The notes below the pieces were generated by a model that was given only the letters and a program-made list of their open reading frames with translations, had not been told where the DNA came from and did not search any database. Positions 1 to 64,000 of a stretch of 64,000 nucleotides of DNA are shown here, piece after piece. Each line of letters begins with the position of its first letter. Position 1 is the first letter of the stretch. Where the stretch lies: positions 62,001 through 126,000 of the forward strand of contig JAFRHO010000009.1 of assembly GCA_017433245.1 (NCBI GenBank), given 5' to 3'. The translations under genes and the position numbers were made by a program. The stretch is from Candidatus Saccharimonadota bacterium. Lineage in GTDB: Bacteria; Patescibacteriota; Saccharimonadia; Saccharimonadales; Saccharimonadaceae.

Positions 1-1207
1 TAGCGAGATAGCGCCACTTAAAAAAGTGTTGATGCATCGGCCGGGAGACGAGTTTCTGAATTTGACGCCAAACACCCTAGAGCGATTGTTATTCGATGAT
101 ATACCATATTTGAAACAAGCACAACAAGAGCACGATGCGTTTGCTAATGCCTTGAGGGCTGAAGGAGTAGAAGTAGTATATTTGGTAGATTTAGCGGCGG
201 AAGCGATTGAGGCTGGTGGTAGAACAGTACGAAGGAAATTCCTAGAACAGTTTATTGCGGAAGCTGGTGTGACTTCGCCGAAAGTGGTGAAGCACTGTTT
301 TGATTATCTTAATGGGATTAAAAACACTAAAGAAATGGTGCAAAAATGTATTGCTGGCGTGGATATCTCTGAATTGAAAAAACTTGGTAAAGTATCAGGT
401 TTCTATGCAACGCGTGATACTGGTAGGATGATTATTGATCCAATTCCAAATATTTTATTCCAGCGTGATCCGATGGCAACGGTTGGACACGGTGCAACAC
501 TGCATAAGATGTGGTCAGTGACGAGAACGCGTGAGTCTATCTTTATGGAATATGTTTATAAATATCACCCGTTCTATGATGATGTGAAGTTATACTATGA
601 CAGAAGCGAGCCTTATTGTATTGAGGGTGGTGATATTGAAGTATTGTCGTCGGAGGTAGTGGCGATTGGCATTTCGCAAAGGACGGAGCCAGATGCGATT
701 GCGGATTTTGCAAGGAGATTATTTAAAGATAAGTCTAATGCGTTTAAGTATGTGCTTGCGATTGATATCCCGGATGAACGTTCTTTTATGCATCTTGATA
801 CGGTAATGACGCAAGTTGACGTAGATAAGTTTGCCGTACAGGATGCAATTATGGACATCTCGACGATATATGAAATTACGGCTGGTCGTGGTGGTGAGAT
901 AGAAATTGTAGAAATCCATCAGAGTTTGCAAAAAGTACTCGAGAAGTATTTGCATCTGAATAAAGTTGAATTGATCAAATGCGGCAATGGTCGTAGGATT
1001 GATGCAGAGCGTGAACAATGGAGCGATGGTGTAAATTTGATTTGCGTACGACCCGGTGTAGTGATTGCTTATGATCGTAATTTTGTAACGAATGAAACCC
1101 TGAAGAAGCATGGCGTTAAGGTGATTGAGATTCCAAGTTCAGAATTATCGCGCGGGCGAGGCGGCTCGCATTGTATGACGATGGCACTCGTCAGAGAGGA
1201 GGCTTGA
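1..1207 (+). CDS. arcA: Arginine deiminase, 5'-truncated by window edge
   Basis: Hydrolyses arginine to citrulline and ammonia in the cytoplasm, the first step of the ADI energy and acid-resistance pathway. The frame is open from base 2 and begins SEIAPLKKVLMHRPG, the usual family N-terminus, so only a few residues lie outside the window; the GTG at 26 is internal. Visible are the substrate-binding FQRDP motif, the MHLD histidine motif, and the C-terminal GGSHCMTM with the catalytic cysteine. About 401 residues are visible, close to the usual ~405-410. The adjacent YfcC-type antiporter supports an arginine/ornithine role. An ADI system is known from mammal-associated Saccharibacteria; whether arcB and arcC lie to the left cannot be seen. 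Confidence 0.97.
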   Translation, partial: SEIAPLKKVLMHRPGDEFLNLTPNTLERLLFDDIPYLKQAQQEHDAFANALRAEGVEVVYLVDLAAEAIEAGGRTVRRKFLEQFIAEAGVTSPKVVKHCFDYLNGIKNTKEMVQKCIAGVDISELKKLGKVSGFYATRDTGRMIIDPIPNILFQRDPMATVGHGATLHKMWSVTRTRESIFMEYVYKYHPFYDDVKLYYDRSEPYCIEGGDIEVLSSEVVAIGISQRTEPDAIADFARRLFKDKSNAFKYVLAIDIPDERSFMHLDTVMTQVDVDKFAVQDAIMDISTIYEITAGRGGEIEIVEIHQSLQKVLEKYLHLNKVELIKCGNGRRIDAEREQWSDGVNLICVRPGVVIAYDRNFVTNETLKKHGVKVIEIPSSELSRGRGGSHCMTMALVREEA

Positions 1208-1259
1208 GTCAGGGAGGTAGATACAGTTGAGAGATAATTAGTTTAAAAAAGGAAATAAA

Positions 1260-1403
1260 ATGAAAATAAACATAAAGACTAGGAAGACGATTGAAGTGAA
1301 GGAAGTTAAATCAATTAGCTTTCATGAAATCAGAACAATCGCTTGGAAGGAAATTAGGGGGCTAAATATGTTGGGGGATAATATTAACGTAAAAAGGATT
1401 TAA
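1260..1403 (+). CDS. Possible 47-aa basic small protein in the arc locus
   Basis: An ATG at 1260 follows an AAGGA ribosome-binding site at good spacing and opens a 47-codon frame rich in Lys, Ile and Glu (MKINIKTRKTIEVKEVKSIS...). It ends one base before the antiporter start, and its last codons carry the antiporter's own AAAAAGG Shine-Dalgarno, the tight arrangement seen elsewhere in this genome. No transmembrane segment and no recognised family. It could instead be an untranslated spacer; the RBS and spacing are the only support. Confidence 0.4.
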   Translation: MKINIKTRKTIEVKEVKSISFHEIRTIAWKEIRGLNMLGDNINVKRI

Positions 1404-1404
1404 A

Positions 1405-3225
1405 ATGTTTAAGAAGAAAAATCGAAGCAAGAAGCGAACGCGAGCGATGCTTTCAGCGTACTCGATTATCATGATTTTGATTATTTTGCTTGGCATTTTG
1501 TCGCATGTACTGCCTAAAGCAAAATTTGCACCTATTGATTATGGTGACTACGCTTCGGAGATTGAAGTTGGTCCAGGCGAATGGGAGGGTGAGGTGCCGG
1601 CCGAAGGTGAATCCGACGATTTAGAGTTACCTGAGGATGAATCAGTTACGCCTGAAGTCGGTGACGAAGTAACAGACGAGGATTTGTCGGAAGAAGAAAG
1701 CCGGATGATATCTGACGAAGAAGTGTCTGATGATGAAATATCGAATCGAAGTGCTGAAGATGTGGTAATGGATGAGGAAGAAGTTACAACCGATGGTACG
1801 ACTGAGGATTTGATGGTGATTTCGTCACTTGATGCAGAAGAACCTGATATTTATGAAACTCTAGAAGCTTGTGAAGAAGATTATGGTGAGGATGAATGTG
1901 CAATTGTTGATGGCTCTGGTGTGGTGGGAGCCGAGTTATATCAAGTTTTGATGGCACCGATTCTAGGTTTTGCTGACGCAATTGACGTATGTATCTTTAT
2001 TATGATGCTGGGTGGTTTACTTGCAGTGGTTGCTAGAACTAAAGCACTTGAAACCGGTATCAAATTGTTGGTGCAAAAATTGCATGGTAAAGAGTATATA
2101 TTGATTGGATTGCTAATGTTCATTTTCTCAATACTCGGTACTACTTATGGGTTCCTTGAGGAAAGCGTTGGGTTCTATGTGCTGATTGCGGCGACGATGT
2201 TCGCAGCAGGACTTGATCCACTAGTTGGTGTAGCAACAATTCTACTTGGTGCTGGTGCCGGTGTGCTTGGGTCTACGATTAACCCGTTTGCAACTGGTGT
2301 GGCACTTTCGGCTATGAAGGATGCTGGAATTGAATTTAGCCAAGGAACGGTAATCTTGATTGCAACAGTACTTTGGCTCACAACACTTGCGATTGCAATG
2401 TTCTTTGTGATTAGGTATGCTAAGAAGGTGCAACGTGAAAAAGGTTCAACCTTCCTTAGTTTGCGTGAGCAAGCTGCGGCAGAGAAGGCTTACGGTAAGT
2501 TCTTAAAAGCGCAAGGCGATGCAGCAAAACTATCTGGCAAACAAATTGCAACCTTGATAGTGTTTGCAATTACATTCTTGGTGATGATAGTTGGGTTCAT
2601 TCCGTGGGGTGAGTTCGGGATTACTTTCTTTGACTCATGGACTGGATGGCTAACTGGTGCGACACTTGGTAACTGGTGGTTCTACGAAGCAGCTCTTTGG
2701 TTCTTAATCTGTGCGATTATAATTGCAATTATCAATCGTCAGGGCGAGCATGGTTTCGTGGATGCCTTCGTAGATGGTGCTGATGATATGATTGGTGTTA
2801 TCTTGGTGATTGCCGTAGCGCGTGGTGCATCAGTCTTGATGGCTGAGACTTCACTTGACAACTTTATTATTGTGAATGCGGCAGAAGGTTTAAGGAATTT
2901 GCCAGAGATGGCGTTTGTGCCTTTGAACTATTTGCTCCATGTAGTGTTGTCTGTGTTGGTGCCGTCGTCTTCGGGTCTCGCGACTTTGTCGACGCCGATT
3001 ATTGCGCCGGTGGCAGCAAACCTTGGTTACAGCACCAATGTAGCAGCAATGACAATTGTGGCTGCAAATGGTCTGGTCAACTTAATTACACCAACCTGTG
3101 GTGCAATCATGGGCGGTCTTGCACTTGCTAAAGTTGATTACTCAACTTGGTTTAAGTGGGGAATTAGAGTAGTCGGGTGTATAGCAGTAGTCAATATTGT
3201 AGTGCTATGCTTGTTCTCGCTATAA
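1405..3225 (+). CDS. YfcC-family basic amino acid antiporter with acidic loop
   Basis: A 606-aa polytopic membrane protein of the YfcC/C4-dicarboxylate-carrier-like family, members of which act as arginine/ornithine exchangers next to arcA. Residues 1-15 are basic, a first helix covers about 16-36, and then residues ~45-165 form an unusual Asp/Glu-rich stretch with very few basic residues before the conserved multi-helix core (for example GAGAGVLGSTINPFATG and VPSSSGLATLSTP). Family members normally lack so long a first loop. With a cytoplasmic basic N-terminus, the acidic loop would be outside and could concentrate cationic arginine; that is inference. A strong terminator follows, so arcA and this gene probably form the end of one operon. 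Confidence 0.85.
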   Translation: MFKKKNRSKKRTRAMLSAYSIIMILIILLGILSHVLPKAKFAPIDYGDYASEIEVGPGEWEGEVPAEGESDDLELPEDESVTPEVGDEVTDEDLSEEESRMISDEEVSDDEISNRSAEDVVMDEEEVTTDGTTEDLMVISSLDAEEPDIYETLEACEEDYGEDECAIVDGSGVVGAELYQVLMAPILGFADAIDVCIFIMMLGGLLAVVARTKALETGIKLLVQKLHGKEYILIGLLMFIFSILGTTYGFLEESVGFYVLIAATMFAAGLDPLVGVATILLGAGAGVLGSTINPFATGVALSAMKDAGIEFSQGTVILIATVLWLTTLAIAMFFVIRYAKKVQREKGSTFLSLREQAAAEKAYGKFLKAQGDAAKLSGKQIATLIVFAITFLVMIVGFIPWGEFGITFFDSWTGWLTGATLGNWWFYEAALWFLICAIIIAIINRQGEHGFVDAFVDGADDMIGVILVIAVARGASVLMAETSLDNFIIVNAAEGLRNLPEMAFVPLNYLLHVVLSVLVPSSSGLATLSTPIIAPVAANLGYSTNVAAMTIVAANGLVNLITPTCGAIMGGLALAKVDYSTWFKWGIRVVGCIAVVNIVVLCLFSL

Positions 3226-3231
3226 AGTAAC

Positions 3232-3260
3232 AAAAAAATAGCCCTGCGGGGCTATTTTTT
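3232..3260 (+). terminator. Intrinsic terminator after the antiporter
   Basis: A 12-bp stem (AAAAAATAGCCC / GGGCTATTTTTT) with a TGCG loop and a T-run, placed just after the antiporter stop. The A-tract on the other side makes it potentially bidirectional. Confidence 0.9.
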
Positions 3261-3261
3261 G

Positions 3262-3270
3262 TGGTATAAT
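3262..3270 (+). promoter_or_regulatory. Extended -10 promoter of gpmI (leaderless)
   Basis: TGGTATAAT ends 7 nt before the gpmI ATG, with no RBS in between. Transcription would start at or beside the start codon. Confidence 0.75.
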
Positions 3271-3277
3271 AAAGCTT

Positions 3278-4894
3278 ATGAGTAAACTACAGTTTGATGG
3301 GCCTGTGGTCCTTGCAGTATTAGATGGGGTTGGGTTAGCGCCGGATGCGCCTGGTAATGCAGTAAGTCGAGCGCGGACACCTTTTCTTGGTAAAGCGGCA
3401 CAAGGTTATGTGCATGTGGCACTTGATGCTTCGGGCGAAGCAGTGGGTCTTTTGCCGGGGCAGATGGGAAATTCTGAAGTTGGCCATAACACGATGGGGT
3501 CTGGTCAGGTAATAAAGCAGGGTATTGCGTGTATTGAGGAAGCTTTTCAGACCGGTACAGTTTTTAAATCGGAAGCTTGGAGGGGGATGATTTCAAGGAT
3601 TGTATCAGAGAATTATGTTAGTGGTGAAAAATATCAGAAAGCAACATTGCATTTTGCGGGGATATTTTCAGACGGTGGAGTACATAGTCATATTTCACAT
3701 TTAGAGCAGATGATTATTAAAGCTTATGAACAGGGGGTGCGTCGAATAAGAGTGCATGCGATTTTTGATGGACGTGATGTGCCGCCACAATCTGAACCGA
3801 AGTTTATTAAGAGATTTGAAACATTTGCTGAACGATTTGTTGGAGCTGATATTCGGATTGCCTCCGGTGGTGGGCGAATGACGACGGTAGCAGATAGATA
3901 TGAGAATGATTGGACTGTAGTGGCGCGTGGTTGGGATATGATGGTAAACGGTGAGGCGGATTATTTCTTTAAGTCGGCGGAGGAAGCTATTTCGGTGCTA
4001 AGGCGCATAAAACCCGATGTACAGGATCAGGATTTGCCGGCGTTCGTAATAGTGGGCGATGACGAAAAACCGATAGGGAATATCGAAAAAGGTGATGCTT
4101 TGATTTATTTTGATTTTCGAGCGGATCGAGCGATTGAAATTGCGCAAGCGTTTACATATTGGGATTTCCCATATTTCAATCGGGGTTCTTATACGCCAGA
4201 TGATGTGTATTTTGTAGGAATGACGGAGTATAATTCGGATACGCATGTGCCGGAGCACCGATTGGTAGAGCCAGTGACAATTAAAGAGACTTTGAATAAG
4301 TTTTTGAGTAAACATGAAGTGAGTCAGATGGCGATTTCTGAAACGGTGAAATATGGGCACATTACTTATTATTTTAATGGAAATAGTTATGATAAGGCTA
4401 AAGGTGAAGAATCTCAGCAGATTGATTCATACACGGAGCCATTCGAGACGCGACCATGGATGAAGTGTGCGGAGATTACGGATGCAGTACTAGATAATAT
4501 GGATAAGTATAAGTTTGTGAGGGTTAATTATCCAGGGGGAGATATGGTGGGGCACACGGCGGATATTGGTGCGACGATAGTAGCGATGGAGGCAATTGAT
4601 TTATCTTTGGCGAGGTTGGCTGAGCGCGTGGATGAATTAGGAGGTGTTTTAGTGATTGTGGCGGACCATGGCAATGCAGAAGAATTGTTGGACGCTGAGG
4701 GGCACCCAAAAACTGCGCACACTATTAATAAAGTGCCTTGTATTGTGTATGACAATACTAATAATCGTGATTTATATAAATTGGCTGCGGTAGAAGAACC
4801 AGGATTATCAAATCTGGCGGCAACGATAGCAGTACTTTTGGGTTATGATAATTATCCAGCAAGTTGGAGCAAACCTTTGATTGAGATTAAATAG
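3278..4894 (+). CDS. gpmI: 2,3-bisphosphoglycerate-independent phosphoglycerate mutase
   Basis: Interconverts 3- and 2-phosphoglycerate in lower glycolysis, using two metal ions and a phosphoserine intermediate. The 538-aa length fits the family. VLAVLDGVG (metal-binding Asp) lies near the N-terminus, the nucleophilic Ser is in GQMGNSEVGH (about residue 66), and the FDGRDVPP, DFRADRAIEI and VADHGNAEE motifs follow in order. The start is fixed by the promoter, whose -10 box ends 7 nt upstream, giving a leaderless mRNA. It is isolated from the arc genes by a terminator and followed by galU with its own -10. Confidence 0.97.
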   Translation: MSKLQFDGPVVLAVLDGVGLAPDAPGNAVSRARTPFLGKAAQGYVHVALDASGEAVGLLPGQMGNSEVGHNTMGSGQVIKQGIACIEEAFQTGTVFKSEAWRGMISRIVSENYVSGEKYQKATLHFAGIFSDGGVHSHISHLEQMIIKAYEQGVRRIRVHAIFDGRDVPPQSEPKFIKRFETFAERFVGADIRIASGGGRMTTVADRYENDWTVVARGWDMMVNGEADYFFKSAEEAISVLRRIKPDVQDQDLPAFVIVGDDEKPIGNIEKGDALIYFDFRADRAIEIAQAFTYWDFPYFNRGSYTPDDVYFVGMTEYNSDTHVPEHRLVEPVTIKETLNKFLSKHEVSQMAISETVKYGHITYYFNGNSYDKAKGEESQQIDSYTEPFETRPWMKCAEITDAVLDNMDKYKFVRVNYPGGDMVGHTADIGATIVAMEAIDLSLARLAERVDELGGVLVIVADHGNAEELLDAEGHPKTAHTINKVPCIVYDNTNNRDLYKLAAVEEPGLSNLAATIAVLLGYDNYPASWSKPLIEIK

Positions 4895-4921
4895 CAATTA
4901 TTATCTCGTTGACCTAGAATA

Positions 4922-4930
4922 TGATAAAAT
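4922..4930 (+). promoter_or_regulatory. Extended -10 promoter of galU
   Basis: TGATAAAAT ends 9 nt before the galU ATG. The nearby TTGACC (4909-4914) is only 10 nt away and so is not a proper -35. Confidence 0.6.
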
Positions 4931-4939
4931 AGGTTTATT

Positions 4940-5767
4940 ATGATTACGAAAGCTATTATTCCGGTTGCCGGATGGGGAACGAGACGTTTGCCCATTACTA
5001 AAATAATTGAAAAATCAATGCTCCCAGTAGGGAATCGGCCGTTGGTAGATTATTCTGTACAAGAATTAATCAAGGTGGGCGTGAAAGATATCTATATGGT
5101 GATATCAAATGTGGAACCGTGTCAGGTGCAGGAGTTTTATAAAGACAATTTGGCTTTAAATCAATACTTGATTGAAAGAGGCAAATCTGACAGATTGGAA
5201 CTTGCGAAGACTTTGCCGGAAGACGTGACGGTTCATTATACGGTGCAAGACCCAGCTGGAAAGTATGGTACGGCGGTACCGATTGCGATGGTAGTGGAAG
5301 AATACAGTCTTGATGAGCCAGTGTTGGTATTCATGGGTGATGATTTTATTTGGAATCCAGGTGGCCAATCGGCGGCGGAAGCGTTGATTAAAGCAGTAGG
5401 TGATTCGGATGATTCGGCGATTCTAGGAGTAGAGATTGAGAAAGATAAAGTTGAAAAATATGGCGTGTTGTCAGAAAAAGATGGTAAGTTGGTGGGTGTA
5501 GTGGAGAAACCGACACCGGATAAAGCGCCGTCGAATTTGATAAATGTATCGAAATATATAATGTCTCCGGAGTTGTTGAGGCGGATTGTAAAATATGTGG
5601 CTGAGAATGATTTTGGTCCGAAGGATCAAGAATATATGGTGACTGATCCGATTGACGATTTTATCAAGGATGGTGGGGTGATGCGCGTGGCTCCAACGAA
5701 TGGTGAATATCTAGATGGTGGTTCGGTAGAGGGGTGGTTGCATGCGAATAATGTAGTGTGTGGTTAG
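4940..5767 (+). CDS. galU: UTP-glucose-1-phosphate uridylyltransferase
   Basis: Makes UDP-glucose from UTP and glucose-1-phosphate for envelope polysaccharide or glycan synthesis. The 275-aa protein begins with the nucleotidyltransferase signature PVAGWGTRRLPITK, has the KSMLPV lysine motif, and the metal-binding GDD in FMGDDFIW. It is slightly shorter than typical bacterial GalU (~290 aa). The ATG lies 9 nt after a -10 box and has no RBS, so the mRNA is probably leaderless. Confidence 0.94.
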   Translation: MITKAIIPVAGWGTRRLPITKIIEKSMLPVGNRPLVDYSVQELIKVGVKDIYMVISNVEPCQVQEFYKDNLALNQYLIERGKSDRLELAKTLPEDVTVHYTVQDPAGKYGTAVPIAMVVEEYSLDEPVLVFMGDDFIWNPGGQSAAEALIKAVGDSDDSAILGVEIEKDKVEKYGVLSEKDGKLVGVVEKPTPDKAPSNLINVSKYIMSPELLRRIVKYVAENDFGPKDQEYMVTDPIDDFIKDGGVMRVAPTNGEYLDGGSVEGWLHANNVVCG

Positions 5768-5790
5768 TAGTTTAGTGATTTTTTTAATTG

Positions 5791-5799
5791 TGTTATAAT
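5791..5799 (+). promoter_or_regulatory. Extended -10 promoter for the membrane-anchored pair
   Basis: TGTTATAAT lies 32 nt before the ATG at 5832. Unlike many neighbours, this gene keeps a short leader with an AAAGGA RBS. Confidence 0.65.
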
Positions 5800-5831
5800 G
5801 GTAGTGTAAGAATAAGAAGAAAGGATTTTTG

Positions 5832-6398
5832 ATGGAACCAAGTCAGAATGTTCAAACGAATGGAATAGGACAAACTACGACCAATGCGTCGGTTGCGCCG
5901 GTGGATAACACCGCAGCACCTACTCCTACTAAAGCTTCGGAAGCTCCAATCATGGAGGCAACTTATGTGAAAAAGAATAGTAAGGGGATGGTTCTTGGCA
6001 TGATTATGCTTGGCATTTTGGCAGTTGGTGGAATTGCTTTTGGTGTGTGGGAGATGATGGATGGGAATGCACGTGTGGAAGGGTTGAACGAACAGATTAG
6101 TACACTAAAAGCACAGAATAGTGAGTTGATGGAAAAAGTTGAAGAATTGGAAGAAGCACATTCGGAGGTACAGGCTGATGTTGAAGATAATCAAGAAGCG
6201 ATTGAAGAAATGCAAGAAGAGGTGTCAAATCAGGAAGAGGAAGGTTATCATATTTTGTCATTTGGCGATTGTGTTGGGGATGGTGGCACATCTCAAGGTG
6301 GAACAATGATTGTGAAGTGTGATGTGGAAACTAGCGTCGGTGCAGGAAAGATTGTTTATGATTCAGAAAGTAATACTATGAAACTAGTATTGAATTAA
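5832..6398 (+). CDS. Single-pass membrane protein with coiled coil, paralog A
   Basis: About 188 aa, function unknown. The first ~50 residues are Pro/Thr/Ala-rich and probably cytoplasmic. A hydrophobic segment follows (GMIMLGILAVGGIAFGVWEM, about residues 55-74), then a heptad-like Glu/Gln-rich coiled coil (~80-135) and a small C-terminal domain with two cysteines. The ATG at 5832 is preferred over the upstream TTG because of the AAAGGA spacing. The next gene shares the membrane segment and the MMDGN junction almost exactly, so the two are tandem paralogs. A cell-surface or envelope role is inferred from topology only. Confidence 0.8.
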   Translation: MEPSQNVQTNGIGQTTTNASVAPVDNTAAPTPTKASEAPIMEATYVKKNSKGMVLGMIMLGILAVGGIAFGVWEMMDGNARVEGLNEQISTLKAQNSELMEKVEELEEAHSEVQADVEDNQEAIEEMQEEVSNQEEEGYHILSFGDCVGDGGTSQGGTMIVKCDVETSVGAGKIVYDSESNTMKLVLN

Positions 6399-6417
6399 TT
6401 ATTCTTGAAAGGATTAT

Positions 6418-7161
6418 ATGCAACCGGAAAATAATACACTAAATGAACCAAGCGTGCCAGTGGTTGAGAATACTGGTAGTGATGTGGTGTCTCGAGATAA
6501 GCCGAAAAAGAATCTTGGTGTGATTCTCGGGATGGTGTTTCTGGCGATTCTGGCGGCTGGTGGAATTGGATTTGGAGTATGGGCGATGATGGATGGAAAT
6601 AGCCAAGTGGCGAAGAAAGATGAGCAGATCGCGGATTTGCGGAGTCAGTTGGCGGAGAAAAATCAGACGGTGGTGGAAGAAGATATGACGGTGGAAGTGG
6701 AGACTGGCGATAATACTGAAGCGAGTATTAATACTGCAGACTATATTTATGTGGGGGAATGGGGGTTGAAGATAAAAAAGCCGTCGAGTGTTATCGTGGA
6801 TGGTAAAGCACAGGATGGGTCGATTGCTGCGGTTGATTATGCGTTTGATGGTTCTAGGTTGTACATTTGGGGTACAGTTTATAGAGAAGGAGACCAAGCG
6901 GCGATGGGGGGATACTTGTATGCTTTGAATGATAGAATAGTCCCCCCATATTTAGTGATGTTGGAAAGAGCATCGATGGATTCATGTCTTAAGGGAGAGA
7001 AGATTGGTGAGCTTAATGGCGATATTTTGTGCTATATAGAAAGTGATAGTGGGGTTTTGGGTGAAGCTTTTGGAAATGATGTTATGGATAGGTATGTTAA
7101 ACCGACAATGGCAATTTTAAAGGACAGTTTTGCTAATATGGACAATTATCAGAAAATATAA
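6418..7161 (+). CDS. Single-pass membrane protein, paralog B
   Basis: A 247-aa protein of unknown function. It shares the N-terminal layout of the gene before it: a polar Pro/Glu-rich segment, a membrane helix (GMVFLAILAAGGIGFGVWAM, about residues 39-58) and the MMDGNSQ junction, then a short coiled coil (~65-85). Its C-terminal ~145 residues form a different globular domain (TADYIYVGEWGLKIKKPSSV...). An AAAGGA RBS lies just upstream. The pair suggests a common anchor carrying different outer domains. Both probably belong to one transcript. Confidence 0.8.
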   Translation: MQPENNTLNEPSVPVVENTGSDVVSRDKPKKNLGVILGMVFLAILAAGGIGFGVWAMMDGNSQVAKKDEQIADLRSQLAEKNQTVVEEDMTVEVETGDNTEASINTADYIYVGEWGLKIKKPSSVIVDGKAQDGSIAAVDYAFDGSRLYIWGTVYREGDQAAMGGYLYALNDRIVPPYLVMLERASMDSCLKGEKIGELNGDILCYIESDSGVLGEAFGNDVMDRYVKPTMAILKDSFANMDNYQKI

Positions 7162-7186
7162 AGAGTATAAAGTGAAAAACAATGAA

Positions 7187-7213
7187 TTAGCACTCTTGAC
7201 GTGGGAGTGCTAA
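7187..7213 (+). promoter_or_regulatory. CIRCE operator (HrcA site)
   Basis: A perfect TTAGCACTC-N9-GAGTGCTAA inverted repeat, identical to the canonical CIRCE bound by the heat-shock repressor HrcA. The N9 spacer contains the -35 TTGACG of the clpC promoter, so bound repressor would block RNA polymerase directly. Confidence 0.95.
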
Positions 7214-7224
7214 TTTGTTACAAT
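7196..7224 (+). promoter_or_regulatory. clpC-clpP promoter
   Basis: TTGACG (7196-7201), 17-bp spacer, TACAAT (7219-7224) with an upstream TG. The -35 is embedded in the CIRCE operator. A leader of about 65 nt and an AGAGAGG RBS precede clpC. Confidence 0.88.
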
Positions 7225-7295
7225 AGAGGTATAAGGACGAAGTGGTATAAGAAAAAGCCTGGAAATGTCGTCTGAAGAGAGGAATTTATTTTATC

Positions 7296-9764
7296 ATGCA
7301 AGAAGAATTTAGTGAAATTATGAATAAGTTGTCTGAGAATGCGAGATTTGCGCTCCAGAAGTCGGATTATTATGCAAAGCGATATAACAACGGCTATATG
7401 GGGACGGAACATTTGCTACTTGGTATTATGTCAATGGATAATTCGACGGGTGCGAAGATACTGCGTGAAGAGGGGGTGACCATGGAGGAAGTCGAGAAAG
7501 CTCTGAATAAGGTAGCGGTAGAAGTGCCGGGGTCGGATATGGCGATGATGTCGCTATCGGAGGCCGTGGTGTTGTCGCTTCGAATGGCGCAAAATTATAC
7601 GCGCGATCAGGGACTCACGGTGATTGGTACAGAGCATATACTATATGCACTGCTTAGCCAGCCGAATTCGCGGGCGGCTTTGATACTCACTGGGCTGAAG
7701 GTGGACAATGAGAAGGTGTTAGACGAAATCGAGAAGCTGGTCGAAGAGCAGACAAAAGATGAAAAGCTGAAGGCCGAGAAAGCTAAATATATGAACCGGA
7801 AGCAGCTGAAGTTTTTGACGCGGTACGGGAAAGATTTGACGGAAGAGGCGCGGCAGGGGCATCTTGATACGGTGATAGGCCGTGAGAATGAGATTGAACG
7901 CGTGGTGACGGTGTTGTCGCGGCGGACGAAGTCGAACCCGGTACTGATTGGTGAAGCTGGCGTAGGTAAGACAGCAATCGTAGAGGGGCTCGCGACCCGA
8001 ATTGCGAAGATGGAAGTGCCGGGGAATTTGATTGGTAAGCATATTTATCAGGTGGATTTGTCGTCGCTGGTGGCAGGGACGAAGTTCCGTGGGGAGTTTG
8101 AGGAGCGGATTAAGGGGGTGATTGATGAGGCGATTTCTGACGATTCGATATTGCTTTTTATTGATGAGATACATTTGCTATGTGGGGCGGGGTCAAGCGA
8201 AGGCTCGATGGATGCGGCAAATATTTTGAAGCCGGCGCTCGCGCGTAATACGATTAACTTGATTGGTGCGACGACTCTGGACGAGTATCGTAAAACGATC
8301 GAGAAGGACAAGGCTCTGAGCCGGCGGTTCCAGACGGTGATGGTGGAGGAGCCGAGCGCGGCGGTGACTTTGCGTATCTTAAAGGGGATTAAGCCGCATT
8401 ATGAGAAGCATCATGGGGTGGTAATACCGGATGCTTGTCTCGAGACAGCGATTACGATGGGGCAACGGTATATCAATGACAGGTTTATGCCGGATAAGGT
8501 GATTGATATTATCGATGAGGCGTCGGCGATTTGTAAAGTAGCGGCAGACAAAAAGGGTGGTAGTAAATACAAGAAGATGAAGATTGAGCTTACGACTCTC
8601 GAGAAAAAGATTGAGGAAGCGGCTGAAGCTGAGGATTACGAAAAGGCGGCGGAATATAAGACTGAGAGTGAGCGACTGAAAAAAGAGATTAAGAAACTTG
8701 AAAAATCCGGTGTGAAGGCAAATGTGAATCCGAAGCTAACTGAGGAGAATCTGGCGACAGCAGTGTCGCTCAAAACTGGAATTCCGGTGTCGAAAGTGCA
8801 TGGTAACGAAATGAAGATGTTACTACATCTAGAAGATGAGTTGAAAGAATCGGTGATTGGGCAGGATGAAGCGGTGGATGCAGTGGCGAAAGCAATTCGG
8901 CGTGGACGTAGCGGGATTACAGATTCTAGACGGCCGATTGGTTCGTTCTTGTTCATGGGACCGACGGGTGTGGGTAAGACGGAGCTGGCGCGGGTGATTG
9001 CGCGGGAAGTGTTTGGGGGTGAAAATGCGCTTGTGAAAATCGACATGTCGGAATTTGGTGAGAAACATAACGTATCGCGACTAGTGGGGGCGCCAGCGGG
9101 ATATATTGGTTATGATGATGGTGGGAAATTGACTGAGGCGGTGCGACGTAAGCCCTACTCGGTGGTGCTGTTTGACGAGATTGAAAAGGCGCATCCGGAT
9201 GTGTTTAATTTACTACTCCAGATTCTCGAAGATGGCGTGCTGACGGATGGGCAAGGGAATAAGATTAAGTTCAACAATACAATCGTGATACTGACGTCGA
9301 ACCTGGGGTCGGCGGATATGTACCGCGAATCGGAGCTCGGGTTTACGGCGAAGACGGCGAAGGACAAGAAAGCGCTGGAGCAGGAATACGAGGAGAATAA
9401 ATCGTATGCAATGAAGGCGCTCAAGAAGGTGATGCGACCGGAGCTGATAAATAGGCTAGATTCGATACTGGTGTTCCATGCTTTGACGCGAAAGAATGTG
9501 GAGCGGATATTTGATAATTTGATGGAAGATTTGAAGAAGCGGCTCGCGACGAAGGGGATTGGGCTAAAGGTGGATGAGTCGGCGAAGAAGCATTTGATTG
9601 ATGAAGGGTATGACCCGAAAAATGGCGCTCGCCCCTTAAGGCGGAAGATTGAGGAGGAAGTGGAGTCGCTGCTTTCGGAGGAAATTATCGCGGAGCATTT
9701 GAAGAAGGGTGATATACCAACTTTGAAATATGCCAATAAGAAGTATAAATTAGTAAAGGAGTAA
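7296..9764 (+). CDS. clpC: ClpC-type AAA+ unfoldase
   Basis: Unfolds and feeds protein substrates to ClpP. The 822-aa protein has an N-terminal Clp-N domain (~1-145), a first AAA+ module with Walker A GEAGVGKT near residue 219, a middle UVR-like coiled coil (~430-470, [15 protein letters not shown]), and a second AAA+ module with Walker A GPTGVGKT near 554. ELGF (~680) is the likely ClpP-docking loop. MQEEF at 7296 is chosen as start; an internal Met (residue 9, MNKLSENA) is an alternative. clpP follows after one base. A perfect CIRCE upstream puts the pair under HrcA, a class I heat-shock arrangement seen for clp genes in some other bacteria. Confidence 0.96.
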
Positions 9765-9765
9765 T

Positions 9766-10350
9766 ATGACAAAAAATTATTTAGTACCTACGGTGGTGGA
9801 AGAGACAAATAAGGGGGAGAGGGCGTATGATATTTATTCGCGTCTTTTAAACGATCGGATTGTGTTCCTGGGGGAAGATGTGAATTCGCATACGGCGAAT
9901 TTAGTGGTGGCACAGCTACTATATCTTGCGCATGAAGACCCGAAGAAACCGATTAAGCTATATATTAATTCGCCTGGTGGATCGGTGTATGATGGACTCG
10001 CGATTATTGATACGATGAATTATATTGAGCCGGATGTAGAGACGATTGGAATTGGACTGCAAGCGTCGATGGGGGCGATGTTGCTATCGTCTGGTGCGAA
10101 GGGTAAGCGCTATTGTTTGCCAAATGCGAGGATTATGATTCATCAGCCGTCGTCCGGTACGGAGGGGAAGATTACGGATCAAGAAATAATGCTACGCGAA
10201 GGGGTGTTCCTGAAGAAGCGTCTCGCGGAGATATTTGCGAAGAATACGGGGAAGTCGCTCTCTCAAGTGGAGAAAGATATGGACCGCGATAATTGGATGA
10301 GTGCGGAAGAAGCAAAGAATTACGGGATTATTGACGAAATAATCAAATAA
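9766..10350 (+). CDS. clpP: ATP-dependent Clp protease proteolytic subunit
   Basis: Serine peptidase that forms the tetradecameric chamber docked by ClpC. 194 aa with little or no propeptide. The catalytic triad is visible: Ser101 in LQASMGAM, His126 in MIHQPSS, and Asp175 in DMDRDNWM, at the usual family spacing. An AAAGGAG RBS sits inside the end of clpC, and one base separates the genes, indicating co-expression from the CIRCE promoter. Confidence 0.97.
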
Positions 10351-10362
10351 GCATTGATTTGG

Positions 10363-10393
10363 AATTATACCATATATTATATATGGTATAATT
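10363..10393. repeat. Perfect 14-bp-arm palindrome over the rnhA promoter
   Basis: Arms 10363-10376 and 10380-10393 are exact reverse complements around a 3-bp centre. Each arm contains TGGTATAAT read outwards, so the -10 of rnhA is mirrored by an identical -10 on the opposite strand. It may act as an AT-rich hairpin at the end of the clpP transcript, as an operator, or as a divergent promoter. Confidence 0.8.
10384..10392 (+). promoter_or_regulatory. Extended -10 promoter of rnhA (leaderless)
   Basis: TGGTATAAT ends 6 nt before the ATG at 10399. Confidence 0.75.
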
Positions 10394-10398
10394 TTGGT

Positions 10399-10827
10399 AT
10401 GAAGATATTATGGACTGATGGTAGTGCGAGCCCGAATCCGGGGCCGGGAGGATATGCAGTGCTTGAGGTGGTTGATGGTGAGGCGAAGCCGGTGGTGCTA
10501 GGACGAGAGGCGAAATCGTCGAATATTCGGATGGAGGGGTGTGCCATGATTGCGGCGATTAAATATGCGGGTGAGGATGGGTGTGAGATTCATTCGGATT
10601 CGGAGTTTTGGATTAATGTGTTAACGAAATGGGCGCCGACTTGGCAAGCGAATGGGTGGAAGAAGAAGACTGGGCCGATTAAGAATCTGGAAATCGTGCA
10701 GGAATTATATGGTCTGTATTGCAAATATCCGGTAAAACTGGTGTGGGTGCGAGGGCATGCGGGGACAGAGTATAATGAATTGGCGGATGAGTGGGCAAAT
10801 AAGGCACGAAAAGGTGTTGTGTTGTAA
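10399..10827 (+). CDS. rnhA: Ribonuclease HI
   Basis: Degrades the RNA strand of RNA-DNA hybrids (primer and R-loop removal). 142 aa. The four acidic active-site residues sit in LWTDGSASPNPGPGG (Asp7), the RMEGCAM glutamate, the HSDSEFW aspartate and the NELADEWAN aspartate. A longer frame starts at 10354, but that region is the promoter and palindrome. The ATG at 10399, 6 nt after the -10 box, matches the family N-terminus and is chosen. Confidence 0.95.
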   Translation: MKILWTDGSASPNPGPGGYAVLEVVDGEAKPVVLGREAKSSNIRMEGCAMIAAIKYAGEDGCEIHSDSEFWINVLTKWAPTWQANGWKKKTGPIKNLEIVQELYGLYCKYPVKLVWVRGHAGTEYNELADEWANKARKGVVL

Positions 10828-10838
10828 AAATTACAACA
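10820..10838. repeat. 19-bp palindrome, copy 1
   Basis: TGTTGTAA-AAA-TTACAACA, beginning in the last codons of rnhA and ending 9 bp upstream of the -35 of the next gene. An identical 19-mer lies at 20157-20175. It resembles an operator for a dimeric repressor; no regulator is assigned. Confidence 0.7.
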
Positions 10839-10847
10839 TTTATAATG

Positions 10848-10877
10848 TTGACTTCAAGGAGATAGGTAGCCTATAAT
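10848..10877 (+). promoter_or_regulatory. Promoter of surface protein 1 (leaderless)
   Basis: TTGACT (10848-10853), 18-bp spacer, TATAAT (10872-10877), ending 7 nt before the ATG. Confidence 0.8.
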
Positions 10878-10884
10878 TATAAGC

Positions 10885-12840
10885 ATGAGAAGCATAAGAA
10901 CTTATGCGTTTTTGTATGTTGCGCTATTTGCGGTAATGTTTAATGGTGTTTTGCTGTGCCTTTTTGCTTTTGCTGATGATTCTGCTGTTACAGTTACTAC
11001 TATTACCGTTCCGGTTGCTTGTACATTACGTGGTACTGGTACAGCTCATTCGGCTACTCTTTCCCCAAACACTTATTCTGGGGCAAATGGTAGCGAATAC
11101 GAGGATGGCATTGGTAAAACTACTCTTACTGCGATTTGCAATGACGATAATGGGTTTTCCATTTACGCGATTGGATATACTGGTAACTCGTATATTAGCG
11201 AGAATCATACTAAACTAATTGGTAATGACCTGGGTGGCATTATTTCTACTAAAGTTTATGAATCTGGTGATAGTGTTTCGAATTGGTCTATGAAACTAAC
11301 TAAAGTTACTTATGTTACTGAGTCATATAATCCACATAATCTCACTTTAACCACTGGCTATGATTCTTGGCATGTAATACCGGATACTTATACTAAAGTA
11401 GCACAATATAAAGCCAATACTGGTTCCTCTACTACCGATACTACATTAGGAGTTAAACTAGAAACTACTTATGCAGCGTTTATAGCATCTAATCAACCAG
11501 CCGATACTTATGTAGGGCAAGTTAAATACACTATGGTACACCCTTATAACGAAGAGGCATTACAGCCACAGATTACAGAATCTGGTTGTATTAGATATTA
11601 TAAAAATGGTGGTAATGTTGAGGGTACCATGGGCTGCCAGCCGGTTTCAGCATCTGCTACTAACGTAACTCTTCTCGCTTCTAATTATTCCCGTCAAGGT
11701 TATGGGTTTGCTGGCTGGAGTGATGTATATGATTATGAAGTAAACTCTAATGCTCATTTTTATGGCCCTAATGAAGAGATTAGTTTTGAAGCGGGGACAT
11801 ATAGTGGTTCGAACCCTGGTTTGTCTCTTTATGCTGTATGGATAAAGTCGCAAGGATATTTGCAGGATTCAGCTAAGGTAGCAGCTTTGTGTGGCGCAGG
11901 ACAAGATAGTTTAGATTCGGTAGTATTTAGTGTTGATCCAAATAATCAGGATGATTGGTCTATTACTGCTGGATTGAGCAGTGTTACTGCGCTAACCGAT
12001 ACTCGCGATAATGAAACATATGCAGTTGCTAAGTTAAGTGATGGTAATTGTTGGATGATAGAGAATTTAAGATTGTCGAATAAACATCAGGAAAATGGCG
12101 TTACGGTTCCAACAGTTTTAACGTTAGCTAATACCAATAATCCATTAAATGATGGGGTGAATGTTACATTGAAGCACAATTATACTGATACTGAAACCTA
12201 TTCTACTCTTTCGGCTTCGTCTGACGTTATATATAATGAAACTACTGCTCCTGAGGGTTGGTGCAATACAATTTCGGCGGAGTGCATCGATCAATCTCGT
12301 ATTAGAACTGATAATACTACAGATAGGGCATCAAACCCTACGGACAATTTTTATACAAATCTTTATGGCTATGGCAATTATTATAATTGGTATTCCGCTA
12401 CTGCTGGGAGGGGTACTTATAGTAAACTAAATAGTAGTACGGAGGGTGATTTGTGCCCATATGGTTGGCATTTACCTACTGGTACTGGTTCTGGTGAATT
12501 TGGTTTACTTAGTAATAGCTTGGGCGGGCCGAAGAATGCCAATAATGTGGCGGTAACAATGATTAATGGTTCTACTACTCCGACAAATACTGTAATGTTG
12601 CAAAGATTGCGTCATTTTCCTAATAATATAGTGTATTCTGGTAGTTGGAGTGTAGACAATAGCACTACTATTGGGTTTCGCGGTTCGTCTGGTGCATATT
12701 GGTCATCTACGGCTACTACAAGTAATAATGGTATTGCGTACTATTTTGACTATCTAGGAAGCGCTGTTTATCCTGGTACGCGGGGCTATAGAAATAAGTT
12801 TGCCGCCATGACGGTGCGCTGTATTACTTCGGGTATGTAG
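10885..12840 (+). CDS. Secreted surface protein 1 (InlB-like repeat, FISUMP-like C-terminus)
   Basis: A 651-aa exported protein, one of three paralogs in the window. It has a signal or anchor segment (~5-30), a conserved N-terminal domain with TATLSPNTYSGA-type motifs (~35-110), a second conserved segment (TKVAQYKANTGSS...QVKYTMVHPYN), an InlB/Listeria-Bacteroides-type repeat (YGFAGWSD...LSLYAVW, ~295-350), and a C-terminal Fibrobacter-major-paralogous-like domain (NCWMIENLRL ... GYGNYYNW ... WHLPTG ... YWSSTA). Unlike the paralogs at 15875 and 56486, its 3' end is AT-rich like the rest of the gene and lacks their GC-rich cassette. A role in host contact is inferred. The 19-bp palindrome is just upstream of its promoter. 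Confidence 0.85.
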   Translation: MRSIRTYAFLYVALFAVMFNGVLLCLFAFADDSAVTVTTITVPVACTLRGTGTAHSATLSPNTYSGANGSEYEDGIGKTTLTAICNDDNGFSIYAIGYTGNSYISENHTKLIGNDLGGIISTKVYESGDSVSNWSMKLTKVTYVTESYNPHNLTLTTGYDSWHVIPDTYTKVAQYKANTGSSTTDTTLGVKLETTYAAFIASNQPADTYVGQVKYTMVHPYNEEALQPQITESGCIRYYKNGGNVEGTMGCQPVSASATNVTLLASNYSRQGYGFAGWSDVYDYEVNSNAHFYGPNEEISFEAGTYSGSNPGLSLYAVWIKSQGYLQDSAKVAALCGAGQDSLDSVVFSVDPNNQDDWSITAGLSSVTALTDTRDNETYAVAKLSDGNCWMIENLRLSNKHQENGVTVPTVLTLANTNNPLNDGVNVTLKHNYTDTETYSTLSASSDVIYNETTAPEGWCNTISAECIDQSRIRTDNTTDRASNPTDNFYTNLYGYGNYYNWYSATAGRGTYSKLNSSTEGDLCPYGWHLPTGTGSGEFGLLSNSLGGPKNANNVAVTMINGSTTPTNTVMLQRLRHFPNNIVYSGSWSVDNSTTIGFRGSSGAYWSSTATTSNNGIAYYFDYLGSAVYPGTRGYRNKFAAMTVRCITSGM

Positions 12841-12842
12841 TG

Positions 12843-12851
12843 TGATATAAT
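12843..12851 (+). promoter_or_regulatory. Extended -10 promoter of tyrS (leaderless)
   Basis: TGATATAAT begins 2 bp after the stop codon of surface protein 1 and ends 6 nt before the tyrS ATG. Confidence 0.78.
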
Positions 12852-12857
12852 GGGGGT

Positions 12858-14093
12858 ATGAAGTTATCAGAAGAATTAGTTTATCGGGGGTTTAAGGCGG
12901 AGACGACGCTTGAGGATCCGTCGGAACTAGATAATAGAGAATCGAAAAAGTTTTATTGGGGGGCGGATCCGTCGGCAGATTCACTGACGATTGGGAACCT
13001 CGCGGCGCTGATGATGTGCGCGTGTTTTGTGCGGCATGGGTATGAGCCGGTACTCTTAGTAGGTGGGGCAACGGGGCAGATTGGGGATCCGAAGGAAAAC
13101 GGTGAGCGGGAACTGAAATCGCTTGAAGAGGTAGAACATAATAAGCAATGTATTAAGGCGCAAATTGAAAAAGTAGTGAATGCGGATAATGTTGTAATGG
13201 TAGACAATTATGACTGGTTCAAGGATATGAAGTATCTTGATTTTCTGCGTGAGGTCGGGAAAGCGTTTTCGATGACGCAACTCTTAGATAGGCAATTTGT
13301 GCAGAATCGGATTGGCGAAGGTGGATCGGGGATTTCGTATGCGGAGTTCTCGTATACTTTGATTCAGGGGTATGATTTCTTGCATCTATATCGTGAATAT
13401 GGAGTGGATTTGCAACTTTGTGGGGCGGATCAGTATGGTAACTGTACGTCGGGTATTCATTTGATTAAGCGGTTGGAGGATGCTTCGGCAGATGTGTGGT
13501 CGACGCCACTTATCATTGACCCGGTGACAGGGCGGAAGTTTGGCAAGTCTGAGGGAAATGCGGTATGGTTGGCGTCGTCAGATAATGGTGGCGGGAATTA
13601 TACGTCGATATTTGATTTTTATCAGTTCTGGCTGAATCAGCCGGATGAAGCGGTGGAGTATTTGATTAAGATTTATACGTTGCTGGAAAAGGAAGAGATT
13701 GAAAAGATTCTGGCGAAACATAAGGAAGCGCCGGAGAAAAGGTTGGCGCAGAGGGCACTGGCGCAGGGGGCGACAGAAGTGGTGCATGGTGCCAAGGCGG
13801 CGGAGGCGATAGAAAACCTGACGGCGATGCTATTTGATAAGGCGACGAATTTTGCGGAGTTTTCCGAAGATGAAATTCTGGAATTTGCGAAGTACTTGCC
13901 AGTGGAGAAGAAGGGGGCGCAGCTAGTGGATGCACTTGTAAATCATGGCCTCGCGGAGTCGAAGAAGAAGGCGCGGGAATTCTTGGCACAAGGTGCAATT
14001 ACGATTAATGGCGAGAAAGTGCGTGAGGATGTGGCGGTGAATCAGACGGCGATTGTGAAGAAGGGAAAGAATAAGTTCTTGGTAATCAAATGA
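12858..14093 (+). CDS. tyrS: Tyrosyl-tRNA synthetase
   Basis: Class I synthetase charging tRNA-Tyr. 411 aa with the HIGH-like motif as SLTIGNL (residues 41-47), the YGADQYGN-type tyrosine pocket as LCGADQYGN, the KMSKS motif as KFGKS (227-231), and a C-terminal S4 RNA-binding domain (ESKKKAREFLAQGAITING). The ATG is 6 nt from the -10, hence leaderless. Its last bases overlap the start of the next gene (ATGA), so the downstream methyltransferase and rpmA are probably co-transcribed. Confidence 0.96.
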   Translation: MKLSEELVYRGFKAETTLEDPSELDNRESKKFYWGADPSADSLTIGNLAALMMCACFVRHGYEPVLLVGGATGQIGDPKENGERELKSLEEVEHNKQCIKAQIEKVVNADNVVMVDNYDWFKDMKYLDFLREVGKAFSMTQLLDRQFVQNRIGEGGSGISYAEFSYTLIQGYDFLHLYREYGVDLQLCGADQYGNCTSGIHLIKRLEDASADVWSTPLIIDPVTGRKFGKSEGNAVWLASSDNGGGNYTSIFDFYQFWLNQPDEAVEYLIKIYTLLEKEEIEKILAKHKEAPEKRLAQRALAQGATEVVHGAKAAEAIENLTAMLFDKATNFAEFSEDEILEFAKYLPVEKKGAQLVDALVNHGLAESKKKAREFLAQGAITINGEKVREDVAVNQTAIVKKGKNKFLVIK

Positions 14094-15340
14094 AATATCT
14101 AGCAGTGTTGGGGCGACAGCCGGAAATATCGATTGCGGAGCTTGAAGCCTTGAGCGGTGTGGAGTGGCATCAAGTGCCTTTCTCGGGTCGCTCCTCGCGC
14201 CCGTCTTCACGGGGTTCGTCGCTAAGTCCTCGTAGCGACTGCGGAATCCCCTCGAAAAGCATTTCAATGCCACTCTATATCGATCAGCTTGGTGGGGTAG
14301 TGAAGCTTGCAATTGAAATGGACCAAAGGCCGTTGGAATACTTGCAAGGATTACCAGAGGGGAAGATTACGCTTGGGTTGAGTGATTATTCTAAAGTGGC
14401 GTCACGAAAATCGGCAAGTCAGGAGGCACTTAAGCTGAAGAAGATTTTGGTGCGACATGGACGCAGCGTGCGGGTGGTGGAGAATAAGGATGCGGTCCTT
14501 TCGACGGCGACGTCGCTTCATAATGGACTTGGTGGTAAGAATGAGCGGAAAGTGGAACTGATTAAACTAGATGATGCGTGGTATCGGGTGATTGGAGTGC
14601 AAGATATTGACGCATATGCGAAACGTGACCAGGCGCGGCCGGCGCGGGATGCGAAGGTTGGAATGCTCCCGCCGAAATTGGCACAAATATTGATTAACTT
14701 GTGCGGACCGCTTGAGCCTAGTGCGACGGTGTTAGATCCGTTTTGTGGAACCGGAGTGGTTTTACAAGAAGCGCTTCTAATGGGGTGCCGAGCGTATGGA
14801 ACGGATATTAACGAAAGGATGATTGAATACAGCAAAAGAAATCTTGATTGGCTAATGGGAGACGGAAATAGCCATTTCGAGGGAGTCCGGAGCCTGGCAA
14901 GGCGAGGGGTAGCGCCAGCCGCCCGTGGCGACGGGCCGGCTGGACGCGCCCCGAGAAATGGACTATTTCGTCTCTCGGTGGGTGATGCGACTTCTTTTCA
15001 CTGGGAGCAGCCTATCGACGCGGTGGCATGTGAAGGGTATCTTGGGAAGCCGTTTTCGCAGATACCATCAGATATGGCATTGAAGGAGCAGAAGCAGGAA
15101 TGTGGGGCAATAGTGAGAGGGTTTCTCAAGAATTTGGCGGGGCAGATTAAATCGGGGACGCCAGTGGTAATAGCGGTGCCGGCGTGGTTGAGGCCGGACG
15201 AGTCATATGAAAGGCTTGATATTATTGACGAAATCGAAGATATGGGGTATAATGTTGATAATAAAACGCGAGAGGGGCTACTTTACCATCGAGATGGTCA
15301 GGTCGTCGCGAGAGATATATTAATTTTAAGGAAAAAGTAA
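14090..15340 (+). CDS. Trm11-like tRNA guanine-N2 methyltransferase with two inserted elements
   Basis: A 416-aa SAM-dependent methyltransferase. The N-terminus (KYLAVLGRQPEISIAELEAL) and the Rossmann motif VLDPFCGTGVVLQEAL (~213-228) match the TRM11 family, which methylates tRNA guanosine at N2. The usual DPPY catalytic motif is replaced by ACEGYLG, so activity may differ. Two stretches do not fit the family: residues ~28-62 and ~258-295, low-complexity Arg/Ser/Gly/Pro peptides encoded by GC-rich palindromic DNA (14162-14275 and 14859-14974). Both lie in frame and in expected surface loops. The gene overlaps tyrS by 4 bp, and its stop directly abuts the rpmA ATG. Confidence 0.8.
   Translation: MKYLAVLGRQPEISIAELEALSGVEWHQVPFSGRSSRPSSRGSSLSPRSDCGIPSKSISMPLYIDQLGGVVKLAIEMDQRPLEYLQGLPEGKITLGLSDYSKVASRKSASQEALKLKKILVRHGRSVRVVENKDAVLSTATSLHNGLGGKNERKVELIKLDDAWYRVIGVQDIDAYAKRDQARPARDAKVGMLPPKLAQILINLCGPLEPSATVLDPFCGTGVVLQEALLMGCRAYGTDINERMIEYSKRNLDWLMGDGNSHFEGVRSLARRGVAPAARGDGPAGRAPRNGLFRLSVGDATSFHWEQPIDAVACEGYLGKPFSQIPSDMALKEQKQECGAIVRGFLKNLAGQIKSGTPVVIAVPAWLRPDESYERLDIIDEIEDMGYNVDNKTREGLLYHRDGQVVARDILILRKK
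14162..14275. repeat. In-frame palindromic element, copy A
   Basis: The ends GAGTGGCAT / ATGCCACTC are exact inverted repeats, continuing imperfectly inward to a CTCGGG ... CCCCTCG core that also contains a GTCGCTA/TAGCGAC hairpin. Its orientation is opposite to copies B and C. It codes for residues ~25-62 of the methyltransferase without disrupting the frame. Confidence 0.75.
14859..14974. repeat. In-frame palindromic element, copy B
   Basis: The ends GAGACG / CGTCTC continue as a long imperfect inverted repeat (AAATAG, CCATTTC) to the core TTCGAGGG ... CCCCGAGA. The core closely matches copy C in rarA, both in DNA and in encoded peptide (FEGVRSLARR / FEGIRSLTRR, GDGPAGRAPR in both), while the outermost arms differ between the copies. 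Confidence 0.8.
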
Positions 15341-15613
15341 ATGTCACACGTAAAAGCTGGCGGTACCGCCAAAAACGTCCATAACAATGCTGGTCAGCGC
15401 CTTGGCGTGAAGCGTTTTGGTGGACAGAAAGTTAAGAACGGTGAGGTATTAGTACGTCAGACTGGCGCTACAAAGCTGGCTGGTCCTGGCACTTATATGT
15501 CACGCAATTTCACGATTCATGCGGCGAAGGATGGCGTAGTCACCTTCGTGAAGACGAAGAAAACGCATTTTTCGGGCAAATCGTTGCCGAGAGTTCGCGT
15601 AGAAGTACGCTAA
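15341..15613 (+). CDS. rpmA: 50S ribosomal protein L27
   Basis: A 90-aa protein near the peptidyl transferase centre. The sequence SHVKAGGTAKNVHNNAGQRLG is diagnostic, and there is no cleavable N-terminal extension of the Firmicutes kind. It starts directly after the methyltransferase stop with an AAGGA RBS inside that gene. The usual partner rplU (L21) is not adjacent. A terminator follows. Confidence 0.97.
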   Translation: MSHVKAGGTAKNVHNNAGQRLGVKRFGGQKVKNGEVLVRQTGATKLAGPGTYMSRNFTIHAAKDGVVTFVKTKKTHFSGKSLPRVRVEVR

Positions 15614-15620
15614 GTATTAG

Positions 15621-15653
15621 AAAATCCGTCTCTGTATAGTGACGGATTTTTTG
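15621..15653 (+). terminator. Intrinsic terminator after rpmA
   Basis: AAATCCGTC / GACGGATTT stem with a 10-nt loop and a run of T. Confidence 0.9.
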
Positions 15654-15662
15654 ACTAGGTGA

Positions 15663-15690
15663 TTGACGTTTTTTAGTTTATGGATATAAT
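15663..15690 (+). promoter_or_regulatory. Promoter of a very short transcript
   Basis: TTGACG (15663-15668), 16-bp spacer, TATAAT (15685-15690). Start expected near 15697. Confidence 0.65.
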
Positions 15691-15696
15691 AGTTTT

Positions 15697-15749
15697 TTAA
15701 TAGAAACTCCCGAAAGTTGCTAGTCTTCTACTCCGGAGTTTCTTTTTTT
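15697..15749 (+). ncRNA. Candidate ~50-nt RNA or attenuator
   Basis: Begins about 7 nt after a good promoter and consists almost entirely of a hairpin (AGAAACTCC / GGAGTTTCT, 24-nt loop) followed by seven T. It would make a tiny terminated RNA, or serve as an attenuator whose read-through reaches surface protein 2. No family recognised. Confidence 0.45.
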
Positions 15750-15811
15750 GTTTCATCGTGGAAAGGTGGGTGGAAGATGGCTGAAAAAAGAGGCTAGACT
15801 TATGATGCTTG

Positions 15812-15820
15812 TGGTATAAT
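15812..15820 (+). promoter_or_regulatory. Extended -10 promoter of surface protein 2
   Basis: TGGTATAAT with no good -35. It leaves a ~48-nt leader before the chosen ATG at 15875. Confidence 0.65.
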
Positions 15821-15874
15821 GGAGATAGGATTGTGATTAAAAGGTTCATTGCGAACAAAAATGGAATAGCTTAT

Positions 15875-17803
15875 ATGAGAAGAATCTATACTGATTTAGA
15901 TGTAGTATTATGTGTGGTGTGTAGTGCGGTGTGTTTTTCGTTTATAACTAGCTTGTTGCTTGTCGGTAATACCGTGACTGCCGAATCTAGGACTGCCACC
16001 GCCTCCATCACCGTCCCAGAAGCTTGTACTATGACGAGTCACAATGATGCTCCCCATACTGCTACATTATCACCCAATACCTACTCTGGAGCCTCAGGTA
16101 GTGAATATGCAAATGGTATAGGTAAAACTACACTTACTGCTATATGTAATAATGATAATGGCTTCGCTATCTATGCTATTGGTTTCACGGGTAATTCATA
16201 TGACTCAGAGAACCATAATAAACTAGTAGGACAAAGTACTAATGTAGCTATTAATACTGCAGTATATACTAGTGGTGATACTACATCTTCTTGGTCTATG
16301 AAGGTAAATAAGATTGATGATAGTACAGTATCCTATAATCCACAGAACATGTCTATACTAGATAGTTTTGATTCCTGGCATGCAGTACCAGCTACTTATA
16401 CTAAAGTAGCACAGTATAAAGCCAGTACTGGTTCTTCTACTACAGATACTACATTAGGAGCTAAAGTAGAGACTACTTATGCAGCCTACATTGCATCTAA
16501 TCAACCAGCTGATACTTATATAGGGCAAGTTAAGTATACTATGGTACATCCGTATGGTGAACAACCTGCTCAACCACAATCCTCGGCTTCGGGCAAAATC
16601 TGCTACTATGCTAACACTGCAACAGCTGAGGGGACTATGGGGTGCCAAAATATAGCATCTACTGTTACGCTTCTCGCTTCTAACTTTAGTAGACAAGGTT
16701 ATGGCTTTGCTGGTTGGAGTGATAAGTTTGATTATATTACTAATCCTGAAGCTCATTTTTACGGGCCACAAGAACAGTTATCCATTCCAGATACTTCTAT
16801 TTATACTGGGGAAGGTAAGGGGTTATCGCTTTATGCTGTATGGGTGAAATCCGTTGGTAGCTTACAGGACGCATCTAAAGTATCACAGCTCTGCGGCGCT
16901 GGACAAGGTAGTCTCACCGCCGCTCCTACCGATGGCACTGCTAATCTAACCAGTGTTTCCGCTCTTACTGATCAACGTGATAACGAAACGTATGCCATTG
17001 CTAGACTTTCTGATGATAATTGCTGGATGATTGAGAACCTCCGTCTAGAAGCCGAAGACACCAGGACTCCAGAAAAACAAGCTTTAGCTCAAGGTTACGG
17101 AGGTAGCACCACATATGGTGACTTTACTGGTCTCGCCGATGCAGAACCCGCTTGGGCAAATAATATTACTACTGCCAATAGCTTGTATTACAGCGGCACT
17201 CAAGACGGGACTGCGAGTATAGACATTGGTACTGGTAGTAATCCTGCCTACAGATTCCCCCGCTACAACCACGATAACACTAACGCAAGAGCGACTAATC
17301 CTGCTCCGACATCAAATAGTTCCGCAATGTACAGCTATGGCAACTACTATACCTGGCCGGCCGCTATTGCTAACACCACCGCTTACGCTACCAACAATCA
17401 ATCAGTAGAAAACACTTCCATTTGTCCATCTGGTTGGCATCTGCCAAAAGGCGGTAGAAAGGCTAATGTAGCGGTTAGTGTCTTCTGGAAACTATCACGT
17501 ACTATCATTGGAGCAGATCCAACAAACTTTGCTAATGATTACTTCTATTACATAGGTACTCCAGAAGGTACGGATGCTTCTAATAAAATGAGAGCTTATC
17601 CTAACAATTTTGTCTATTCCGGCTACGTCAGCGGTGGCTCAGTGGACTATCGTGGCTCGAACGGCGTTTTCTGGTCTTCTACGGCGAACTCGTCCGACTA
17701 CGCCTACAACCTGTACCTGAGCTCGTACAACGTCGACCCAGGTACGGACGACAGCCGCAAGTACTACGGTGGGACAGTGCGCTGCGTCGCCCCCGGCGTT
17801 TAG
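15875..17803 (+). CDS. Secreted surface protein 2 with variable-region-like C-terminus
   Basis: About 642 aa, paralogous to the proteins at 10885 and 56486, with the same order: signal segment, TATLSPNTYSGASGSEY domain, TKVAQYKASTGSS segment, InlB-like repeat (GYGFAGWSDKFDY...LSLYAVW) and FISUMP-like domain. Codons are AT-ending until 17611, then abruptly GC-ending through the stop: the last 64 residues form a cassette shared gaplessly with the 56486 paralog, but 22 residues differ. Ten of these differ only at codon positions 1-2 of NNC codons. ATG 15875 is chosen because upstream in-frame codons overlap the promoter; its RBS is weak and GTG 15833 is an alternative. Confidence 0.82.
   Translation: MRRIYTDLDVVLCVVCSAVCFSFITSLLLVGNTVTAESRTATASITVPEACTMTSHNDAPHTATLSPNTYSGASGSEYANGIGKTTLTAICNNDNGFAIYAIGFTGNSYDSENHNKLVGQSTNVAINTAVYTSGDTTSSWSMKVNKIDDSTVSYNPQNMSILDSFDSWHAVPATYTKVAQYKASTGSSTTDTTLGAKVETTYAAYIASNQPADTYIGQVKYTMVHPYGEQPAQPQSSASGKICYYANTATAEGTMGCQNIASTVTLLASNFSRQGYGFAGWSDKFDYITNPEAHFYGPQEQLSIPDTSIYTGEGKGLSLYAVWVKSVGSLQDASKVSQLCGAGQGSLTAAPTDGTANLTSVSALTDQRDNETYAIARLSDDNCWMIENLRLEAEDTRTPEKQALAQGYGGSTTYGDFTGLADAEPAWANNITTANSLYYSGTQDGTASIDIGTGSNPAYRFPRYNHDNTNARATNPAPTSNSSAMYSYGNYYTWPAAIANTTAYATNNQSVENTSICPSGWHLPKGGRKANVAVSVFWKLSRTIIGADPTNFANDYFYYIGTPEGTDASNKMRAYPNNFVYSGYVSGGSVDYRGSNGVFWSSTANSSDYAYNLYLSSYNVDPGTDDSRKYYGGTVRCVAPGV
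17612..17803 (+). other. Putative variable region (DGR-type), locus 1
   Basis: GC-rich 192-bp 3' cassette starting at GTCTATTCCGGCTACGTC. Invariant blocks (CGTGGCTCG, TGGTCTTCTACGGC, TACGCCTACAAC, AAGTACTACGG, CGCTGCGTCGC) alternate with codons that differ from the 56486 locus, mostly AAC/TAC/GAC/AGC/GGC. No template repeat or reverse transcriptase is in the window. Confidence 0.5.
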
Positions 17804-17870
17804 CGTTTCTCTGTTCGTGCCGTTCTAGCTCCCTAAAGTGGTGAAGCACTTTAAATAAAATAAGGGTATA

Positions 17871-17907
17871 GAAAATTGTCTGTCGTGGGTGATTTTCTAG
17901 TTTTTTG
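17871..17907 (+). terminator. Terminator after surface protein 2
   Basis: TAGAAAAT / ATTTTCTA stem with a 15-nt loop, followed by GTTTTTT. A smaller hairpin (TAAAGTG / CACTTTA) lies just before it. The rest of 17908-18010 holds nothing I recognise. Confidence 0.7.
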
Positions 17908-18015
17908 GAAGTTGGTACGAAATAGGTCGTCAGGTATAGAATACAATAACCCTTCAGGTTGCTTTAAGCGTGTTGTGGGGGTTCTGGTTTTGTCTGCGAC
18001 GGGTGGGACGAGACG

Positions 18016-18024
18016 TGATATAAT
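18016..18024 (+). promoter_or_regulatory. Extended -10 promoter of the LPG-synthase-like gene
   Basis: TGATATAAT. The first ATG (18027) is only 2 nt downstream and would not be in the mRNA, so the second ATG (18033) is the likely leaderless start. Confidence 0.72.
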
Positions 18025-18032
18025 AGATGTAT

Positions 18033-19085
18033 ATGGTTACTCAGAAACATAAATGGTTTTCTGTGCGGTCGGTATTGATGCTACTAACAGTTATTTTGGT
18101 GGCATGGGTGGTGTATCAGAATTGGCCGGATATTTTGGAAACTTTGCGGCATATTCGCGAAGCGAATGGATTCGTGTTGGTACTACTTATACCGGAGCAG
18201 TTATTTATGTATTATACATGTGGGCAGATATTTTTTTCGTATCTTCGGCATAAGAAGAACGTGCGGAAATTTGAAAATAGTGAGATATTGCAGATTTCGA
18301 CGGAACTGAACTTTGTGAACCATGCGATTCCGGCAGGAGGAGTAGGGGGACTGGCGTTCTTGACGTATCGATTGAAGCCGCACGGCGTGACGGCTGGGCA
18401 GGCATCTTTCTTGTATCTATTTCGTTATGCGATTACGACGGTAGTGAATTATGCACAGGCGCTGGTGGCGATTGGAATAATGCTAGTGCTGAAAATGATA
18501 CCGAACGAGGCGATGTGGATTATACCTGTGTCGTTGCTAATGAATATGAGCGTGTTTTCATTTTTATGGTTTGTAATATTTGTAGCGAGTAGTAGTAAGA
18601 GGATTGAGATCTTTTCGAAGACGGTGACGAAACTCGCGAATGGAGCGGCGAGGGTCGTGACGTTTGGGCATAAAAAGAAAATGATGGACGAGAAGAAAAT
18701 TAGTGATTATTTCCAGGATATCCATCAAAGTGTGGTGATTGCGAAGGAGAATAAGAGATATTTGAAGGAGCCGATTATGTGGGGGTTAGTATATAGCTTA
18801 TGTGAAGTGGGGACGTATTATATAGTGGCGCTGTCGCTCGGGCGATGGGAGCTACTGCCGTTTATTATGGTGGGGGAGGCGATTGGATCGGTGTTTGATG
18901 GGATTGTACCATATGGACTATATGAGCTGGGGATGGCAGGGGTGATGATTGCGCTGGGGGTGGATTTCCCGACGGCGACCATTGTGACCGTGATGACGCG
19001 CGTAATTACGCTATTATTTACCATTGCTTCAGGGTCTTATCCGTATTATGAAGCGATTCGAGGTAAAGATGCAAAACAGCTTTAG
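18033..19085 (+). CDS. Lysylphosphatidylglycerol-synthase-like integral membrane protein
   Basis: About 350 aa with several membrane helices. The conserved LNFVNHAIPAGGVGGLAFLTYRL segment (~90-115) and the later GEAIGSVFDGIVPYGLYELG segment match the LPG_synthase_TM/UPF0104 family, the flippase-like membrane half of MprF. No cytoplasmic aminoacyl-transferase domain is present, so it probably handles lipids rather than aminoacylating them. The start is set by the promoter. Its end overlaps xseA by 17 bp. Confidence 0.85.
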   Translation: MVTQKHKWFSVRSVLMLLTVILVAWVVYQNWPDILETLRHIREANGFVLVLLIPEQLFMYYTCGQIFFSYLRHKKNVRKFENSEILQISTELNFVNHAIPAGGVGGLAFLTYRLKPHGVTAGQASFLYLFRYAITTVVNYAQALVAIGIMLVLKMIPNEAMWIIPVSLLMNMSVFSFLWFVIFVASSSKRIEIFSKTVTKLANGAARVVTFGHKKKMMDEKKISDYFQDIHQSVVIAKENKRYLKEPIMWGLVYSLCEVGTYYIVALSLGRWELLPFIMVGEAIGSVFDGIVPYGLYELGMAGVMIALGVDFPTATIVTVMTRVITLLFTIASGSYPYYEAIRGKDAKQL

Positions 19086-20238
19086 TCCGACTGAGTTTAT
19101 TGCAGTGGTGAATCAGACGCTGGAATATGCGTACTCGCCAGTGTTGGTGACGGGGGAGGTGGCGAGCTTTAAGGTGAACCAAGGGAAGTGGGTGTTTTTT
19201 GACCTGAAGGATGAAGAGTCGAGCGTGTCGTGCTTTATGGTGCTATGGAATATGCGGGTGCCGCTGGAGGACGGGATGAAGGTGACGGTGCGGGCGGTGC
19301 CTAAACTCACGAAATGGGGGAAGTTCTCGCTGACGGTGGACGCGGTGAGGCCGGTGGGCGAGGGGTCGCTGAAAAAGGCGTACGAGATGCTGAAGAAAAA
19401 ACTCACGGCGGAGGGGTTGTTTGACCCGGCGAAGAAGCGACCTTTGCCGACGGATCTAACCCGGCTTGGAGTAATATCATCGACACAAGCGGCGGGGTAT
19501 GCGGATTTTATCAAGATTATTAATGCACGGTGGGGTGGCATGAAGGTTAGCGTGGCGCATACGCAAGTGCAGGGGATGGATGCGCCAGATCAGATTATCA
19601 AAGCGCTTAAATATTTTAACGAGCGAGGCGAAGTGCAGGTGATTGCTATCTTGCGCGGTGGTGGGTCGGCGGATGACTTATCTTGCTTTAACGATGAGGC
19701 GTTGGTGCGGGAGATTGCAGCGAGTCGGATCCCGGTGATTACGGGGATTGGGCATGAGGTGGATGAATCTTTAGCGGATCTTGCGGCGGACGTAAGAGCG
19801 TCGACACCATCAAATGCGGCAGAGATGTTGACGCACGATCGAGCGGAAGAGTTGGCGAAACTAGAACGTGCAATGAACCGTGCGAAGCAGAGCTTGCTCG
19901 CACGAGTAGAGCAAGCGCGGGTGGATAATAGAAATAAGGTGGGAAATATTTCAAATAGTTTGCTTACTAAATACGTCGAGCCAATGTTCGCGGCTAATCG
20001 CGAAAAGATTTCGAAGGTACTAACTAGGATTCAAGATGAATTAGAAAGAAAAGCGACATTAGTGCGGCATAAACAGGAACTACTAGTTGTGTTGAATCCA
20101 GAGAAGGTGCTTAGGCAAGGATACGCGATATTGTCAGGTAAAATCTCACCCGGAAGTGTTGTAAAAATTACAACATTAAAACAAGATATTAAAGCAGAAA
20201 TAAAGGAGATATATGAGCGAAGAGAAAATGAGTCTTAA
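19069..20238 (+). CDS. xseA: Exodeoxyribonuclease VII large subunit
   Basis: Single-strand exonuclease for DNA repair, working with XseB. 389 aa: N-terminal OB fold (SPTEFIAVVNQTLEYAYSPVLVTGEVASFKVNQGKWVFFDLKD), then the catalytic region (GVISSTQAAGYADFIKI, LRGGGSADDLSCFND, TGIGHEVDESLADLAADVRASTPSNAAE) and a C-terminal coiled coil. ATG 19069 has GAGG at good spacing; an upstream in-frame ATG at 19048 would only add residues inside the overlapping gene. The 3' end contains the second copy of the 19-bp palindrome. Confidence 0.95.
   Translation: MQNSFSPTEFIAVVNQTLEYAYSPVLVTGEVASFKVNQGKWVFFDLKDEESSVSCFMVLWNMRVPLEDGMKVTVRAVPKLTKWGKFSLTVDAVRPVGEGSLKKAYEMLKKKLTAEGLFDPAKKRPLPTDLTRLGVISSTQAAGYADFIKIINARWGGMKVSVAHTQVQGMDAPDQIIKALKYFNERGEVQVIAILRGGGSADDLSCFNDEALVREIAASRIPVITGIGHEVDESLADLAADVRASTPSNAAEMLTHDRAEELAKLERAMNRAKQSLLARVEQARVDNRNKVGNISNSLLTKYVEPMFAANREKISKVLTRIQDELERKATLVRHKQELLVVLNPEKVLRQGYAILSGKISPGSVVKITTLKQDIKAEIKEIYERRENES
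20157..20175. repeat. 19-bp palindrome, copy 2
   Basis: Identical to 10820-10838 (TGTTGTAA-AAA-TTACAACA), but located inside the xseA coding sequence about 40 bp before xseB. Confidence 0.7.
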
Positions 20239-20413
20239 TCAGAAAATTGAGGAATTAGATGGACAGGTGGAATGGTTTTATTCGGATGATTTTAAACTAG
20301 AAGATGCAACGTCTAAATATAAAGAAGCGGTGAAGCTAGCAAAAGAGATTGAGAAGGACTTGAATGAGTTAAAAAACGAGATTGAAATATTAGCGGAAGA
20401 TTTTAGTAAATAA
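20213..20413 (+). CDS. xseB: Exodeoxyribonuclease VII small subunit
   Basis: A 66-aa helical protein that coats the XseA coiled coil. The pattern SLNQKIEELDGQVEWFYSDDFKLEDATSKYKEAVKLAKEIEKDL is typical. An AAGGAG RBS lies in the end of xseA, with a 26-bp overlap that implies coupled translation. Confidence 0.92.
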   Translation: MSEEKMSLNQKIEELDGQVEWFYSDDFKLEDATSKYKEAVKLAKEIEKDLNELKNEIEILAEDFSK

Positions 20414-20424
20414 AGCCAAGCATT

Positions 20425-20454
20425 AAAATAGTCTGCTTTAAAGCAGACTATTTT
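20425..20454. terminator. Bidirectional terminator between xseB and a convergent gene
   Basis: Perfect 30-bp palindrome with A-tract and T-tract ends (AAAATAGTCTGC stem), placed between two convergent genes. Confidence 0.92.
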
Positions 20455-20456
20455 GA

Positions 20457-21269
20457 TTAGGCGTTGAATTTGACGGTTTCGAGGAGTTTATCGAAATCGT
20501 CTTTGAAGAGGACGCTGTCGGTTTGCATGATGACGGTTTTGTCACGAATTTTGAAGATAACGATGTAGCCAGACAGGTCAGTTCCTGGGATGGTGCCGGT
20601 GTAGCGATTGGCTGGAGCTTCATTGACGGTAATAGCCTCCATAGTAAGTTTCGCATCTTTGCGATCGAGTTCTCTCTGATACTGAGCAGTAACATTTTCG
20701 AAACTTTTATCTTGGATGGTGACGCGTAGAGCGTTGATAGTGTCTTTACCGACAGCGTCAACTTGGATGGGGTTAAAGTAGGCATTGAAATCCCCACCTT
20801 TAGTAGCGGCAGCAGCGATGTAGACACTCCAGGTTTTGGGATATTCAAAGGTTAATTGACCATAATCGACAGGTCCGGAGAAAGTTTTGTATGGGTATTT
20901 CTCGCGTTCTAAGAATTCGGCTTCGTCTTTACTAGCTTGCTCGTCTTTGGCGAGAGCTACGGCCTTACCAACTTCTTCCTGGAGATTATTGTTAGCATAA
21001 TTATATTCTGAACTCATCCAGATAAAAAGACCGATGAAGGTGACGGCGATGAGCGATATTATAATTATAACGATAGTTTTAATTAATTCTATGTGTGATT
21101 TCTTCTGTTTAGGTAAAACATTGACTTGTTGGACCATTGGTCTGCCATCTGGGGTTAATGGTTGATTGGATTGTGTGACTGGAGTACCTTGAATAGATTG
21201 CGGCGACACAGAAGGTGGCATCGAGTTAGGCATAGTTGGTTGAATTGGTGGTAATTGTCCGTTATCCAT
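20457..21269 (-). CDS. Membrane-anchored extracellular protein, Pro-rich N-terminus
   Basis: About 270 aa, function unknown. Residues ~1-60 are Pro/Gln/Ser-rich and cytoplasmic, one membrane helix follows (TIVIIIISLIAVTFIGLFIW), then an alpha/beta extracellular domain with a KTWSVYIAAAATKGGDF...TFEYPKTW pattern resembling PsbP-like folds; that resemblance is tentative. The start is fixed by a minus-strand TGCTATAAT ending 6 nt upstream (leaderless), which excludes a longer frame further upstream. Confidence 0.75.
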   Translation of the reverse strand: MDNGQLPPIQPTMPNSMPPSVSPQSIQGTPVTQSNQPLTPDGRPMVQQVNVLPKQKKSHIELIKTIVIIIISLIAVTFIGLFIWMSSEYNYANNNLQEEVGKAVALAKDEQASKDEAEFLEREKYPYKTFSGPVDYGQLTFEYPKTWSVYIAAAATKGGDFNAYFNPIQVDAVGKDTINALRVTIQDKSFENVTAQYQRELDRKDAKLTMEAITVNEAPANRYTGTIPGTDLSGYIVIFKIRDKTVIMQTDSVLFKDDFDKLLETVKFNA

Positions 21270-21275
21270 ACTGTT

Positions 21276-21284
21276 ATTATAGCA
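21276..21284 (-). promoter_or_regulatory. Extended -10 promoter of the Pro-rich membrane protein
   Basis: TGCTATAAT on the minus strand, 6 nt before the ATG. Confidence 0.72.
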
Positions 21285-21370
21285 TACTTTTGGATTTAAA
21301 CATAACAATTTTAGATGGTTTAATGTGGCAAAAAGTGTAAGAATTGCTAACTTAAGTAGCATTTTTAGTG

Positions 21371-21376
21371 TATAAT
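21371..21376 (+). promoter_or_regulatory. -10 box of the histidine kinase operon
   Basis: TATAAT ends 6 nt before ATG 21383. Confidence 0.6.
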
Positions 21377-21382
21377 GAGAAC

Positions 21383-22060
21383 ATGGTGAAGGAGGTAGAT
21401 GGAGTTATGGTGGTGGCGCATGAGCTTAAGGCGCCACTTGCGGTATTAAGGCAGCTCGCATTGTCATTTGGTGAATTAGGTGCGCAGGATGAGCATATTC
21501 GGGCTGAGATGATTAGTGTGTCGGAGCGAGCAATGCGACAGGTGAATGATTTGACTAAGATACGAAAGTTGGATGAGGGACTATTTGAAATGGAGCCGGT
21601 GGCAGTGAGGGCGGTATGTGATGATGTGACGCATGAACTGCAATGTTTGTTTAAAGAAAACTGTAGAGAATTAAACATTAAATATACTAATCGAGCAAAA
21701 CTAGTGAATGCGAATTGGGAATTATTGCATAGTGTAGTGTATAACTTTCTATTAAATGCAATGTATTATGCCGAAGAGGGGCGGGCCGAACTAACGGTGG
21801 GCGATACAAAGGGTAAAGTGAGGATTATGATTCGGGACTTTGGGCCGGCTTTGCCGATTGGGATTTGGCGGGAGATGAAAAAAGGTCGGATAGAACAGCC
21901 GGTGTCGATTGCGATGCGGCCAGGGTCTTCGGGATTGGGGTTATATATTGCATCGAGGTTTTCACGATATATGGGCGCGACGGTGGGGGCGGTGCGGCAT
22001 CGGGATGGGGCGAGTTTTTATGTAGAATTACCAGTTTCTAAGCAGGCGAGTTTGTTCTAA
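21383..22060 (+). CDS. Sensorless cytoplasmic histidine kinase
   Basis: About 225 aa containing only the DHp and catalytic ATPase modules. The H-box is VVAHELKAPL (phospho-His within the first ~20 residues), the N-box VVYNFLLNAMYYAEE, G1 IRDFGPALP, and G2 GSSGLGLYIA. There is no membrane segment, PAS or HAMP domain, so any input must come from another protein. Two starts compete: ATG 21383, 6 nt after a -10, and ATG 21407, preceded by AAGGAGG. Its stop overlaps the start of the receiver gene (TAATG). Confidence 0.87.
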   Translation: MVKEVDGVMVVAHELKAPLAVLRQLALSFGELGAQDEHIRAEMISVSERAMRQVNDLTKIRKLDEGLFEMEPVAVRAVCDDVTHELQCLFKENCRELNIKYTNRAKLVNANWELLHSVVYNFLLNAMYYAEEGRAELTVGDTKGKVRIMIRDFGPALPIGIWREMKKGRIEQPVSIAMRPGSSGLGLYIASRFSRYMGATVGAVRHRDGASFYVELPVSKQASLF

Positions 22061-22407
22061 TGATTTACATAGTTGATGATGATATAGTGATGGCGAAATG
22101 TATTGCGAGAGCATGTGGCGAACGCGAGGTGAGAATATTTGGAAATGCGATAGAAACAATGGAAGCGATTAGTAGTGGCGAATTACCAGACTTAATGTTT
22201 TTGGATATACTACTCATAGGGCCGGATGGGTTTACGCTGCTTAATGAAATGGTGTCGTACACGGATACGGCGCGAGTACCGGTGGTGCTAGTAACCTCGC
22301 TTGAAATGGCGGAAAGAGACTTATCAAACTATGGCGTAGTGGGGGTTTTGGAAAAAGAGACGATGAAACCGGAGGATGTGAAGCGGTATGCCTGGCAATT
22401 TGCGTGA
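22060..22407 (+). CDS. Stand-alone response-regulator receiver
   Basis: A 115-aa CheY-like receiver with no output domain. The acidic pocket is IVDDD, the phospho-acceptor Asp lies in LMFLDILL (about residue 49), the switch Thr in VLVTS, and the Lys in VLEKE. It is overlapped by the kinase upstream and by recO downstream, so it is surely co-expressed with the kinase. With no DNA-binding domain, the pair probably signals by protein contact; the target cannot be inferred here. Confidence 0.9.
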   Translation: MIYIVDDDIVMAKCIARACGEREVRIFGNAIETMEAISSGELPDLMFLDILLIGPDGFTLLNEMVSYTDTARVPVVLVTSLEMAERDLSNYGVVGVLEKETMKPEDVKRYAWQFA

Positions 22408-23083
22408 AAAAGATTTGAAAGTGCCGGGGTATGTCCTCCGGCGGACGAATTATGGTGAAGCTGATAGAATTTTGAATATTATTACGCCGGTTGGAAAAGT
22501 TTCGGCGATAGCAAAGGGGGTGCGTAAGGAAAAATCAAAATTGGCGGGTGGGGTGGAAATGTTGACGCGGTCGGATTACGTGATTCATTTTGGTAAAAGC
22601 GAGATGGGGGTGGTGACGAGTGCAAAAATGGTGAAGTATTACGGTGGGCTGCTAAATAATTATGATTCGATGGAATTTATTGGGAAGATTCTGAAGGAAG
22701 TTAATCGAGCGGCGGAAGAGTCGGATACGGCGGAGTTTTATAGTATCGTAGAACAATGTTTGAAGGCGATAGAAAATGGAATGAAACGGGAGTTGGTGGA
22801 GGCCTGGTTTGTATTAAATTTGGAGCGGGCGATGGGTGAGCAGATGAATTTATATCGTGATGTGAATGGAGTTAAACTGTCAGCAGAAGAGCATTATGTG
22901 TGGGACAGTATGGAGAGAGCGTTTCGGGCGCATGCAGCAGGGGAGTTTGGTGTAAATGAGATTAAATTGATGCGGCTTATAATCGCGATAGAACTTGAGG
23001 CGGTGGGTAAGGTAAAAGTGGGGGATGAAGTGGTGCGAAAAGTATGTGAACTTTGCAAAATGAATAAAGTGGGTATGATATAA
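22388..23083 (+). CDS. recO: DNA repair protein RecO
   Basis: Loads RecA onto gapped DNA with RecR. 231 aa, with an N-terminal OB fold (GYVLRRTNYGEADRILNIITPVGKVSAIAKGVRKEKSKLAGGVE) typical of RecO and a helical C-terminal region. No CxxC...CxxC zinc motif is evident; only CELC is seen near the end. It overlaps the receiver gene by 20 bp. Confidence 0.9.
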   Translation: MPGNLREKDLKVPGYVLRRTNYGEADRILNIITPVGKVSAIAKGVRKEKSKLAGGVEMLTRSDYVIHFGKSEMGVVTSAKMVKYYGGLLNNYDSMEFIGKILKEVNRAAEESDTAEFYSIVEQCLKAIENGMKRELVEAWFVLNLERAMGEQMNLYRDVNGVKLSAEEHYVWDSMERAFRAHAAGEFGVNEIKLMRLIIAIELEAVGKVKVGDEVVRKVCELCKMNKVGMI

Positions 23084-23084
23084 T
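23076..23084 (+). promoter_or_regulatory. Extended -10 promoter of glyS (leaderless)
   Basis: TGATATAAT overlaps the recO stop codon and ends 6 nt before the glyS ATG. Confidence 0.78.
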
Positions 23085-23090
23085 TAGAAC

Positions 23091-24434
23091 ATGAGTAAAT
23101 TAGAGGATATTGTTAGTTTATGTAAACGTCGTGGGTTTGTTTTTCCGGGTAGCGACATCTATGGTGGGTTCGCGGGGACTTGGGATTTTGGTCCACTTGG
23201 CGTGAAACTGAAAAAGAAAATGATGGACGCGTGGTGGAATTTCTTTGTGGAAGAGCGCGATGATATGTATGGAGTCGATGCGGCGATTTTGATGAATCCA
23301 CGCACATGGGAAGCATCGGGGCATACGGCGACTTTTGCAGATCCGTTGGTGGAATGTAAGGAGTGTAAGTCGAGGTTTCGGGCGGATAAAATTGCGGAGG
23401 GGGTTTCGGAGTCGGTGACGACAGAAGAGTTTCTTGCGACGCATACAAAATGCCCTGTGTGTAGTAAAGAGAATTGGGGTCCGATTCGGAAGTTTAATAT
23501 GATGTTCTTGACACATGTGGGAGCGGTTTTGCCGGATGACGATAGGGAATTGGCTGATAAAAATATAGCATATCTACGTCCAGAAACAGCGCAAGGGATT
23601 TTCACGAACTATAAAAATGTAGTGGACACATTTTATCCAGATTTGCCGTTTGGATTGGCGCAGCAAGGTAAAGCATTTCGGAATGAGATTAGCCCGCGCG
23701 ACTTCATCTTGCGGGATAGGGAATGTGGCCAGATGGAGATTGAATACTTCGTGCGACCTGAGACTTGGGAAGATGAATTTGAAAAGGTGCGTAGTTTGCA
23801 ACATGAGTTCCTAGAGAAAATAGTAGGCTTGCCATCGGAGTCAATTCATGAATATGAAGTACCGGAAGGAGACCGAGCGCACTATTCGAAACGGACGATT
23901 GATTTTATGTTTGATTATCCGAATGGTGAGGAAGAATTGATGGGGCTCGCGTATCGAACGGATTTTGACCTGAGTAATATCGCAAGAGAATCTGGTAAGT
24001 CAATGGATTATCGTGATAAGAATACTGGTGAGGTGTTTGTGCCACATGTGATTGAACCTTCGATTGGAGTGGAGCGGTTATTCTTGGCGATACTATCAGC
24101 GGCATATGTTGAGGATGAAGTTGGCGGTGGTAAGCGGGTGGTTTTGAAGTTGCCTGAGAACTTGGCACCATATAAGTTTTGCGTGTCATCACTACTTAAA
24201 AATAAATCTGAGCTAGTTGAGAAGGCGCGTACTGTGTATAATGCATTGAAGTCTAAGTATGGTGATGTAACTTGGGATGATTCGGGCAACATCGGCAAAC
24301 GATATCGTAAGCAAGATGAGATTGGTACGCCGAAATGTGTGGTGGTGGATTTTGATACTTTGGAAGATGATTCGGTGACGGTGCGTGATAGGGATACGAC
24401 TGAGCAAGTGCGCGTGAAGATTAGTGAATTATAG
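23091..24434 (+). CDS. glyS: Glycyl-tRNA synthetase, dimeric (eukaryote-type) form
   Basis: Class II synthetase. 447 aa with the diagnostic RRGFVFPGSDIYGG and WDFGPLGVKLK N-terminus, motif 2 RNEISPRDFILRDREC, motif 3 IEPSIGVERL and a C-terminal anticodon-binding domain. A CKECKSRFRADK...CPVC zinc-like insertion lies at ~85-125. This is the alpha2 form, not the bacterial alpha2beta2 GlyQS pair. The start is fixed by the adjacent -10. Confidence 0.96.
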   Translation: MSKLEDIVSLCKRRGFVFPGSDIYGGFAGTWDFGPLGVKLKKKMMDAWWNFFVEERDDMYGVDAAILMNPRTWEASGHTATFADPLVECKECKSRFRADKIAEGVSESVTTEEFLATHTKCPVCSKENWGPIRKFNMMFLTHVGAVLPDDDRELADKNIAYLRPETAQGIFTNYKNVVDTFYPDLPFGLAQQGKAFRNEISPRDFILRDRECGQMEIEYFVRPETWEDEFEKVRSLQHEFLEKIVGLPSESIHEYEVPEGDRAHYSKRTIDFMFDYPNGEEELMGLAYRTDFDLSNIARESGKSMDYRDKNTGEVFVPHVIEPSIGVERLFLAILSAAYVEDEVGGGKRVVLKLPENLAPYKFCVSSLLKNKSELVEKARTVYNALKSKYGDVTWDDSGNIGKRYRKQDEIGTPKCVVVDFDTLEDDSVTVRDRDTTEQVRVKISEL

Positions 24435-24443
24435 AAATATTTG

Positions 24444-24452
24444 TGGTATAAT
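24444..24452 (+). promoter_or_regulatory. Extended -10 promoter of a small membrane protein
   Basis: TGGTATAAT, giving a ~28-nt leader with an AGGAG RBS. Confidence 0.68.
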
Positions 24453-24486
24453 CTTATTGTAAGCATAACTATTTACAGGAGATTAT

Positions 24487-24951
24487 ATGGCAAAGAAAGC
24501 AAAACGGAAGAGTAAAAAGAATAATAATTTGATGGTATGGGTTTTTGTGGCGTTATTTTTGTTGATTGTAATTTCAATCGCAGTAATTTTGACGCTAAAT
24601 AATAGTTCCGATCCGAATACTAATGAAGCATTCTTTGTTTCGGATGGGTCAAAATATGTAGTGACATCTGAGCTAGATGGTTCCGGTGAAGATGGTGAGG
24701 CGATTTCGGCACATGATGTGTATTACTATAGCGGTGATACTATTACCGACCACAAAGCTTACTTTGAATTTGTTGATGAGAGGGCTGCCGAAGAAGCGTT
24801 GCCAGATTACCAATCCTTACAAGACAATGATATTAAGTCGGTTGAAGTGAATGGACGATTTATTGTGTTTGTTGCAGAACCATCACAGTACGAAAAAATA
24901 ACGCTTGAGCAAGTTAAACAATGGTCAAGCGTTAATTCTGAAGAAGAATAG
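24487..24951 (+). CDS. Single-pass membrane protein of unknown function
   Basis: A 154-aa protein: very basic N-terminus (AKKAKRKSKKNNN), one helix (VWVFVALFLLIVISIAVILTL, ~17-38), then an acidic extracellular domain. Positive-inside topology puts the C-terminal ~110 residues outside. No known domain recognised. A convergent ppa gene follows after 6 bp. Confidence 0.75.
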   Translation: MAKKAKRKSKKNNNLMVWVFVALFLLIVISIAVILTLNNSSDPNTNEAFFVSDGSKYVVTSELDGSGEDGEAISAHDVYYYSGDTITDHKAYFEFVDERAAEEALPDYQSLQDNDIKSVEVNGRFIVFVAEPSQYEKITLEQVKQWSSVNSEEE

Positions 24952-24957
24952 GTCTTC

Positions 24958-25485
24958 TTACTTCTTGTAGCGTTCGATAGCTTTTGCAATGATATCTTTG
25001 GCAGAGTCGATACCTTCGAAGGCTTTGACTTTGGTGCTGCCTGGCTTTTTGAGATCTTTATAGTGATTGAAATGATACTCGATTTGTTTGAGAGTTTGAG
25101 CTGGTAAGTCTTCTAGTTTGTTGTAACAATCACCGTTATTGCGGTCATCTTCTGGAACACAGATAATTTTGTCATCGACTTCGTCGTCGTCAACGAATTT
25201 CATGACGCCAAGGATTTTGGCTTTCATCCAGATGCCTGTAGTGAGAGGTTGGTCGGTAATCATGAGAACGTCAAGTTCGTCGCCGTCTTCATCAAGAGTC
25301 TGAGGGATGAAGCCATAGTTGCATGGTTTGGCGAATGCCATAGGCTCAACGCGGTCAAGCATGAAACAGGCGTGTTCACGATCCCATTCGATTTTATGAT
25401 TAGAGCCGGTAGGAATTTCGATGACAACGTTTAGTTCGCCATTTTTATAATCACCGGGGGTTAGTACTTTGTTGAAATCTGCCAT
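24958..25485 (-). CDS. ppa: Inorganic pyrophosphatase
   Basis: Hydrolyses PPi, driving biosynthetic reactions. About 175 aa, family I: IEIPTGSNHKIEWD, CNYGFIPQTLDEDGDELDVLM (metal-binding Asp cluster) and the later KDLKKPGSTKVKAFEG motif. MADFN at 25485 is chosen because AAAGGAG is placed ideally; an in-frame ATG 7 codons upstream overlaps that RBS. Confidence 0.96.
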   Translation of the reverse strand: MADFNKVLTPGDYKNGELNVVIEIPTGSNHKIEWDREHACFMLDRVEPMAFAKPCNYGFIPQTLDEDGDELDVLMITDQPLTTGIWMKAKILGVMKFVDDDEVDDKIICVPEDDRNNGDCYNKLEDLPAQTLKQIEYHFNHYKDLKKPGSTKVKAFEGIDSAKDIIAKAIERYKK

Positions 25486-25509
25486 TTTTACTCCTTTGTT
25501 TATCAAGCA

Positions 25510-25518
25510 ATTATATCA
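25510..25518 (-). promoter_or_regulatory. Extended -10 promoter of ppa
   Basis: TGATATAAT on the minus strand, about 25 nt before the ATG. It is divergent from the ABC transporter -10. Confidence 0.68.
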
Positions 25519-25541
25519 TAATTCGGTTGTTTTAAACAGTG

Positions 25542-25550
25542 TGCTATAAT
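25542..25550 (+). promoter_or_regulatory. Extended -10 promoter of the ABC transporter (leaderless)
   Basis: TGCTATAAT ends 7 nt before the ATG. Confidence 0.75.
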
Positions 25551-25557
25551 ATACAAT

Positions 25558-27336
25558 ATGAAGAAGAAAAGTCAAGGAAATATCAAAAGGACGCTGTGCT
25601 ATTTTTGGAAGGCGTTGATGTATTGTAAGGGGAGAACGGTATTGCTTTTGCTGCTGGTGCCGGTTTGGATTTTCGTGTCAAATGTGGTGGTACCATATGG
25701 AACGTCGGAGATTATCGGGAAGTTATCAAGTGGAGATTTTGAGATTGCAAACTATGTTGGCGTGCTTCTCATTACGATTTTACCGGCGGCAATTAATAAT
25801 CTGGCGGTAATTCGAGCGATTGATTGGCTGGACTGGTCAGTAGATGCGCTGGGTGGAGAATATTTGGCGAAGTTGGCTTTTGATGCAGTAATTAATCAGT
25901 CGATGACGTTTCATGGTAATCGATTCTCGGGGTCTCTCACTTCGGCGGCGAATAAACTGCCAGGTGCGTTTATTGATTTAAAGTCGAATTTTGTTTGGGA
26001 TATTTATCCACTAATCTTAACCGTGGTATATTCGGTGGTGGTCGCGGCGATGGTCTGTGGACCGTTTGCGTTGATTTTGGCATTATATGCAATGACGTAT
26101 GCGACTGTAGCAGTTGTGACGTATTACAAAACTAGAAAAGTTGATGAGGCGCTGGCGAATGCCGAGAACAAGCAAACAGGGCAACTTGCGGATGCAATTA
26201 CGAATGAAATTTCGGTAAAGTCATACGCGAAGGAATCGGCGGAAGGATTGAGATTTGGAAAAGCAACGGCTAGGACGCGTGGCGCGACTTTTGATGTGGC
26301 GAAGGTGTCGTTCTGGCGGAATTTGTCGATGAATGCGATTAATATAGTGACTTTTGCGGGTCTACTGGTATTGATTGTGATGAGCCATAATATGTTTGGG
26401 CTTACTGTGGCGAATATGGTGTTTTTGTACTCTTTGTCGAATTCGCTTTTGTCGAATGTGTGGACGATTAACCATATTTTGAGGGCAATCAATCGTTCGT
26501 TGGGGAATGCGAAAGAGATGGTAGAAATTCTGGATATGCCGTTAATTATTGATGATAAAACCGATAAGCCATTGAAAGTTGATAAAGCGGAGATTGAGTT
26601 TTCGCACGTGGGGTTTCAACATGAGGAACAGAAAACGAAACTGTTTGATGATTTTTGCCTGAAAGTGTCGGCTGGACAATCGGTAGGGTTGGTGGGGGTG
26701 TCAGGGTCAGGGAAGACGACTTTGACGAAACTATTGCTGAGGTTTGATGATGTGTCGAGTGGTGGAATATATATTGACGGGAAAGACATTCGTGACGTAA
26801 CGCAGAAGAGTTTGAGGGAAGCGGTTGCTTATGTGCCGCAAGAATCGTCACTATTCCATCGTTCGGCGTATGAAAACATTGCATACGGTCGAACTGGAGC
26901 GACGCACGAGGAAGTGTTAAAGGCGGCGCGCTTGGCGAATGCGGATGAGTTTATTCGAGAATTACCAAAGGGATATGATACTTTAGTGGGTGAGCGAGGA
27001 GTGAAATTATCGGGGGGACAGAGGCAAAGAATTGCAATTGCGCGGGCAATTTTGAAAGACGCACCAATATTGGTGCTAGATGAGGCAACTTCAGCTCTAG
27101 ATTCGGAATCAGAAGCTTTAATTCAGGAGGCTTTGATTAATTTAATGCATGGGCGAACCTCGATTGTGGTGGCGCATCGGTTGTCGACGATTGCTGGGCT
27201 TGATTTAATTGTGGTACTAGATAATGGTCGGATTGTGGAGCAAGGTTCACATCATGAATTATTGGCCCAAGGTGGCGAATATGCAAAATTATGGTCGCGG
27301 CAAAGCGGTGCGTTTCTAGACGATTCTTTGGATTAA
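25558..27336 (+). CDS. ABC exporter, fused permease and ATPase
   Basis: A 592-aa half-transporter with an N-terminal six-helix membrane domain (~25-320) and a C-terminal nucleotide-binding domain: Walker A GVSGSGKTT (~379), Q-loop YVPQESSLF, signature LSGGQRQR (~484), Walker B ILVLDEATS and H-loop VAHRLST. It should work as a homodimer, since no partner half-transporter is adjacent. The substrate cannot be predicted; the family exports lipids, peptides or drugs. It is convergent with hisS. Confidence 0.93.
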   Translation: MKKKSQGNIKRTLCYFWKALMYCKGRTVLLLLLVPVWIFVSNVVVPYGTSEIIGKLSSGDFEIANYVGVLLITILPAAINNLAVIRAIDWLDWSVDALGGEYLAKLAFDAVINQSMTFHGNRFSGSLTSAANKLPGAFIDLKSNFVWDIYPLILTVVYSVVVAAMVCGPFALILALYAMTYATVAVVTYYKTRKVDEALANAENKQTGQLADAITNEISVKSYAKESAEGLRFGKATARTRGATFDVAKVSFWRNLSMNAINIVTFAGLLVLIVMSHNMFGLTVANMVFLYSLSNSLLSNVWTINHILRAINRSLGNAKEMVEILDMPLIIDDKTDKPLKVDKAEIEFSHVGFQHEEQKTKLFDDFCLKVSAGQSVGLVGVSGSGKTTLTKLLLRFDDVSSGGIYIDGKDIRDVTQKSLREAVAYVPQESSLFHRSAYENIAYGRTGATHEEVLKAARLANADEFIRELPKGYDTLVGERGVKLSGGQRQRIAIARAILKDAPILVLDEATSALDSESEALIQEALINLMHGRTSIVVAHRLSTIAGLDLIVVLDNGRIVEQGSHHELLAQGGEYAKLWSRQSGAFLDDSLD

Positions 27337-27346
27337 TCTTTGTTGA

Positions 27347-28690
27347 TTAGTCTTCGTCGGACCAGAAATCTTCTGGCTTTGATATGACGTCGATGTGAAG
27401 GTCGGTGGTTTCGCCGGTTTGAAAATTCTTAGCTTTGTAAGAATGTGAGGCGATTTCTTCGGCGCCGATAACGATACCGTTTTTGGCAATTTTGCTAGCA
27501 TAAGTGAGCTTGTCGCTGAGTTTCTTACTGGTGAAAACTATAGTGGTGCTGTGTCCGTTATCGCGAAGCTTCTGGGCAATGTTCAATGACTCATCATATT
27601 CATGCTCGGACATGGGGATTACACAATAGTCGAGTAGATTGTCGGTGTCGGGATCGAGCAAGTTTTCTTCGTTTAGGATGAAGAAGAGGCGAGTGAGGCC
27701 GATGGAACCGCCGACGCCAGGGAAGGATTGCTCGGAAAAATGTTTAGTGAGGTTATCATAGCGGCCACCACCAGCAATGGAACCAATACCGCGGTGTTCT
27801 GGTAGAATGAATTCAAAAACGGTACCAGTGTAGTAATCGAGGCCACGGACGATTTTAAGGTCGGCTTCGATTTGTTCGGTGAGACCTTGTGATTCGAGCA
27901 AGTATAGGATAAGGTCAAGTTCGATGAGGCCTTGTTTGAAGGTAGGATTGTCGATTTCGAGGTTACCTAAGGCTTTGATTACCTCGGAGCGACTACCGTG
28001 GAGATTGATGAGGTCGAGGATTTGCTTTACTGTTGGTTCATCTAGCGGTAGTTCTTCAAGACTGACTTTGGTTTGTTCGGGGGTGACTTTCTCGGCGTGA
28101 TCGATGATATTCATAATTTCGTTGGATTTGTCAGTAAGACTCAGTGCCTCGAGGAAACCAGTGAGAATTTTGCGATTATTAATGCGGGCGAGAATAGGCG
28201 TGTCAAGATTAAAGGAATTAAGAGCGTCGAGCAGAGTAGAAATAATATCGGCATCGTAAGCGAAGGATAATTCGCCACGACCGATGACGTCGATGTCGAG
28301 TTGGTAGAATTCGCGGAAGCGGCCTTTCTGGGCGCGTTCGCCACGGAAGTTGAGGCCAAGTTGGGAGACTTTGAGCGGGAAATTAAGGTCATTTTCGTGT
28401 TCGACGACATAACGAGCGAGAGGAACCGTGTGGTCAAAGCGGAGAGCCTGGTCGGCTGACTCGATAGATTTGTCGCCGGTCTTGATGAGCTTGTAGATTT
28501 GTTTTTCAGTGTCACCGCCAGCCTTAGCAAGGAGCACCTCAATACGTTCGATGGAAGGGGTTTCAATTTCTTGGTAACCATGCTTTAAGTAGGTATCGGA
28601 AACTTTGCGTTTAAGATTACTAAAAATAGCTTGTACTCCGGGCAAGAGTTCTTGGGTGCCGGAGATTTTAGAAGTGTTGAACTTTTTCAT
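27347..28690 (-). CDS. hisS: Histidyl-tRNA synthetase
   Basis: Class II synthetase. 447 aa with SGTQELLPG, motif 2 (GLNFRGERAQKGRFREFYQLDIDV), the histidine-specific RGLDYYTGTVFEF and motif 3 (IGLTRLF), followed by a C-terminal anticodon-binding domain. The minus-strand -10 ends 6 nt before the ATG. Confidence 0.96.
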   Translation of the reverse strand: MKKFNTSKISGTQELLPGVQAIFSNLKRKVSDTYLKHGYQEIETPSIERIEVLLAKAGGDTEKQIYKLIKTGDKSIESADQALRFDHTVPLARYVVEHENDLNFPLKVSQLGLNFRGERAQKGRFREFYQLDIDVIGRGELSFAYDADIISTLLDALNSFNLDTPILARINNRKILTGFLEALSLTDKSNEIMNIIDHAEKVTPEQTKVSLEELPLDEPTVKQILDLINLHGSRSEVIKALGNLEIDNPTFKQGLIELDLILYLLESQGLTEQIEADLKIVRGLDYYTGTVFEFILPEHRGIGSIAGGGRYDNLTKHFSEQSFPGVGGSIGLTRLFFILNEENLLDPDTDNLLDYCVIPMSEHEYDESLNIAQKLRDNGHSTTIVFTSKKLSDKLTYASKIAKNGIVIGAEEIASHSYKAKNFQTGETTDLHIDVISKPEDFWSDED

Positions 28691-28696
28691 AAGATT

Positions 28697-28705
28697 ATTA
28701 TAGCA
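28697..28705 (-). promoter_or_regulatory. Extended -10 promoter of hisS (leaderless)
   Basis: TGCTATAAT on the minus strand, 6 nt before the ATG. Confidence 0.75.
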
Positions 28706-28737
28706 TGGATTGATAGTATTTAGATTTGGTTAAATGA

Positions 28738-28765
28738 AAAACCCGTAGATAAATCTACGGGTTTA
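28738..28765 (-). terminator. Terminator downstream of the 96-aa ORF
   Basis: AAACCCGTAGAT / ATCTACGGGTTT stem; read on the minus strand it ends in a T-run, just after the stop of the small Cys-rich gene. Confidence 0.8.
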
Positions 28766-28769
28766 AGTT

Positions 28770-29060
28770 TTAACCATAGTTCCATTTAGTGATGAACATG
28801 CCAGTAGCGCTGCCAGGAATGCATGTGTAGGCGCTAAATGCGCAATCCCAATAGTTCCAATCGCCACCATATTGATCTGTAAGATAGAGACCATTATTAT
28901 CGCCTATTCCTGCATCGACACAGTAGAGATTGGTGCAAGTATTGTCGCACCAATAAATTGTGGCTGTGGTACCGGGCATGACTTCGTCCAACCTGGTAAA
29001 TTCTTGATTGACATGATCGCCAATCGGGAGGCAGTTTGAATAAAGCAACCATTCTGCCAT
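28770..29060 (-). CDS. Cys- and Trp-rich 96-aa protein, possibly a gene remnant
   Basis: Function unknown. It has several Cys, Trp, Tyr and Gly residues (IYWCDNTCTNLYCVDAG, GDWNYWDCAFSAYTC), suggesting a small disulfide-stabilised outer domain. The frame stays open upstream into the tRNA-Val gene without another start, and no RBS precedes the ATG. It may therefore be the 3' remnant of a larger surface-protein gene truncated at the tRNA. The good terminator just downstream argues that the region is, or was, transcribed. Confidence 0.4.
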   Translation of the reverse strand: MAEWLLYSNCLPIGDHVNQEFTRLDEVMPGTTATIYWCDNTCTNLYCVDAGIGDNNGLYLTDQYGGDWNYWDCAFSAYTCIPGSATGMFITKWNYG

Positions 29061-29138
29061 TAATACTGCCGAGTTTGGTCTATCAGTATAGGCTTGAGCA
29101 ATACTAATTAGAAAGTCAATAGTAACAGGGGTAAAAGT

Positions 29139-29158
29139 AAACTCCCTTTGGGAGTTTA
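29139..29158 (-). terminator. Hairpin after tRNA-Val
   Basis: AAACTCCC / GGGAGTTT stem with a 4-nt loop, 7 bp from the tRNA-Val 3' end on the minus strand. The following T-run is poor. Confidence 0.55.
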
Positions 29159-29164
29159 TTTCTA

Positions 29165-29241
29165 TGGTGGGCGATACAGGAGTCGAACCTGTGACCTCGT
29201 CTACGTCAAAGACGCGCTCTAGCCAACTGAGCTAACCGCCC
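29165..29241 (-). tRNA. tRNA-Val (anticodon GAC)
   Basis: 77-nt cloverleaf: acceptor GGGCGGT / ATCGCCC, D-arm TTAGCTCAGTTGG, anticodon stem CGTCT/AGACG with loop TTGACGT (GAC), T-arm GGTTCGACTCC. The 3' CCA is encoded. Confidence 0.95.
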
Positions 29242-29244
29242 GCT

Positions 29245-29279
29245 TTATATGGTGAGCCGGGAGGGACTCGAACCCTCGA
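29245..29279 (-). pseudogene. Partial duplicate of tRNA-Lys 3' end
   Basis: 35 bp identical to 29326-29360, covering the T-arm, acceptor 3' strand and CCA of tRNA-Lys plus TTATA beyond it. The 5' half that should accompany it (29280-29325) does not form an acceptor, D-arm or anticodon arm. It is a tRNA fragment such as is left by integration at, or duplication of, a tRNA gene. Confidence 0.8.
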
Positions 29280-29330
29280 TTCGAAGAACGAGGGTTCCCA
29301 ACTCTATGAGTTTGTTTGGAACCAATTATA

Positions 29331-29407
29331 TGGTGAGCCGGGAGGGACTCGAACCCTCGACACCGGGCTTAAAAGGCCCGTGCTCTAACCTGCTGAGCTA
29401 CCGGCCC
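29331..29407 (-). tRNA. tRNA-Lys (anticodon TTT)
   Basis: 77 nt; acceptor GGGCCGG / CCGGCTC, anticodon stem CGGGC/GCCCG with loop CTTTTAA (TTT), T-arm GGGTTCGAGTCCC, encoded CCA. Confidence 0.96.
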
Positions 29408-29428
29408 ACAAAAATGTGGTGTATGATT

Positions 29429-29437
29429 ATTATACCA
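29429..29437 (-). promoter_or_regulatory. Promoter of the tRNA-Lys / tRNA-Val unit
   Basis: TGGTATAAT on the minus strand, 22 nt upstream of tRNA-Lys. Confidence 0.65.
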
Positions 29438-29486
29438 CATAATTATAGAATTGCACGAAAAAAATCTGATATGGTAGGCTTTTTGG

Positions 29487-29505
29487 AAATTGTTCAGGTA
29501 TTAAC
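29487..29505. repeat. AATTGTTCAGG repeat, copy 1
   Basis: AAATTGTTCAGGTATTAAC. Related copies at 31195-31219, 31368-31390 and 32445-32469 bracket the MFS trio and the orphan gene at 31650. Confidence 0.65.
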
Positions 29506-29580
29506 GATTTATAGAAGAGATAACAAAAGAAGGCTACTTGAGTATTGTTCACGGCTAAGCAAATGAGACAATTACTTCTA

Positions 29581-29589
29581 TGGTACAAT
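29581..29589 (+). promoter_or_regulatory. Extended -10 promoter of the MFS gene (leaderless)
   Basis: TGGTACAAT ends 6 nt before ATG 29596. Confidence 0.7.
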
Positions 29590-29595
29590 ATTAAC

Positions 29596-30651
29596 ATGAG
29601 CAGAAATTCGCTAAATCCTATCATATTAGGTGTCGTGTATTTTTATGTTCATTTTATTGCCGAAGTATTATGTTTTTTCTTTTTGCAGTCTATTGTTGGG
29701 GATAGTTTTATATTGTGGCTGGCTCCTTTTGTTTACGATATCCTGGCCTTTATCCCACAAATTCTGATAGGCGTGATAAGTGATCGTTTTGTCAAAATTC
29801 CTTTTGGTATGATAGGGATACTCTTGATGGTTGTCGGGCTTTGTCTTTTTGGGTTAAATGGTGCATTGCCCGCGATGCTAGTTGTTGTTATTATGGCTCT
29901 GGGAAGTGCCTGTATTCATGTTGATGGGGCGGAGGTTACACTTCGCTATGGAAAGGGCAAAATTGCTCCAGCGGCAATTTATGTGGCGGGAGGTTCGTTT
30001 GGAGTTGCGATTGGTAAATCGCTGGCGGGCTCTATTCAAATTTGGCCGTTGTTAATTTTAGCACTTACTGCGATACCAGTGATTATTCTTGCTGGGAAAT
30101 ATAGACGTCAAACAGCAGATATTGATGTGCCGTGTAGGCAGTTCGATTATTCCTCTAAAACTGTTGCCGTTTGGTTAATTGCGATTGCCGTTGCTTTTGT
30201 AGTGATGGTTCGTAGCTATATTGGCTACGGTATTCCAACTGCTTGGAATAAAACTGCATTACAGATGGTGCTGCTATTCTCGTTTATGGGTATAGGTAAA
30301 GCGCTTGGCGGAATTCTTACTGACAAAATCGGAATTCGCAAAACCGCTTATATTAGTATGTTGGGAGCTCTGCCTTTTCTTGTACTTGGCAATGATAATA
30401 TGATAATCTCATTGATTGGTATTATGTTTTTCAGTATGACGATGGCTATTACTTTGGCGATATCGGTTTCTGCTTTCCCTAAAACGCCTGGTTTTGCTTT
30501 TGGCATTACCACTGTCGGATTAGCTCTGGGGGTGCTACCTATCTTTTTCTTCAGAATAGACAACATGATAATCAATATCGTCATGATTGTCGTCGCTTCC
30601 ATTATGTGTTTATTCATTATTGAAAAAATAGCAAGAAAGGAGAAAAAATGA
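29596..30651 (+). CDS. Major facilitator superfamily transporter
   Basis: About 351 aa with ten or more hydrophobic segments and the MFS loop GVISDRFVKIPFG (motif A-like) plus a second-half equivalent GGILTDKIGIRKTAY. The substrate is unknown; the closest impression is of Fsr-like efflux proteins, without certainty. Codon use is less purine-skewed than in neighbouring housekeeping genes, and the gene lies between AATTGTTCAGG repeats, suggesting an acquired cassette. The start is set by the -10, excluding in-frame codons upstream. It overlaps the next gene by ATGA. Confidence 0.82.
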   Translation: MSRNSLNPIILGVVYFYVHFIAEVLCFFFLQSIVGDSFILWLAPFVYDILAFIPQILIGVISDRFVKIPFGMIGILLMVVGLCLFGLNGALPAMLVVVIMALGSACIHVDGAEVTLRYGKGKIAPAAIYVAGGSFGVAIGKSLAGSIQIWPLLILALTAIPVIILAGKYRRQTADIDVPCRQFDYSSKTVAVWLIAIAVAFVVMVRSYIGYGIPTAWNKTALQMVLLFSFMGIGKALGGILTDKIGIRKTAYISMLGALPFLVLGNDNMIISLIGIMFFSMTMAITLAISVSAFPKTPGFAFGITTVGLALGVLPIFFFRIDNMIINIVMIVVASIMCLFIIEKIARKEKK

Positions 30652-30836
30652 ATAAAATACTTGCCGATGTAACTCTGCCAGATGGTAGACCAAGCGCTAA
30701 TCTAACGCCCAATAGCGAGGGTGACGCCCTCCCGATTATAATCGCTGTTTCTGCGATTGCCATCATTGTAGTTGTAGTCGTTTCGGTCATTATTGTAAAA
30801 ATCATTTCAAACAAAAATGATAAAAAGCATAGTTGA
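30648..30836 (+). CDS. 62-aa single-helix membrane protein
   Basis: A polar N-terminus (~1-28), one very hydrophobic Ile/Val helix (IIIAVSAIAIIVVVVVSVII) and a basic tail (KNDKKHS). It overlaps the MFS stop (ATGA) with an AAAGGAG RBS, so translation is coupled. Family not recognised; it may be an accessory subunit of the transporter. Confidence 0.7.
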   Translation: MNKILADVTLPDGRPSANLTPNSEGDALPIIIAVSAIAIIVVVVVSVIIVKIISNKNDKKHS

Positions 30837-31176
30837 TATTCTATTCGAGCTATCTTTTGCATTGACACTCACGATTTTGATAGAGTGGGGGCTATCATTT
30901 TTTTTCTTACATTCTAAAACTGATTGGCGACTTGTTATATTAGTTCAGTGTTTGACTAATCCAGCACTAAACACCTTGCTCCTCATAAATGATTATTTTG
31001 AGTTCCTAAATAGAACGATCTTAATTATTATTCTCGAATTATGCGTTGTTACGATTGAGGCAGTTGTCTATAAAAAAGGTCATGTAAGCACGAGAATTGA
31101 CCCCTTTTTCTTGTCGCTTTTCTTGAATCTTGCTTCCGTCTGTACGGGCTTATTATTCTATCAATTTGCCAACTAA
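30817..31176 (+). CDS. 119-aa polytopic membrane protein
   Basis: About four hydrophobic helices (FALTLTILIEWGLSFFF, LVILVQCLTNPALNTLLL, ILIIILELCVVTIEAVVY, LFLNLASVCTGLLFYQF). It overlaps the preceding gene by 20 bp, so the three membrane genes form one unit. No family recognised. Confidence 0.7.
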   Translation: MIKSIVDILFELSFALTLTILIEWGLSFFFLHSKTDWRLVILVQCLTNPALNTLLLINDYFEFLNRTILIIILELCVVTIEAVVYKKGHVSTRIDPFFLSLFLNLASVCTGLLFYQFAN

Positions 31177-31188
31177 TATTGAATACTG

Positions 31189-31364
31189 TTAGACCGAATT
31201 GTTCAGGGTATTAACAGACAATTTATAGGGTTAAAACGGCAGTTTTTTTACCCCATTTTTAATGCAAAATCGGTGTAAAATAACACCCTAAAACACGCAA
31301 GGTACTTAAAGAAATTTACTACTAAAAAATCGGCGAAAATGCCGAATTGTATAAAATCTGGTGG
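31189..31364. repeat. 176-bp diverged direct repeat, copy 1
   Basis: Aligns end to end with 32439-32614, about three-quarters identical by eye. Shared blocks are TTAGACC, TATTAACAGAC, GCAAGGTACTTAA, ACTAAAAAATCGGCGAAAATGCCGA and TATAAAATCTGGTGG. The last bases match the 3' end (CCA side) of tRNA-Phe, although no tRNA is present here. It contains an AATTGTTCAGG copy and a TCGGC/GCCGA hairpin that reads as a terminator on the minus strand. Confidence 0.75.
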
Positions 31365-31367
31365 GGG

Positions 31368-31390
31368 CGAATTGTTCAGGCATTAACAGA
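31368..31390. repeat. AATTGTTCAGG repeat, copy 3
   Basis: CGAATTGTTCAGGCATTAAC, directly after the 176-bp repeat. Confidence 0.6.
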
Positions 31391-31436
31391 GTACAGAGAG
31401 AGAATTTAATAATTTGTTGTAAAAACATTAGTAGTA

Positions 31437-31465
31437 TTGACAAAAATAAGCATATGTGATATAAT
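31437..31465 (+). promoter_or_regulatory. Consensus sigma-70-type promoter of orphan gene 31650
   Basis: TTGACA (31437-31442), 17-bp spacer, TATAAT (31460-31465) with an upstream TGA. Perfect consensus, among the strongest in the window. Leader about 178 nt. Confidence 0.88.
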
Positions 31466-31471
31466 GTAGGT

Positions 31472-31649
31472 ATGATTAGCAAGTAGAGCTAATTGGTACA
31501 TTTAGAGTGTTTGCTTTGATAGACTTCTTTGCGCTTTTCTGCGGTTCAACCTTACTGTTTTTTTGTAAAAAATAGTTAGATTGAACCGCGGAATAACCCG
31601 TGGCGAAAATCTCATTGCCGGCGGGCAATAAACGCAAGGAGGTATTACT
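31472..31649 (+). promoter_or_regulatory. Structured 5' leader of orphan gene 31650
   Basis: A long imperfect hairpin (31541-31594: GCGGTTCAA ... TTGAACCGC plus pairing T and A tracts) and a second one (ATTGCC GGCG GGCAAT) just before the AAGGAGG RBS. It may control ribosome access or RNA stability. No known riboswitch class recognised. Confidence 0.5.
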
Positions 31650-32363
31650 ATGAAGAACCTGAAAGAAAACAGTATCCGCATTTCTAGCGCCATTGCAGTG
31701 TGTTGGCCGCAATACGGCGACAAGGAGGAAACCCTCGACATGACAGATATTGGATCGAAGTTCAATGGTTGCTATGCAACAAATAACTCAACGATCTGTT
31801 TCGTTATCGATCATGAGGTTTTCGTCACGCCGTATACCCGTAGTGCTATGTCCACTATCGTAAATGCTGGACTGACCGAAAAGCATTTCTATGTTCCGTT
31901 CTCGAACTGGGACTATCCGAAATACGAAAAGGCCAAATGGCAGCGTTTGCGCGAACTTGCAACAGAGTCCCACTGCCGTGATTACGAAGTAGACTCGGCT
32001 AAGTGGTGCGACGAGCACAACATCGGCGAACTGAGCGAGGAGATCCTGGCGAACTGCTTTAGAATGCCCCGCGAGGGTGTGCCGGTGAAGCACCTCTACT
32101 TTGAGGACACTTACTATCCGGCTTGCAACGAACGTTGCGTAGACTGTACTGTGGTCGACAAGCTGGGGCGCTTCTGCGCCAACAACGGCAAGGTAGTATT
32201 CATCTACCGCGATGGCCATACCTACGTAACCAGGGGCCACAAGATCATTAGCGCTCTGCGCGCTGCTGGTTTTAAGGATGCAGGCATCTTCGTCCCGTTC
32301 AGCAACGGCGAAGAGATCACTAATCCGGCTCTGGCAGCTCAGTGGGATCAGATTTCCAAGTAA
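31650..32363 (+). CDS. Orphan protein with internal duplication
   Basis: 237 aa, no known family. Two halves share a pattern: CFVIDHEVFVTPYTRSA...AGLTEKHFYVPFSNW (~50-90) and VVFIYRDGHTYVTRGHK...AGFKDAGIFVPFSNG (~180-220), each followed by W-Q-(R/I)-L/I. A Cys-rich linker (ACNERCVDCTV) lies between them. No signal peptide. Codons are more GC-rich than in neighbouring genes. Strong RBS, consensus promoter and its own terminator, placed between 176-bp direct repeats; probably accessory cargo. Confidence 0.75.
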   Translation: MKNLKENSIRISSAIAVCWPQYGDKEETLDMTDIGSKFNGCYATNNSTICFVIDHEVFVTPYTRSAMSTIVNAGLTEKHFYVPFSNWDYPKYEKAKWQRLRELATESHCRDYEVDSAKWCDEHNIGELSEEILANCFRMPREGVPVKHLYFEDTYYPACNERCVDCTVVDKLGRFCANNGKVVFIYRDGHTYVTRGHKIISALRAAGFKDAGIFVPFSNGEEITNPALAAQWDQISK

Positions 32364-32376
32364 GCATTCAACCTAC

Positions 32377-32430
32377 AAGCCCCGGCTTCCACACAACCAG
32401 TGTGGGCAGAGCCGGGGGCTTTTCTTTTTT
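32377..32430 (+). terminator. Strong terminator after gene 31650
   Basis: AAGCCCCGGCT / AGCCGGGGGCTT stem with an inner CCACAC/GTGTGG hairpin, followed by TTTCTTTTTTT. Confidence 0.92.
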
Positions 32431-32438
32431 TAAAATGC

Positions 32439-32614
32439 TTAGACCAAATTGTTTAGAGTATTAACAGACGTTTTTATAGGGGTAAAAATGCGTTTTCGTG
32501 CACTTTTTTCGTGTAAAATCGATACAAAAGAGCACTCTAGAACCTGCAAGGTACTTAACAGACATTTATCACTAAAAAATCGGCGAAAATGCCGACTTAT
32601 ATAAAATCTGGTGG
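32439..32614. repeat. 176-bp diverged direct repeat, copy 2
   Basis: Partner of 31189-31364. Its right end runs into the 3' end of tRNA-Phe. The TCGGC/GCCGA hairpin with T-run (32579-32597) read on the minus strand is the natural tRNA-Phe terminator. It includes the AATTGTTTAGA variant repeat (32445-32469). Confidence 0.75.
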
Positions 32615-32684
32615 CGCCGACTGGACTTGAACCAGTGACACAAGGCTCTTCAGGCCTCTGCTCTACCAACTGAGCTACAGCGCC
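32609..32684 (-). tRNA. tRNA-Phe (anticodon GAA)
   Basis: 76 nt; acceptor GGCGCTG / CGGCGCC, D-arm TAGCTCAGTTGGTAGAGC, anticodon loop CTGAAGA (GAA), T-arm CTGGTTCAAGTCCAG, encoded CCA. Confidence 0.96.
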
Positions 32685-32723
32685 ATACAGTGTATTATAT
32701 CATATAATTTGGCTTTGTGCACA

Positions 32724-32750
32724 AAAATCCCCTCCAGGGGAGGGGATTTG
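32724..32750 (-). terminator. Terminator of gene 32765
   Basis: AAATCCCCTCC / GGAGGGGATTT stem, followed by TTG on the minus strand. Confidence 0.8.
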
Positions 32751-32764
32751 AGTTCGGGAAGGGA

Positions 32765-33229
32765 TTATTTCTTCTTGGTGTTCTCGGCGATATCGCGAGT
32801 GTTGTGCCAAATCATGATGAACATCATGGTCATTTCGTAAGCCAAGCGAACGATGATTGGGCCAAGAAGTAGACATATGAAGAAATAGAGGACGCCCATA
32901 CCGCCCATTGCTAGGAATGTGAATGAGAAGAGGATAACATAAATTGTTCCAATGTAGTAAACTACTTTCAAGATTGGTTCAATCCACATAACTTTGAAGC
33001 TTAGAAAATCTTTGAGCCACTTAGTGAATTTACCTTTTGGTTCATTTTTGCCTTTTACGAAGAGGAAATAAACTAAAATACCACCGACGATTGCAAGAAT
33101 GATTGCGATAATTGCCCAAATACCAGCTCCTTGCATGGCTGAGGCTGACGAGCCGTAGTTACCTAAGAGGGAATCGACATCGAGGTCGTCGTAGCCATAG
33201 TAACTACTGGTATATGCTAAGTTTAACAT
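32765..33229 (-). CDS. Polytopic membrane protein of unknown function
   Basis: 154 aa with about three helices: WAIIAIILAIVGGILVYFLF (~38-57), YIGTIYVILFSFTFLAMGG (~92-110) and VLYFFICLLLGPIIVRLAY (~113-131). A Tyr/Ser/Asp-rich outer N-terminus and a Lys-rich tail complete it. AAAGGAG RBS. It resembles small CPR membrane proteins; no role inferred. Confidence 0.75.
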   Translation of the reverse strand: MLNLAYTSSYYGYDDLDVDSLLGNYGSSASAMQGAGIWAIIAIILAIVGGILVYFLFVKGKNEPKGKFTKWLKDFLSFKVMWIEPILKVVYYIGTIYVILFSFTFLAMGGMGVLYFFICLLLGPIIVRLAYEMTMMFIMIWHNTRDIAENTKKK

Positions 33230-33259
33230 TTGATAACTCCTTTATGTTATATTAGCTTA

Positions 33260-33268
33260 ATTGTAACA
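33260..33268 (-). promoter_or_regulatory. Extended -10 promoter of gene 32765
   Basis: TGTTACAAT on the minus strand, about 30 nt before the ATG. Confidence 0.6.
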
Positions 33269-33341
33269 TAAAGAATTTTATTTTGTAAAGAATCTTATTG
33301 TGGAAAAGTGCTTATGTTTGGAAAAATAGGTCGGAATTAGA

Positions 33342-33347
33342 TATAAT
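33342..33347 (+). promoter_or_regulatory. -10 box of rarA (leaderless)
   Basis: TATAAT ends 7 nt before the rarA ATG. Confidence 0.65.
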
Positions 33348-33354
33348 ATAGAGT

Positions 33355-34629
33355 ATGAATAGAGTACCGTTGGCGGAAAGAATGAGACCTACCAAGTTGT
33401 CTGAGGTGGTGGGGCAGGATGAGATTATTGGTAAGGGAAAAATTTTGACGGAGATTGTGAAGAAAGGAGAGCCGGTGAATCTGATTTTCTGGGGACCGCC
33501 GGGGACGGGTAAAACGACACTTGCGCGGATTTTGGCGCATGAATTCAAAGCAGATTTTGTGGAAATATCGGCGGTGACGGCAGGGAAGAAAAATGTGGAA
33601 GAAGTAGTCGAGCGAGCAAAATTGAATTGGAATCTGAAAACGCGGACGGTGTTGTTCGTGGATGAAATCCACCGCTTTAATAAAGCGCAGCAGGATGCTT
33701 TTTTGCCACATGTGGAATCGGGGTTAATTACATTGATTGGCGCAACGACAGAGAATCCGTCATTTGAGGTGATATCGCCTTTGCTCTCAAGATCACGCGT
33801 GGTAGTCGTGCAGCCACTCTCGAAAGCAGCGATTATTAAAGTGTTGAAGCGAGCCTGTAAAGAGGAAGGAGTTGTTGTCGGGTTCGAGGGGATTCGGAGT
33901 CTAACAAGGCGAGAACGAGCGCCGGCCGCTTGTGGTGACGGGCCAGCCGGACGTGCCCCGAGAGCCGATAATGACTCCTTCATTTCAAAAGAAGCTTTAG
34001 AATTAATAGCAGAGCTTTCGGGTGGAGATGCAAGAAGCGCACTTGGAGACTTGGAATTAGCATTGTCGCTATCGAAGAACGTTGACGAGAAGGTTGTGGA
34101 GGAAGCGGCAGGACGAAAGATGCCTGGGTATGATAAGAAGGGTGACAATCATTATGACACAATCTCAGCATTTATCAAATCGATGCGAGGGTCAGATGTG
34201 GACGCGGTACTTTATTATCTGGCACGGATGGTAGAAGCGGGCGAAGACCCAAAATTCATTGCACGAAGAATGGTGATATTTGCATCGGAGGATATTGGTT
34301 TGGCTGGGAACGGGGCTTTGTCGCTCGCGACGGCGTGTTTCCAGGCAGTGGAAAGAGTAGGAATGCCGGAGTCTGGGTTGATACTGGCACATTGTGCAGT
34401 GGCGCTAGCGAAATCGAAGAAATCACGGGCGACTACGGATGCATGGTTTGCGGCATTGGATTTAGCGCGAAAAACTAGGGGCGAGCCAGTACCAACGTGG
34501 CTTCGCAATGCGCCAACGAAATTAATGAAAGATTTGGGCTATGGTAAGGGCCAAAAATGGGAGGCAGGGTTCCATTTGGATAAGAATTATCTACCAGATA
34601 GTATCAAAGATCAGAAATTATTTAATTAA
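33355..34629 (+). CDS. rarA: Replication-associated recombination protein RarA (MgsA) with inserted element
   Basis: AAA+ ATPase of the clamp-loader clade acting at stalled forks. 424 aa: N-terminal RPTKLSEVVGQDEIIGKG, Walker A GPPGTGKTT (~45-53), Walker B LFVDEIHRFNKAQQD, sensor 1 GATTENPSFE, and the C-terminal LRNAPTKLMKDLGYGKGQKWE. Residues ~171-205 (FEGIRSLTRRERAPAACGDG...) replace the short loop usual at this position and are encoded by palindromic element copy C. Convergent with dsbA; their stop codons share TTAA. Confidence 0.95.
   Translation: MNRVPLAERMRPTKLSEVVGQDEIIGKGKILTEIVKKGEPVNLIFWGPPGTGKTTLARILAHEFKADFVEISAVTAGKKNVEEVVERAKLNWNLKTRTVLFVDEIHRFNKAQQDAFLPHVESGLITLIGATTENPSFEVISPLLSRSRVVVVQPLSKAAIIKVLKRACKEEGVVVGFEGIRSLTRRERAPAACGDGPAGRAPRADNDSFISKEALELIAELSGGDARSALGDLELALSLSKNVDEKVVEEAAGRKMPGYDKKGDNHYDTISAFIKSMRGSDVDAVLYYLARMVEAGEDPKFIARRMVIFASEDIGLAGNGALSLATACFQAVERVGMPESGLILAHCAVALAKSKKSRATTDAWFAALDLARKTRGEPVPTWLRNAPTKLMKDLGYGKGQKWEAGFHLDKNYLPDSIKDQKLFN
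33865..33981. repeat. In-frame palindromic element, copy C (in rarA)
   Basis: The ends GAAGGAGT / ACTCCTTC continue inward (TCGG / CCGA) to the core TTCGAGGGG ... GCCCCGAGA, same orientation as copy B. The core peptide is nearly identical to copy B, while the outer arms are unrelated to it. Confidence 0.8.
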
Positions 34630-35315
34630 CTCTTGAGGCCATAGTCGAAGTAGGCTTTGACGTCTTCCCAGGTGCCTTCGAGAGAGAAGCCTGGTGGGGA
34701 GTAACTATTGAGTTTAAAAGCGGGGAGACCAGTGACGAGTTTGGCGGTTTTCTTGGCATTTTGCTGGACTTCTTCTAGGGGTTCGTCATTTTCGACGCAA
34801 GAGACAAAATCGTTACCGAGGCCAACTTTTTTGCCGATACCAATCCAATATTTTTTGTCGATTTTGGACATAGCGGAGAGAGCGGATTTACCAGATGCCT
34901 TGAAATAATCGTTCCAGACAGTAGTGATGGCGAGGTTGTAATAATCCCAAAATTTGCCTTCGTTCCTAGCGCAGTAAGTAGCGACGGCAGAATACTTAGA
35001 ATTAATGGGGTTAGTTTCACCGTATTCATAGAGGAAGTCTGAGACACGAACTTCAAAGAGGACATCGTTGTCTTCGAGATACTGTTTGAATTCCTCTTCG
35101 TGTTCAACGATGGCGTTCTCGAAGGCAATACAATATGGACAGACTAAATCGGAGTAGACAACGAAATAGTTTTTAGCTTCGGGATTACCAATAATCATGG
35201 CTTCATCCCAGATTTTTTCGCTGTTAGATGGTTTGACATTCATACTGGCGATGATGGCGGCAAATAATACAATAATAACGGCTACGATACCGATAATACT
35301 AGCTGCTCTTTTCAT
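34626..35315 (-). CDS. DsbA-like thiol-disulfide oxidoreductase, membrane-anchored
   Basis: About 229 aa: an N-terminal membrane anchor or signal (SIIGIVAVIIVLFAAIIAS, ~5-24), then a thioredoxin fold with DsbA insertion. The active site is VCPYCIAFE (CPYC, ~75), and a cis-Pro loop is seen at TGLPAFKLN. It probably catalyses disulfide formation or isomerisation in exported proteins such as the Cys-containing surface proteins here. AAGGAG RBS; the start lies inside the end of the upstream membrane gene (17-bp overlap), pairing it with the CPTC protein. Confidence 0.88.
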   Translation of the reverse strand: MKRAASIIGIVAVIIVLFAAIIASMNVKPSNSEKIWDEAMIIGNPEAKNYFVVYSDLVCPYCIAFENAIVEHEEEFKQYLEDNDVLFEVRVSDFLYEYGETNPINSKYSAVATYCARNEGKFWDYYNLAITTVWNDYFKASGKSALSAMSKIDKKYWIGIGKKVGLGNDFVSCVENDEPLEEVQQNAKKTAKLVTGLPAFKLNSYSPPGFSLEGTWEDVKAYFDYGLKS

Positions 35316-35922
35316 GTAACTCCTTCTTCTCTTTCTTCGCATGTTTCGCGAGATATTGTTCATTTATTATTGTAACATAGGTTTCTTCACCTAGGCGTTT
35401 GATGGATAGAATTGCGATGATAATCGCTAGCCAGGTGACTATAGTAGAGATGGTGCCAGCAATAGAGAGACTGCCGGTGGAAAAGATGGCACCAATGAGA
35501 GGAGTGATTAAGGTGGTACCGCAAGTGGGACAACCAGCGCCGAGAGTGATGAGACCAGTAACGATACCGGCTTTTTCGAGATTAGCGGAGTTCTGTTCTT
35601 TTTTCTTCTTCCAGAGAAGGACAATGAGGCCAATGAGGATTCCTTGCAAGATTGCGATGAAAAAGATTGGAAGCCAATCTAGAAAAGCTTTATTGACGCC
35701 GAAAATATTGAGGAAGCTTTCACCAATAATGCGAAGGCCGTTTGGGAAGCCTTGAATACGAATTAACTCGAATTTCGAAAGACCACCGGAAAGAAGATTC
35801 ATAAGTAGCCCAAAAAAGAGAAAACTGGGTATAAAACCATACCAAAAGCGTTTTTCTTTGGTAGCAAGTAGGATGCCTTTACCTGCTAAGACAAAGCCGT
35901 CTAACCATTTCCTCCAATTCAT
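35299..35922 (-). CDS. Polytopic membrane protein with CPTC motif, DsbA partner candidate
   Basis: 207 aa with five or so helices and the motif GAGCPTCGTTLITPLIGAIFS in one of the central helices, a CxxC at a membrane face. It precedes dsbA and overlaps it by 17 bp. By analogy with DsbB, VKOR and CcdA, it may pass electrons between DsbA and the membrane or cytoplasm; this is inference from motif and context. The minus-strand -10 ends 7 nt before the ATG. Confidence 0.72.
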   Translation of the reverse strand: MNWRKWLDGFVLAGKGILLATKEKRFWYGFIPSFLFFGLLMNLLSGGLSKFELIRIQGFPNGLRIIGESFLNIFGVNKAFLDWLPIFFIAILQGILIGLIVLLWKKKKEQNSANLEKAGIVTGLITLGAGCPTCGTTLITPLIGAIFSTGSLSIAGTISTIVTWLAIIIAILSIKRLGEETYVTIINEQYLAKHAKKEKKELHEKSS

Positions 35923-35929
35923 GAAAACA

Positions 35930-35938
35930 ATTATAACA
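35930..35938 (-). promoter_or_regulatory. Extended -10 promoter of the CPTC-dsbA unit (leaderless)
   Basis: TGTTATAAT on the minus strand, 7 nt before the ATG. Confidence 0.72.
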
Positions 35939-36082
35939 CATGAAAACGCTAATTCGCTAAAATGCTTATATAATATCTTCCGTATTTGTCAAGATTGGTG
36001 TGTTCGGTTTTTTGTTTTTACCTCTGTAGATTGCAGTTTTGATGATTATTTATTACGACATAAATATTTTGAAAAAACAAGG

Positions 36083-36110
36083 TTGACAATGATTGTGTCT
36101 ATGCTAAAAT
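36083..36110 (+). promoter_or_regulatory. Promoter of a candidate ncRNA
   Basis: TTGACA (36083-36088), 16-bp spacer, TAAAAT (36105-36110) with TGC upstream. Confidence 0.75.
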
Positions 36111-36116
36111 GAGGAT

Positions 36117-36285
36117 AGTTCAGGTTAAATCCGACGTTGAAAGTAACCCGAACTTGACAGGGGGACGAATTAGGAGGTACGTTTTTGTGTAATTGGTGGG
36201 AAGTGTGTAGTTACTTTGGCTAAATACTTTGTTTCCATCTAGAAATTATTGATAAAAACTCGTTTTTGTCGGGTTTTTATTATTT
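36117..36285 (+). ncRNA. Candidate ~165-nt structured RNA
   Basis: Between a good promoter and a terminator-like hairpin (AAAAACTCG / CGGGTTTTT, 36255-36281) lies a stretch without a plausible ORF. The 5' end folds (AGTTC-GGTTA ... TAACC-GAACT). It sits upstream of the Rpf-like gene, where c-di-AMP riboswitches occur in other phyla, but I cannot match that consensus. It could be a free-standing sRNA or a riboswitch; the next gene has its own -10 after the hairpin. Confidence 0.5.
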
Positions 36286-36297
36286 TTATGGAAAATG

Positions 36298-36306
36298 TGA
36301 TATAAT
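36298..36306 (+). promoter_or_regulatory. Extended -10 promoter of the Rpf-like gene (leaderless)
   Basis: TGATATAAT ends 7 nt before the ATG. The bases from the -10 through the ATG are the same as at surface protein 1 (TATAATTATAAGCATG). Confidence 0.75.
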
Positions 36307-36313
36307 TATAAGC

Positions 36314-37357
36314 ATGAAGCTTTCGAAAAAGATCGATAAAGCTCTGATAGCATTTGCTATGGTCTTAGTAGCATTGTTTTTTGGATTTTTAGTAAAAATA
36401 GGCTCAAATACGACTTTTGCAGAGGGGAACGGTGTTGAATCTACCATGGTTGATGCGGGTTTGATGAAATATGTGTCGTTTTATGATGAAGGAACTAAAT
36501 TAACTGTAAAAACAGAGGCGCGAACAGTGGGCGAGGCTTTAACCAGAGCGGGGTTTGAAATCAACGAAGGTGATATTGTGGAACCTGGTCTAGATACGGA
36601 GATAAATGCCGATAATTACTTTATTAATATTTACAGGGCGCGTCCGGTGATTTTGAAGGATGGAGTGAAGGAATCCTATTTAATGACAGCGAGTTATGAT
36701 CCGATGGCAATTGCAAAGGAGGCTGGCATTACGGTTTATGATGGAGATGAAATAAAACTGACTCCAAATACGAATTTCTTAGAAACAGGAGTGGCTAACG
36801 TTTATGAATTGACACGCAATGGGGGAAGAACGATTACGGAGGAAGTGGAAATTCCGTTTGCTGAAGAAACGGTACGTGATGCGGCTCTTGATGCAGGCAA
36901 AATAGAGGTGCGACAGTTAGGCGAAGTGGGGATGAAGCGGGTATATTATAATGTAAAATACCTGAATAATGTTGAAGTAGAGCGCGAAGTAGTAAAAGAA
37001 GAAGTAATTCGCGAGCCGGTGGCGAGAGTGACCGCGATTGGCACAAAGAAAGCTTTGCCGCCTCATACGGAGACTTGTGCGCAGTGGGCGAGGGCAGCTG
37101 GGGTATCTGAAGCAGATATTCCGACGGCGATTGATTTGATTTATCGTGAGAGCGGTTGTCGGGTGAATGCTAGTAATGCGTCTTCGGGGGCATATGGTAT
37201 TCCGCAAGCTTTGCCGGGGTCAAAGATGGCTTCAGCGGGTGCTGACTGGGAGACTAACCCTGTGACGCAGATTCGTTGGATGATTGGTTATGTGAACGGG
37301 CGCTATGGTGGGTGGAGCCAGGCTCTGAACTGGTGGTACGCACATGGTTGGTACTAA
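36314..37357 (+). CDS. Rpf/YabE-like muralytic protein (DUF348, G5, transglycosylase-like)
   Basis: About 347 aa: signal or anchor (~9-35), tandem DUF348-type repeats (TKLTVKTEARTVGEALTRAGFEINEGD; SYDPMAIAKEAGITVYDGDEI), a G5 domain (TEEVEIPFAEETVRDAALDAGKIEVRQLGEVG), and a C-terminal lysozyme-like domain with the catalytic-type Glu in LIYRESGCRVNASNASSGAYGIPQ. It probably cleaves peptidoglycan, its own or the host's. It overlaps rsmA by 14 bp. Confidence 0.88.
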   Translation: MKLSKKIDKALIAFAMVLVALFFGFLVKIGSNTTFAEGNGVESTMVDAGLMKYVSFYDEGTKLTVKTEARTVGEALTRAGFEINEGDIVEPGLDTEINADNYFINIYRARPVILKDGVKESYLMTASYDPMAIAKEAGITVYDGDEIKLTPNTNFLETGVANVYELTRNGGRTITEEVEIPFAEETVRDAALDAGKIEVRQLGEVGMKRVYYNVKYLNNVEVEREVVKEEVIREPVARVTAIGTKKALPPHTETCAQWARAAGVSEADIPTAIDLIYRESGCRVNASNASSGAYGIPQALPGSKMASAGADWETNPVTQIRWMIGYVNGRYGGWSQALNWWYAHGWY

Positions 37358-38084
37358 TAAAGCATTGGGCCAGCACTGGTTGAAAAACCGGGTGATTTTG
37401 GATGAAATTGCGTCTTTGGCTGGTGAAGGGGGACTTTGCGTGGAGATTGGGCCAGGATTGGGGTTTTTGACTTCGTCACTACTGAAGCGGTTTGATAGGG
37501 TGGTGGCGGTGGAATACGATAAAAGGTTGGCGGAGAATTTGCCCAAATCGTTCCCGGGTAAGAATCTAGAGGTGGTGAATGAGGATATTTTGAAGTATGA
37601 CTTTGAGATGACCACTGAATCATATGTGGTAGTGGGAAATATTCCATATTATATTACGAGTCCGATTATTGAGAAAGTTTTGACTTTGAAACGGTTGCCT
37701 CGGCGGGTGGTTTTACTGATACAAAAGGAGGTAGCGGAGCGGATTTTGAGTGAGAATGAGACGATGTTGTCGCTTCTAGTTAAAAACCGTGCTAGTGTAT
37801 CAGCGGGACCAGTAGTGCTAGCGCGTGAATTTACGCCGCCACCAAAGGTGGATTCGCAGGTAATCGTGATGGAACCACATATGTCAGAGGTGCCTGAGGA
37901 GGTGTTTGATTTGATTCAGCGAGGGTTCAAGGCGCCACGGAAGAAATTAATACATAATTTGGCGGGTCTAAAATCACGCGAGGAATTGTTTGATATATTG
38001 AAAGATATAGGAGTTTCACCGGATGTACGACCTGGTGATCTAAAGTTAATGGATTGGGCGAGGCTGTATAGTTTAATTCGTTAA
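37344..38084 (+). CDS. rsmA: 16S rRNA dimethyladenosine transferase
   Basis: KsgA-type enzyme dimethylating two adjacent adenosines near the 16S 3' end. 246 aa: KALGQHWLKN, SAM motif VEIGPGLGFLT, catalytic NIPYYITSPI, and the C-terminal FKAPRKKLIHNL. Start codon inside the preceding gene. Confidence 0.95.
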   Translation: MVGTNKALGQHWLKNRVILDEIASLAGEGGLCVEIGPGLGFLTSSLLKRFDRVVAVEYDKRLAENLPKSFPGKNLEVVNEDILKYDFEMTTESYVVVGNIPYYITSPIIEKVLTLKRLPRRVVLLIQKEVAERILSENETMLSLLVKNRASVSAGPVVLAREFTPPPKVDSQVIVMEPHMSEVPEEVFDLIQRGFKAPRKKLIHNLAGLKSREELFDILKDIGVSPDVRPGDLKLMDWARLYSLIR

Positions 38085-38121
38085 AGATTTGTTGTAATCA
38101 TCTTATTTTGTGTATTAAATG

Positions 38122-38130
38122 TGCTATAAT
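38122..38130 (+). promoter_or_regulatory. Extended -10 promoter of serS
   Basis: TGCTATAAT ends 9 nt before ATG 38140, with no RBS between. Confidence 0.7.
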
Positions 38131-38139
38131 GGGGGTATT

Positions 38140-39384
38140 ATGTTAGATGTGAAGTTTATAAGGGAAAATTTCGACCTCGTGGAGAAGTCGACCAAAGAAA
38201 AAGGTTATAAAATAGATATTAAAGAGGTATTGAAGTTAGATGATGCACGGAAGGCGGTTTTAGTTGAGGCAGAAACGTTGAGGCAGAAGCGGAACGAAAT
38301 AGCCGCTAAGATGAAAGGTGGCAAACCTTCTAAAGAGTTAATTGCAGAGGGTAAGGCAGTTAAGGAGCAATTGACAGATGTAGAAGCGAAATTATCGGAA
38401 AAAGAACAGGCGCTTGAATCGTTAGTAAAACAGGTGCCGAACGTGATTTTTGATGATGTGCCGCTAGGGGGTGAGGAATGCTCGATGGAGATTAAAAAGT
38501 GGGGTAAGAATCATAAAACCGGTGTGGACCACTTGGATTATGCGACGAGTCGAGATTGGGTAGATTTTGAACGTGGTGCAAAGGTAGCGGGGGCAAAGTT
38601 TTACTATCTGAAAGACGGATTGGCGCTGCTCGAGAATGCTTTACTTCAATACGGGCTTTCTAAGGTGTTAGAGCATGGCTTTACTTTTATGACGGTGCCA
38701 GACATGGTATCATCAAAGGTGCTTGAGGGGTGTGGTTTTAATCCACGTACTTCCGATCAGTCAGATGAGTATTATATTGAAGGTGAGGATCTTGCGATGA
38801 TTGCGACGGCGGAGATGCCTTTGACTGGTTATCATATGGATGAGATTATTGATGAAGATAAGCTGCCGCTATTCTATGCGGGATATTCGGCATGTTTTAG
38901 AAAAGAGGCGGGAACTTATGGTAAATACACACGAGGGTTATTCCGAGTACATCAATTTAATAAACTGGAGATGTATGCGTTTTGTTTACCGGAACAGAGT
39001 AAGAATATTCATGAGAAAATTCTAGCAATAGAAGAAGAGATTTGGCAGGGGCTGGGTATACCGTATCATATTATCAATATTGCGGCAGGTGATCTAGGAG
39101 CGCCGGCGGCGAAGAAATATGATATGGAGTATTGGTCACCGGTGAACCAGAAATACCAGGAGATTACATCCTGTTCGAACTGTACGGATTTCCAGGCACG
39201 GGCAGTGAATTGTCGGGTGCGTCGAAAGGATGGTACAGTAGAGTTTGTACACACTTTGAACGGGACAGCGATACCGTTAGCAAGAGCGTTGGTGGTTTTG
39301 ATGGAAAATTATGCGGTAGAGGGTGGTAAACTGAAAGTACCAGAGGTGCTGCAACCATATCTTAACGGAAAAAAGGAGTTATAA
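38140..39384 (+). CDS. serS: Seryl-tRNA synthetase
   Basis: Class II synthetase. 414 aa: MLDVKFIRENFDLVEKS and a long N-terminal antiparallel coiled coil (~30-105), motif 2 ACFRKEAGTYGKYTRGLFRVHQFNKLEM, motif 3 LNGTAIPLARALVVLMENY. The longer upstream frame covers the promoter, so ATG 38140 is chosen. Confidence 0.97.
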   Translation: MLDVKFIRENFDLVEKSTKEKGYKIDIKEVLKLDDARKAVLVEAETLRQKRNEIAAKMKGGKPSKELIAEGKAVKEQLTDVEAKLSEKEQALESLVKQVPNVIFDDVPLGGEECSMEIKKWGKNHKTGVDHLDYATSRDWVDFERGAKVAGAKFYYLKDGLALLENALLQYGLSKVLEHGFTFMTVPDMVSSKVLEGCGFNPRTSDQSDEYYIEGEDLAMIATAEMPLTGYHMDEIIDEDKLPLFYAGYSACFRKEAGTYGKYTRGLFRVHQFNKLEMYAFCLPEQSKNIHEKILAIEEEIWQGLGIPYHIINIAAGDLGAPAAKKYDMEYWSPVNQKYQEITSCSNCTDFQARAVNCRVRRKDGTVEFVHTLNGTAIPLARALVVLMENYAVEGGKLKVPEVLQPYLNGKKEL

Positions 39385-39385
39385 A

Positions 39386-39748
39386 ATGATTGAAAAAATC
39401 GAAATAACTGGTAAAGATTATAAAGTTGATGATTCGCTCAAGAAATACGTGAATAAGCGGATTGGGAAGTTGGATCGATACTTGCCACGAGCGGCAAAAA
39501 ATGATGTGGTATGCAAGATGATAGTGGAGTCGATCGGTAAAAACAAGGGTGAGAAGTATGAACTGTCAGCGGCGATGGAGCTGACTGGCGGTAAGGTAAT
39601 TGCGGCGCGTGATGAATGTTCGAATGTGTTTGCAGGGGTAGATTTGGTAGAAGCGAAACTACTTGGTCAAATTCGACGGTATAAGTTAGAAGTACAGCCA
39701 CATCGCCAGAAAAGGAGTCTAAAAAGACTCTTCCGTAAGAGGAAATAA
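39386..39748 (+). CDS. hpf: Ribosome hibernation-promoting factor, short form
   Basis: Binds the 30S subunit and inactivates ribosomes under stress. 120 aa, with KIEITGKDYKVDDSLKKYVNKRIGKLDRYLP and a basic tail (KRSLKRLFRKRK). The long-form dimerisation domain is absent. One base after serS, with an AAAAGGAG RBS. Confidence 0.9.
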   Translation: MIEKIEITGKDYKVDDSLKKYVNKRIGKLDRYLPRAAKNDVVCKMIVESIGKNKGEKYELSAAMELTGGKVIAARDECSNVFAGVDLVEAKLLGQIRRYKLEVQPHRQKRSLKRLFRKRK

Positions 39749-39750
39749 TG

Positions 39751-39759
39751 TGGTAAAAT
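39751..39759 (+). promoter_or_regulatory. Extended -10 promoter of secA
   Basis: TGGTAAAAT, 2 bp after the hpf stop; short leader with a GGAGG RBS before the GTG start. Confidence 0.62.
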
Positions 39760-39790
39760 AGGGGGAAATAATTCTGTTTGGAGGCTATAA

Positions 39791-42595
39791 GTGAAAAAGA
39801 CTGATAATGATGCACGCACGTCCGCAAAAAAAGGCCGGAAGGATGCGAGAGTGGGCAAGATAAAGAAAGAAAAGAAGCCAACTGATAAGTTAGCGGATAA
39901 GACTGCGTTAACGAAGTTTTTGCAGGGGGTGTTTGGTGATGCACAGAAGAAGATTTTGAAGAGACTGTGGAAGCGGGCACAAGAGATTACTAAGTTGGAG
40001 CCGAAATATGAGGAGATGAGCGACGAAGAATTGCGGGCCCAAACGGAGATTTTTAAGAAAAAGATTGATAAGGCTCTGAAGCAGGTGCGTGAAGAGAAAG
40101 AAGCTGAGCCAGTGAAGGCTAAGAAAAAACGCGGTAAGAAGGCGAAGAAAGTTGCTGATGATACGAAGATTTTGAATGAAATTTTGCCGGAGGCGTTTGC
40201 GGTAGTGAGAGAGGCTTCGAAGCGGATTCTAGATATGCGTCCATATGATGTACAGCTTATAGGTGGTATGGTACTTCATGAAGGGGCGGTGGCTGAGATG
40301 AAGACTGGCGAAGGTAAGACTTTGGTGGCAATGTTACCAGCGTATCTTAATGGTTTGACGGGCCGTGGTGTACATGTAGTGACAGTAAACGATTATTTGG
40401 CACAACGTGATGCGGGTTGGAATGGTCCAGTGTATGATTTTCTAGGACTTTCGGTTGGTGTGATTATCAATGAAGCATCGTTTATTTATGATGCAGAGTA
40501 TGAGAATGAAGAGCACGACGATGAGAGATTCCGGCACTTGAAACCTTGTACGCGTAAGGAGGCTTATAACGCGGATATTACCTATGGTACGAATAATGAA
40601 TTCGGGTTCGATTATCTGCGTGATAACATGACTTCGGAAGTGCAATATTTGCGTCAGAGGGAGCTGAATTTTGCGATCGTGGATGAGGTGGATTCGATTC
40701 TGATTGATGAAGCAAGGACTCCACTTATTATTAGTGCGCCGGCGGGAGATAATCCGGAGCAGTATTACCAATTTGCGAAAGTGGCAGATCGATTAGTGCC
40801 AGAAGATTATATTTTCGATGAGAAACGTCGTTCGGTGACTTTGACGGATAAAGGTATTGAGAAAGTTCAAGATATCTTGGGCGTGGATAATCTGTATTCA
40901 ACTAAGAATACACCGCTAGTATATCATTTAGAGCAAGCAATTCGGGCAGAGATTATTTTCAAACGTGATAAAGATTACGTGGTGACGAATTCGGGTGAAG
41001 TGATTATCGTAGACGAGCATACTGGTCGGTTGATGCAGGGCCGACGTTACAATGAGGGCTTACATCAGGCGATTGAAGCGAAGGAAGGTGTGGCAGTGAA
41101 GCAAGAGTCGATGACGCTAGCGACGATTTCGTTCCAGAATTTCTTCCGGCTTTATAAGAAGTTATCTGGTATGACTGGTACGGCATTTACAGAGGCGGAG
41201 GAATTCCAACAGATTTATGCGCTCGATGTGATTCAGATTCCGCCAAATAAGCCGATTGTACGTGTGGATAAAGATGATTTGATTTATAAGACTAAAGCGG
41301 CGAAGTTGAAGGCGATAGCGGAAGAAATTGCTAAATATCACGAGAAGGGCCAGCCGGTATTGGTGGGCTCAGGTTCGATTGCAAATAACGAAGAAATTGC
41401 GCGATATTTGGACCAGTATGGGCTACCGTACGAGATTTTGAATGCGAAGAATAACGAGCGGGAGGCGGCGATTATCGCGAAAGCCGGCGAGAAAGGAGCA
41501 ATTACACTGGCTACCAATATGGCGGGTCGTGGTACAGATATTAAGTTAGGACCTGGCGTGAAGGAACTGGGTGGATTGGTAGTGATTGGTTCAGAACGAC
41601 ACGATTCAAGGCGGGTAGATAATCAGTTACGTGGTCGTGGCGGTCGTCAGGGCGATCCTGGTACGACGCAGTTCTTTGTGTCTTGCGAAGATGATTTGAT
41701 GCGGATTTTCCAAGGCGATAGAGTAAAGATGTTGATGACGCGGTTAGGCGTGGCGGATGATATGCCGATTCAAACCAAGTCGATTTCGAAGACTTTGGAG
41801 GCGGCACAGAAGCGGATTGAGGGATTTAATTTCGATTCGCGCAAAAACGTGGTGCAGTATGATAACGTGATTAATCGTCATCGTAAAGTAGTTTATATGA
41901 TGCGGCGTAAGATTTTGGAAGGTGAGGATATTGAACCGGAAATCAAGCGGTTAATGCGTGATGAGGTAAAGATGTTGACAGAGTTTTCGTCACGGGTGAA
42001 CAAGAATTTCGATGAAGAATTCAAAGCGGTGTTTGATTTCGACGATGATTTGATTCATGGTATTGGTATTATGCGTAAAGAGAAAGATCGTGAAAAGTAC
42101 GCTCTCGAAGCGGTCGAAGAAGCCTATGCTAAGCAGGAAGAGAAATTTGGCGCTGAAACGATGCGTAAAGTCGAACGTGAAGTATATTTGAAGGTACTAG
42201 ACACTCTATGGATGCAGCACCTTGAGAATATGCAACACTTGCGTGAGGGGATTCATTGGCGTTCAGTGGGTCAGAGAGATCCATTAGTGGAATATCGTTC
42301 GGAGTCGCAGAAGTTGTTTGATGGCTTACAGAGGAATTTACGAGAGGAAGTATTGAAGATATTGCTCACGGTTACACCTTCTGAAGCAGCGGCGGACAAC
42401 GCGATGGACGGTGAGGAGTATGAGTCAGAACTCACCAAGATGGCAGAATCGCAGACTGAGCGGGGTGTGAATGAGATTTCAAAAGGTGAAAAAAATCTAG
42501 ATAGTGAGTTTAAAAAATCAGCGCCGAAGAAAAGCGCAACCAAGAAGAATAAGAGTAAGAACAAACACAAGAAATCTAAGGGTAAGCGAAAGTAG
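39791..42595 (+). CDS. secA: Preprotein translocase ATPase SecA
   Basis: Motor driving Sec-dependent export. 934 aa, GTG start preceded by GGAGG. Visible: LIGGMVLHEGAVAEMKTGEGKTLVA (Walker A), VDEVDSILIDEARTPLIIS (Walker B), TVNDYLAQRDA, ATNMAGRGTDIKLG, and the helical wing/scaffold regions. There is a Lys-rich insertion at ~105-122 (KAKKKRGKKAKK). Instead of the zinc-binding C-terminal linker there is a Lys/Ser tail (KNKSKNKHKKSKGKRK), suggesting SecB-independent membrane binding. Confidence 0.97.
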   Translation: MKKTDNDARTSAKKGRKDARVGKIKKEKKPTDKLADKTALTKFLQGVFGDAQKKILKRLWKRAQEITKLEPKYEEMSDEELRAQTEIFKKKIDKALKQVREEKEAEPVKAKKKRGKKAKKVADDTKILNEILPEAFAVVREASKRILDMRPYDVQLIGGMVLHEGAVAEMKTGEGKTLVAMLPAYLNGLTGRGVHVVTVNDYLAQRDAGWNGPVYDFLGLSVGVIINEASFIYDAEYENEEHDDERFRHLKPCTRKEAYNADITYGTNNEFGFDYLRDNMTSEVQYLRQRELNFAIVDEVDSILIDEARTPLIISAPAGDNPEQYYQFAKVADRLVPEDYIFDEKRRSVTLTDKGIEKVQDILGVDNLYSTKNTPLVYHLEQAIRAEIIFKRDKDYVVTNSGEVIIVDEHTGRLMQGRRYNEGLHQAIEAKEGVAVKQESMTLATISFQNFFRLYKKLSGMTGTAFTEAEEFQQIYALDVIQIPPNKPIVRVDKDDLIYKTKAAKLKAIAEEIAKYHEKGQPVLVGSGSIANNEEIARYLDQYGLPYEILNAKNNEREAAIIAKAGEKGAITLATNMAGRGTDIKLGPGVKELGGLVVIGSERHDSRRVDNQLRGRGGRQGDPGTTQFFVSCEDDLMRIFQGDRVKMLMTRLGVADDMPIQTKSISKTLEAAQKRIEGFNFDSRKNVVQYDNVINRHRKVVYMMRRKILEGEDIEPEIKRLMRDEVKMLTEFSSRVNKNFDEEFKAVFDFDDDLIHGIGIMRKEKDREKYALEAVEEAYAKQEEKFGAETMRKVEREVYLKVLDTLWMQHLENMQHLREGIHWRSVGQRDPLVEYRSESQKLFDGLQRNLREEVLKILLTVTPSEAAADNAMDGEEYESELTKMAESQTERGVNEISKGEKNLDSEFKKSAPKKSATKKNKSKNKHKKSKGKRK

Positions 42596-42603
42596 ATTCG
42601 TAA

Positions 42604-43875
42604 ATGAGGCATGCGGTAGAGGAAATCACGTTGAAAAACGGAGCGAGGGGGCTCCTGATTGATGTACCCGGCGCGAGTGTGATGTCTACTAAAATACAAT
42701 TTCGGGCAGGGATGCTTTATGCGCGGAACAAGTATGTATATGAGATTCCGCACGTAGTGGAGCATTTGGCATTTGGAGCAAATGCGAAATTCAAGGACGA
42801 GCAGGCATATGAGGCGGAGTTTACGAAGAATGGTGCATATCATAATGCTTGGACTTCGGATGTGTCGGTGTGCTACGAGACGGAGTGTGCAGATTTTGAG
42901 TGGGAAAGGATTATGGAGCTCCAACGCGTGTCAATCGTGGAGCCGAGATTCAATGAAGAGGAATTGAAATCTGAGAAAGCAAATATTCGGTCGGAACTGA
43001 CGGGATATATGAATGATTATTACCGGTTGTTATGGCCAAGGGTACAACAGGCGGTAGGGGAGGATATTTTGGCTTTACCGGATAGGTTAGAGACAATTCG
43101 AAATATTGAATTAAAAGATATTAGGGAACATTATCGGCGGACACATACGGCGAAGAATATGTTGTTTGTTATTGCAGGGGCTTTGAAGGGGAGGAAGCAC
43201 CAGATTGTGCAGATGCTGAATAATTGGGGTCTGCGCGAAGGGGAGCGATTCGATGTGCCGGAAATGCAACTACATACGAGTCCGGCGGTATCGATTCGAC
43301 GCAAAGATGCCTCGAATATTACGTTTGGGTTTTCTTTGGTGGTACCGAGACATCTAGAGCCGGCGGAGGTGTTTGCGATGGGATGTTTGAACCATATTTT
43401 GAATGGGACGACCAATTCGCGGATATTTGGTACGGCGCGCAAGCGTGGGCTAGTGTATGGAATGGGGTCTTCGGTGGCGGCGAATCCGCACAGTTCATAT
43501 TGGGATTTTGATGGCGAAGTGAATGTGGAGAATGCAGAAGCATTGTTTGATTTGATACACACCGAAATTGCAAAAGTATTAGAGGGAGATATCGCGGAAG
43601 AAGATTTTGAGGCGGCAAAATCTTACGCGCTTGGTAGATTTCAGATGGGGGCGCAAACACCGGCGCAAATTGCGGATTATTATGCGGAAGGATACTTTAC
43701 GAATGGTCGAATTGTGCGTTACGATGCAATGCCAGGACTGATTCGTTCAACTAGAAAATCAGATATGATTAAACTAGCGCGAGAGTTTGTGGGTTCAAAG
43801 ATTAAGGGGTTTGCGGCAGTGTCGTCGGTAGAGAAGGCCTTGATTACTAATTTAGATGCTCGACTAGATTTTTAA
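42604..43875 (+). CDS. M16-family zinc metallopeptidase
   Basis: 423 aa with the inverted zinc motif HVVEH (HxxEH) near residue 50, the downstream Glu region (EEELKSEKANIRSEL), and the second M16 half (RKRGLVYGMGSSVAANPHSSYWDFDGEV). It belongs to the insulinase/processing-peptidase family, which degrades peptides in the cytosol or periplasm; no signal peptide is seen. It overlaps convergent murD by 29 bp, an unusually long tail-to-tail overlap. Confidence 0.88.
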   Translation: MRHAVEEITLKNGARGLLIDVPGASVMSTKIQFRAGMLYARNKYVYEIPHVVEHLAFGANAKFKDEQAYEAEFTKNGAYHNAWTSDVSVCYETECADFEWERIMELQRVSIVEPRFNEEELKSEKANIRSELTGYMNDYYRLLWPRVQQAVGEDILALPDRLETIRNIELKDIREHYRRTHTAKNMLFVIAGALKGRKHQIVQMLNNWGLREGERFDVPEMQLHTSPAVSIRRKDASNITFGFSLVVPRHLEPAEVFAMGCLNHILNGTTNSRIFGTARKRGLVYGMGSSVAANPHSSYWDFDGEVNVENAEALFDLIHTEIAKVLEGDIAEEDFEAAKSYALGRFQMGAQTPAQIADYYAEGYFTNGRIVRYDAMPGLIRSTRKSDMIKLAREFVGSKIKGFAAVSSVEKALITNLDARLDF

Positions 43876-45076
43876 ACTGGGCGCCGCGGTCGTAGACGTT
43901 TTCGAACATATCAAAAGAGGCGGCGGCGGGGGACATAAGGACGATAGCGGAGGAAAGGGATTCGGCAGTTTGCTGGGCGGTCTGAATGGCTTGCTCGAGT
44001 GACTTGGCGATAGTAAAGCGATTGTCTTGGTATTTTTTGGCAAGCGCATGACCGGATTCACCGATTAAGACAATTTGTTTGATGTTGGGGGACTTAAAGA
44101 TATCGTAGATTTCGGGGAGATCTTGGTTGTTGGTTTTGTCGCGACCGCCAATAATGACGATAACATTGTCATCCGGGAAGGCGTTAACAGCGACGCGGGT
44201 GGAACTGGGATTGGTGGAGAAATTATCGTCGTAATATTTGACGCCGCCAAGTTCGCGGATGAATTCGAGGCGGTGAGGAAGACCGTGGAAGTTTTGAAGA
44301 CCTTTGACGATGCTCGATTGATGTTTTTTGAGATATTCATCTGGTGATATATTCTTGAAACAGGCTACGGCGGCGATAGCAGCGATAGCATTCTCTTGGT
44401 TATGTTTGCCAGGAATAATGACGGCGGATTTGACATTTTCGGGTATTTCAAAAGGGTATGGGACGAGTGTGGCTTTGGTTTTTTGAGCAATTTTAGTGGT
44501 TTCGGGGTTGTTTTGGAAATAGACGAGGAAATCGTTTGCATTTTGGTATTTAGTGATATGGGATTTGGCCTCTAGATAATCTGCGTAATCTCTGTGGACA
44601 TTAAGATGGTCTGGCTCAAGTTGGCCAAGAACGGCGATATGAGGTGATTTTTCGAGGTCCCAGAGCTGAAAGCTAGACATTTCATAGACAACGATAGATT
44701 TATCGGTGAGATGATCGAGAATGTCGAGAGCGGGAGCACCGATGTTGCCGACAAGATAGGTATCTTGATGGTCAGCGTCGAGGAGAGATTTAATGAAAGA
44801 GCAAGTAGTACCTTTGCCTTTGGTGGCGGTGACACCGATGATGGGGCAGGGGCAGTGGTCGAAGAAATATTTGGTGATGGAGGATTCATTTTCTAGATGT
44901 AAGGGGGGGACGGAGGGGCTGCGAAAAACGTAGTCATAAGATGAGAAATCCTTCTTTTTGATTTCATCATAAGTAAAATTCTCAAAAATATCACATTCAG
45001 CGTCGCTAAAATGTGCTTTAAAATAGTTTTCGGTAGATTTGCCTTCTTTGCCGTAACCTAATAATGCGATTTTCAT
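43847..45076 (-). CDS. murD: UDP-N-acetylmuramoylalanine--D-glutamate ligase
   Basis: Adds D-Glu to UDP-MurNAc-L-Ala in peptidoglycan synthesis. 409 aa: IALLGYGKEGKST, ATP loop GVTATKGKGTT, EMSSFQLWDL, QLEPDHLNVH, and the C-terminal VIIGGRDKTNNQDL. Its ATG overlaps the dus stop (ATGA). A TGATATAAT inside the dus 3' end also gives it a private leaderless promoter. Confidence 0.94.
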   Translation of the reverse strand: MKIALLGYGKEGKSTENYFKAHFSDAECDIFENFTYDEIKKKDFSSYDYVFRSPSVPPLHLENESSITKYFFDHCPCPIIGVTATKGKGTTCSFIKSLLDADHQDTYLVGNIGAPALDILDHLTDKSIVVYEMSSFQLWDLEKSPHIAVLGQLEPDHLNVHRDYADYLEAKSHITKYQNANDFLVYFQNNPETTKIAQKTKATLVPYPFEIPENVKSAVIIPGKHNQENAIAAIAAVACFKNISPDEYLKKHQSSIVKGLQNFHGLPHRLEFIRELGGVKYYDDNFSTNPSSTRVAVNAFPDDNVIVIIGGRDKTNNQDLPEIYDIFKSPNIKQIVLIGESGHALAKKYQDNRFTIAKSLEQAIQTAQQTAESLSSAIVLMSPAAASFDMFENVYDRGAQFKNLVEHLN

Positions 45077-46071
45077 GATTCTATTATATCACGTGCCTGT
45101 TTTATGGAATGAGTCTCCATGAGCTTGGCGCGAAGCTCTTTCGCACCAGGGAAGTTGTTGATGTAAATTTTGAAAAAATGCTTTAGAGGCTCGTACGATG
45201 AGCGCATTAACCGAAGTTTTTCGGACACGGGGTCGTGTCGTGACTCTGACAGATTCCTCAGAGCTTGGCTAATGCGCTCATCGTATAAGGCTAGATGTAT
45301 TTTTAAAAGCTCCATTAGTTCTTCTTGGGTGGGGGTGTGATTGGTGAAGCAATAAGGGTTAGCGAAGACGCCGCGACCGATCATGAAGCCGTCGATTCCG
45401 GGGTACTTGACATGGAGCTCAAGGGCGTGAGCGCGGTCTCTGATGTCGCCGTTGATGATAAGTTTGGTTTTAGGAGATATTGAAATGCGGAGTTTGGCTA
45501 TCTCAGGGATAAGTTCGTAATGGGCGGGGACTTTGCTCATCTCTTTCTTGGTGCGGAGATGGACCGTAAGGGCGGCGGGATGTTGTTCTAACAGGGTGGT
45601 GAGCCAAGTGCGGTATTCGTTGGTATCAGACCAGCCGAGGCGGGTTTTGATCGAAACAGGGAGATTAGTGGATTTTACAGCGTTCTCAAAGCATTCGATG
45701 GCGAGATCTGGAGTCTTAATCATAGCAGCGCCGCCACCGGCTTTGTTGACGTGTTTGTCGGGGCATCCGAAGTTTAAGTCGATACCGGAGAACCCCAGCG
45801 ATTCTAGAGCTTTGGCGCATTTTGCAAAGTGTTCAGGGTTTTTGCCCCAGATTTGTGCAATAATTGGGGCATCGGTGGATGCAATCTCGAAGCGTTCTAA
45901 GGCATTGGCGCGACCTTTGTCGGAGGCGTAAGAGGAGACATTGGTAAATTCCGTGAAAAATAAATCTGGTCGGCCGGCGTGGGCGATAACTTGACGAAAT
46001 ATGATGTCCGTGACGCCTTCCATAGGGGCCAGAATCAAGAATGGTTGCGGTAATTCTTGCCAAATATTCAT
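45073..46071 (-). CDS. dus: tRNA-dihydrouridine synthase with inserted element
   Basis: FMN enzyme reducing uridines in tRNA D-loops. About 332 aa: LAPMEGVTDIIFRQ, DLNFGCPDKHVNKAGGGAAM, IKTRLGWSD, and GDIRDRAHALEL...GFMIGRGVFANPYCF. Near the C-terminus, ~31 residues (ERISQALRNLSESRHDPVSEK...) interrupt the expected run into LKHFFKIYINNFPGAKELR; they are encoded by palindromic element copy D. ATG 46071 is chosen over 46077, because the latter abuts the -10 directly. Confidence 0.92.
   Translation of the reverse strand: MNIWQELPQPFLILAPMEGVTDIIFRQVIAHAGRPDLFFTEFTNVSSYASDKGRANALERFEIASTDAPIIAQIWGKNPEHFAKCAKALESLGFSGIDLNFGCPDKHVNKAGGGAAMIKTPDLAIECFENAVKSTNLPVSIKTRLGWSDTNEYRTWLTTLLEQHPAALTVHLRTKKEMSKVPAHYELIPEIAKLRISISPKTKLIINGDIRDRAHALELHVKYPGIDGFMIGRGVFANPYCFTNHTPTQEELMELLKIHLALYDERISQALRNLSESRHDPVSEKLRLMRSSYEPLKHFFKIYINNFPGAKELRAKLMETHSIKQARDIIES
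45083..45091 (-). promoter_or_regulatory. Extended -10 promoter of murD inside dus
   Basis: TGATATAAT on the minus strand, 6 nt before the murD ATG. Confidence 0.68.
45194..45285. repeat. In-frame palindromic element, copy D (in dus)
   Basis: Perfect 16-bp terminal inverted repeats (TACGATGAGCGCATTA) enclose a core with a GACACG/CGTGTC hairpin. The core resembles copy A (ACGGGGT; GAGGAATC-type blocks), with unique outer arms. Encodes ~31 in-frame residues. Confidence 0.8.
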
Positions 46072-46077
46072 TTGCAT

Positions 46078-46086
46078 ATTATAACA
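46078..46086 (-). promoter_or_regulatory. Extended -10 promoter of dus (leaderless)
   Basis: TGTTATAAT on the minus strand; 6 nt to ATG 46071. Confidence 0.72.
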
Positions 46087-46148
46087 TAATTATCCTGATA
46101 TACCAAGATAAAAATTGAGTTAAATAGAGGACGAAGAGGTTTCTGTAG

Positions 46149-46177
46149 TTGACTGTTTGCTATATTTATGATATAAT
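46149..46177 (+). promoter_or_regulatory. Promoter of the archaemetzincin-like gene
   Basis: TTGACT (46149-46154), 17-bp spacer, TATAAT (46172-46177) with TGA. The leader holds ATTGTTGTACCTTAA (46188-46202), whose CCTT can pair with the AAGG of the RBS. Confidence 0.85.
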
Positions 46178-46219
46178 GTAGGTAACTATTGTTGTACCTT
46201 AAAAAGGAGGGGAAGTAAG

Positions 46220-46870
46220 ATGTTGCCAGTTTATGTAATGTATGATTCGGGTGTAGATCTCTTTGAAAGAGATTGCATTACAGATGCCCTACAGGAGTTT
46301 GTGGAGACGTTTCCGCAGAGAAAGGTGGTGATTTATGGAACGAGAGCTTGGTCTACCGGAGACTATTCGAGCGCTGATTGGTACGTTCGAAATGCCAAAA
46401 GGGTGATTAGGAAGGGATGGGACTGGGTGCAATATGATGCCCAGAGCCTTCTGGAACTAATGATGAAGGAACCTTGGCAAAAGGCAAATCCTCACATTGA
46501 TGTGCTGTTTACATCACATGATTTGACCGGTACGTCTAGGGGTACAGTATTGAACTTTTGTTTCGGTATGACTCTAGGCAGATTTACCGTGCAGAGCGTG
46601 TTCCGCTTCAGGGATTTACCGGCTACCGATCGGAGGTTGGCAATAAAAGCCGTGGTTTGGCACGAGTTGGGGCATGTGTTTGGATGCGCAGCAAACCCGC
46701 ATCGTAGTAATACGGAGTATAAGCTGGGCAGACATTGTACCAATCCTGGCTGTATCATGCGGCAAGGCGTGAACCTTAACGAATGGGTTCGACATGCCAG
46801 GGATGCTTATCGGTTGGGCAGGATTTACTGTCCGCAGTGTAGGGAAGACCTGCTGAGATCTCGCGACTAA
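46220..46870 (+). CDS. Archaemetzincin-like zinc metalloprotease
   Basis: 216 aa. The C-terminal half carries WHELGHVFG, then after an ~13-residue insertion RHCTNPGCIM, then CPQC 23 residues later. This follows the archaemetzincin signature HExxHxxGxxH-Cx4CxM-...-CxxC, with looser spacing. The HExxH and third His bind the catalytic zinc; the four Cys likely bind a second zinc. The N-terminal half (~1-110) is unplaced. No signal peptide, so probably cytoplasmic. Strong AAGGAGG RBS, own promoter and terminator. Confidence 0.78.
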   Translation: MLPVYVMYDSGVDLFERDCITDALQEFVETFPQRKVVIYGTRAWSTGDYSSADWYVRNAKRVIRKGWDWVQYDAQSLLELMMKEPWQKANPHIDVLFTSHDLTGTSRGTVLNFCFGMTLGRFTVQSVFRFRDLPATDRRLAIKAVVWHELGHVFGCAANPHRSNTEYKLGRHCTNPGCIMRQGVNLNEWVRHARDAYRLGRIYCPQCREDLLRSRD

Positions 46871-46890
46871 GGGTCGACCTGGCATCTTAC

Positions 46891-46919
46891 TAAAGGCCAG
46901 CTTTAATGCTGGCCTTTTT
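46891..46919 (+). terminator. Terminator after the archaemetzincin-like gene
   Basis: GGCCAGC / GCTGGCC stem, 6-nt loop, TTTTT. Confidence 0.92.
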
Positions 46920-46921
46920 CA

Positions 46922-46930
46922 TGCTATAAT
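46922..46930 (+). promoter_or_regulatory. Extended -10 promoter of gene 47073
   Basis: TGCTATAAT immediately after the preceding terminator; leader about 136 nt. Confidence 0.7.
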
Positions 46931-46936
46931 AAAAGT

Positions 46937-47072
46937 ACTCGTGCTATACTTCGGTCACTGGCAACGAGAAAAGTTTAAAGCTGCGTGGTATCGTCATTTA
47001 TGCCCGTAGCCAGGAGCCAATAAATCGGGCTCACATAAATGACTCTAATAAATTTAATTTAAAGGAGTCTTT
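46937..47072 (+). promoter_or_regulatory. Structured leader of gene 47073
   Basis: Two hairpins: CTCGT ... ACGAG, and a long one (TCATTTATG ... CATAAATGA enclosing GCCCG ... CGGGC, 46994-47043). A third possible pairing, GACTC with GAGTC, would cover the AAGGAG RBS. Confidence 0.5.
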
Positions 47073-47324
47073 ATGAAAAACTTTAACAATAATAAAAACG
47101 AGCAGGTCGAAGTAATGGCCCTCTTCGGTTACGAAATGACCCCCTGCCAACCGTTGACATTTCGGCGGCGTGGGGAGACCGAAACCGAAGTAACGGAACT
47201 TCTCCGGACGCAAATTCGTTTTGCGGGCGGGGTGGCCTTACATATATTCGATGTGCTAGTTGGTCGGGAACAAGTACGACTTGAATTCAATTCAAGAGAT
47301 TTGTCCTGGCATATCACACAATAA
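47073..47324 (+). CDS. Orphan 83-aa protein
   Basis: Function unknown. Asn/Lys-rich N-terminus, no membrane segment, alternating hydrophobic pattern (VALHIFDVLVGREQVRLEF) suggesting a small alpha/beta fold. Good AAAGGAG RBS, own promoter and terminator, GC-richer codons than its neighbours. Confidence 0.6.
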   Translation: MKNFNNNKNEQVEVMALFGYEMTPCQPLTFRRRGETETEVTELLRTQIRFAGGVALHIFDVLVGREQVRLEFNSRDLSWHITQ

Positions 47325-47326
47325 AA

Positions 47327-47352
47327 ATTAGCCCGCAAGGGCTAGTTTTTTT
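47327..47352 (+). terminator. Terminator after gene 47073
   Basis: TTAGCCC GCAA GGGCTAG followed by T7. Confidence 0.9.
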
Positions 47353-47376
47353 GTGTTTTATAGAGTCGGCGGGACG

Positions 47377-47385
47377 TGATATAAT
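47377..47385 (+). promoter_or_regulatory. Extended -10 promoter of prfB (leaderless)
   Basis: TGATATAAT ends 7 nt before ATG 47393. Confidence 0.75.
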
Positions 47386-47392
47386 GAGAAAT

Positions 47393-48463
47393 ATGCAGGA
47401 TTTACAGAAAAGATTAGATGCACTTGAGGGGGAATTCTTGAAGGTCTATGAGAAATTAGAAATTGCCAATAAATTGGAGCAGGTAGCGAAGCTAGAAAAA
47501 GAGGTGGCTGAGCCGGATATTTGGAGGAATGTAGAGGAGGCAACGGCCAAAAATCAGGAACTGGCAAAATTACAGGACGAAACTGGAACTTGGGAGCTGC
47601 TAAAAACCCAGATTAGTGATTTGAAAGAATTGATGGAAATGTCGGACGAGAGTCTGAAAGATGAATTTGCAGAGCAGATTACGGCGATGGAAGGTCAGTT
47701 TGCTAAGCTGAAGAAAGCATTGAGATTTACTGGACCTTATGATGCGCATGATGCGATTGTACGGATTACTTCTGGAGCAGGTGGGACGGAAGCGATGGAT
47801 TGGGCGGGGATGTTGGAGCGGATGTATCTGAGGTTTTTTGAACGAAAAGGTTGGAAAGTCGTTTGTTTGGAGCGGGTTGTCGGTGAAGAAGCGGGGATTA
47901 AAACGGCAGTATATGAGGTGAGTGGGCCAAATGCCTTTGGGTGGCTGAAATCGGAGCATGGAGTGCATCGGTTGGTACGACTTTCACCATTTAATGCAAA
48001 TAACTTACGTCAAACTTCGTTTGCGCTTGTAGAAGTACTACCGGTAATTAAGGCTGATACGGAGGTGGAGATTGATGATAAGGATTTGCGGATAGATGTG
48101 TACCACTCTGGTGGGCATGGTGGACAAGGGGTAAATACGACGGATTCGGCGGTGAGAATTACGCATTTGCCAACCAATACGGTGGTGGCTATTCAGAATG
48201 AGCGGAGCCAGCACCAGAATAAAGAGAAGGCGATGGAGATTTTGAGAGGTAAATTGGCGCAAATGCAGATGGAACAGCATGCGGAAACAATTGGCGAATT
48301 GCGTGCAGGAGAATCGGCTGGTTGGGGACAACAGATACGGAATTACGTATTGCAACCTTATAAATTGGTGAAGGATACGCGAACGGGGTATGAAGAGACG
48401 GATCCAGAGGCAGTCTTAAATGGCGAGATAGTTGGTTTTATAGAGGCCTTTTTGGAGAAATAA
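47393..48463 (+). CDS. prfB: Peptide chain release factor 2
   Basis: Terminates translation at UGA and UAA. 356 aa with the RF2-specific SPF tripeptide (RLSPFNANNLRQ) and the catalytic GGQ (SGGHGGQGVNTTDSA). The frame is continuous: no programmed +1 frameshift site is present near codon 25, unlike in many bacteria, so the usual RF2 autoregulation is absent. Its presence shows UGA is a stop in this genome. The start follows the -10 by 7 nt. Confidence 0.96.
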   Translation: MQDLQKRLDALEGEFLKVYEKLEIANKLEQVAKLEKEVAEPDIWRNVEEATAKNQELAKLQDETGTWELLKTQISDLKELMEMSDESLKDEFAEQITAMEGQFAKLKKALRFTGPYDAHDAIVRITSGAGGTEAMDWAGMLERMYLRFFERKGWKVVCLERVVGEEAGIKTAVYEVSGPNAFGWLKSEHGVHRLVRLSPFNANNLRQTSFALVEVLPVIKADTEVEIDDKDLRIDVYHSGGHGGQGVNTTDSAVRITHLPTNTVVAIQNERSQHQNKEKAMEILRGKLAQMQMEQHAETIGELRAGESAGWGQQIRNYVLQPYKLVKDTRTGYEETDPEAVLNGEIVGFIEAFLEK

Positions 48464-48506
48464 CAGAGGTATGATTGAACAAGGCCTTGATTTTTGGGGT
48501 GTTTTG

Positions 48507-48515
48507 TGATATAAT
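48507..48515 (+). promoter_or_regulatory. Extended -10 promoter of orphan gene 48567
   Basis: TGATATAAT, followed at 48522 by ATTGTTGCACCTTAA, nearly identical to the leader motif of gene 46220. Confidence 0.7.
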
Positions 48516-48566
48516 TAAGGGATTGTTGCACCTTAATAATATGTCATGAAGAAAAGGGGGAAAGTG

Positions 48567-49283
48567 ATGAAAAAAACGAAAAAGAATCATCGACGGGCAG
48601 GAACAGTTTACTTGAGGGTTGCGAAAAAGTGTTTAGATCGAGAGTGTCCTGCTATGCCCACATCGACAAAAGAGTCGATTCTGAGTCGTGGTGATTTACA
48701 CGAGATTGAGAAATATGTCAAAGTCGCCCGAATAATCAGTGTGGCAGTGCACGAGTTCAAGCGCATAATACGCGGCTACGAGTTAAACGTACCACCGACG
48801 GTGTTCTGGAACATGCTCTATGCAGAGGATCCAGGAGCGGCATTGGCTGATTTCGTAACACAGCTGAAACGCAAGCAGTTCTTAAAAGAACAAAAAGCAA
48901 AAATTACTTTTTGGATGCTGAAGGTGATTCATGATGAGTGGATGGAAGTGCATCAAGACGATTTCTTTGATATCAAAAAGATTCGGCAAAGATGTGTTTT
49001 TATGCCGTTCGAGCTGATTGGCTTTGAGAGAGTTATGTTTTATATGATTTATATTGAGGATATGTTGCGTGTTCTGGACTGGGATGTTGACAGAAATTCT
49101 TTGAAGAGTTATTACTATCAGAGACAGCGAGATTTTGAGGAACGGAACAATTTGAGTGTCCGGTGGTATGGAAATGATGCACTGGTTAATTACCTGATGC
49201 AAGCGGAATATCCGGTACCGGGTAAAATCGCAAGAGTTCTGCGTAGCGATCGAAGTGTGGCTATGCGGATGGCGTATTCATGA
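48567..49283 (+). CDS. Orphan basic helical protein
   Basis: About 238 aa, no recognised family. Lys/Arg-rich start (MKKTKKNHRRAG), predicted mostly helical, rich in Met, Tyr and Arg (FERVMFYMIYIEDMLRVLDWDVDR). ATG 48567 is preferred over the ATG 21 bp upstream because a GGGGG Shine-Dalgarno lies between them. Own promoter and terminator; shares a leader motif with the archaemetzincin-like gene. Confidence 0.65.
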   Translation: MKKTKKNHRRAGTVYLRVAKKCLDRECPAMPTSTKESILSRGDLHEIEKYVKVARIISVAVHEFKRIIRGYELNVPPTVFWNMLYAEDPGAALADFVTQLKRKQFLKEQKAKITFWMLKVIHDEWMEVHQDDFFDIKKIRQRCVFMPFELIGFERVMFYMIYIEDMLRVLDWDVDRNSLKSYYYQRQRDFEERNNLSVRWYGNDALVNYLMQAEYPVPGKIARVLRSDRSVAMRMAYS

Positions 49284-49290
49284 CGTAATA

Positions 49291-49321
49291 AGCCGAGGTC
49301 GCAATATGACCTCGGTTTTTC
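49291..49321 (+). terminator. Terminator after gene 48567
   Basis: CCGAGGTC / GACCTCGG stem with a 7-nt loop and T-run. Confidence 0.92.
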
Positions 49322-49346
49322 ATTGACAAAAAAGAGGTAAAAACCC

Positions 49347-49375
49347 TTGGCAAAATGGAAAAAGTGTGATAAAAT
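49347..49375 (+). promoter_or_regulatory. Promoter of the ribosomal protein operon
   Basis: TTGGCA (49347-49352), 17-bp spacer, TAAAAT (49370-49375) with TGA. Start expected near 49382. Confidence 0.82.
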
Positions 49376-49381
49376 GTAAGT

Positions 49382-49553
49382 ATTAACTAGACATAAGGTC
49401 AGGTCCCGTTAGGGAAACCAGCCTCAAAGTCTAGTTTTAGTAGTGTATTTTACCTGGTGTACAGAGGCAAAATGCTAAAAAGCGCCTATAGGGCGCGTGG
49501 AGTGCCAGTGGGGGGTTACTGGAGTATTAAATAAAATAAAGGAAAGGAATAGG
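49382..49553 (+). promoter_or_regulatory. Highly structured leader of the ribosomal operon
   Basis: Four successive hairpins: P1 AACTAGAC / GTCTAGTT (49385-49436), containing GTCAGGTCC and AACCAGCC; P2 49445-49475 (GTATTTT / AAAATGC); P3 GCGCC / GGCGC (49482-49496); P4 CCAGT / ACTGG (49505-49522). P1 resembles the conserved apical domain of SRP (4.5S) RNA. It is either a binding site for an autoregulating r-protein (such as L4) or an SRP-like RNA processed from the transcript. Confidence 0.6.
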
Positions 49554-50174
49554 ATGCAAGTCATTCTCGGCACCAAAATTGGTATGACCCAGATTATCGG
49601 TGAAGATGGTGTAGTTACTCCCGTAACTATCCTTCAAGCCGGTCCGTGCACAGTGACTCAGATAAAGACTGTCGAATCGGATGGTTATAATGCTGTGCAA
49701 GTGGGCTACGGTCAGGGTAAGAATCTGAGCAAGTCGGTTTCCGGCCACCTAAAAAAGGCTGGAGAAAATATAAATCCTAAGGTCCTGAAGGAATTTCGCG
49801 TTGAAGAGATTCCGGAAGATATGAAGCTGGGCGCAAGTCTCACGGTCGAAAGTTTCAAATTAGGTGATAAGGTGGCAGTTACTGGTACTAGCAAAGGTAA
49901 AGGTTACGCTGGTACGGTGAAGCGCCACAATTTTAATGAATCACGCAATACGCACGGTTTTAAGGGCGATATTCGTAAAGTCGGTTCCATCGGTTCGATG
50001 TACCCACAAAAAGTCTGGAAAGGTAAGAAAATGCCGGGTCGGATGGGTCACGATCAGGTTACCGTCAAGAATTTGACCGTCGCTTATATCGATGCAGAAA
50101 AGAACTTGCTTGGTCTTAAGGGCGCAGTGCCTGGTCCAAATAAAGGGATCGTAAGCGTGGAGGGAAAGGAGTAA
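49554..50174 (+). CDS. rplC: 50S ribosomal protein L3
   Basis: 206 aa: VILGTKIGMTQI start and KGKGYAGTVKRHNF ... GSIGSMYPQKVWKGKKMPGRMGHDQVTV. First gene of the operon: rpsJ (S10), which usually precedes it, is absent from this position. The long leader ends with an AAAGGAAAGG RBS before ATG 49554; in-frame codons upstream fall in the structured leader. Confidence 0.96.
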   Translation: MQVILGTKIGMTQIIGEDGVVTPVTILQAGPCTVTQIKTVESDGYNAVQVGYGQGKNLSKSVSGHLKKAGENINPKVLKEFRVEEIPEDMKLGASLTVESFKLGDKVAVTGTSKGKGYAGTVKRHNFNESRNTHGFKGDIRKVGSIGSMYPQKVWKGKKMPGRMGHDQVTVKNLTVAYIDAEKNLLGLKGAVPGPNKGIVSVEGKE

Positions 50175-50175
50175 T

Positions 50176-50775
50176 ATGGCTACTTTGAATAAAGATGTAT
50201 TTGGACTCAATGTAGAGAACCACGAACTCGTAAAACTCTGTTACGATGCGTATCTTGCTAACTCTCGTTCTTCACACGCGAAGACTTTGAAGCGTGGCGA
50301 AGTGCGTGGCGGTGGTAAGAAGCCCTGGAGGCAAAAAGGGACTGGTAGAGCCAGATTTGGTTCGACTCGTAACCCGATTTGGCGTCATGGTGGTGTGGCA
50401 TTTGGTCGCACCGGCAATGAGAACTTTACTAAGAAGATTTCGAAAGCGTCGAAATTACTCGCTGTACGCCAAGCTTTGTCGATGAAGAATGCCGATAAGG
50501 CAGTGTTAGTACTACCGGCTGACGTAAAATTAACTGGTAAGACTAAGGATGCGGCAAAGGTTTTGAAAGATATGAAGCTTGAGGGTAAGAACGTGCTTGC
50601 GGTAGCAGCAGAGAAGACTCCTGAAGTGCTTCGTTCGACTAATAATTTGCCAAATGTAAAATTGGTACGCGCTACTTATCTTAATGTATTCGATATCATA
50701 AATGCAGATGCAGTGGTATTTTCAGAGGCTGCTCTTAAAGCAACTGAAAAATGGTTAATGGGAGAGGAGAAGTAA
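50176..50775 (+). CDS. rplD: 50S ribosomal protein L4
   Basis: 199 aa: GGGKKPWRQKGTGRARFGSTRNPIWRHGGVAFG is the diagnostic loop. L4 is the classical autoregulator of the S10 operon, which makes it the first candidate to bind the structured leader upstream of rplC. One base after rplC. Confidence 0.96.
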   Translation: MATLNKDVFGLNVENHELVKLCYDAYLANSRSSHAKTLKRGEVRGGGKKPWRQKGTGRARFGSTRNPIWRHGGVAFGRTGNENFTKKISKASKLLAVRQALSMKNADKAVLVLPADVKLTGKTKDAAKVLKDMKLEGKNVLAVAAEKTPEVLRSTNNLPNVKLVRATYLNVFDIINADAVVFSEAALKATEKWLMGEEK

Positions 50776-50776
50776 G

Positions 50777-51163
50777 ATGGCAGAAACGACTAATAAGGTG
50801 AATTTGCAACTTCATCTCTTGGAACCAAGAGCTACTGAGAAGAGTTATCTTGAACAGACCAATCGGATTTATGTTTTTCCGGTGAAGAAATCGATGAGTA
50901 AACAAGAAATCGCGAAGATGGTCGAGAAAGAATTTAATGTGACCGTGACGGATGTAAGAACTTTGATTCGTAATGGTAAGAAGACTAAGTTTAGTAAAGG
51001 CAAGCACGCTTATCCTGGTATTACACATCGCCAAGACAAGAAGTTTGCTTATGTAAGATTAAAGCAGGGTGATTCAATCAAGGTGTTTGATGAGCCTGAA
51101 AGTGAAACCAGCGCAAAGGAAGCCAAGAAGGCGGACAAGAATGCAGGGAAGGAGAATAAATAA
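50777..51163 (+). CDS. rplW: 50S ribosomal protein L23
   Basis: 128 aa: LEPRATEKSYLEQTNRIYVFPV and FNVTVTDVRTLIRNGKKTKF. A Lys/Ala/Glu-rich tail (SAKEAKKADKNAGKENK) extends beyond the usual ~95-100 aa. Its stop overlaps the rplB start. Confidence 0.94.
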   Translation: MAETTNKVNLQLHLLEPRATEKSYLEQTNRIYVFPVKKSMSKQEIAKMVEKEFNVTVTDVRTLIRNGKKTKFSKGKHAYPGITHRQDKKFAYVRLKQGDSIKVFDEPESETSAKEAKKADKNAGKENK

Positions 51164-51999
51164 TGGCAATTAAGGCTTACCGCCCAGTAACTCCGGCGCA
51201 GAGGCAGAAGACGACACAGGATTTTGATCAGATTACGACCAATAAACCTTTGAAGTCGCTAACTCGCGCCAAGAAGCAACAGGCGGGTAAAAATAATCAG
51301 GGTCGCATTACGGTGCGACACCGTGGTGGTGGCGTCAAACGTCACTATCGTATCGTAACTTACAAGTTACCAGAGAATTTGACTTTTACCGTTGAAGAAA
51401 TCGAGTATGACCCGAATCGTTCGGCACGTATTGCTCGGGTAAAGGATGAAAAAGGCACATATTATTATGTGCTCGCAGATACTAAGATGACGAAGGGTAC
51501 GACTTTCAAAACCGGTAAGGAAATTGAGGTCGAGGAATCGTCTAGGATGCCACTTGAGAATATTCCGGTTGGTACGTTTGTGTATGCTGTGGAATTAACT
51601 CCAGGTCGTGGTGCACAGATGGTCCGCGCAGCGGGTGCTTCCGCACAGCTTATGGCAAAAGAAGATGGTTACGCCACTCTTAAGATGCCGTCTGGCGAAG
51701 TACGCAAAGTGCTCGTTGAATGTGAAGCATCAATTGGTACCGTTTCGAACGTTCAGCATCAGAATGTGAAAATTGGCGCAGCTGGTCGAAAGCGTCGTAA
51801 GGGTATTCGCCCAACCGTACGCGGTGTTGTGATGAACGCTACAGATCACCCACACGGTGGTGGTGACGGTGGTCGTCACGGTTCGGGTAAAGCACCAAGA
51901 ACTCCGTGGGGTCAGCTCACACTTGGTTATCGTACCCGTCACAATAAGAAAACTAATAACATGATCGTGCGCAGTCGCCACGAAGGAAAGAGGAAATAA
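51163..51999 (+). CDS. rplB: 50S ribosomal protein L2
   Basis: 278 aa: [29 protein letters not shown] and [21 protein letters not shown], the conserved peptidyl-transferase loop. Full length; overlaps rpsS by one base (AATG). Confidence 0.97.
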
Positions 52000-52292
52000 T
52001 GTCGAGGAGTATGAAGAAAGGTCCATTTGTGGACTTTAAACTCGCGAAGAAGATTGCCGCACTTTCCAGCGAAGATCGCACTGTAATTAAAACCTGGGCG
52101 CGTCAATCGACGATTTCACCAGAGATGGTGGGCCGGACGATTGCAGTACACAATGGTAAAGTACATGTACCAGTGTTTATTTCAGAGAATATGGTCGGTC
52201 ATAAGCTTGGTGAATTTGCGCCAACTCGTAAATTTAAGCGCCATGGTGGGAAGAAAGCAGCTGAAGCTGCTGCGGCAAAGGGGAGTAATTAA
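51999..52292 (+). CDS. rpsS: 30S ribosomal protein S19
   Basis: 97 aa: [36 protein letters not shown] and [18 protein letters not shown], with a short Ala-rich extension at the C-terminus. Confidence 0.96.
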
Positions 52293-52294
52293 TT

Positions 52295-52717
52295 ATGGCA
52301 GAAACATATTTTGCACATGCATATGCGAAGGGTATTGATTCGCAGCCATGGAAGACTAATATTGTGGCTTCCTTGGTGAGGGATCGTTATGTTGCAGATG
52401 CAGTGGTGATTTTGGAAAATACACCGCGCCGGGCAGCTCGAGCAGTTCTCAAGGCGGTGGAGTCAGCTAATGCGAATTTATTAAATAATACCAAGGTGTC
52501 AATTGACCCGAAGACGATTCGCGTCGCAAGAATTTTTGTTACCAATGGTACGAGGATGCGTCGCTACAAGCCAGCATCGAGGGGTCGTGCTTTACCGTAT
52601 GAGATTATTTCGTCCAACATATTTGTTGAGGTCGCAGGCGAAGAGAAAGTTAAGAAAGAAGCCAAGGCTGCTGAAAAGTCTGCTGCTAAGGCTGAAGCGA
52701 AGAAGGAGAAAAAGTAA
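52295..52717 (+). CDS. rplV: 50S ribosomal protein L22
   Basis: 140 aa: globular part with the conserved tunnel hairpin (RVARIFVTNGTRMRRYKPASRGRA) and a Lys/Ala/Glu-rich tail of ~25 residues (KKEAKAAEKSAAKAEAKKEKK). One base before rpsC. Confidence 0.94.
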   Translation: MAETYFAHAYAKGIDSQPWKTNIVASLVRDRYVADAVVILENTPRRAARAVLKAVESANANLLNNTKVSIDPKTIRVARIFVTNGTRMRRYKPASRGRALPYEIISSNIFVEVAGEEKVKKEAKAAEKSAAKAEAKKEKK

Positions 52718-52718
52718 T

Positions 52719-53345
52719 ATGGGTCAGAAGGTTAATCCCATCTCTTACCGTCTCCAAGTCAGTAAAGATTGGTCTTCGAAGTGGTTTACACGGAAAAGCG
52801 ATTTTCGTCACTGGCTAGTGGAAGACGTCAAGATTCGCGAGTTTATCGAGAACAGATACAAGTCTCGTCCAACTATTGCGCGTATCAATATTGAGCGCTC
52901 CGCTAATCTTACGACGATTACGATTTTGACTGCGAAAGCAGGTAGCGTAATTGGTAAGCAAGGCGCAGGGATCAATGAATTAAAGAAGGGCCTCGAAAAG
53001 ATTATAAAGGGTCCGATTCGAATTAATGTCGAAGAAGTTAAAAAACCAGAACTAAACGCTAAACTTGTTGCTGAAAATATTGGTTTTCAGTTGGGTAAAC
53101 GTATGAATTTCCGTCGTGCAGTTAAGATGGCTTTACAGTCAACTATGAATGCGGGCGCTAAAGGTGTACGTATCGAGGTGGCAGGGCGTCTGAATGGCGC
53201 TGAAATGTCACGCCGCGAGAAGTTTATCGAGGGGTCAGTGCCTCTACATACGCTTCGTGCGGATATCGACTTTTATTGTCATCATGCACCAACAATTGCC
53301 GGTATTGTAGGCGTGAAGGTTTGGATTTACAAGGGGGAAAAGTAA
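52719..53345 (+). CDS. rpsC: 30S ribosomal protein S3
   Basis: 208 aa: GQKVNPISYRLQVSKDWSSKWF, KH domain with GSVIGKQGAGINELKKGLEK, and RLNGAEMSRREKFIEGSVPLHTLRADIDF. The C-terminus ends soon after the core, shorter than in E. coli. MGQKVNP at 52719 is the true start; a longer in-frame stretch upstream overlaps rplV. Confidence 0.96.
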   Translation: MGQKVNPISYRLQVSKDWSSKWFTRKSDFRHWLVEDVKIREFIENRYKSRPTIARINIERSANLTTITILTAKAGSVIGKQGAGINELKKGLEKIIKGPIRINVEEVKKPELNAKLVAENIGFQLGKRMNFRRAVKMALQSTMNAGAKGVRIEVAGRLNGAEMSRREKFIEGSVPLHTLRADIDFYCHHAPTIAGIVGVKVWIYKGEK

Positions 53346-53346
53346 A

Positions 53347-53766
53347 ATGGCAATTATGATTCCAAAGAAACTTGCACATCGCAAGGTTCGTAAAGGTAAA
53401 AACGAAGGTATCGCAACGCGTTGCAACACAGTGGCATTTGGCGATTATGGACTAATGTCACTCGATAACGAGCGGGTAAATTCACGTCAAATCGAGGCAG
53501 CTCGTCAGGCGATTACTCGTTATATTAAGCGTGGTGGTAAAATCTGGATTCGGATTTTCCCACATACACCTGTAACCAAGAAGCCACTTGATGTAAAAAT
53601 GGGTTCGGGTAAGGGTGAGCCACAGTTTTATGTAGCAAAAGTGAAAGCTGGTACGGTGATGTTTGAAATCGCTGATGTGACCGATGAACAGGCAAAAGAA
53701 GCTTTGCGTCTCGCGTCACACAAGTTACCGGTGAAATGTAAAATAATTAAGAAAGAGGAGTTTTAA
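53347..53766 (+). CDS. rplP: 50S ribosomal protein L16
   Basis: 139 aa: [54 protein letters not shown]. The L29 gene (rpmC) that normally follows is absent: only one base separates this stop from rpsQ. Confidence 0.96.
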
Positions 53767-53767
53767 A

Positions 53768-54121
53768 ATGGCACACACTTTGATTGGGACCGTAACTTCT
53801 GACAAGCGCGATAAGACCATTACCGTCTCCATTGTTTCTCGGGAAACTCACCCTCTATATCGTAAGCAGTATTCGAAAACGCGTAAATATACTGCGCACG
53901 ATGAGAAAAACGAAGCACATAAGGGCGATCGTGTAGAAATCGCCATGACGCGACCTTTGTCGAAGACTAAGGCTTATACTTTGGTGAAGATTTTGGAGCG
54001 TTCGCACGGTACTGTGGAACTGAAGGAAGATGTCAATGAAATTGAACTTCCAGAGAAAGTTGGCGCAGATGAAATCGCGAAGGCCAAGAAGGCAGATAAG
54101 GCTGAAGGGGAGGAGGCTTAA
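53768..54121 (+). CDS. rpsQ: 30S ribosomal protein S17
   Basis: 117 aa: LIGTVTSDKRDKTITVSI and HDEKNEAHKGDRVEIAMTRPLSKTKAYTL. An acidic/Lys tail (~35 aa, ADEIAKAKKADKAEGEEA) goes beyond the usual ~85 aa. It abuts rplN directly. Confidence 0.94.
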   Translation: MAHTLIGTVTSDKRDKTITVSIVSRETHPLYRKQYSKTRKYTAHDEKNEAHKGDRVEIAMTRPLSKTKAYTLVKILERSHGTVELKEDVNEIELPEKVGADEIAKAKKADKAEGEEA

Positions 54122-54490
54122 ATGATTCAACAAGAAACTAGATTAAAAGTTGCGGATAACTCTGGCGCGAAGGAACTTGGCGTCATTCGGGTACTTGGTG
54201 GTACTCGTGCTAGGTATGCTCGAGTTGGTGATATCGTAACTTGTTCAGTAAAGGACGCAACGCCAACTGGTAGCGTGAAGAAGAAAGCAGTCGTGCGTGC
54301 GGTAATCGTACGTACAGTAGCACCAATTCGTCGTCCAGATGGTTCAACTATTCGTTTCGACGAAAACGCTGCAGTATTGGTCAACGATGATAAAACACCA
54401 CGCGGTACACGTGTATTTGGTCCGATTCCTAGAGAACTGCGTGACGCTGGTTTTACAAAGATTATTAGCTTAGCACCGGAGGTACTCTAA
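54122..54490 (+). CDS. rplN: 50S ribosomal protein L14
   Basis: 122 aa: [19 protein letters not shown] and [20 protein letters not shown]...[14 protein letters not shown]. Full length, universally conserved. Confidence 0.97.
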
Positions 54491-54491
54491 A

Positions 54492-54779
54492 ATGAAGACC
54501 TTGAAAGTTAATGATAAAGTAAAAGTGATTAGCGGTAGCCACAAAGGTAAAGAAGCTAAAATTGTGCGAATCGATCGCGTAAATGGCAAAGCTTGTCTTG
54601 AAGGGATTGGCGTAGTGGAACGACATGTACGCAAATCATACCTTAACCCGACTGGTGGTAAAAAGACAATTCATCTCGGGATTGATTTATCGAATTTGAA
54701 ATTAGTTGAAGCTGCTAGTTCAGCGAAGACTGCTGTGAAGAAAGTTGACAAGAAAAAAGCTAAGAAAGGAGCTAAATAA
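54492..54779 (+). CDS. rplX: 50S ribosomal protein L24
   Basis: 95 aa with the KOW motif (DKVKVISGSHKGKEAKIVRIDR) and a Lys/Ala tail (KKVDKKKAKKGAK). Overlaps rplE by one base. Confidence 0.94.
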   Translation: MKTLKVNDKVKVISGSHKGKEAKIVRIDRVNGKACLEGIGVVERHVRKSYLNPTGGKKTIHLGIDLSNLKLVEAASSAKTAVKKVDKKKAKKGAK

Positions 54780-55411
54780 TGGCGGAAAAGAAAACGGCTG
54801 CTAAAGCCGAAGCCCCCAAAACTGCTAAGAAAGCAGTGAAGGCTGACGCAAAAGCACAACCACGCCTCAAGGCTCTCTATAATAACGAGCTGAAGGCGAA
54901 ACTGAAGAAGGAGCTGGGGTTTGCTAACATTAATCAAGTTCCAGAGCTAAAGAAAGTCGTAGTATCGGCTGGTGTTGGTAAGAAACGTGAAGATAAGCGT
55001 TTTACTGAGACCGTGGAACTGACGATTGAAAAGATTACGGGTCAGAAGGCGACTTCGAGACTGGCAAAGAAATCAATTGCGACTTTCAAAATTCGGAAAG
55101 GCATGGGTGCACCGGTAGGTTATCTCACGACTCTTCGCAATGATAAAATGTACGAATTTGTGGATAGATTAATCAATATCGCTTTACCACACGTACGGGA
55201 TTTCCATGGTGTATCACGCACAGCATTTGATGCGCAAGGGAATTACAACTTAGGCCTTAAAGAACAAACGGTCTTCCCGGAGATTACTTTCGAGGATGCA
55301 TCGGTACTTCATGGCCTAGAGGTAACGTTTATTATTAAAAATGGTTCAAAGGAAGGAAGCTATAAATTGCTAGAACTCTTCGGAATGCCGTTTGAAAAGG
55401 AGGCAAAGTAG
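54779..55411 (+). CDS. rplE: 50S ribosomal protein L5
   Basis: 210 aa: an N-terminal Lys/Ala extension of ~28 residues ([20 protein letters not shown]) before the standard fold ([50 protein letters not shown]). The extension is unusual for L5. Confidence 0.95.
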
Positions 55412-55412
55412 T

Positions 55413-55682
55413 ATGGCTAAAAAATCTGCAGTCCTCCGTGACGAAAAACGACGCAAGATGTACGAAAAATATAAAGAGAAGCGTGCTGCGCTCAAAGCCG
55501 CAGGCGACCTTGAAGGTTTGGCTAAGTTGCCACGTAACGCTTCGCCAACTCGACTCAAGAATCGCGATATGTTGGATGGTCGTCCACGTGGTTATATGCG
55601 CCGATTTGGTTTATCACGTATTAACTTCCGGGAAAAAGCAAGTAAAGGTGAAATTCCTGGTGTAACTAAGAGTAGTTGGTAG
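55413..55682 (+). CDS. rpsN: 30S ribosomal protein S14
   Basis: 89 aa, zinc-free long type: [69 protein letters not shown]. Starts one base after rplE with an AAAGGAGG RBS; MAKKS is chosen over an upstream Met inside rplE. Confidence 0.95.
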
Positions 55683-55697
55683 GAGAAAGGAGAGAAT

Positions 55698-56099
55698 ATG
55701 TCATTACAATCTACAGATCAAATTGCTGACCTTCTGACGCGTATTCGTAACGCTATTAAGGTGAACAAAAATGAAATCCTCGTCCCAACTTCGAAACTGA
55801 AGGCTGGGGTGATTGAAGTGCTAGCCAAGAATGGTTACATTGCTGGATTTAATATTGAAGACGGTAAACCACGCGGCATGCTTCGCATTGTCATTAACGA
55901 AGCTGGCGCTGGCGCTAAGATTAACGAAATTACTAAGGTGTCAAAGCCTGGTCGTCGTGTGTATTCGTCGGCTGATGAACTTCCGGTTGTAAAGTCTGGA
56001 CGCGGCATGGTGATTGTGTCGACCTCCAAGGGCTTGATGACTGGACGTGAAGCGAAGAAGAATCGGCTGGGTGGTGAAATATTGGTGAAAGTTTGGTAA
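55698..56099 (+). CDS. rpsH: 30S ribosomal protein S8
   Basis: 133 aa: TDQIADLLTRIRNAIKVNKNEILVPTSKLK and the C-terminal GRGMVIVSTSKGLMTGREAKKNRLGGEILVKVW. Last gene of the operon; L6, L18, S5, L15 and secY do not follow as they do in most bacteria. Confidence 0.96.
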   Translation: MSLQSTDQIADLLTRIRNAIKVNKNEILVPTSKLKAGVIEVLAKNGYIAGFNIEDGKPRGMLRIVINEAGAGAKINEITKVSKPGRRVYSSADELPVVKSGRGMVIVSTSKGLMTGREAKKNRLGGEILVKVW

Positions 56100-56116
56100 T
56101 ATTCAGACTTGTGTAA

Positions 56117-56152
56117 AAATGAACTGGTTTAGGCCAGTTCATTTTTTTTGTT
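56117..56152 (+). terminator. Terminator of the ribosomal operon
   Basis: AATGAACTGG / CCAGTTCATT stem with a 6-nt loop and eight T. Confidence 0.95.
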
Positions 56153-56159
56153 GTTTTTT

Positions 56160-56401
56160 TGTCTACCAAAGCCCACTAATTATTAAGAACTGGACTTGGT
56201 GGTTGTGATAACTACATTATTCGTCAGGTGCGGCGCGTCTTAGCGATGATGCAATGGTTTAGTTATATACAGTTTGCACTGGATGATAAAAATTTATCTA
56301 TATAGTGTGACTGTAACCGACGCTTGCACACTGGAATAATGTAGACATCACAACAGACCAAATCTGTTAAATGTTCTTAATATTTAGTAGGCTTTGGTAG
56401 T
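56160..56401. repeat. 242-bp inverted-repeat element or long-hairpin RNA
   Basis: The ends are ~30-bp inverted repeats with three mismatches (TCTACCAAAGCCCACTAAT vs the reverse of ATTTAGTAGGCTTTGGTAG). Pairing resumes further in (TTGTGAT-CTACATTATTC both sides, then CAG...GCGTC), so nearly the whole stretch folds on itself. No ORF. A weak terminator-like hairpin (ACATC TAAA GGTGT, T5) lies just to the right. Either a MITE-like element or a structured RNA; no promoter is evident immediately left. Confidence 0.7.
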
Positions 56402-56485
56402 CGAAATATCAACATCTAAAGGTGTCTTTTTGTGTATACACTTGAAAATGGTGTCTACTATTAAGGGTACAGTTTAAACTGAAGC

Positions 56486-56677
56486 CTACGCGCCAGGAGC
56501 GACGCAGCGAATAGCCCTCCCGTAGTACTTGTTGCCGTCGAGTGTGCCCGGGTAGACGTAAGACGGACCCAGGTACAAGTTGTAGGCGTAGTAGGACGAA
56601 TAGGCCGTAGAAGACCAATAGTAGACGTACGAGCCACGAGGGTTCACCGAACCGCTGTAGACGTAGCCGGAATAGAC
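56486..56677 (-). other. Putative variable region (DGR-type), locus 2
   Basis: Same 192-bp cassette as 17612-17803. Invariant blocks keep identical nucleotides, while variable codons are mainly TAC/AAC/GTC/CTC/GGC against GAC/AAC/AGC/GGC at the other locus. The encoded stretch is Tyr-rich (SYVYYWSSTAYSSYYAYNLY). Confidence 0.5.
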
Positions 56678-58390
56678 GAAATTAACTGGATATTTGCGCC
56701 AACGTAGAGAGTCTGCGGTAGTGGATTGGTCTTGACCTGTACCACCCATTTTACGATCTAGGTAAGAGAAACCTCCGACTCTGTTGGCGGCATCTGCTTC
56801 GCTTTGTCCTATATCACCTGTACTAGTATTGCCTAGTGGTATTTGCCAGCCAGTTGGGCAGATGGATGTAGTGTTATGGTCTCCACTTGAGTAGGCAGTA
56901 GTGTCTGCAATAGCGGCGTGCCAGGTATAGTAATTACCGTAACTGTACATACCAGCATTAGATGTGCTATTAGTGCTGCTATTGGCGGTTGGGTTTTGTG
57001 GACGGTCTGATTCAGTGGTTGGAGTGTTTACGTTATTGTATCTTGGCATACGATAGGCAGCATTACTAGTACCAATGTTTATAGTGTCATTGCTGCCATC
57101 ATTACTATAAAGGGTATTTGCAGAGTAAGTTGAATTGAATTTATTTGCTGTTTCGGCGTCGGCCAGACCAGAGAAGTTACCATAAGTGGCGCTTGTACCA
57201 TAGCCTTGAGCCAGAGCACCAGTGGAATTGTCACTATTGGTGCTTTCTAATCTTAAGTTTTCAATCATCCAACATTTACCGTCAGCCAGTTTAGCAATAG
57301 CGTAGGTTTCGTTATCACGCTGATCGGTGAGGGCAGAGACGCTGGCAAGGTTAGCAGTACCATCAGTAGGGGCAGTGGTGAGGTTAGAACAGACAGATGC
57401 TACTTTACTAGTGTCTTGAAGATTACCTTGTGATTTAACCCATACAGCATAGAGTGATAAACCTTTACCTTCACCAGTATAAATAGATGTATCAGGAATA
57501 GATAAGTCTTCTTGTGGACCATAGAAGTGGGCTTCATTATTAGTAGCATAGTCAAACTTATCGGACCAACCAGCGAAACCGTAACCCGTTCTACTGAAGT
57601 TAGAGGCGAGAAGTGTAACAGTGGAGGCTACGTCTTGACAGCCCATAGTACCTTCAGCATTACTTGCATTGGCATAGTAGCAGATTTTACCAGAGGCTGA
57701 GGTTTGGGGTTGGGCTGGTACATCATTATATGGATGCACCATAGTGTATTTAACTTGACCTACATAAATATCGGCAGCTTGGTTTGAGGCGATGTAGGCG
57801 GCATAGGTGGTTTCTAGTTTTACACCTAATGTAGTGTCGGTAGCAGAGGAACCGGTATTGGCTTTGTATTGTGCAACCTTAGTATAGGTTGCTGGTACTG
57901 CAATCCAGTTATCATAGTTTGTTGTAATAGTAAGGTTTTCTGGATTATAAGTTATTGGATCTCCTGAACCTGGGTTAGTTATTTTAGTCAGTTTCATAGA
58001 CCAATTTGACGAAGTATCTCCTGATACATAAGCTTTAGTAGCGATAGTACCATTGGTGTTTGTACCGACTAGTTTAGTATGGTTTTCTCCTTCATATTGA
58101 TTACCAGTATAGCCTATAGCATAAATGGAGAAGCCATTATCATCATTACATATAGCAGTTAGGGTAGTCTTTCCAATACCATTCTCATATTCACTACCGC
58201 TTGCTCCGGAATAGGTACCTGGATTTAATGTAGCAGTATGAGTAATACCGGTACCACTCATAGTGCAGGCAACTGGAACAGTTAGCTCTACTGTGTCTAT
58301 GACTTCAGTGTCTGCGGAGACAATGTTTGAAGATAGAGCCATGCCACTAAGCACGGTTGTGGCTAATAGTATGTGTATGGTCTTGTTCAT
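56486..58390 (-). CDS. Secreted surface protein 3 with variable-region-like C-terminus
   Basis: 634 aa, third member of the surface family. Signal peptide (HILLATTVLSGMALSSNIVSA, ~5-26), TATLNPGTYSGASGSEY domain, TKVAQYKANTGSS segment, InlB-like repeat (TGYGFAGWSDKFDY...LSLYAVW) and a FISUMP-like domain. Its last 64 residues are the GC-rich cassette shared with the protein at 15875 (22 of 64 residues differ, no gaps). The minus-strand TGCTAAAAT ends 6 nt before the ATG (leaderless). It sits where the rest of the spc operon would be expected. Confidence 0.85.
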   Translation of the reverse strand: MNKTIHILLATTVLSGMALSSNIVSADTEVIDTVELTVPVACTMSGTGITHTATLNPGTYSGASGSEYENGIGKTTLTAICNDDNGFSIYAIGYTGNQYEGENHTKLVGTNTNGTIATKAYVSGDTSSNWSMKLTKITNPGSGDPITYNPENLTITTNYDNWIAVPATYTKVAQYKANTGSSATDTTLGVKLETTYAAYIASNQAADIYVGQVKYTMVHPYNDVPAQPQTSASGKICYYANASNAEGTMGCQDVASTVTLLASNFSRTGYGFAGWSDKFDYATNNEAHFYGPQEDLSIPDTSIYTGEGKGLSLYAVWVKSQGNLQDTSKVASVCSNLTTAPTDGTANLASVSALTDQRDNETYAIAKLADGKCWMIENLRLESTNSDNSTGALAQGYGTSATYGNFSGLADAETANKFNSTYSANTLYSNDGSNDTINIGTSNAAYRMPRYNNVNTPTTESDRPQNPTANSSTNSTSNAGMYSYGNYYTWHAAIADTTAYSSGDHNTTSICPTGWQIPLGNTSTGDIGQSEADAANRVGGFSYLDRKMGGTGQDQSTTADSLRWRKYPVNFVYSGYVYSGSVNPRGSYVYYWSSTAYSSYYAYNLYLGPSYVYPGTLDGNKYYGRAIRCVAPGA

Positions 58391-58396
58391 AATGAT

Positions 58397-58405
58397 ATTT
58401 TAGCA
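58397..58405 (-). promoter_or_regulatory. Extended -10 promoter of surface protein 3 (leaderless)
   Basis: TGCTAAAAT on the minus strand, 6 nt before the ATG. Confidence 0.68.
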
Positions 58406-58470
58406 TAGTTTTTATGGTTTGGATGAAAAAACTTGTGGTTTGGGTCAGATAAGGCTGAAGTTGAAACAAG

Positions 58471-58506
58471 ATTCTATTGCTTTGTTTAAGCAATAGAATC
58501 TTTTTG
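58471..58506 (+). terminator. Strong hairpin with T-run
   Basis: AGATTCTATTGCTT / AAGCAATAGAATCT, 5-nt loop, TTTTTG after it on the plus strand. No plus-strand gene precedes it, so it may end a short RNA divergent from surface protein 3. Confidence 0.65.
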
Positions 58507-58629
58507 TTTTTCTAAGGGGTGATAGTTGTTTTGCTTTTGGTATTATCCTTATGCTGTTATTTGGGGTTGTAATTATTGTGTGATTATATATTATGATGGC
58601 GGGTTGGAGAAGATTAGTTTACGAGTCAT

Positions 58630-58770
58630 ATAGATTCCCCTCTGTGTGAGCGAACTTCCGTGCGGTGAGTTCGCCCCGGAAAGGGGGGATTTATACGTGA
58701 CAATTCTAGATAGTCTAGGCAAACCTCCCCGAGGCCAAGTTAACCAAAACAAACACTTACAGGAGGAAGT
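58630..58770 (+). promoter_or_regulatory. Structured leader of the 34-aa gene
   Basis: A nested hairpin pairs ATTCCCC with GGGGGGAT and, inside, GCGAACT with AGTTCGC (58631-58692). The AGGAGG RBS follows at 58761. The promoter is not clear; AT-rich TATATT/TATGAT boxes lie near 58585-58596. Confidence 0.5.
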
Positions 58771-58875
58771 ATGGAGATAGAGATCGAATTTAGATTTAAA
58801 CTCATACGTAAACCGAAAACTAAAAAAATTACTGTCGCTATTGAAAGCGAACAGCAACTATTCCCTAACCGGTAG
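58771..58875 (+). CDS. 34-aa small protein
   Basis: MEIEIEFRFKLIRKPKTKKI... ends QQLFPNR. The ATG follows a perfect AGGAGG at 4-nt spacing. Alternating charged and hydrophobic residues suggest a beta-rich peptide; no signal or membrane helix. Flanked by a structured leader and two hairpins downstream. Unknown family; the RBS makes translation likely. Confidence 0.55.
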   Translation: MEIEIEFRFKLIRKPKTKKITVAIESEQQLFPNR

Positions 58876-58932
58876 GGTTCTAGGTCCCTACCACCTGCTA
58901 CCATTATATATGATGGTAGCAGGTTCCGCAAG
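58874..58932 (+). terminator. Tandem hairpins after the 34-aa gene
   Basis: GGTAGGG / CCCTACC, then ACCTGCTACCAT / ATGGTAGCAGGT (12-bp stem). The second lacks an immediate T-run (TTTTT occurs 7-12 nt later), so it is a weak terminator or a stability element. Confidence 0.55.
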
Positions 58933-58988
58933 TGGTTTTTGGTGGATGCTTCTGAAGGCGCTTATCGTTGCCTCTGTTTGACAGGCAT

Positions 58989-58997
58989 GATATAATG
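58989..58997 (+). promoter_or_regulatory. Extended -10 promoter of the giant adhesin
   Basis: TGATATAAT. The TTGACA at 58978-58983 is only 7 nt away and cannot be its -35. Leader ~22 nt with a GAAGGAG RBS. Confidence 0.7.
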
Positions 58998-59025
58998 GCG
59001 GCAATATTTAAGCGAAGGAGTTATT

Positions 59026-62000
59026 TTGAAAACACTAAAAAACCTCTTAAAACAGGTAGTGAGTATATCATTAATACCTCTGCTTGTTATTGGCGGTCTT
59101 CCGCTAGAAATAAACAACGTATTTGCAGCTGAGGGAGATGATGTTCCTCCTACTGTTGTAACCGAAGATGCGCCGGTACACAGTAAAACGCTTACGTCTA
59201 ATGGTGATGGGACATATACTATTGCTCTTAGCGTAACTGGCTCTAGAGAAAGTAGCGAGACTACGAGTGCTTCGAAGGCTAACGTTATTCTAGTTGTCGA
59301 TACTTCTAATTCGATGAATGGCAGTAGCGGTGAAACTAATGCATCTGGTCAGCCTATTTCAAGGATTGCTGCAGAAAAAGATGCCCTAACCAAAGACGAC
59401 GGCATCATTGATAAACTTCTTGCTCAAAATGTTCCTGGTGATTCTGTGAGATCTGATATTATCGAGGTTGCCGTGGTAAACTTTGGCACTGAAGGACATA
59501 CTGCTCAAACATGGACCACGAATGGGACTACTTTGAAAAATACTATTAATGGTCTGACGACTTCGACTGGTACTAACTGGGAGGGTGCTCTTCAGATTGC
59601 GAAAGATCTTGCCGATGCAAAAAAGCAAGTACAGCCAAATGAGGATATTTATGTTATCTTTCTAACCGACGGTGAGCCAACGACTGATGAAACTCGCGCT
59701 CGGAACAACCATAACGTTAATACGAAATATGATGAAGAATGGGGATATGCCAGCGATGATGCGAGAGCTATTGTTTCGGCTGGGTATACCTTCTATGGTC
59801 TCTTTACTTGGGGTAGCTCGAGTAACAGTTCAGGTTTTTCGCAGCCTCCTTCTGCTTTTCTCAAAAGTTTAGTCCAATATGCGTATACTGGAACTGGATC
59901 TTATAATAGTTCCCTAAGTTCAGATTATGCTGAATACTACACTAACGCAAGTAGTACTACTTCGCTCATTAATGCGTTAAGCCAAATTGTTCATAATATT
60001 ACTACCGGTGTGGGTTATACTAATGTTGAATTAGAAGATGGTGTCACGGCGATGACTGCTTCTAGTGTTAAAGCTTCAGCTGGTGGTAAAGTAACCGGTC
60101 TTAAGTATTATCGCTCTGGCGGCTCTTACAGTTCAACCGCTAATAATGGTCTTGGCGAAGAATGGACTGATGCTCCTGAGGCAACTATCAACGCGAACAA
60201 TGAAGTAGATTGGAACCTTGGTGATTTGGTTCTCGAAAATGGTGTGACGTATACTGTAACGTTTGTTGTTTGGCCAAAGCAATCATCGCTTGATTTGGTT
60301 GCAGATTTGAATAATGGCATCATATCTTATGATAGCCTTACTGTCTCTCAGAAATCGCAAATTAAGCATATTGGTGATAAATATGCACTTAAAACTAATA
60401 CCGATTCTCCTACTCTTACCTATTCAACAATTACTACTACTACCGTAGATGGCGTTCCTACTTCCGTTACATCCGATCCGACTACTGTCGATATTGAGAA
60501 TCCTGACCCTGTTAATCTTTCTGAAGCTAAATTGGCTCTTGAAAAGAAATGGGAAGATTCTCTTGATCCAACTCAACGCGAAGAAGTTGGTGGTGAAGTG
60601 ACGCTTAATCTTCTTATGGACGGTAAACCATATGAGATTAAAGTCGGCGATACTTTGACAGACAAAATTCTTCTTACCGAAACTAGTGATTGGAAGATTG
60701 ATCCTGGTATTAGCGTGGCTCCCGGTCTTATGGTTGCAGAAAACAGTGTCGCTTACGATCCTAATGCACCTCAGGTATCCTACGGTGGCGTAACGTATGC
60801 CATTCTTGAGGCTGGCCATGAGTATACATTTGAGGAAAAAGGTATCAATAACCACTTCGAGCTCACATCCTATATCCACCATCCAATGAAAATCGGTAAT
60901 GCGGTTAAAGACGTCTTTTTTAGCCGCGATGCTGATGGTAATATTACCGGCATTGAAAGGATTGAAGATCTTGATACGCTTTCTGCTACGAATACGTTGA
61001 AAGGCGGTATTAATATCGAAAAGAAAGTGGTCGACAAAGATAATAAGCCAGTTGACACCAACGATACTTTTGAAATTAAAGTGCATCTTCTTGACAACGA
61101 GGGGGAACCGTATAGTTATGATTACCGTATTTATTATGGCGAGAAGAATCCAGAATATGAATCACATAAAGTATATGATGCTGAAGGTAATTTGAGATTT
61201 AGCCGTAGTGATCATATTTTCGGTGAAGGTACTTTGACCGAGACTCTTTATGTTGGTGACACTATCCGTATTGTTAACGTAGATGCTGGTGTACAGTATC
61301 GTGTTGAAGAAACTGCAAAAAACGGCTACGAGGCAACGCCTACTATTACTTATAAAGAGGCATATGGTACTGAAGCTTCAGGGGATGCTACGGAGGCAGA
61401 AGAGGAAGGCTACTATCTGGTCTCCGGTAACACGGCTTCGTCTGTTACTGTGACTAATAAATTCCTCAATGAGACAACCAAGGTTGATTTTAAAAAGACT
61501 TGGTATGATGCGGATGGAAATGTATTAAGCGGAAAGACTCTTCCTGGCAGCATAACCGTCGAACTATTTAAGAAAGGAGCCGATGGTAAGGAAGTTTCAA
61601 CTGGTGAAACTAGGACAGCTACTGCCGAAACTGACTGGAAGGCTTCGTTTAAGGATTTGCCTAAATATGACAATGGCGCCACGATTGTTTATTCGATTAA
61701 GGAAAGTGCGATTGATGGTGCTACCTATAATGATGAGTTGAAAGCTTTCTTCGAATTTGATTCTGAACAAAACAACGGCAAGAATGCTGTTGTAGGTAAA
61801 TGGACTTGGAAGGTGAAGACCCTTGAAGATTATATTCTTGAAAACACCTGGACGCCGGCAACTGAATCTGTCAGTGGTTTAACCAGCTTTAGTATTAAAA
61901 AGATTGATGCATCAACGAAGAAGCCACTTGAGGGTGCTACGTTTGAACTTAAACTCAGCGATGGTACGACAATCTCTAAAACCACTGATAAGAATGGTGA

Positions 62001-64000
62001 AGCGACCTTTGATAAACTTGATGCCGGTGAGTATTCGCTTAAGGAAACGGTTGCTCCTTCTGATTATCAAGCTATTTTGACTGAGCCAACTATTGTAATC
62101 ACCAAGACTAAAAAACTAAACCAAGTGGATCTTGCTAATTTAAATAATATATATGAATATATCTTTTCGATTTCTGCTGCAAATGTGGCTGGGTATACTT
62201 ATGATACTAATAGTCGTATATATACAGTGAAAAATGAGGCGATTCCTTATATCGATGTTCCTGCTTCTAAAGTCTGGAAGGATGGTGAGAACCGCGATGG
62301 CCTACGAAAGAATTATGCAAATTATTATGTGGCAGTGAGGAATAATAGTGGTAAGTATGTGGCGTACGAAAAACTAGCGCTTGAGGATAAGGATGACTAT
62401 AGTTTTGAGCATTTGCCGACAAAGACCGTGAATGGTGAGGCGATTACTTACGAGATTGTAGAGGCGTCTACTTGTAGCGGTAGTGGCAATAGTATTCAAT
62501 GTACCGAGTTTAAGGGTGATAAGAAGTATAGTGTGTCGATCGAGAATGGTGTAATTACGAATACGTATGAGCCGGAAAAGAAGAAACTGACGATAAAGAA
62601 AACTTGGGATGTATCGGCCGGGACTTTGCCAACTTCTAATCCTTCATTTATCATGGTTGAATTATCAAACGATCAAGGCGATGAACCTCAAACGATTCGT
62701 TTGGAAGGTACTGGCTATGGCGAGTGGACTTCTGATGAGATTTCGGTGTATGTTTATGCAAACCAGGGTAAAACTGTAACTTATCAAGCTACGGAACTCG
62801 GAATTGATGCTGCAAATAACTTGAGTAAAGATAATGATTATACATTATATATTTATAATGGAGAAGTTCTAGAAGGTAAGTGGGTGGCTACTTCTGATGG
62901 GCTTGAAGTGACCAATACTTGGACGCCGGTAAACGAAAAGATCGTGTATGAAGGTGCCGATAAGTTTACGATTAAGAAGATTGATGAAGACGGTGAAGCG
63001 ATGTCTGGTGTGACTTTCACGGTGAATGGGAAGGATAAGAAGACCGATAAGAATGGCGAGATTGAAGTTGCTGTGCCGATTTCAGAGGATGAGAAGACGG
63101 ATAATATAGAGATTAAAGTTAAAGAGAAGGAAACTCTGGACGGATATGATTTAGTAGACGGTTCGGCGACGATAGCAGTAACTTGTACTAGTGAATTAAC
63201 TAAGAAGGACGAAACGACTCTGACGAATACTTATACGAAGACTTGTACTTTCAAGAAGAGCGGTGGTAGTGATTATGTGTGGAATAATTCAGAGAAAACA
63301 TTGGTGGTGACGAATAATCGAAGTTTGGCGGCGTCGCTTGTAATTCGGAAGAAGATTAGTGGCGTGACGGCGGAGGCGCTGAAGAATAATGGTTTGAAGT
63401 TTACTTTGACTGGGCCGGATGATTTTAAGACGCAAGAGATTTCATTTGATGACTTTAAGGAAGTATCTGGTGGCGTGTATGAATACACGGTGCCTGGTAG
63501 AATTCCGACCGGTGAATATAAGGTAGTGGAATCTGGCGCAGAGTTTGATGGTTCACTCACATTGACGGTGACGGGTGATAATAATGTGGCGAAGGATGTT
63601 GAGAAGGACGATGAGGCGGAGTTTGAGATTACGAACAGTTATGAAAAGATTCGGGATGTACATTATAAGGTAAAGAAGATTTGGGATGATAATGACAATC
63701 AGGATGGAAAGCGACCAGAGAAACTTACTATTACATTGATGCGTAAGGGTTCTGGTAAGGCTGAGTCTTACCGAACGGTGGATCTAACGGATGATAAGTT
63801 AGAACACGAATGGACAGATTTGCCACGGGCGGATGAAAATGCTGTGGAATATACTTATTCGGTAGTAGAAGAAGACATAGCTGATTACGATTCGGATGGT
63901 GGTAAGATGGTGGGTGATGTATTCACCTTCACGAATAAGCATGAGCCGGTGACAAAGGAACTTACGTTTAAGAAAGTTTGGAACGTATCGGGTGATAGGT
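59026..64000 (+). CDS. Giant adhesin: vWA domain plus repeated Cna-B domains, 3'-truncated by window edge
   Basis: At least 1658 aa, still open at the right edge. A TTG start follows AAGGAG at 5-nt spacing. Signal peptide KTLKNLLKQVVSISLIPLLV...VFAAEG, then a von Willebrand A domain (~85-325) with MIDAS residues VVDTSNSMNG and FLTDGEPTTDE. The rest is a series of Cna-B/SpaA-like beta domains (for example FSIKKIDASTKKPLEGATFELKL, FTIKKIDEDGEAMSGVTFTV, KVKKIWDDNDNQDGKRPEKLTITL, LTFKKVWNVSGDR). Such domains usually form Lys-Asn isopeptide bonds. It resembles pilus-tip or host-binding adhesins; any cell-wall anchor lies outside the window. Confidence 0.93.
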   Translation, partial: MKTLKNLLKQVVSISLIPLLVIGGLPLEINNVFAAEGDDVPPTVVTEDAPVHSKTLTSNGDGTYTIALSVTGSRESSETTSASKANVILVVDTSNSMNGSSGETNASGQPISRIAAEKDALTKDDGIIDKLLAQNVPGDSVRSDIIEVAVVNFGTEGHTAQTWTTNGTTLKNTINGLTTSTGTNWEGALQIAKDLADAKKQVQPNEDIYVIFLTDGEPTTDETRARNNHNVNTKYDEEWGYASDDARAIVSAGYTFYGLFTWGSSSNSSGFSQPPSAFLKSLVQYAYTGTGSYNSSLSSDYAEYYTNASSTTSLINALSQIVHNITTGVGYTNVELEDGVTAMTASSVKASAGGKVTGLKYYRSGGSYSSTANNGLGEEWTDAPEATINANNEVDWNLGDLVLENGVTYTVTFVVWPKQSSLDLVADLNNGIISYDSLTVSQKSQIKHIGDKYALKTNTDSPTLTYSTITTTTVDGVPTSVTSDPTTVDIENPDPVNLSEAKLALEKKWEDSLDPTQREEVGGEVTLNLLMDGKPYEIKVGDTLTDKILLTETSDWKIDPGISVAPGLMVAENSVAYDPNAPQVSYGGVTYAILEAGHEYTFEEKGINNHFELTSYIHHPMKIGNAVKDVFFSRDADGNITGIERIEDLDTLSATNTLKGGINIEKKVVDKDNKPVDTNDTFEIKVHLLDNEGEPYSYDYRIYYGEKNPEYESHKVYDAEGNLRFSRSDHIFGEGTLTETLYVGDTIRIVNVDAGVQYRVEETAKNGYEATPTITYKEAYGTEASGDATEAEEEGYYLVSGNTASSVTVTNKFLNETTKVDFKKTWYDADGNVLSGKTLPGSITVELFKKGADGKEVSTGETRTATAETDWKASFKDLPKYDNGATIVYSIKESAIDGATYNDELKAFFEFDSEQNNGKNAVVGKWTWKVKTLEDYILENTWTPATESVSGLTSFSIKKIDASTKKPLEGATFELKLSDGTTISKTTDKNGEATFDKLDAGEYSLKETVAPSDYQAILTEPTIVITKTKKLNQVDLANLNNIYEYIFSISAANVAGYTYDTNSRIYTVKNEAIPYIDVPASKVWKDGENRDGLRKNYANYYVAVRNNSGKYVAYEKLALEDKDDYSFEHLPTKTVNGEAITYEIVEASTCSGSGNSIQCTEFKGDKKYSVSIENGVITNTYEPEKKKLTIKKTWDVSAGTLPTSNPSFIMVELSNDQGDEPQTIRLEGTGYGEWTSDEISVYVYANQGKTVTYQATELGIDAANNLSKDNDYTLYIYNGEVLEGKWVATSDGLEVTNTWTPVNEKIVYEGADKFTIKKIDEDGEAMSGVTFTVNGKDKKTDKNGEIEVAVPISEDEKTDNIEIKVKEKETLDGYDLVDGSATIAVTCTSELTKKDETTLTNTYTKTCTFKKSGGSDYVWNNSEKTLVVTNNRSLAASLVIRKKISGVTAEALKNNGLKFTLTGPDDFKTQEISFDDFKEVSGGVYEYTVPGRIPTGEYKVVESGAEFDGSLTLTVTGDNNVAKDVEKDDEAEFEITNSYEKIRDVHYKVKKIWDDNDNQDGKRPEKLTITLMRKGSGKAESYRTVDLTDDKLEHEWTDLPRADENAVEYTYSVVEEDIADYDSDGGKMVGDVFTFTNKHEPVTKELTFKKVWNVSGDR

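Follow-up and report, generated by a model that had tools for sequence, protein, structure and literature searches.

The variable 3' ends of two surface-protein genes in the window are predicted, from sequence comparison, to be products of diversity-generating retroelements (DGRs), and to differ in age. The window is the whole stretch of 64,000 nucleotides that was analysed (G000:C2:62001-126000), taken from a 688-kb assembly that is 78% complete. A predicted DGR, DGR1, lies on the window's own contig, C2, 15 kb upstream of the window. We consider it highly likely that the complete DGR1, a collapsed element at the variable repeat VR2 and a past trans target at VR3 form a set of such products of different age.

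A predicted element upstream of the window

The sequence-only reading had proposed searching the genome for a group-II-like RT accompanied by a ~190-bp template with A at the variable codons. Both were found on C2:

C2:42658-47334, DGR1; in order, FISUMP target gene (+ strand), template TR (+), RT gene (-) and accessory gene (-)
C2:45073-45268, + strand, adenine-rich template of DGR1 (TR, or TR1), 196 bp
C2:3988-8211, a second DGR (DGR2) with the same design as DGR1; its TR-VR differences are 30 at A versus 1 at non-A sites

The template has the sequence FVYSGNVNGGSVNNRGSNGNFWSSTANSSNNAYNLNLNSSNVNPGTNNNNKYNGRTVRCVAPGV and contains 19 AAC/AAT codons. VR1, the cis target of DGR1, differs from it at 21 of 51 A sites and at none of 145 non-A sites (p = 1.3e-14). 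The RT scores above the cut-off for RVT_1, contains IGNLTSQ and YVDD motifs, and matches the structure of the BPP-1 DGR RT (8ub7, 5e-20). The target carries a C-terminal FISUMP domain by TIGR02145; a sequence search returned no PDB relative for this domain, and its AlphaFold model, built from a three-sequence alignment to look for a C-type-lectin fold, has a pLDDT of 31. A hairpin with a 7-bp stem and a 4-nt loop lies downstream of VR1, and among 30 TR-VR pairs from the genus such hairpins follow 14 of the VRs versus 6 of the TRs.

The accessory gene (259 codons, - strand) encodes a protein with no Pfam family above the cut-off. An NCBIfam scan of its relatives gave chance matches only, and the accessory protein of DGR2 matches the Avd model NF033474 weakly (E = 0.005). 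In L055 and L056, two close relatives, a separate ORF corresponds to the C-terminal half of this protein. Models of these ORFs show a bundle of helices, for which the best PDB match is the Avd protein of a Bordetella phage (4dwl), with a probability of 1.00 but an E value of 0.075. Judged by these models, the relatives of the DGR1 accessory protein have an Avd-like fold. With its DGR-type RT, nearby TR, VR and accessory gene, DGR1 is apparently a complete DGR. If it acts as its family does, then the RT would copy the adenine-rich template RNA and misread adenines, which is the signature seen in VR1, and the mutated cDNA would overwrite the last 65 codons of the secreted FISUMP protein.

The region 3' of the template (L010:5260-5420) has a strong predicted RNA fold (z = -4.15) that pairs the flank shared by VR and TR with the antisense of the RT 3' end. 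Possibly it belongs to the template RNA recognised by the RT.

The window cassettes and the VR2 locus

The last 64 codons of the two window genes, 15809-17803 (+) and 56486-58390 (-), align without gaps. They differ at 22 amino acids, ten of them through NNC-to-NNC changes, and ten codons contain silent differences; the gap-free alignment and the counts of 22 and ten amino-acid changes had been given correctly from the sequence alone, as had the presence of some silent differences. Codon usage also switches to GC-ending codons as described, with GC3 rising from 0.31 to 0.78 in the VR2 gene and from 0.32 to 0.77 in the VR3 gene. The cassette in the first gene had been taken to start at this switch, at 17612; the switch is real, but similarity to TR starts 4 bp earlier, at 17608. 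The following features belong to the VR2 locus:

15614-18026, + strand, lineage-specific insert with the VR2 gene and a DGR fossil, between the L27 gene and a flippase-like gene; the site is empty in relatives
15809-17803, + strand, secreted FISUMP-domain surface protein with VR2 (TIGR02145, 58 bits; GC3 of 0.31 for the gene body and 0.78 for its last 64 codons)
17430-17607, + strand, pre-VR block, predicted to be co-copied with VR2 from the DGR1 lineage (dS 0.39 to the VR1 gene versus 1.33 for the gene body)
17608-17803, + strand, VR2, variable repeat (differs from TR at 19/51 A and 10/145 non-A sites)
17804-17829, + strand, 3' flank common to TR, VR1 and VR2 (mismatched to the TR flank at 1/26 positions); a candidate for an IMH-like homing boundary
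17804-17942, + strand, template 3' flank running into an RT tail (89% identical to L010:5270-5408)
17860-17937, - strand, RT C-terminus fossil, 26 codons (22/26 identical to RT residues 382-407, E ~1e-9)
17935-17990, + strand, piece of the region preceding the accessory gene, attached to the RT tail (matches L010:7350-7404 at 84% over 56 bp, E = 3e-11)

Two further features make up the VR3 locus:

56486-58390, - strand, secreted FISUMP-domain surface protein with VR3 (TIGR02145, 63 bits; GC3 of 0.32 for the gene body and 0.77 for its last 64 codons)
56486-56681, - strand, VR3, variable repeat, of a template version common with VR4 on contig C6 (differs from TR1 at 24/51 A and 21/145 non-A sites)

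The adenine-directed pattern that the sequence-only reading had seen between the two gene ends is borne out by the template, and so is its identification of the cassettes as DGR variable repeats, here placed in C-terminal FISUMP domains. Differences to TR are enriched at template adenines in both VR2 (p = 1.2e-6) and VR3 (p = 5.9e-6), and the third base is kept in 18 of 19 (VR2) and 17 of 19 (VR3) AAC/AAT codons. VR4 differs from TR at 26 A and 24 non-A sites. At non-A sites TR1 is 92% identical to VR2 and 85% identical to VR3, while other genus templates remain below 70%. On this sequence evidence, VR2 and VR3 are assigned to the TR1 template lineage.

The proposal that both cassettes are targets of one trans-acting DGR is not supported in a present sense. 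They appear to go back to different template versions, dS between VR2 and VR3 is 0.63, and neither matches TR1 at all non-A sites, which is the yardstick for a current target used in PMC10907252 (10 of 145 such sites differ in VR2 and 21 of 145 in VR3). An origin from different template states explains the silent differences that the earlier reading had held against its own idea. That reading had also described the window as lacking RT, Avd and template. The intact RT and TR do lie outside it, but the 26-codon RT C-terminus at 17937-17860 (-) is inside.

This fossil is part of a larger remnant. The sequence 3' of VR2 follows the flank of the template and not that of the cis target, and it runs into the RT tail, which is joined directly to the fragment from upstream of the accessory gene. 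The RT-accessory operon (~1.95 kb) that would separate these two pieces is absent, and the joint falls at a short TATA-type near-repeat, of which DGR1 has a copy at each end. Also missing is the 694-bp step that leads from VR to TR in DGR1, so that one repeat is left. Remnants of the machinery (RT tail and accessory-upstream fragment) thus occupy 17804-17990, as expected of a degenerate DGR. In six relatives (L150, L151, L152, L154, L155 and L157) the flippase-like gene follows L27 almost directly, which identifies 15614-18026 as a lineage-specific insert.

Silent-site divergence is similar along the block. Between VR2 and the template, dS is 0.27 at non-AAC codons, compared with 0.39 for the 58 codons before the VR (p = 0.6) and 1.33 for the gene body. 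Because VR2 is no less diverged than its flanks, it seems that a block running from ~17430 across the VR and on into the RT-accessory remnants was copied, and has aged, as one. A moderately recent rewriting of VR2 could nevertheless fit, because each segment provides only ~39 silent sites. From these joints, we read VR2 as what a second DGR left behind after losing its RT-accessory operon and fusing its VR with its TR. In the proposed order of events, a second copy of the element would have lost the operon by the deletion seen at the joint, VR and TR would have collapsed into one repeat, and the variant would then have been frozen.

Misassembly was considered as a source of the VR2 locus and rejected; with 11-16% divergence from DGR1, the fossil flanks argue against a chimeric assembly of DGR1. 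No RT or accessory fossil was found at the other fetched FISUMP copies or at the VR-like copies of relatives, and a whole-genome RT search gave no further RT fossil. With a fossil at one locus only, copy-and-collapse is documented once and not as a rule.

VR3, VR4 and competing explanations

VR3 appears to have a different history, seen in its pairing with VR4. In the cassette, dS between the two is 0.11, while it is saturated in the 60 codons upstream and in the gene bodies (p = 5.8e-9). Their mutual differences fall on template adenines (22/51 A versus 11/145 non-A, p = 6e-8). VR3 and VR4 alone have 13 non-A states in common that are absent from TR1, VR1 and VR2, which suggests that another template version wrote both. 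A search with TR1 found no further TR1-like template in the 78%-complete assembly, and none of 33 genus templates is closer to VR3 or VR4 than TR1 is, so we infer a template version that the assembly lacks. The cassettes, homogenised while the gene bodies are saturated, are strong evidence for past mutagenic homing in trans; VR3, like VR4, would have been written from a sister version of the template. The best reading of VR3 is that it was once a trans target, and that the template concerned is now missing or unassembled. With 78% of the genome assembled, another template could still act on VR3 or VR2.

Two observations concern the surroundings of VR3. A 266-bp imperfect palindrome lies just 3' of the VR3 gene (56149-56414; outer arms of 42 nt, 86%; inner arms of 21 nt, 90%; DNA fold z = -10.5). 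It has no Rfam match and no second copy among the fetched loci, and may be a MITE-like or structured element. At 59026-64000 (+) a very long secreted surface protein of more than 1658 codons, which by eye resembles a protein with VWA and Cna-B repeats in the sense of one VWA part plus a Cna-B-repeat part, runs off the window.

Both window cassettes could instead be current trans targets of DGR1, with silent differences that are drift since the last homing event. The adenine-biased differences to TR1 in both, and the 26-bp shared 3' flank that VR2 retains almost intact, would be compatible with this. The 10 and 21 non-A differences are not what live pairs in the genus show, which mostly have 0-1; moreover, VR2 has diverged as much as its flanks, the 13 states that VR3 has in common with VR4 are absent from TR1, and the TR similarity of VR3 ends at its stop codon. 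We regard this explanation as unlikely. Gene conversion between FISUMP paralogues, coupled with diversifying selection on exposed residues and no mutagenic homing at the window loci, is less probable still. There are many FISUMP paralogues, and the similarity between VR1 and VR2 does reach ~180 bp upstream of the VR, past the extent of the template. Such conversion fits poorly, however, with differences that concentrate at template adenines while third bases of AAC/AAT codons are kept, with a VR3-VR4 similarity confined to the template extent, and with an RT tail beside VR2, which is DGR machinery.

The RT tail might also have reached VR2 by retrohoming of an over-long cDNA that was primed downstream of TR, within the antisense of the 3' end of the RT gene. 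Because TR and RT point towards each other, read-through of the template enters RT antisense, and this 3' region is the one that folds strongly as RNA. We give this route almost no credence: it is largely refuted by the part of the fossil that comes from past the opposite end of the RT-accessory operon, a stretch that a cDNA of this kind would lack, and the block upstream of the VR was also co-copied. We therefore retain a collapsed element at VR2 and past homing in trans at VR3.

Occurrence in the genus, known systems and meaning

Of the 36 genomes sampled from the genus, which comprises ruminant-gut Saccharibacteria, 24 have RTs of this kind; when RTs are compared, the closest relatives with a name are Candidatus Saccharibacteria found in goat duodenum and in sheep ileum. 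The template is on the strand opposite to the RT in 32 of the 33 loci with a recognised template. Pooled across the genus, 30 TR-VR pairs contain 645 A versus 54 non-A differences, with one non-A difference at most in 24 of them. A series of ages can be followed within one genome (G006), where A/non-A differences are 22/0 for the cis VR, 24/3 for a remote VR 19 kb away and 27/22 for a further copy. Three genomes (G003, G010 and G018) have no RT match, yet they have 9, 2 and 6 VR-like FISUMP ends, respectively; they are perhaps DGR losers with orphan cassettes. In G017, a second copy of the N-terminus of the accessory gene (L021:2663-2740, 26 codons, 92% identical) lies beyond the RT 3' end and is perhaps a trace of another DGR rearrangement.

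The genome under study (G000) has 92 FISUMP sub-matches. Among the best 30 of these 92, ten end in GC-rich sequence (GC3 0.62-0.85), whereas the other ends range from 0.22 to 0.52, with values of 0.22-0.48 in the regions upstream of the 30. A FISUMP protein at 10885-12840 in the window serves as a natural control without the signature (GC3 0.35). Near the corresponding place, a sheep relative has a full DGR upstream of a TyrRS-like gene (L056:6687-11457).

Many elements of this picture have precedents. The DGR of the Bordetella phage BPP-1 (RT 8ub7, Avd 4dwl), for which target-site rules have been established (PMC3240598), resembles DGR1 in RT family, Avd-like accessory fold and adenine-directed transfer from TR to VR at the 3' end of the target. 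DGR1 differs in that its RT is on the strand opposite TR, its accessory protein has an extra N-terminal part and its target is a FISUMP surface protein rather than a phage tail protein; the downstream hairpin is also not consistently found in the genus loci. In Thiohalocapsa PB-PSB1 (PMC10907252), a complete locus likewise occurs with remote VRs and with degenerate loci formed by duplication and recombination of RT, accessory gene and target C-terminus. The remote VRs there match TR at all non-A sites, whereas VR2 and VR3 do not, and transposon-like repeats degraded copies there, whereas no transposon was found at the VR2 joint. Fib_succ_major (FISUMP) C-terminal domains are known DGR targets in human microbiomes (PMC4159848), in other hosts than here and in a study that did not take remote or fossil copies as its subject. 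DGRs are enriched in CPR/Patescibacteria (PMC8144416; also Paul 2017, as cited in PMC10221324), and inverted-RT G5 cassettes have been described as a minority pattern (PMC6642488). DGRs, FISUMP targets, inverted RTs, CPR DGRs, and degenerate or remote loci are thus all already described. A literature search, with Paul 2017 outside its range, found no Saccharibacteria DGR of the DGR1 design and no FISUMP-DGR in this group. To these the present case adds a collapse joint that can be read in the sequence, a pair of trans cassettes whose age is set against that of the gene bodies, and the wide occurrence within one Saccharibacteria genus.

The FISUMP proteins probably serve as adhesins for ligands on host cells or in the environment. 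A more tentative idea, which we think has some chance of being correct but would not favour, is that in these small-genome Saccharibacteria DGRs keep producing parts of a standing repertoire. In each cycle a copy of the element would reach a new site, VR/TR collapse and RT loss would freeze one diversified adhesin tip, and the template would drift; repetition could account for the dozens of FISUMP domains in the genome, among whose 30 best matches ten still have the GC-rich cassette signature.

The deletion joint at VR2, still readable, shows a route by which DGR targets can turn into orphan variable genes; the survey places DGRs in most of the sampled genomes of a genus of ruminant-gut Saccharibacteria. 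These bacteria have small genomes, and the relatives that have been studied live on other bacteria. If the FISUMP tips bind host bacteria, then the range of hosts could be determined by these elements, and the cassettes, being of different age, would preserve a record of earlier variants.
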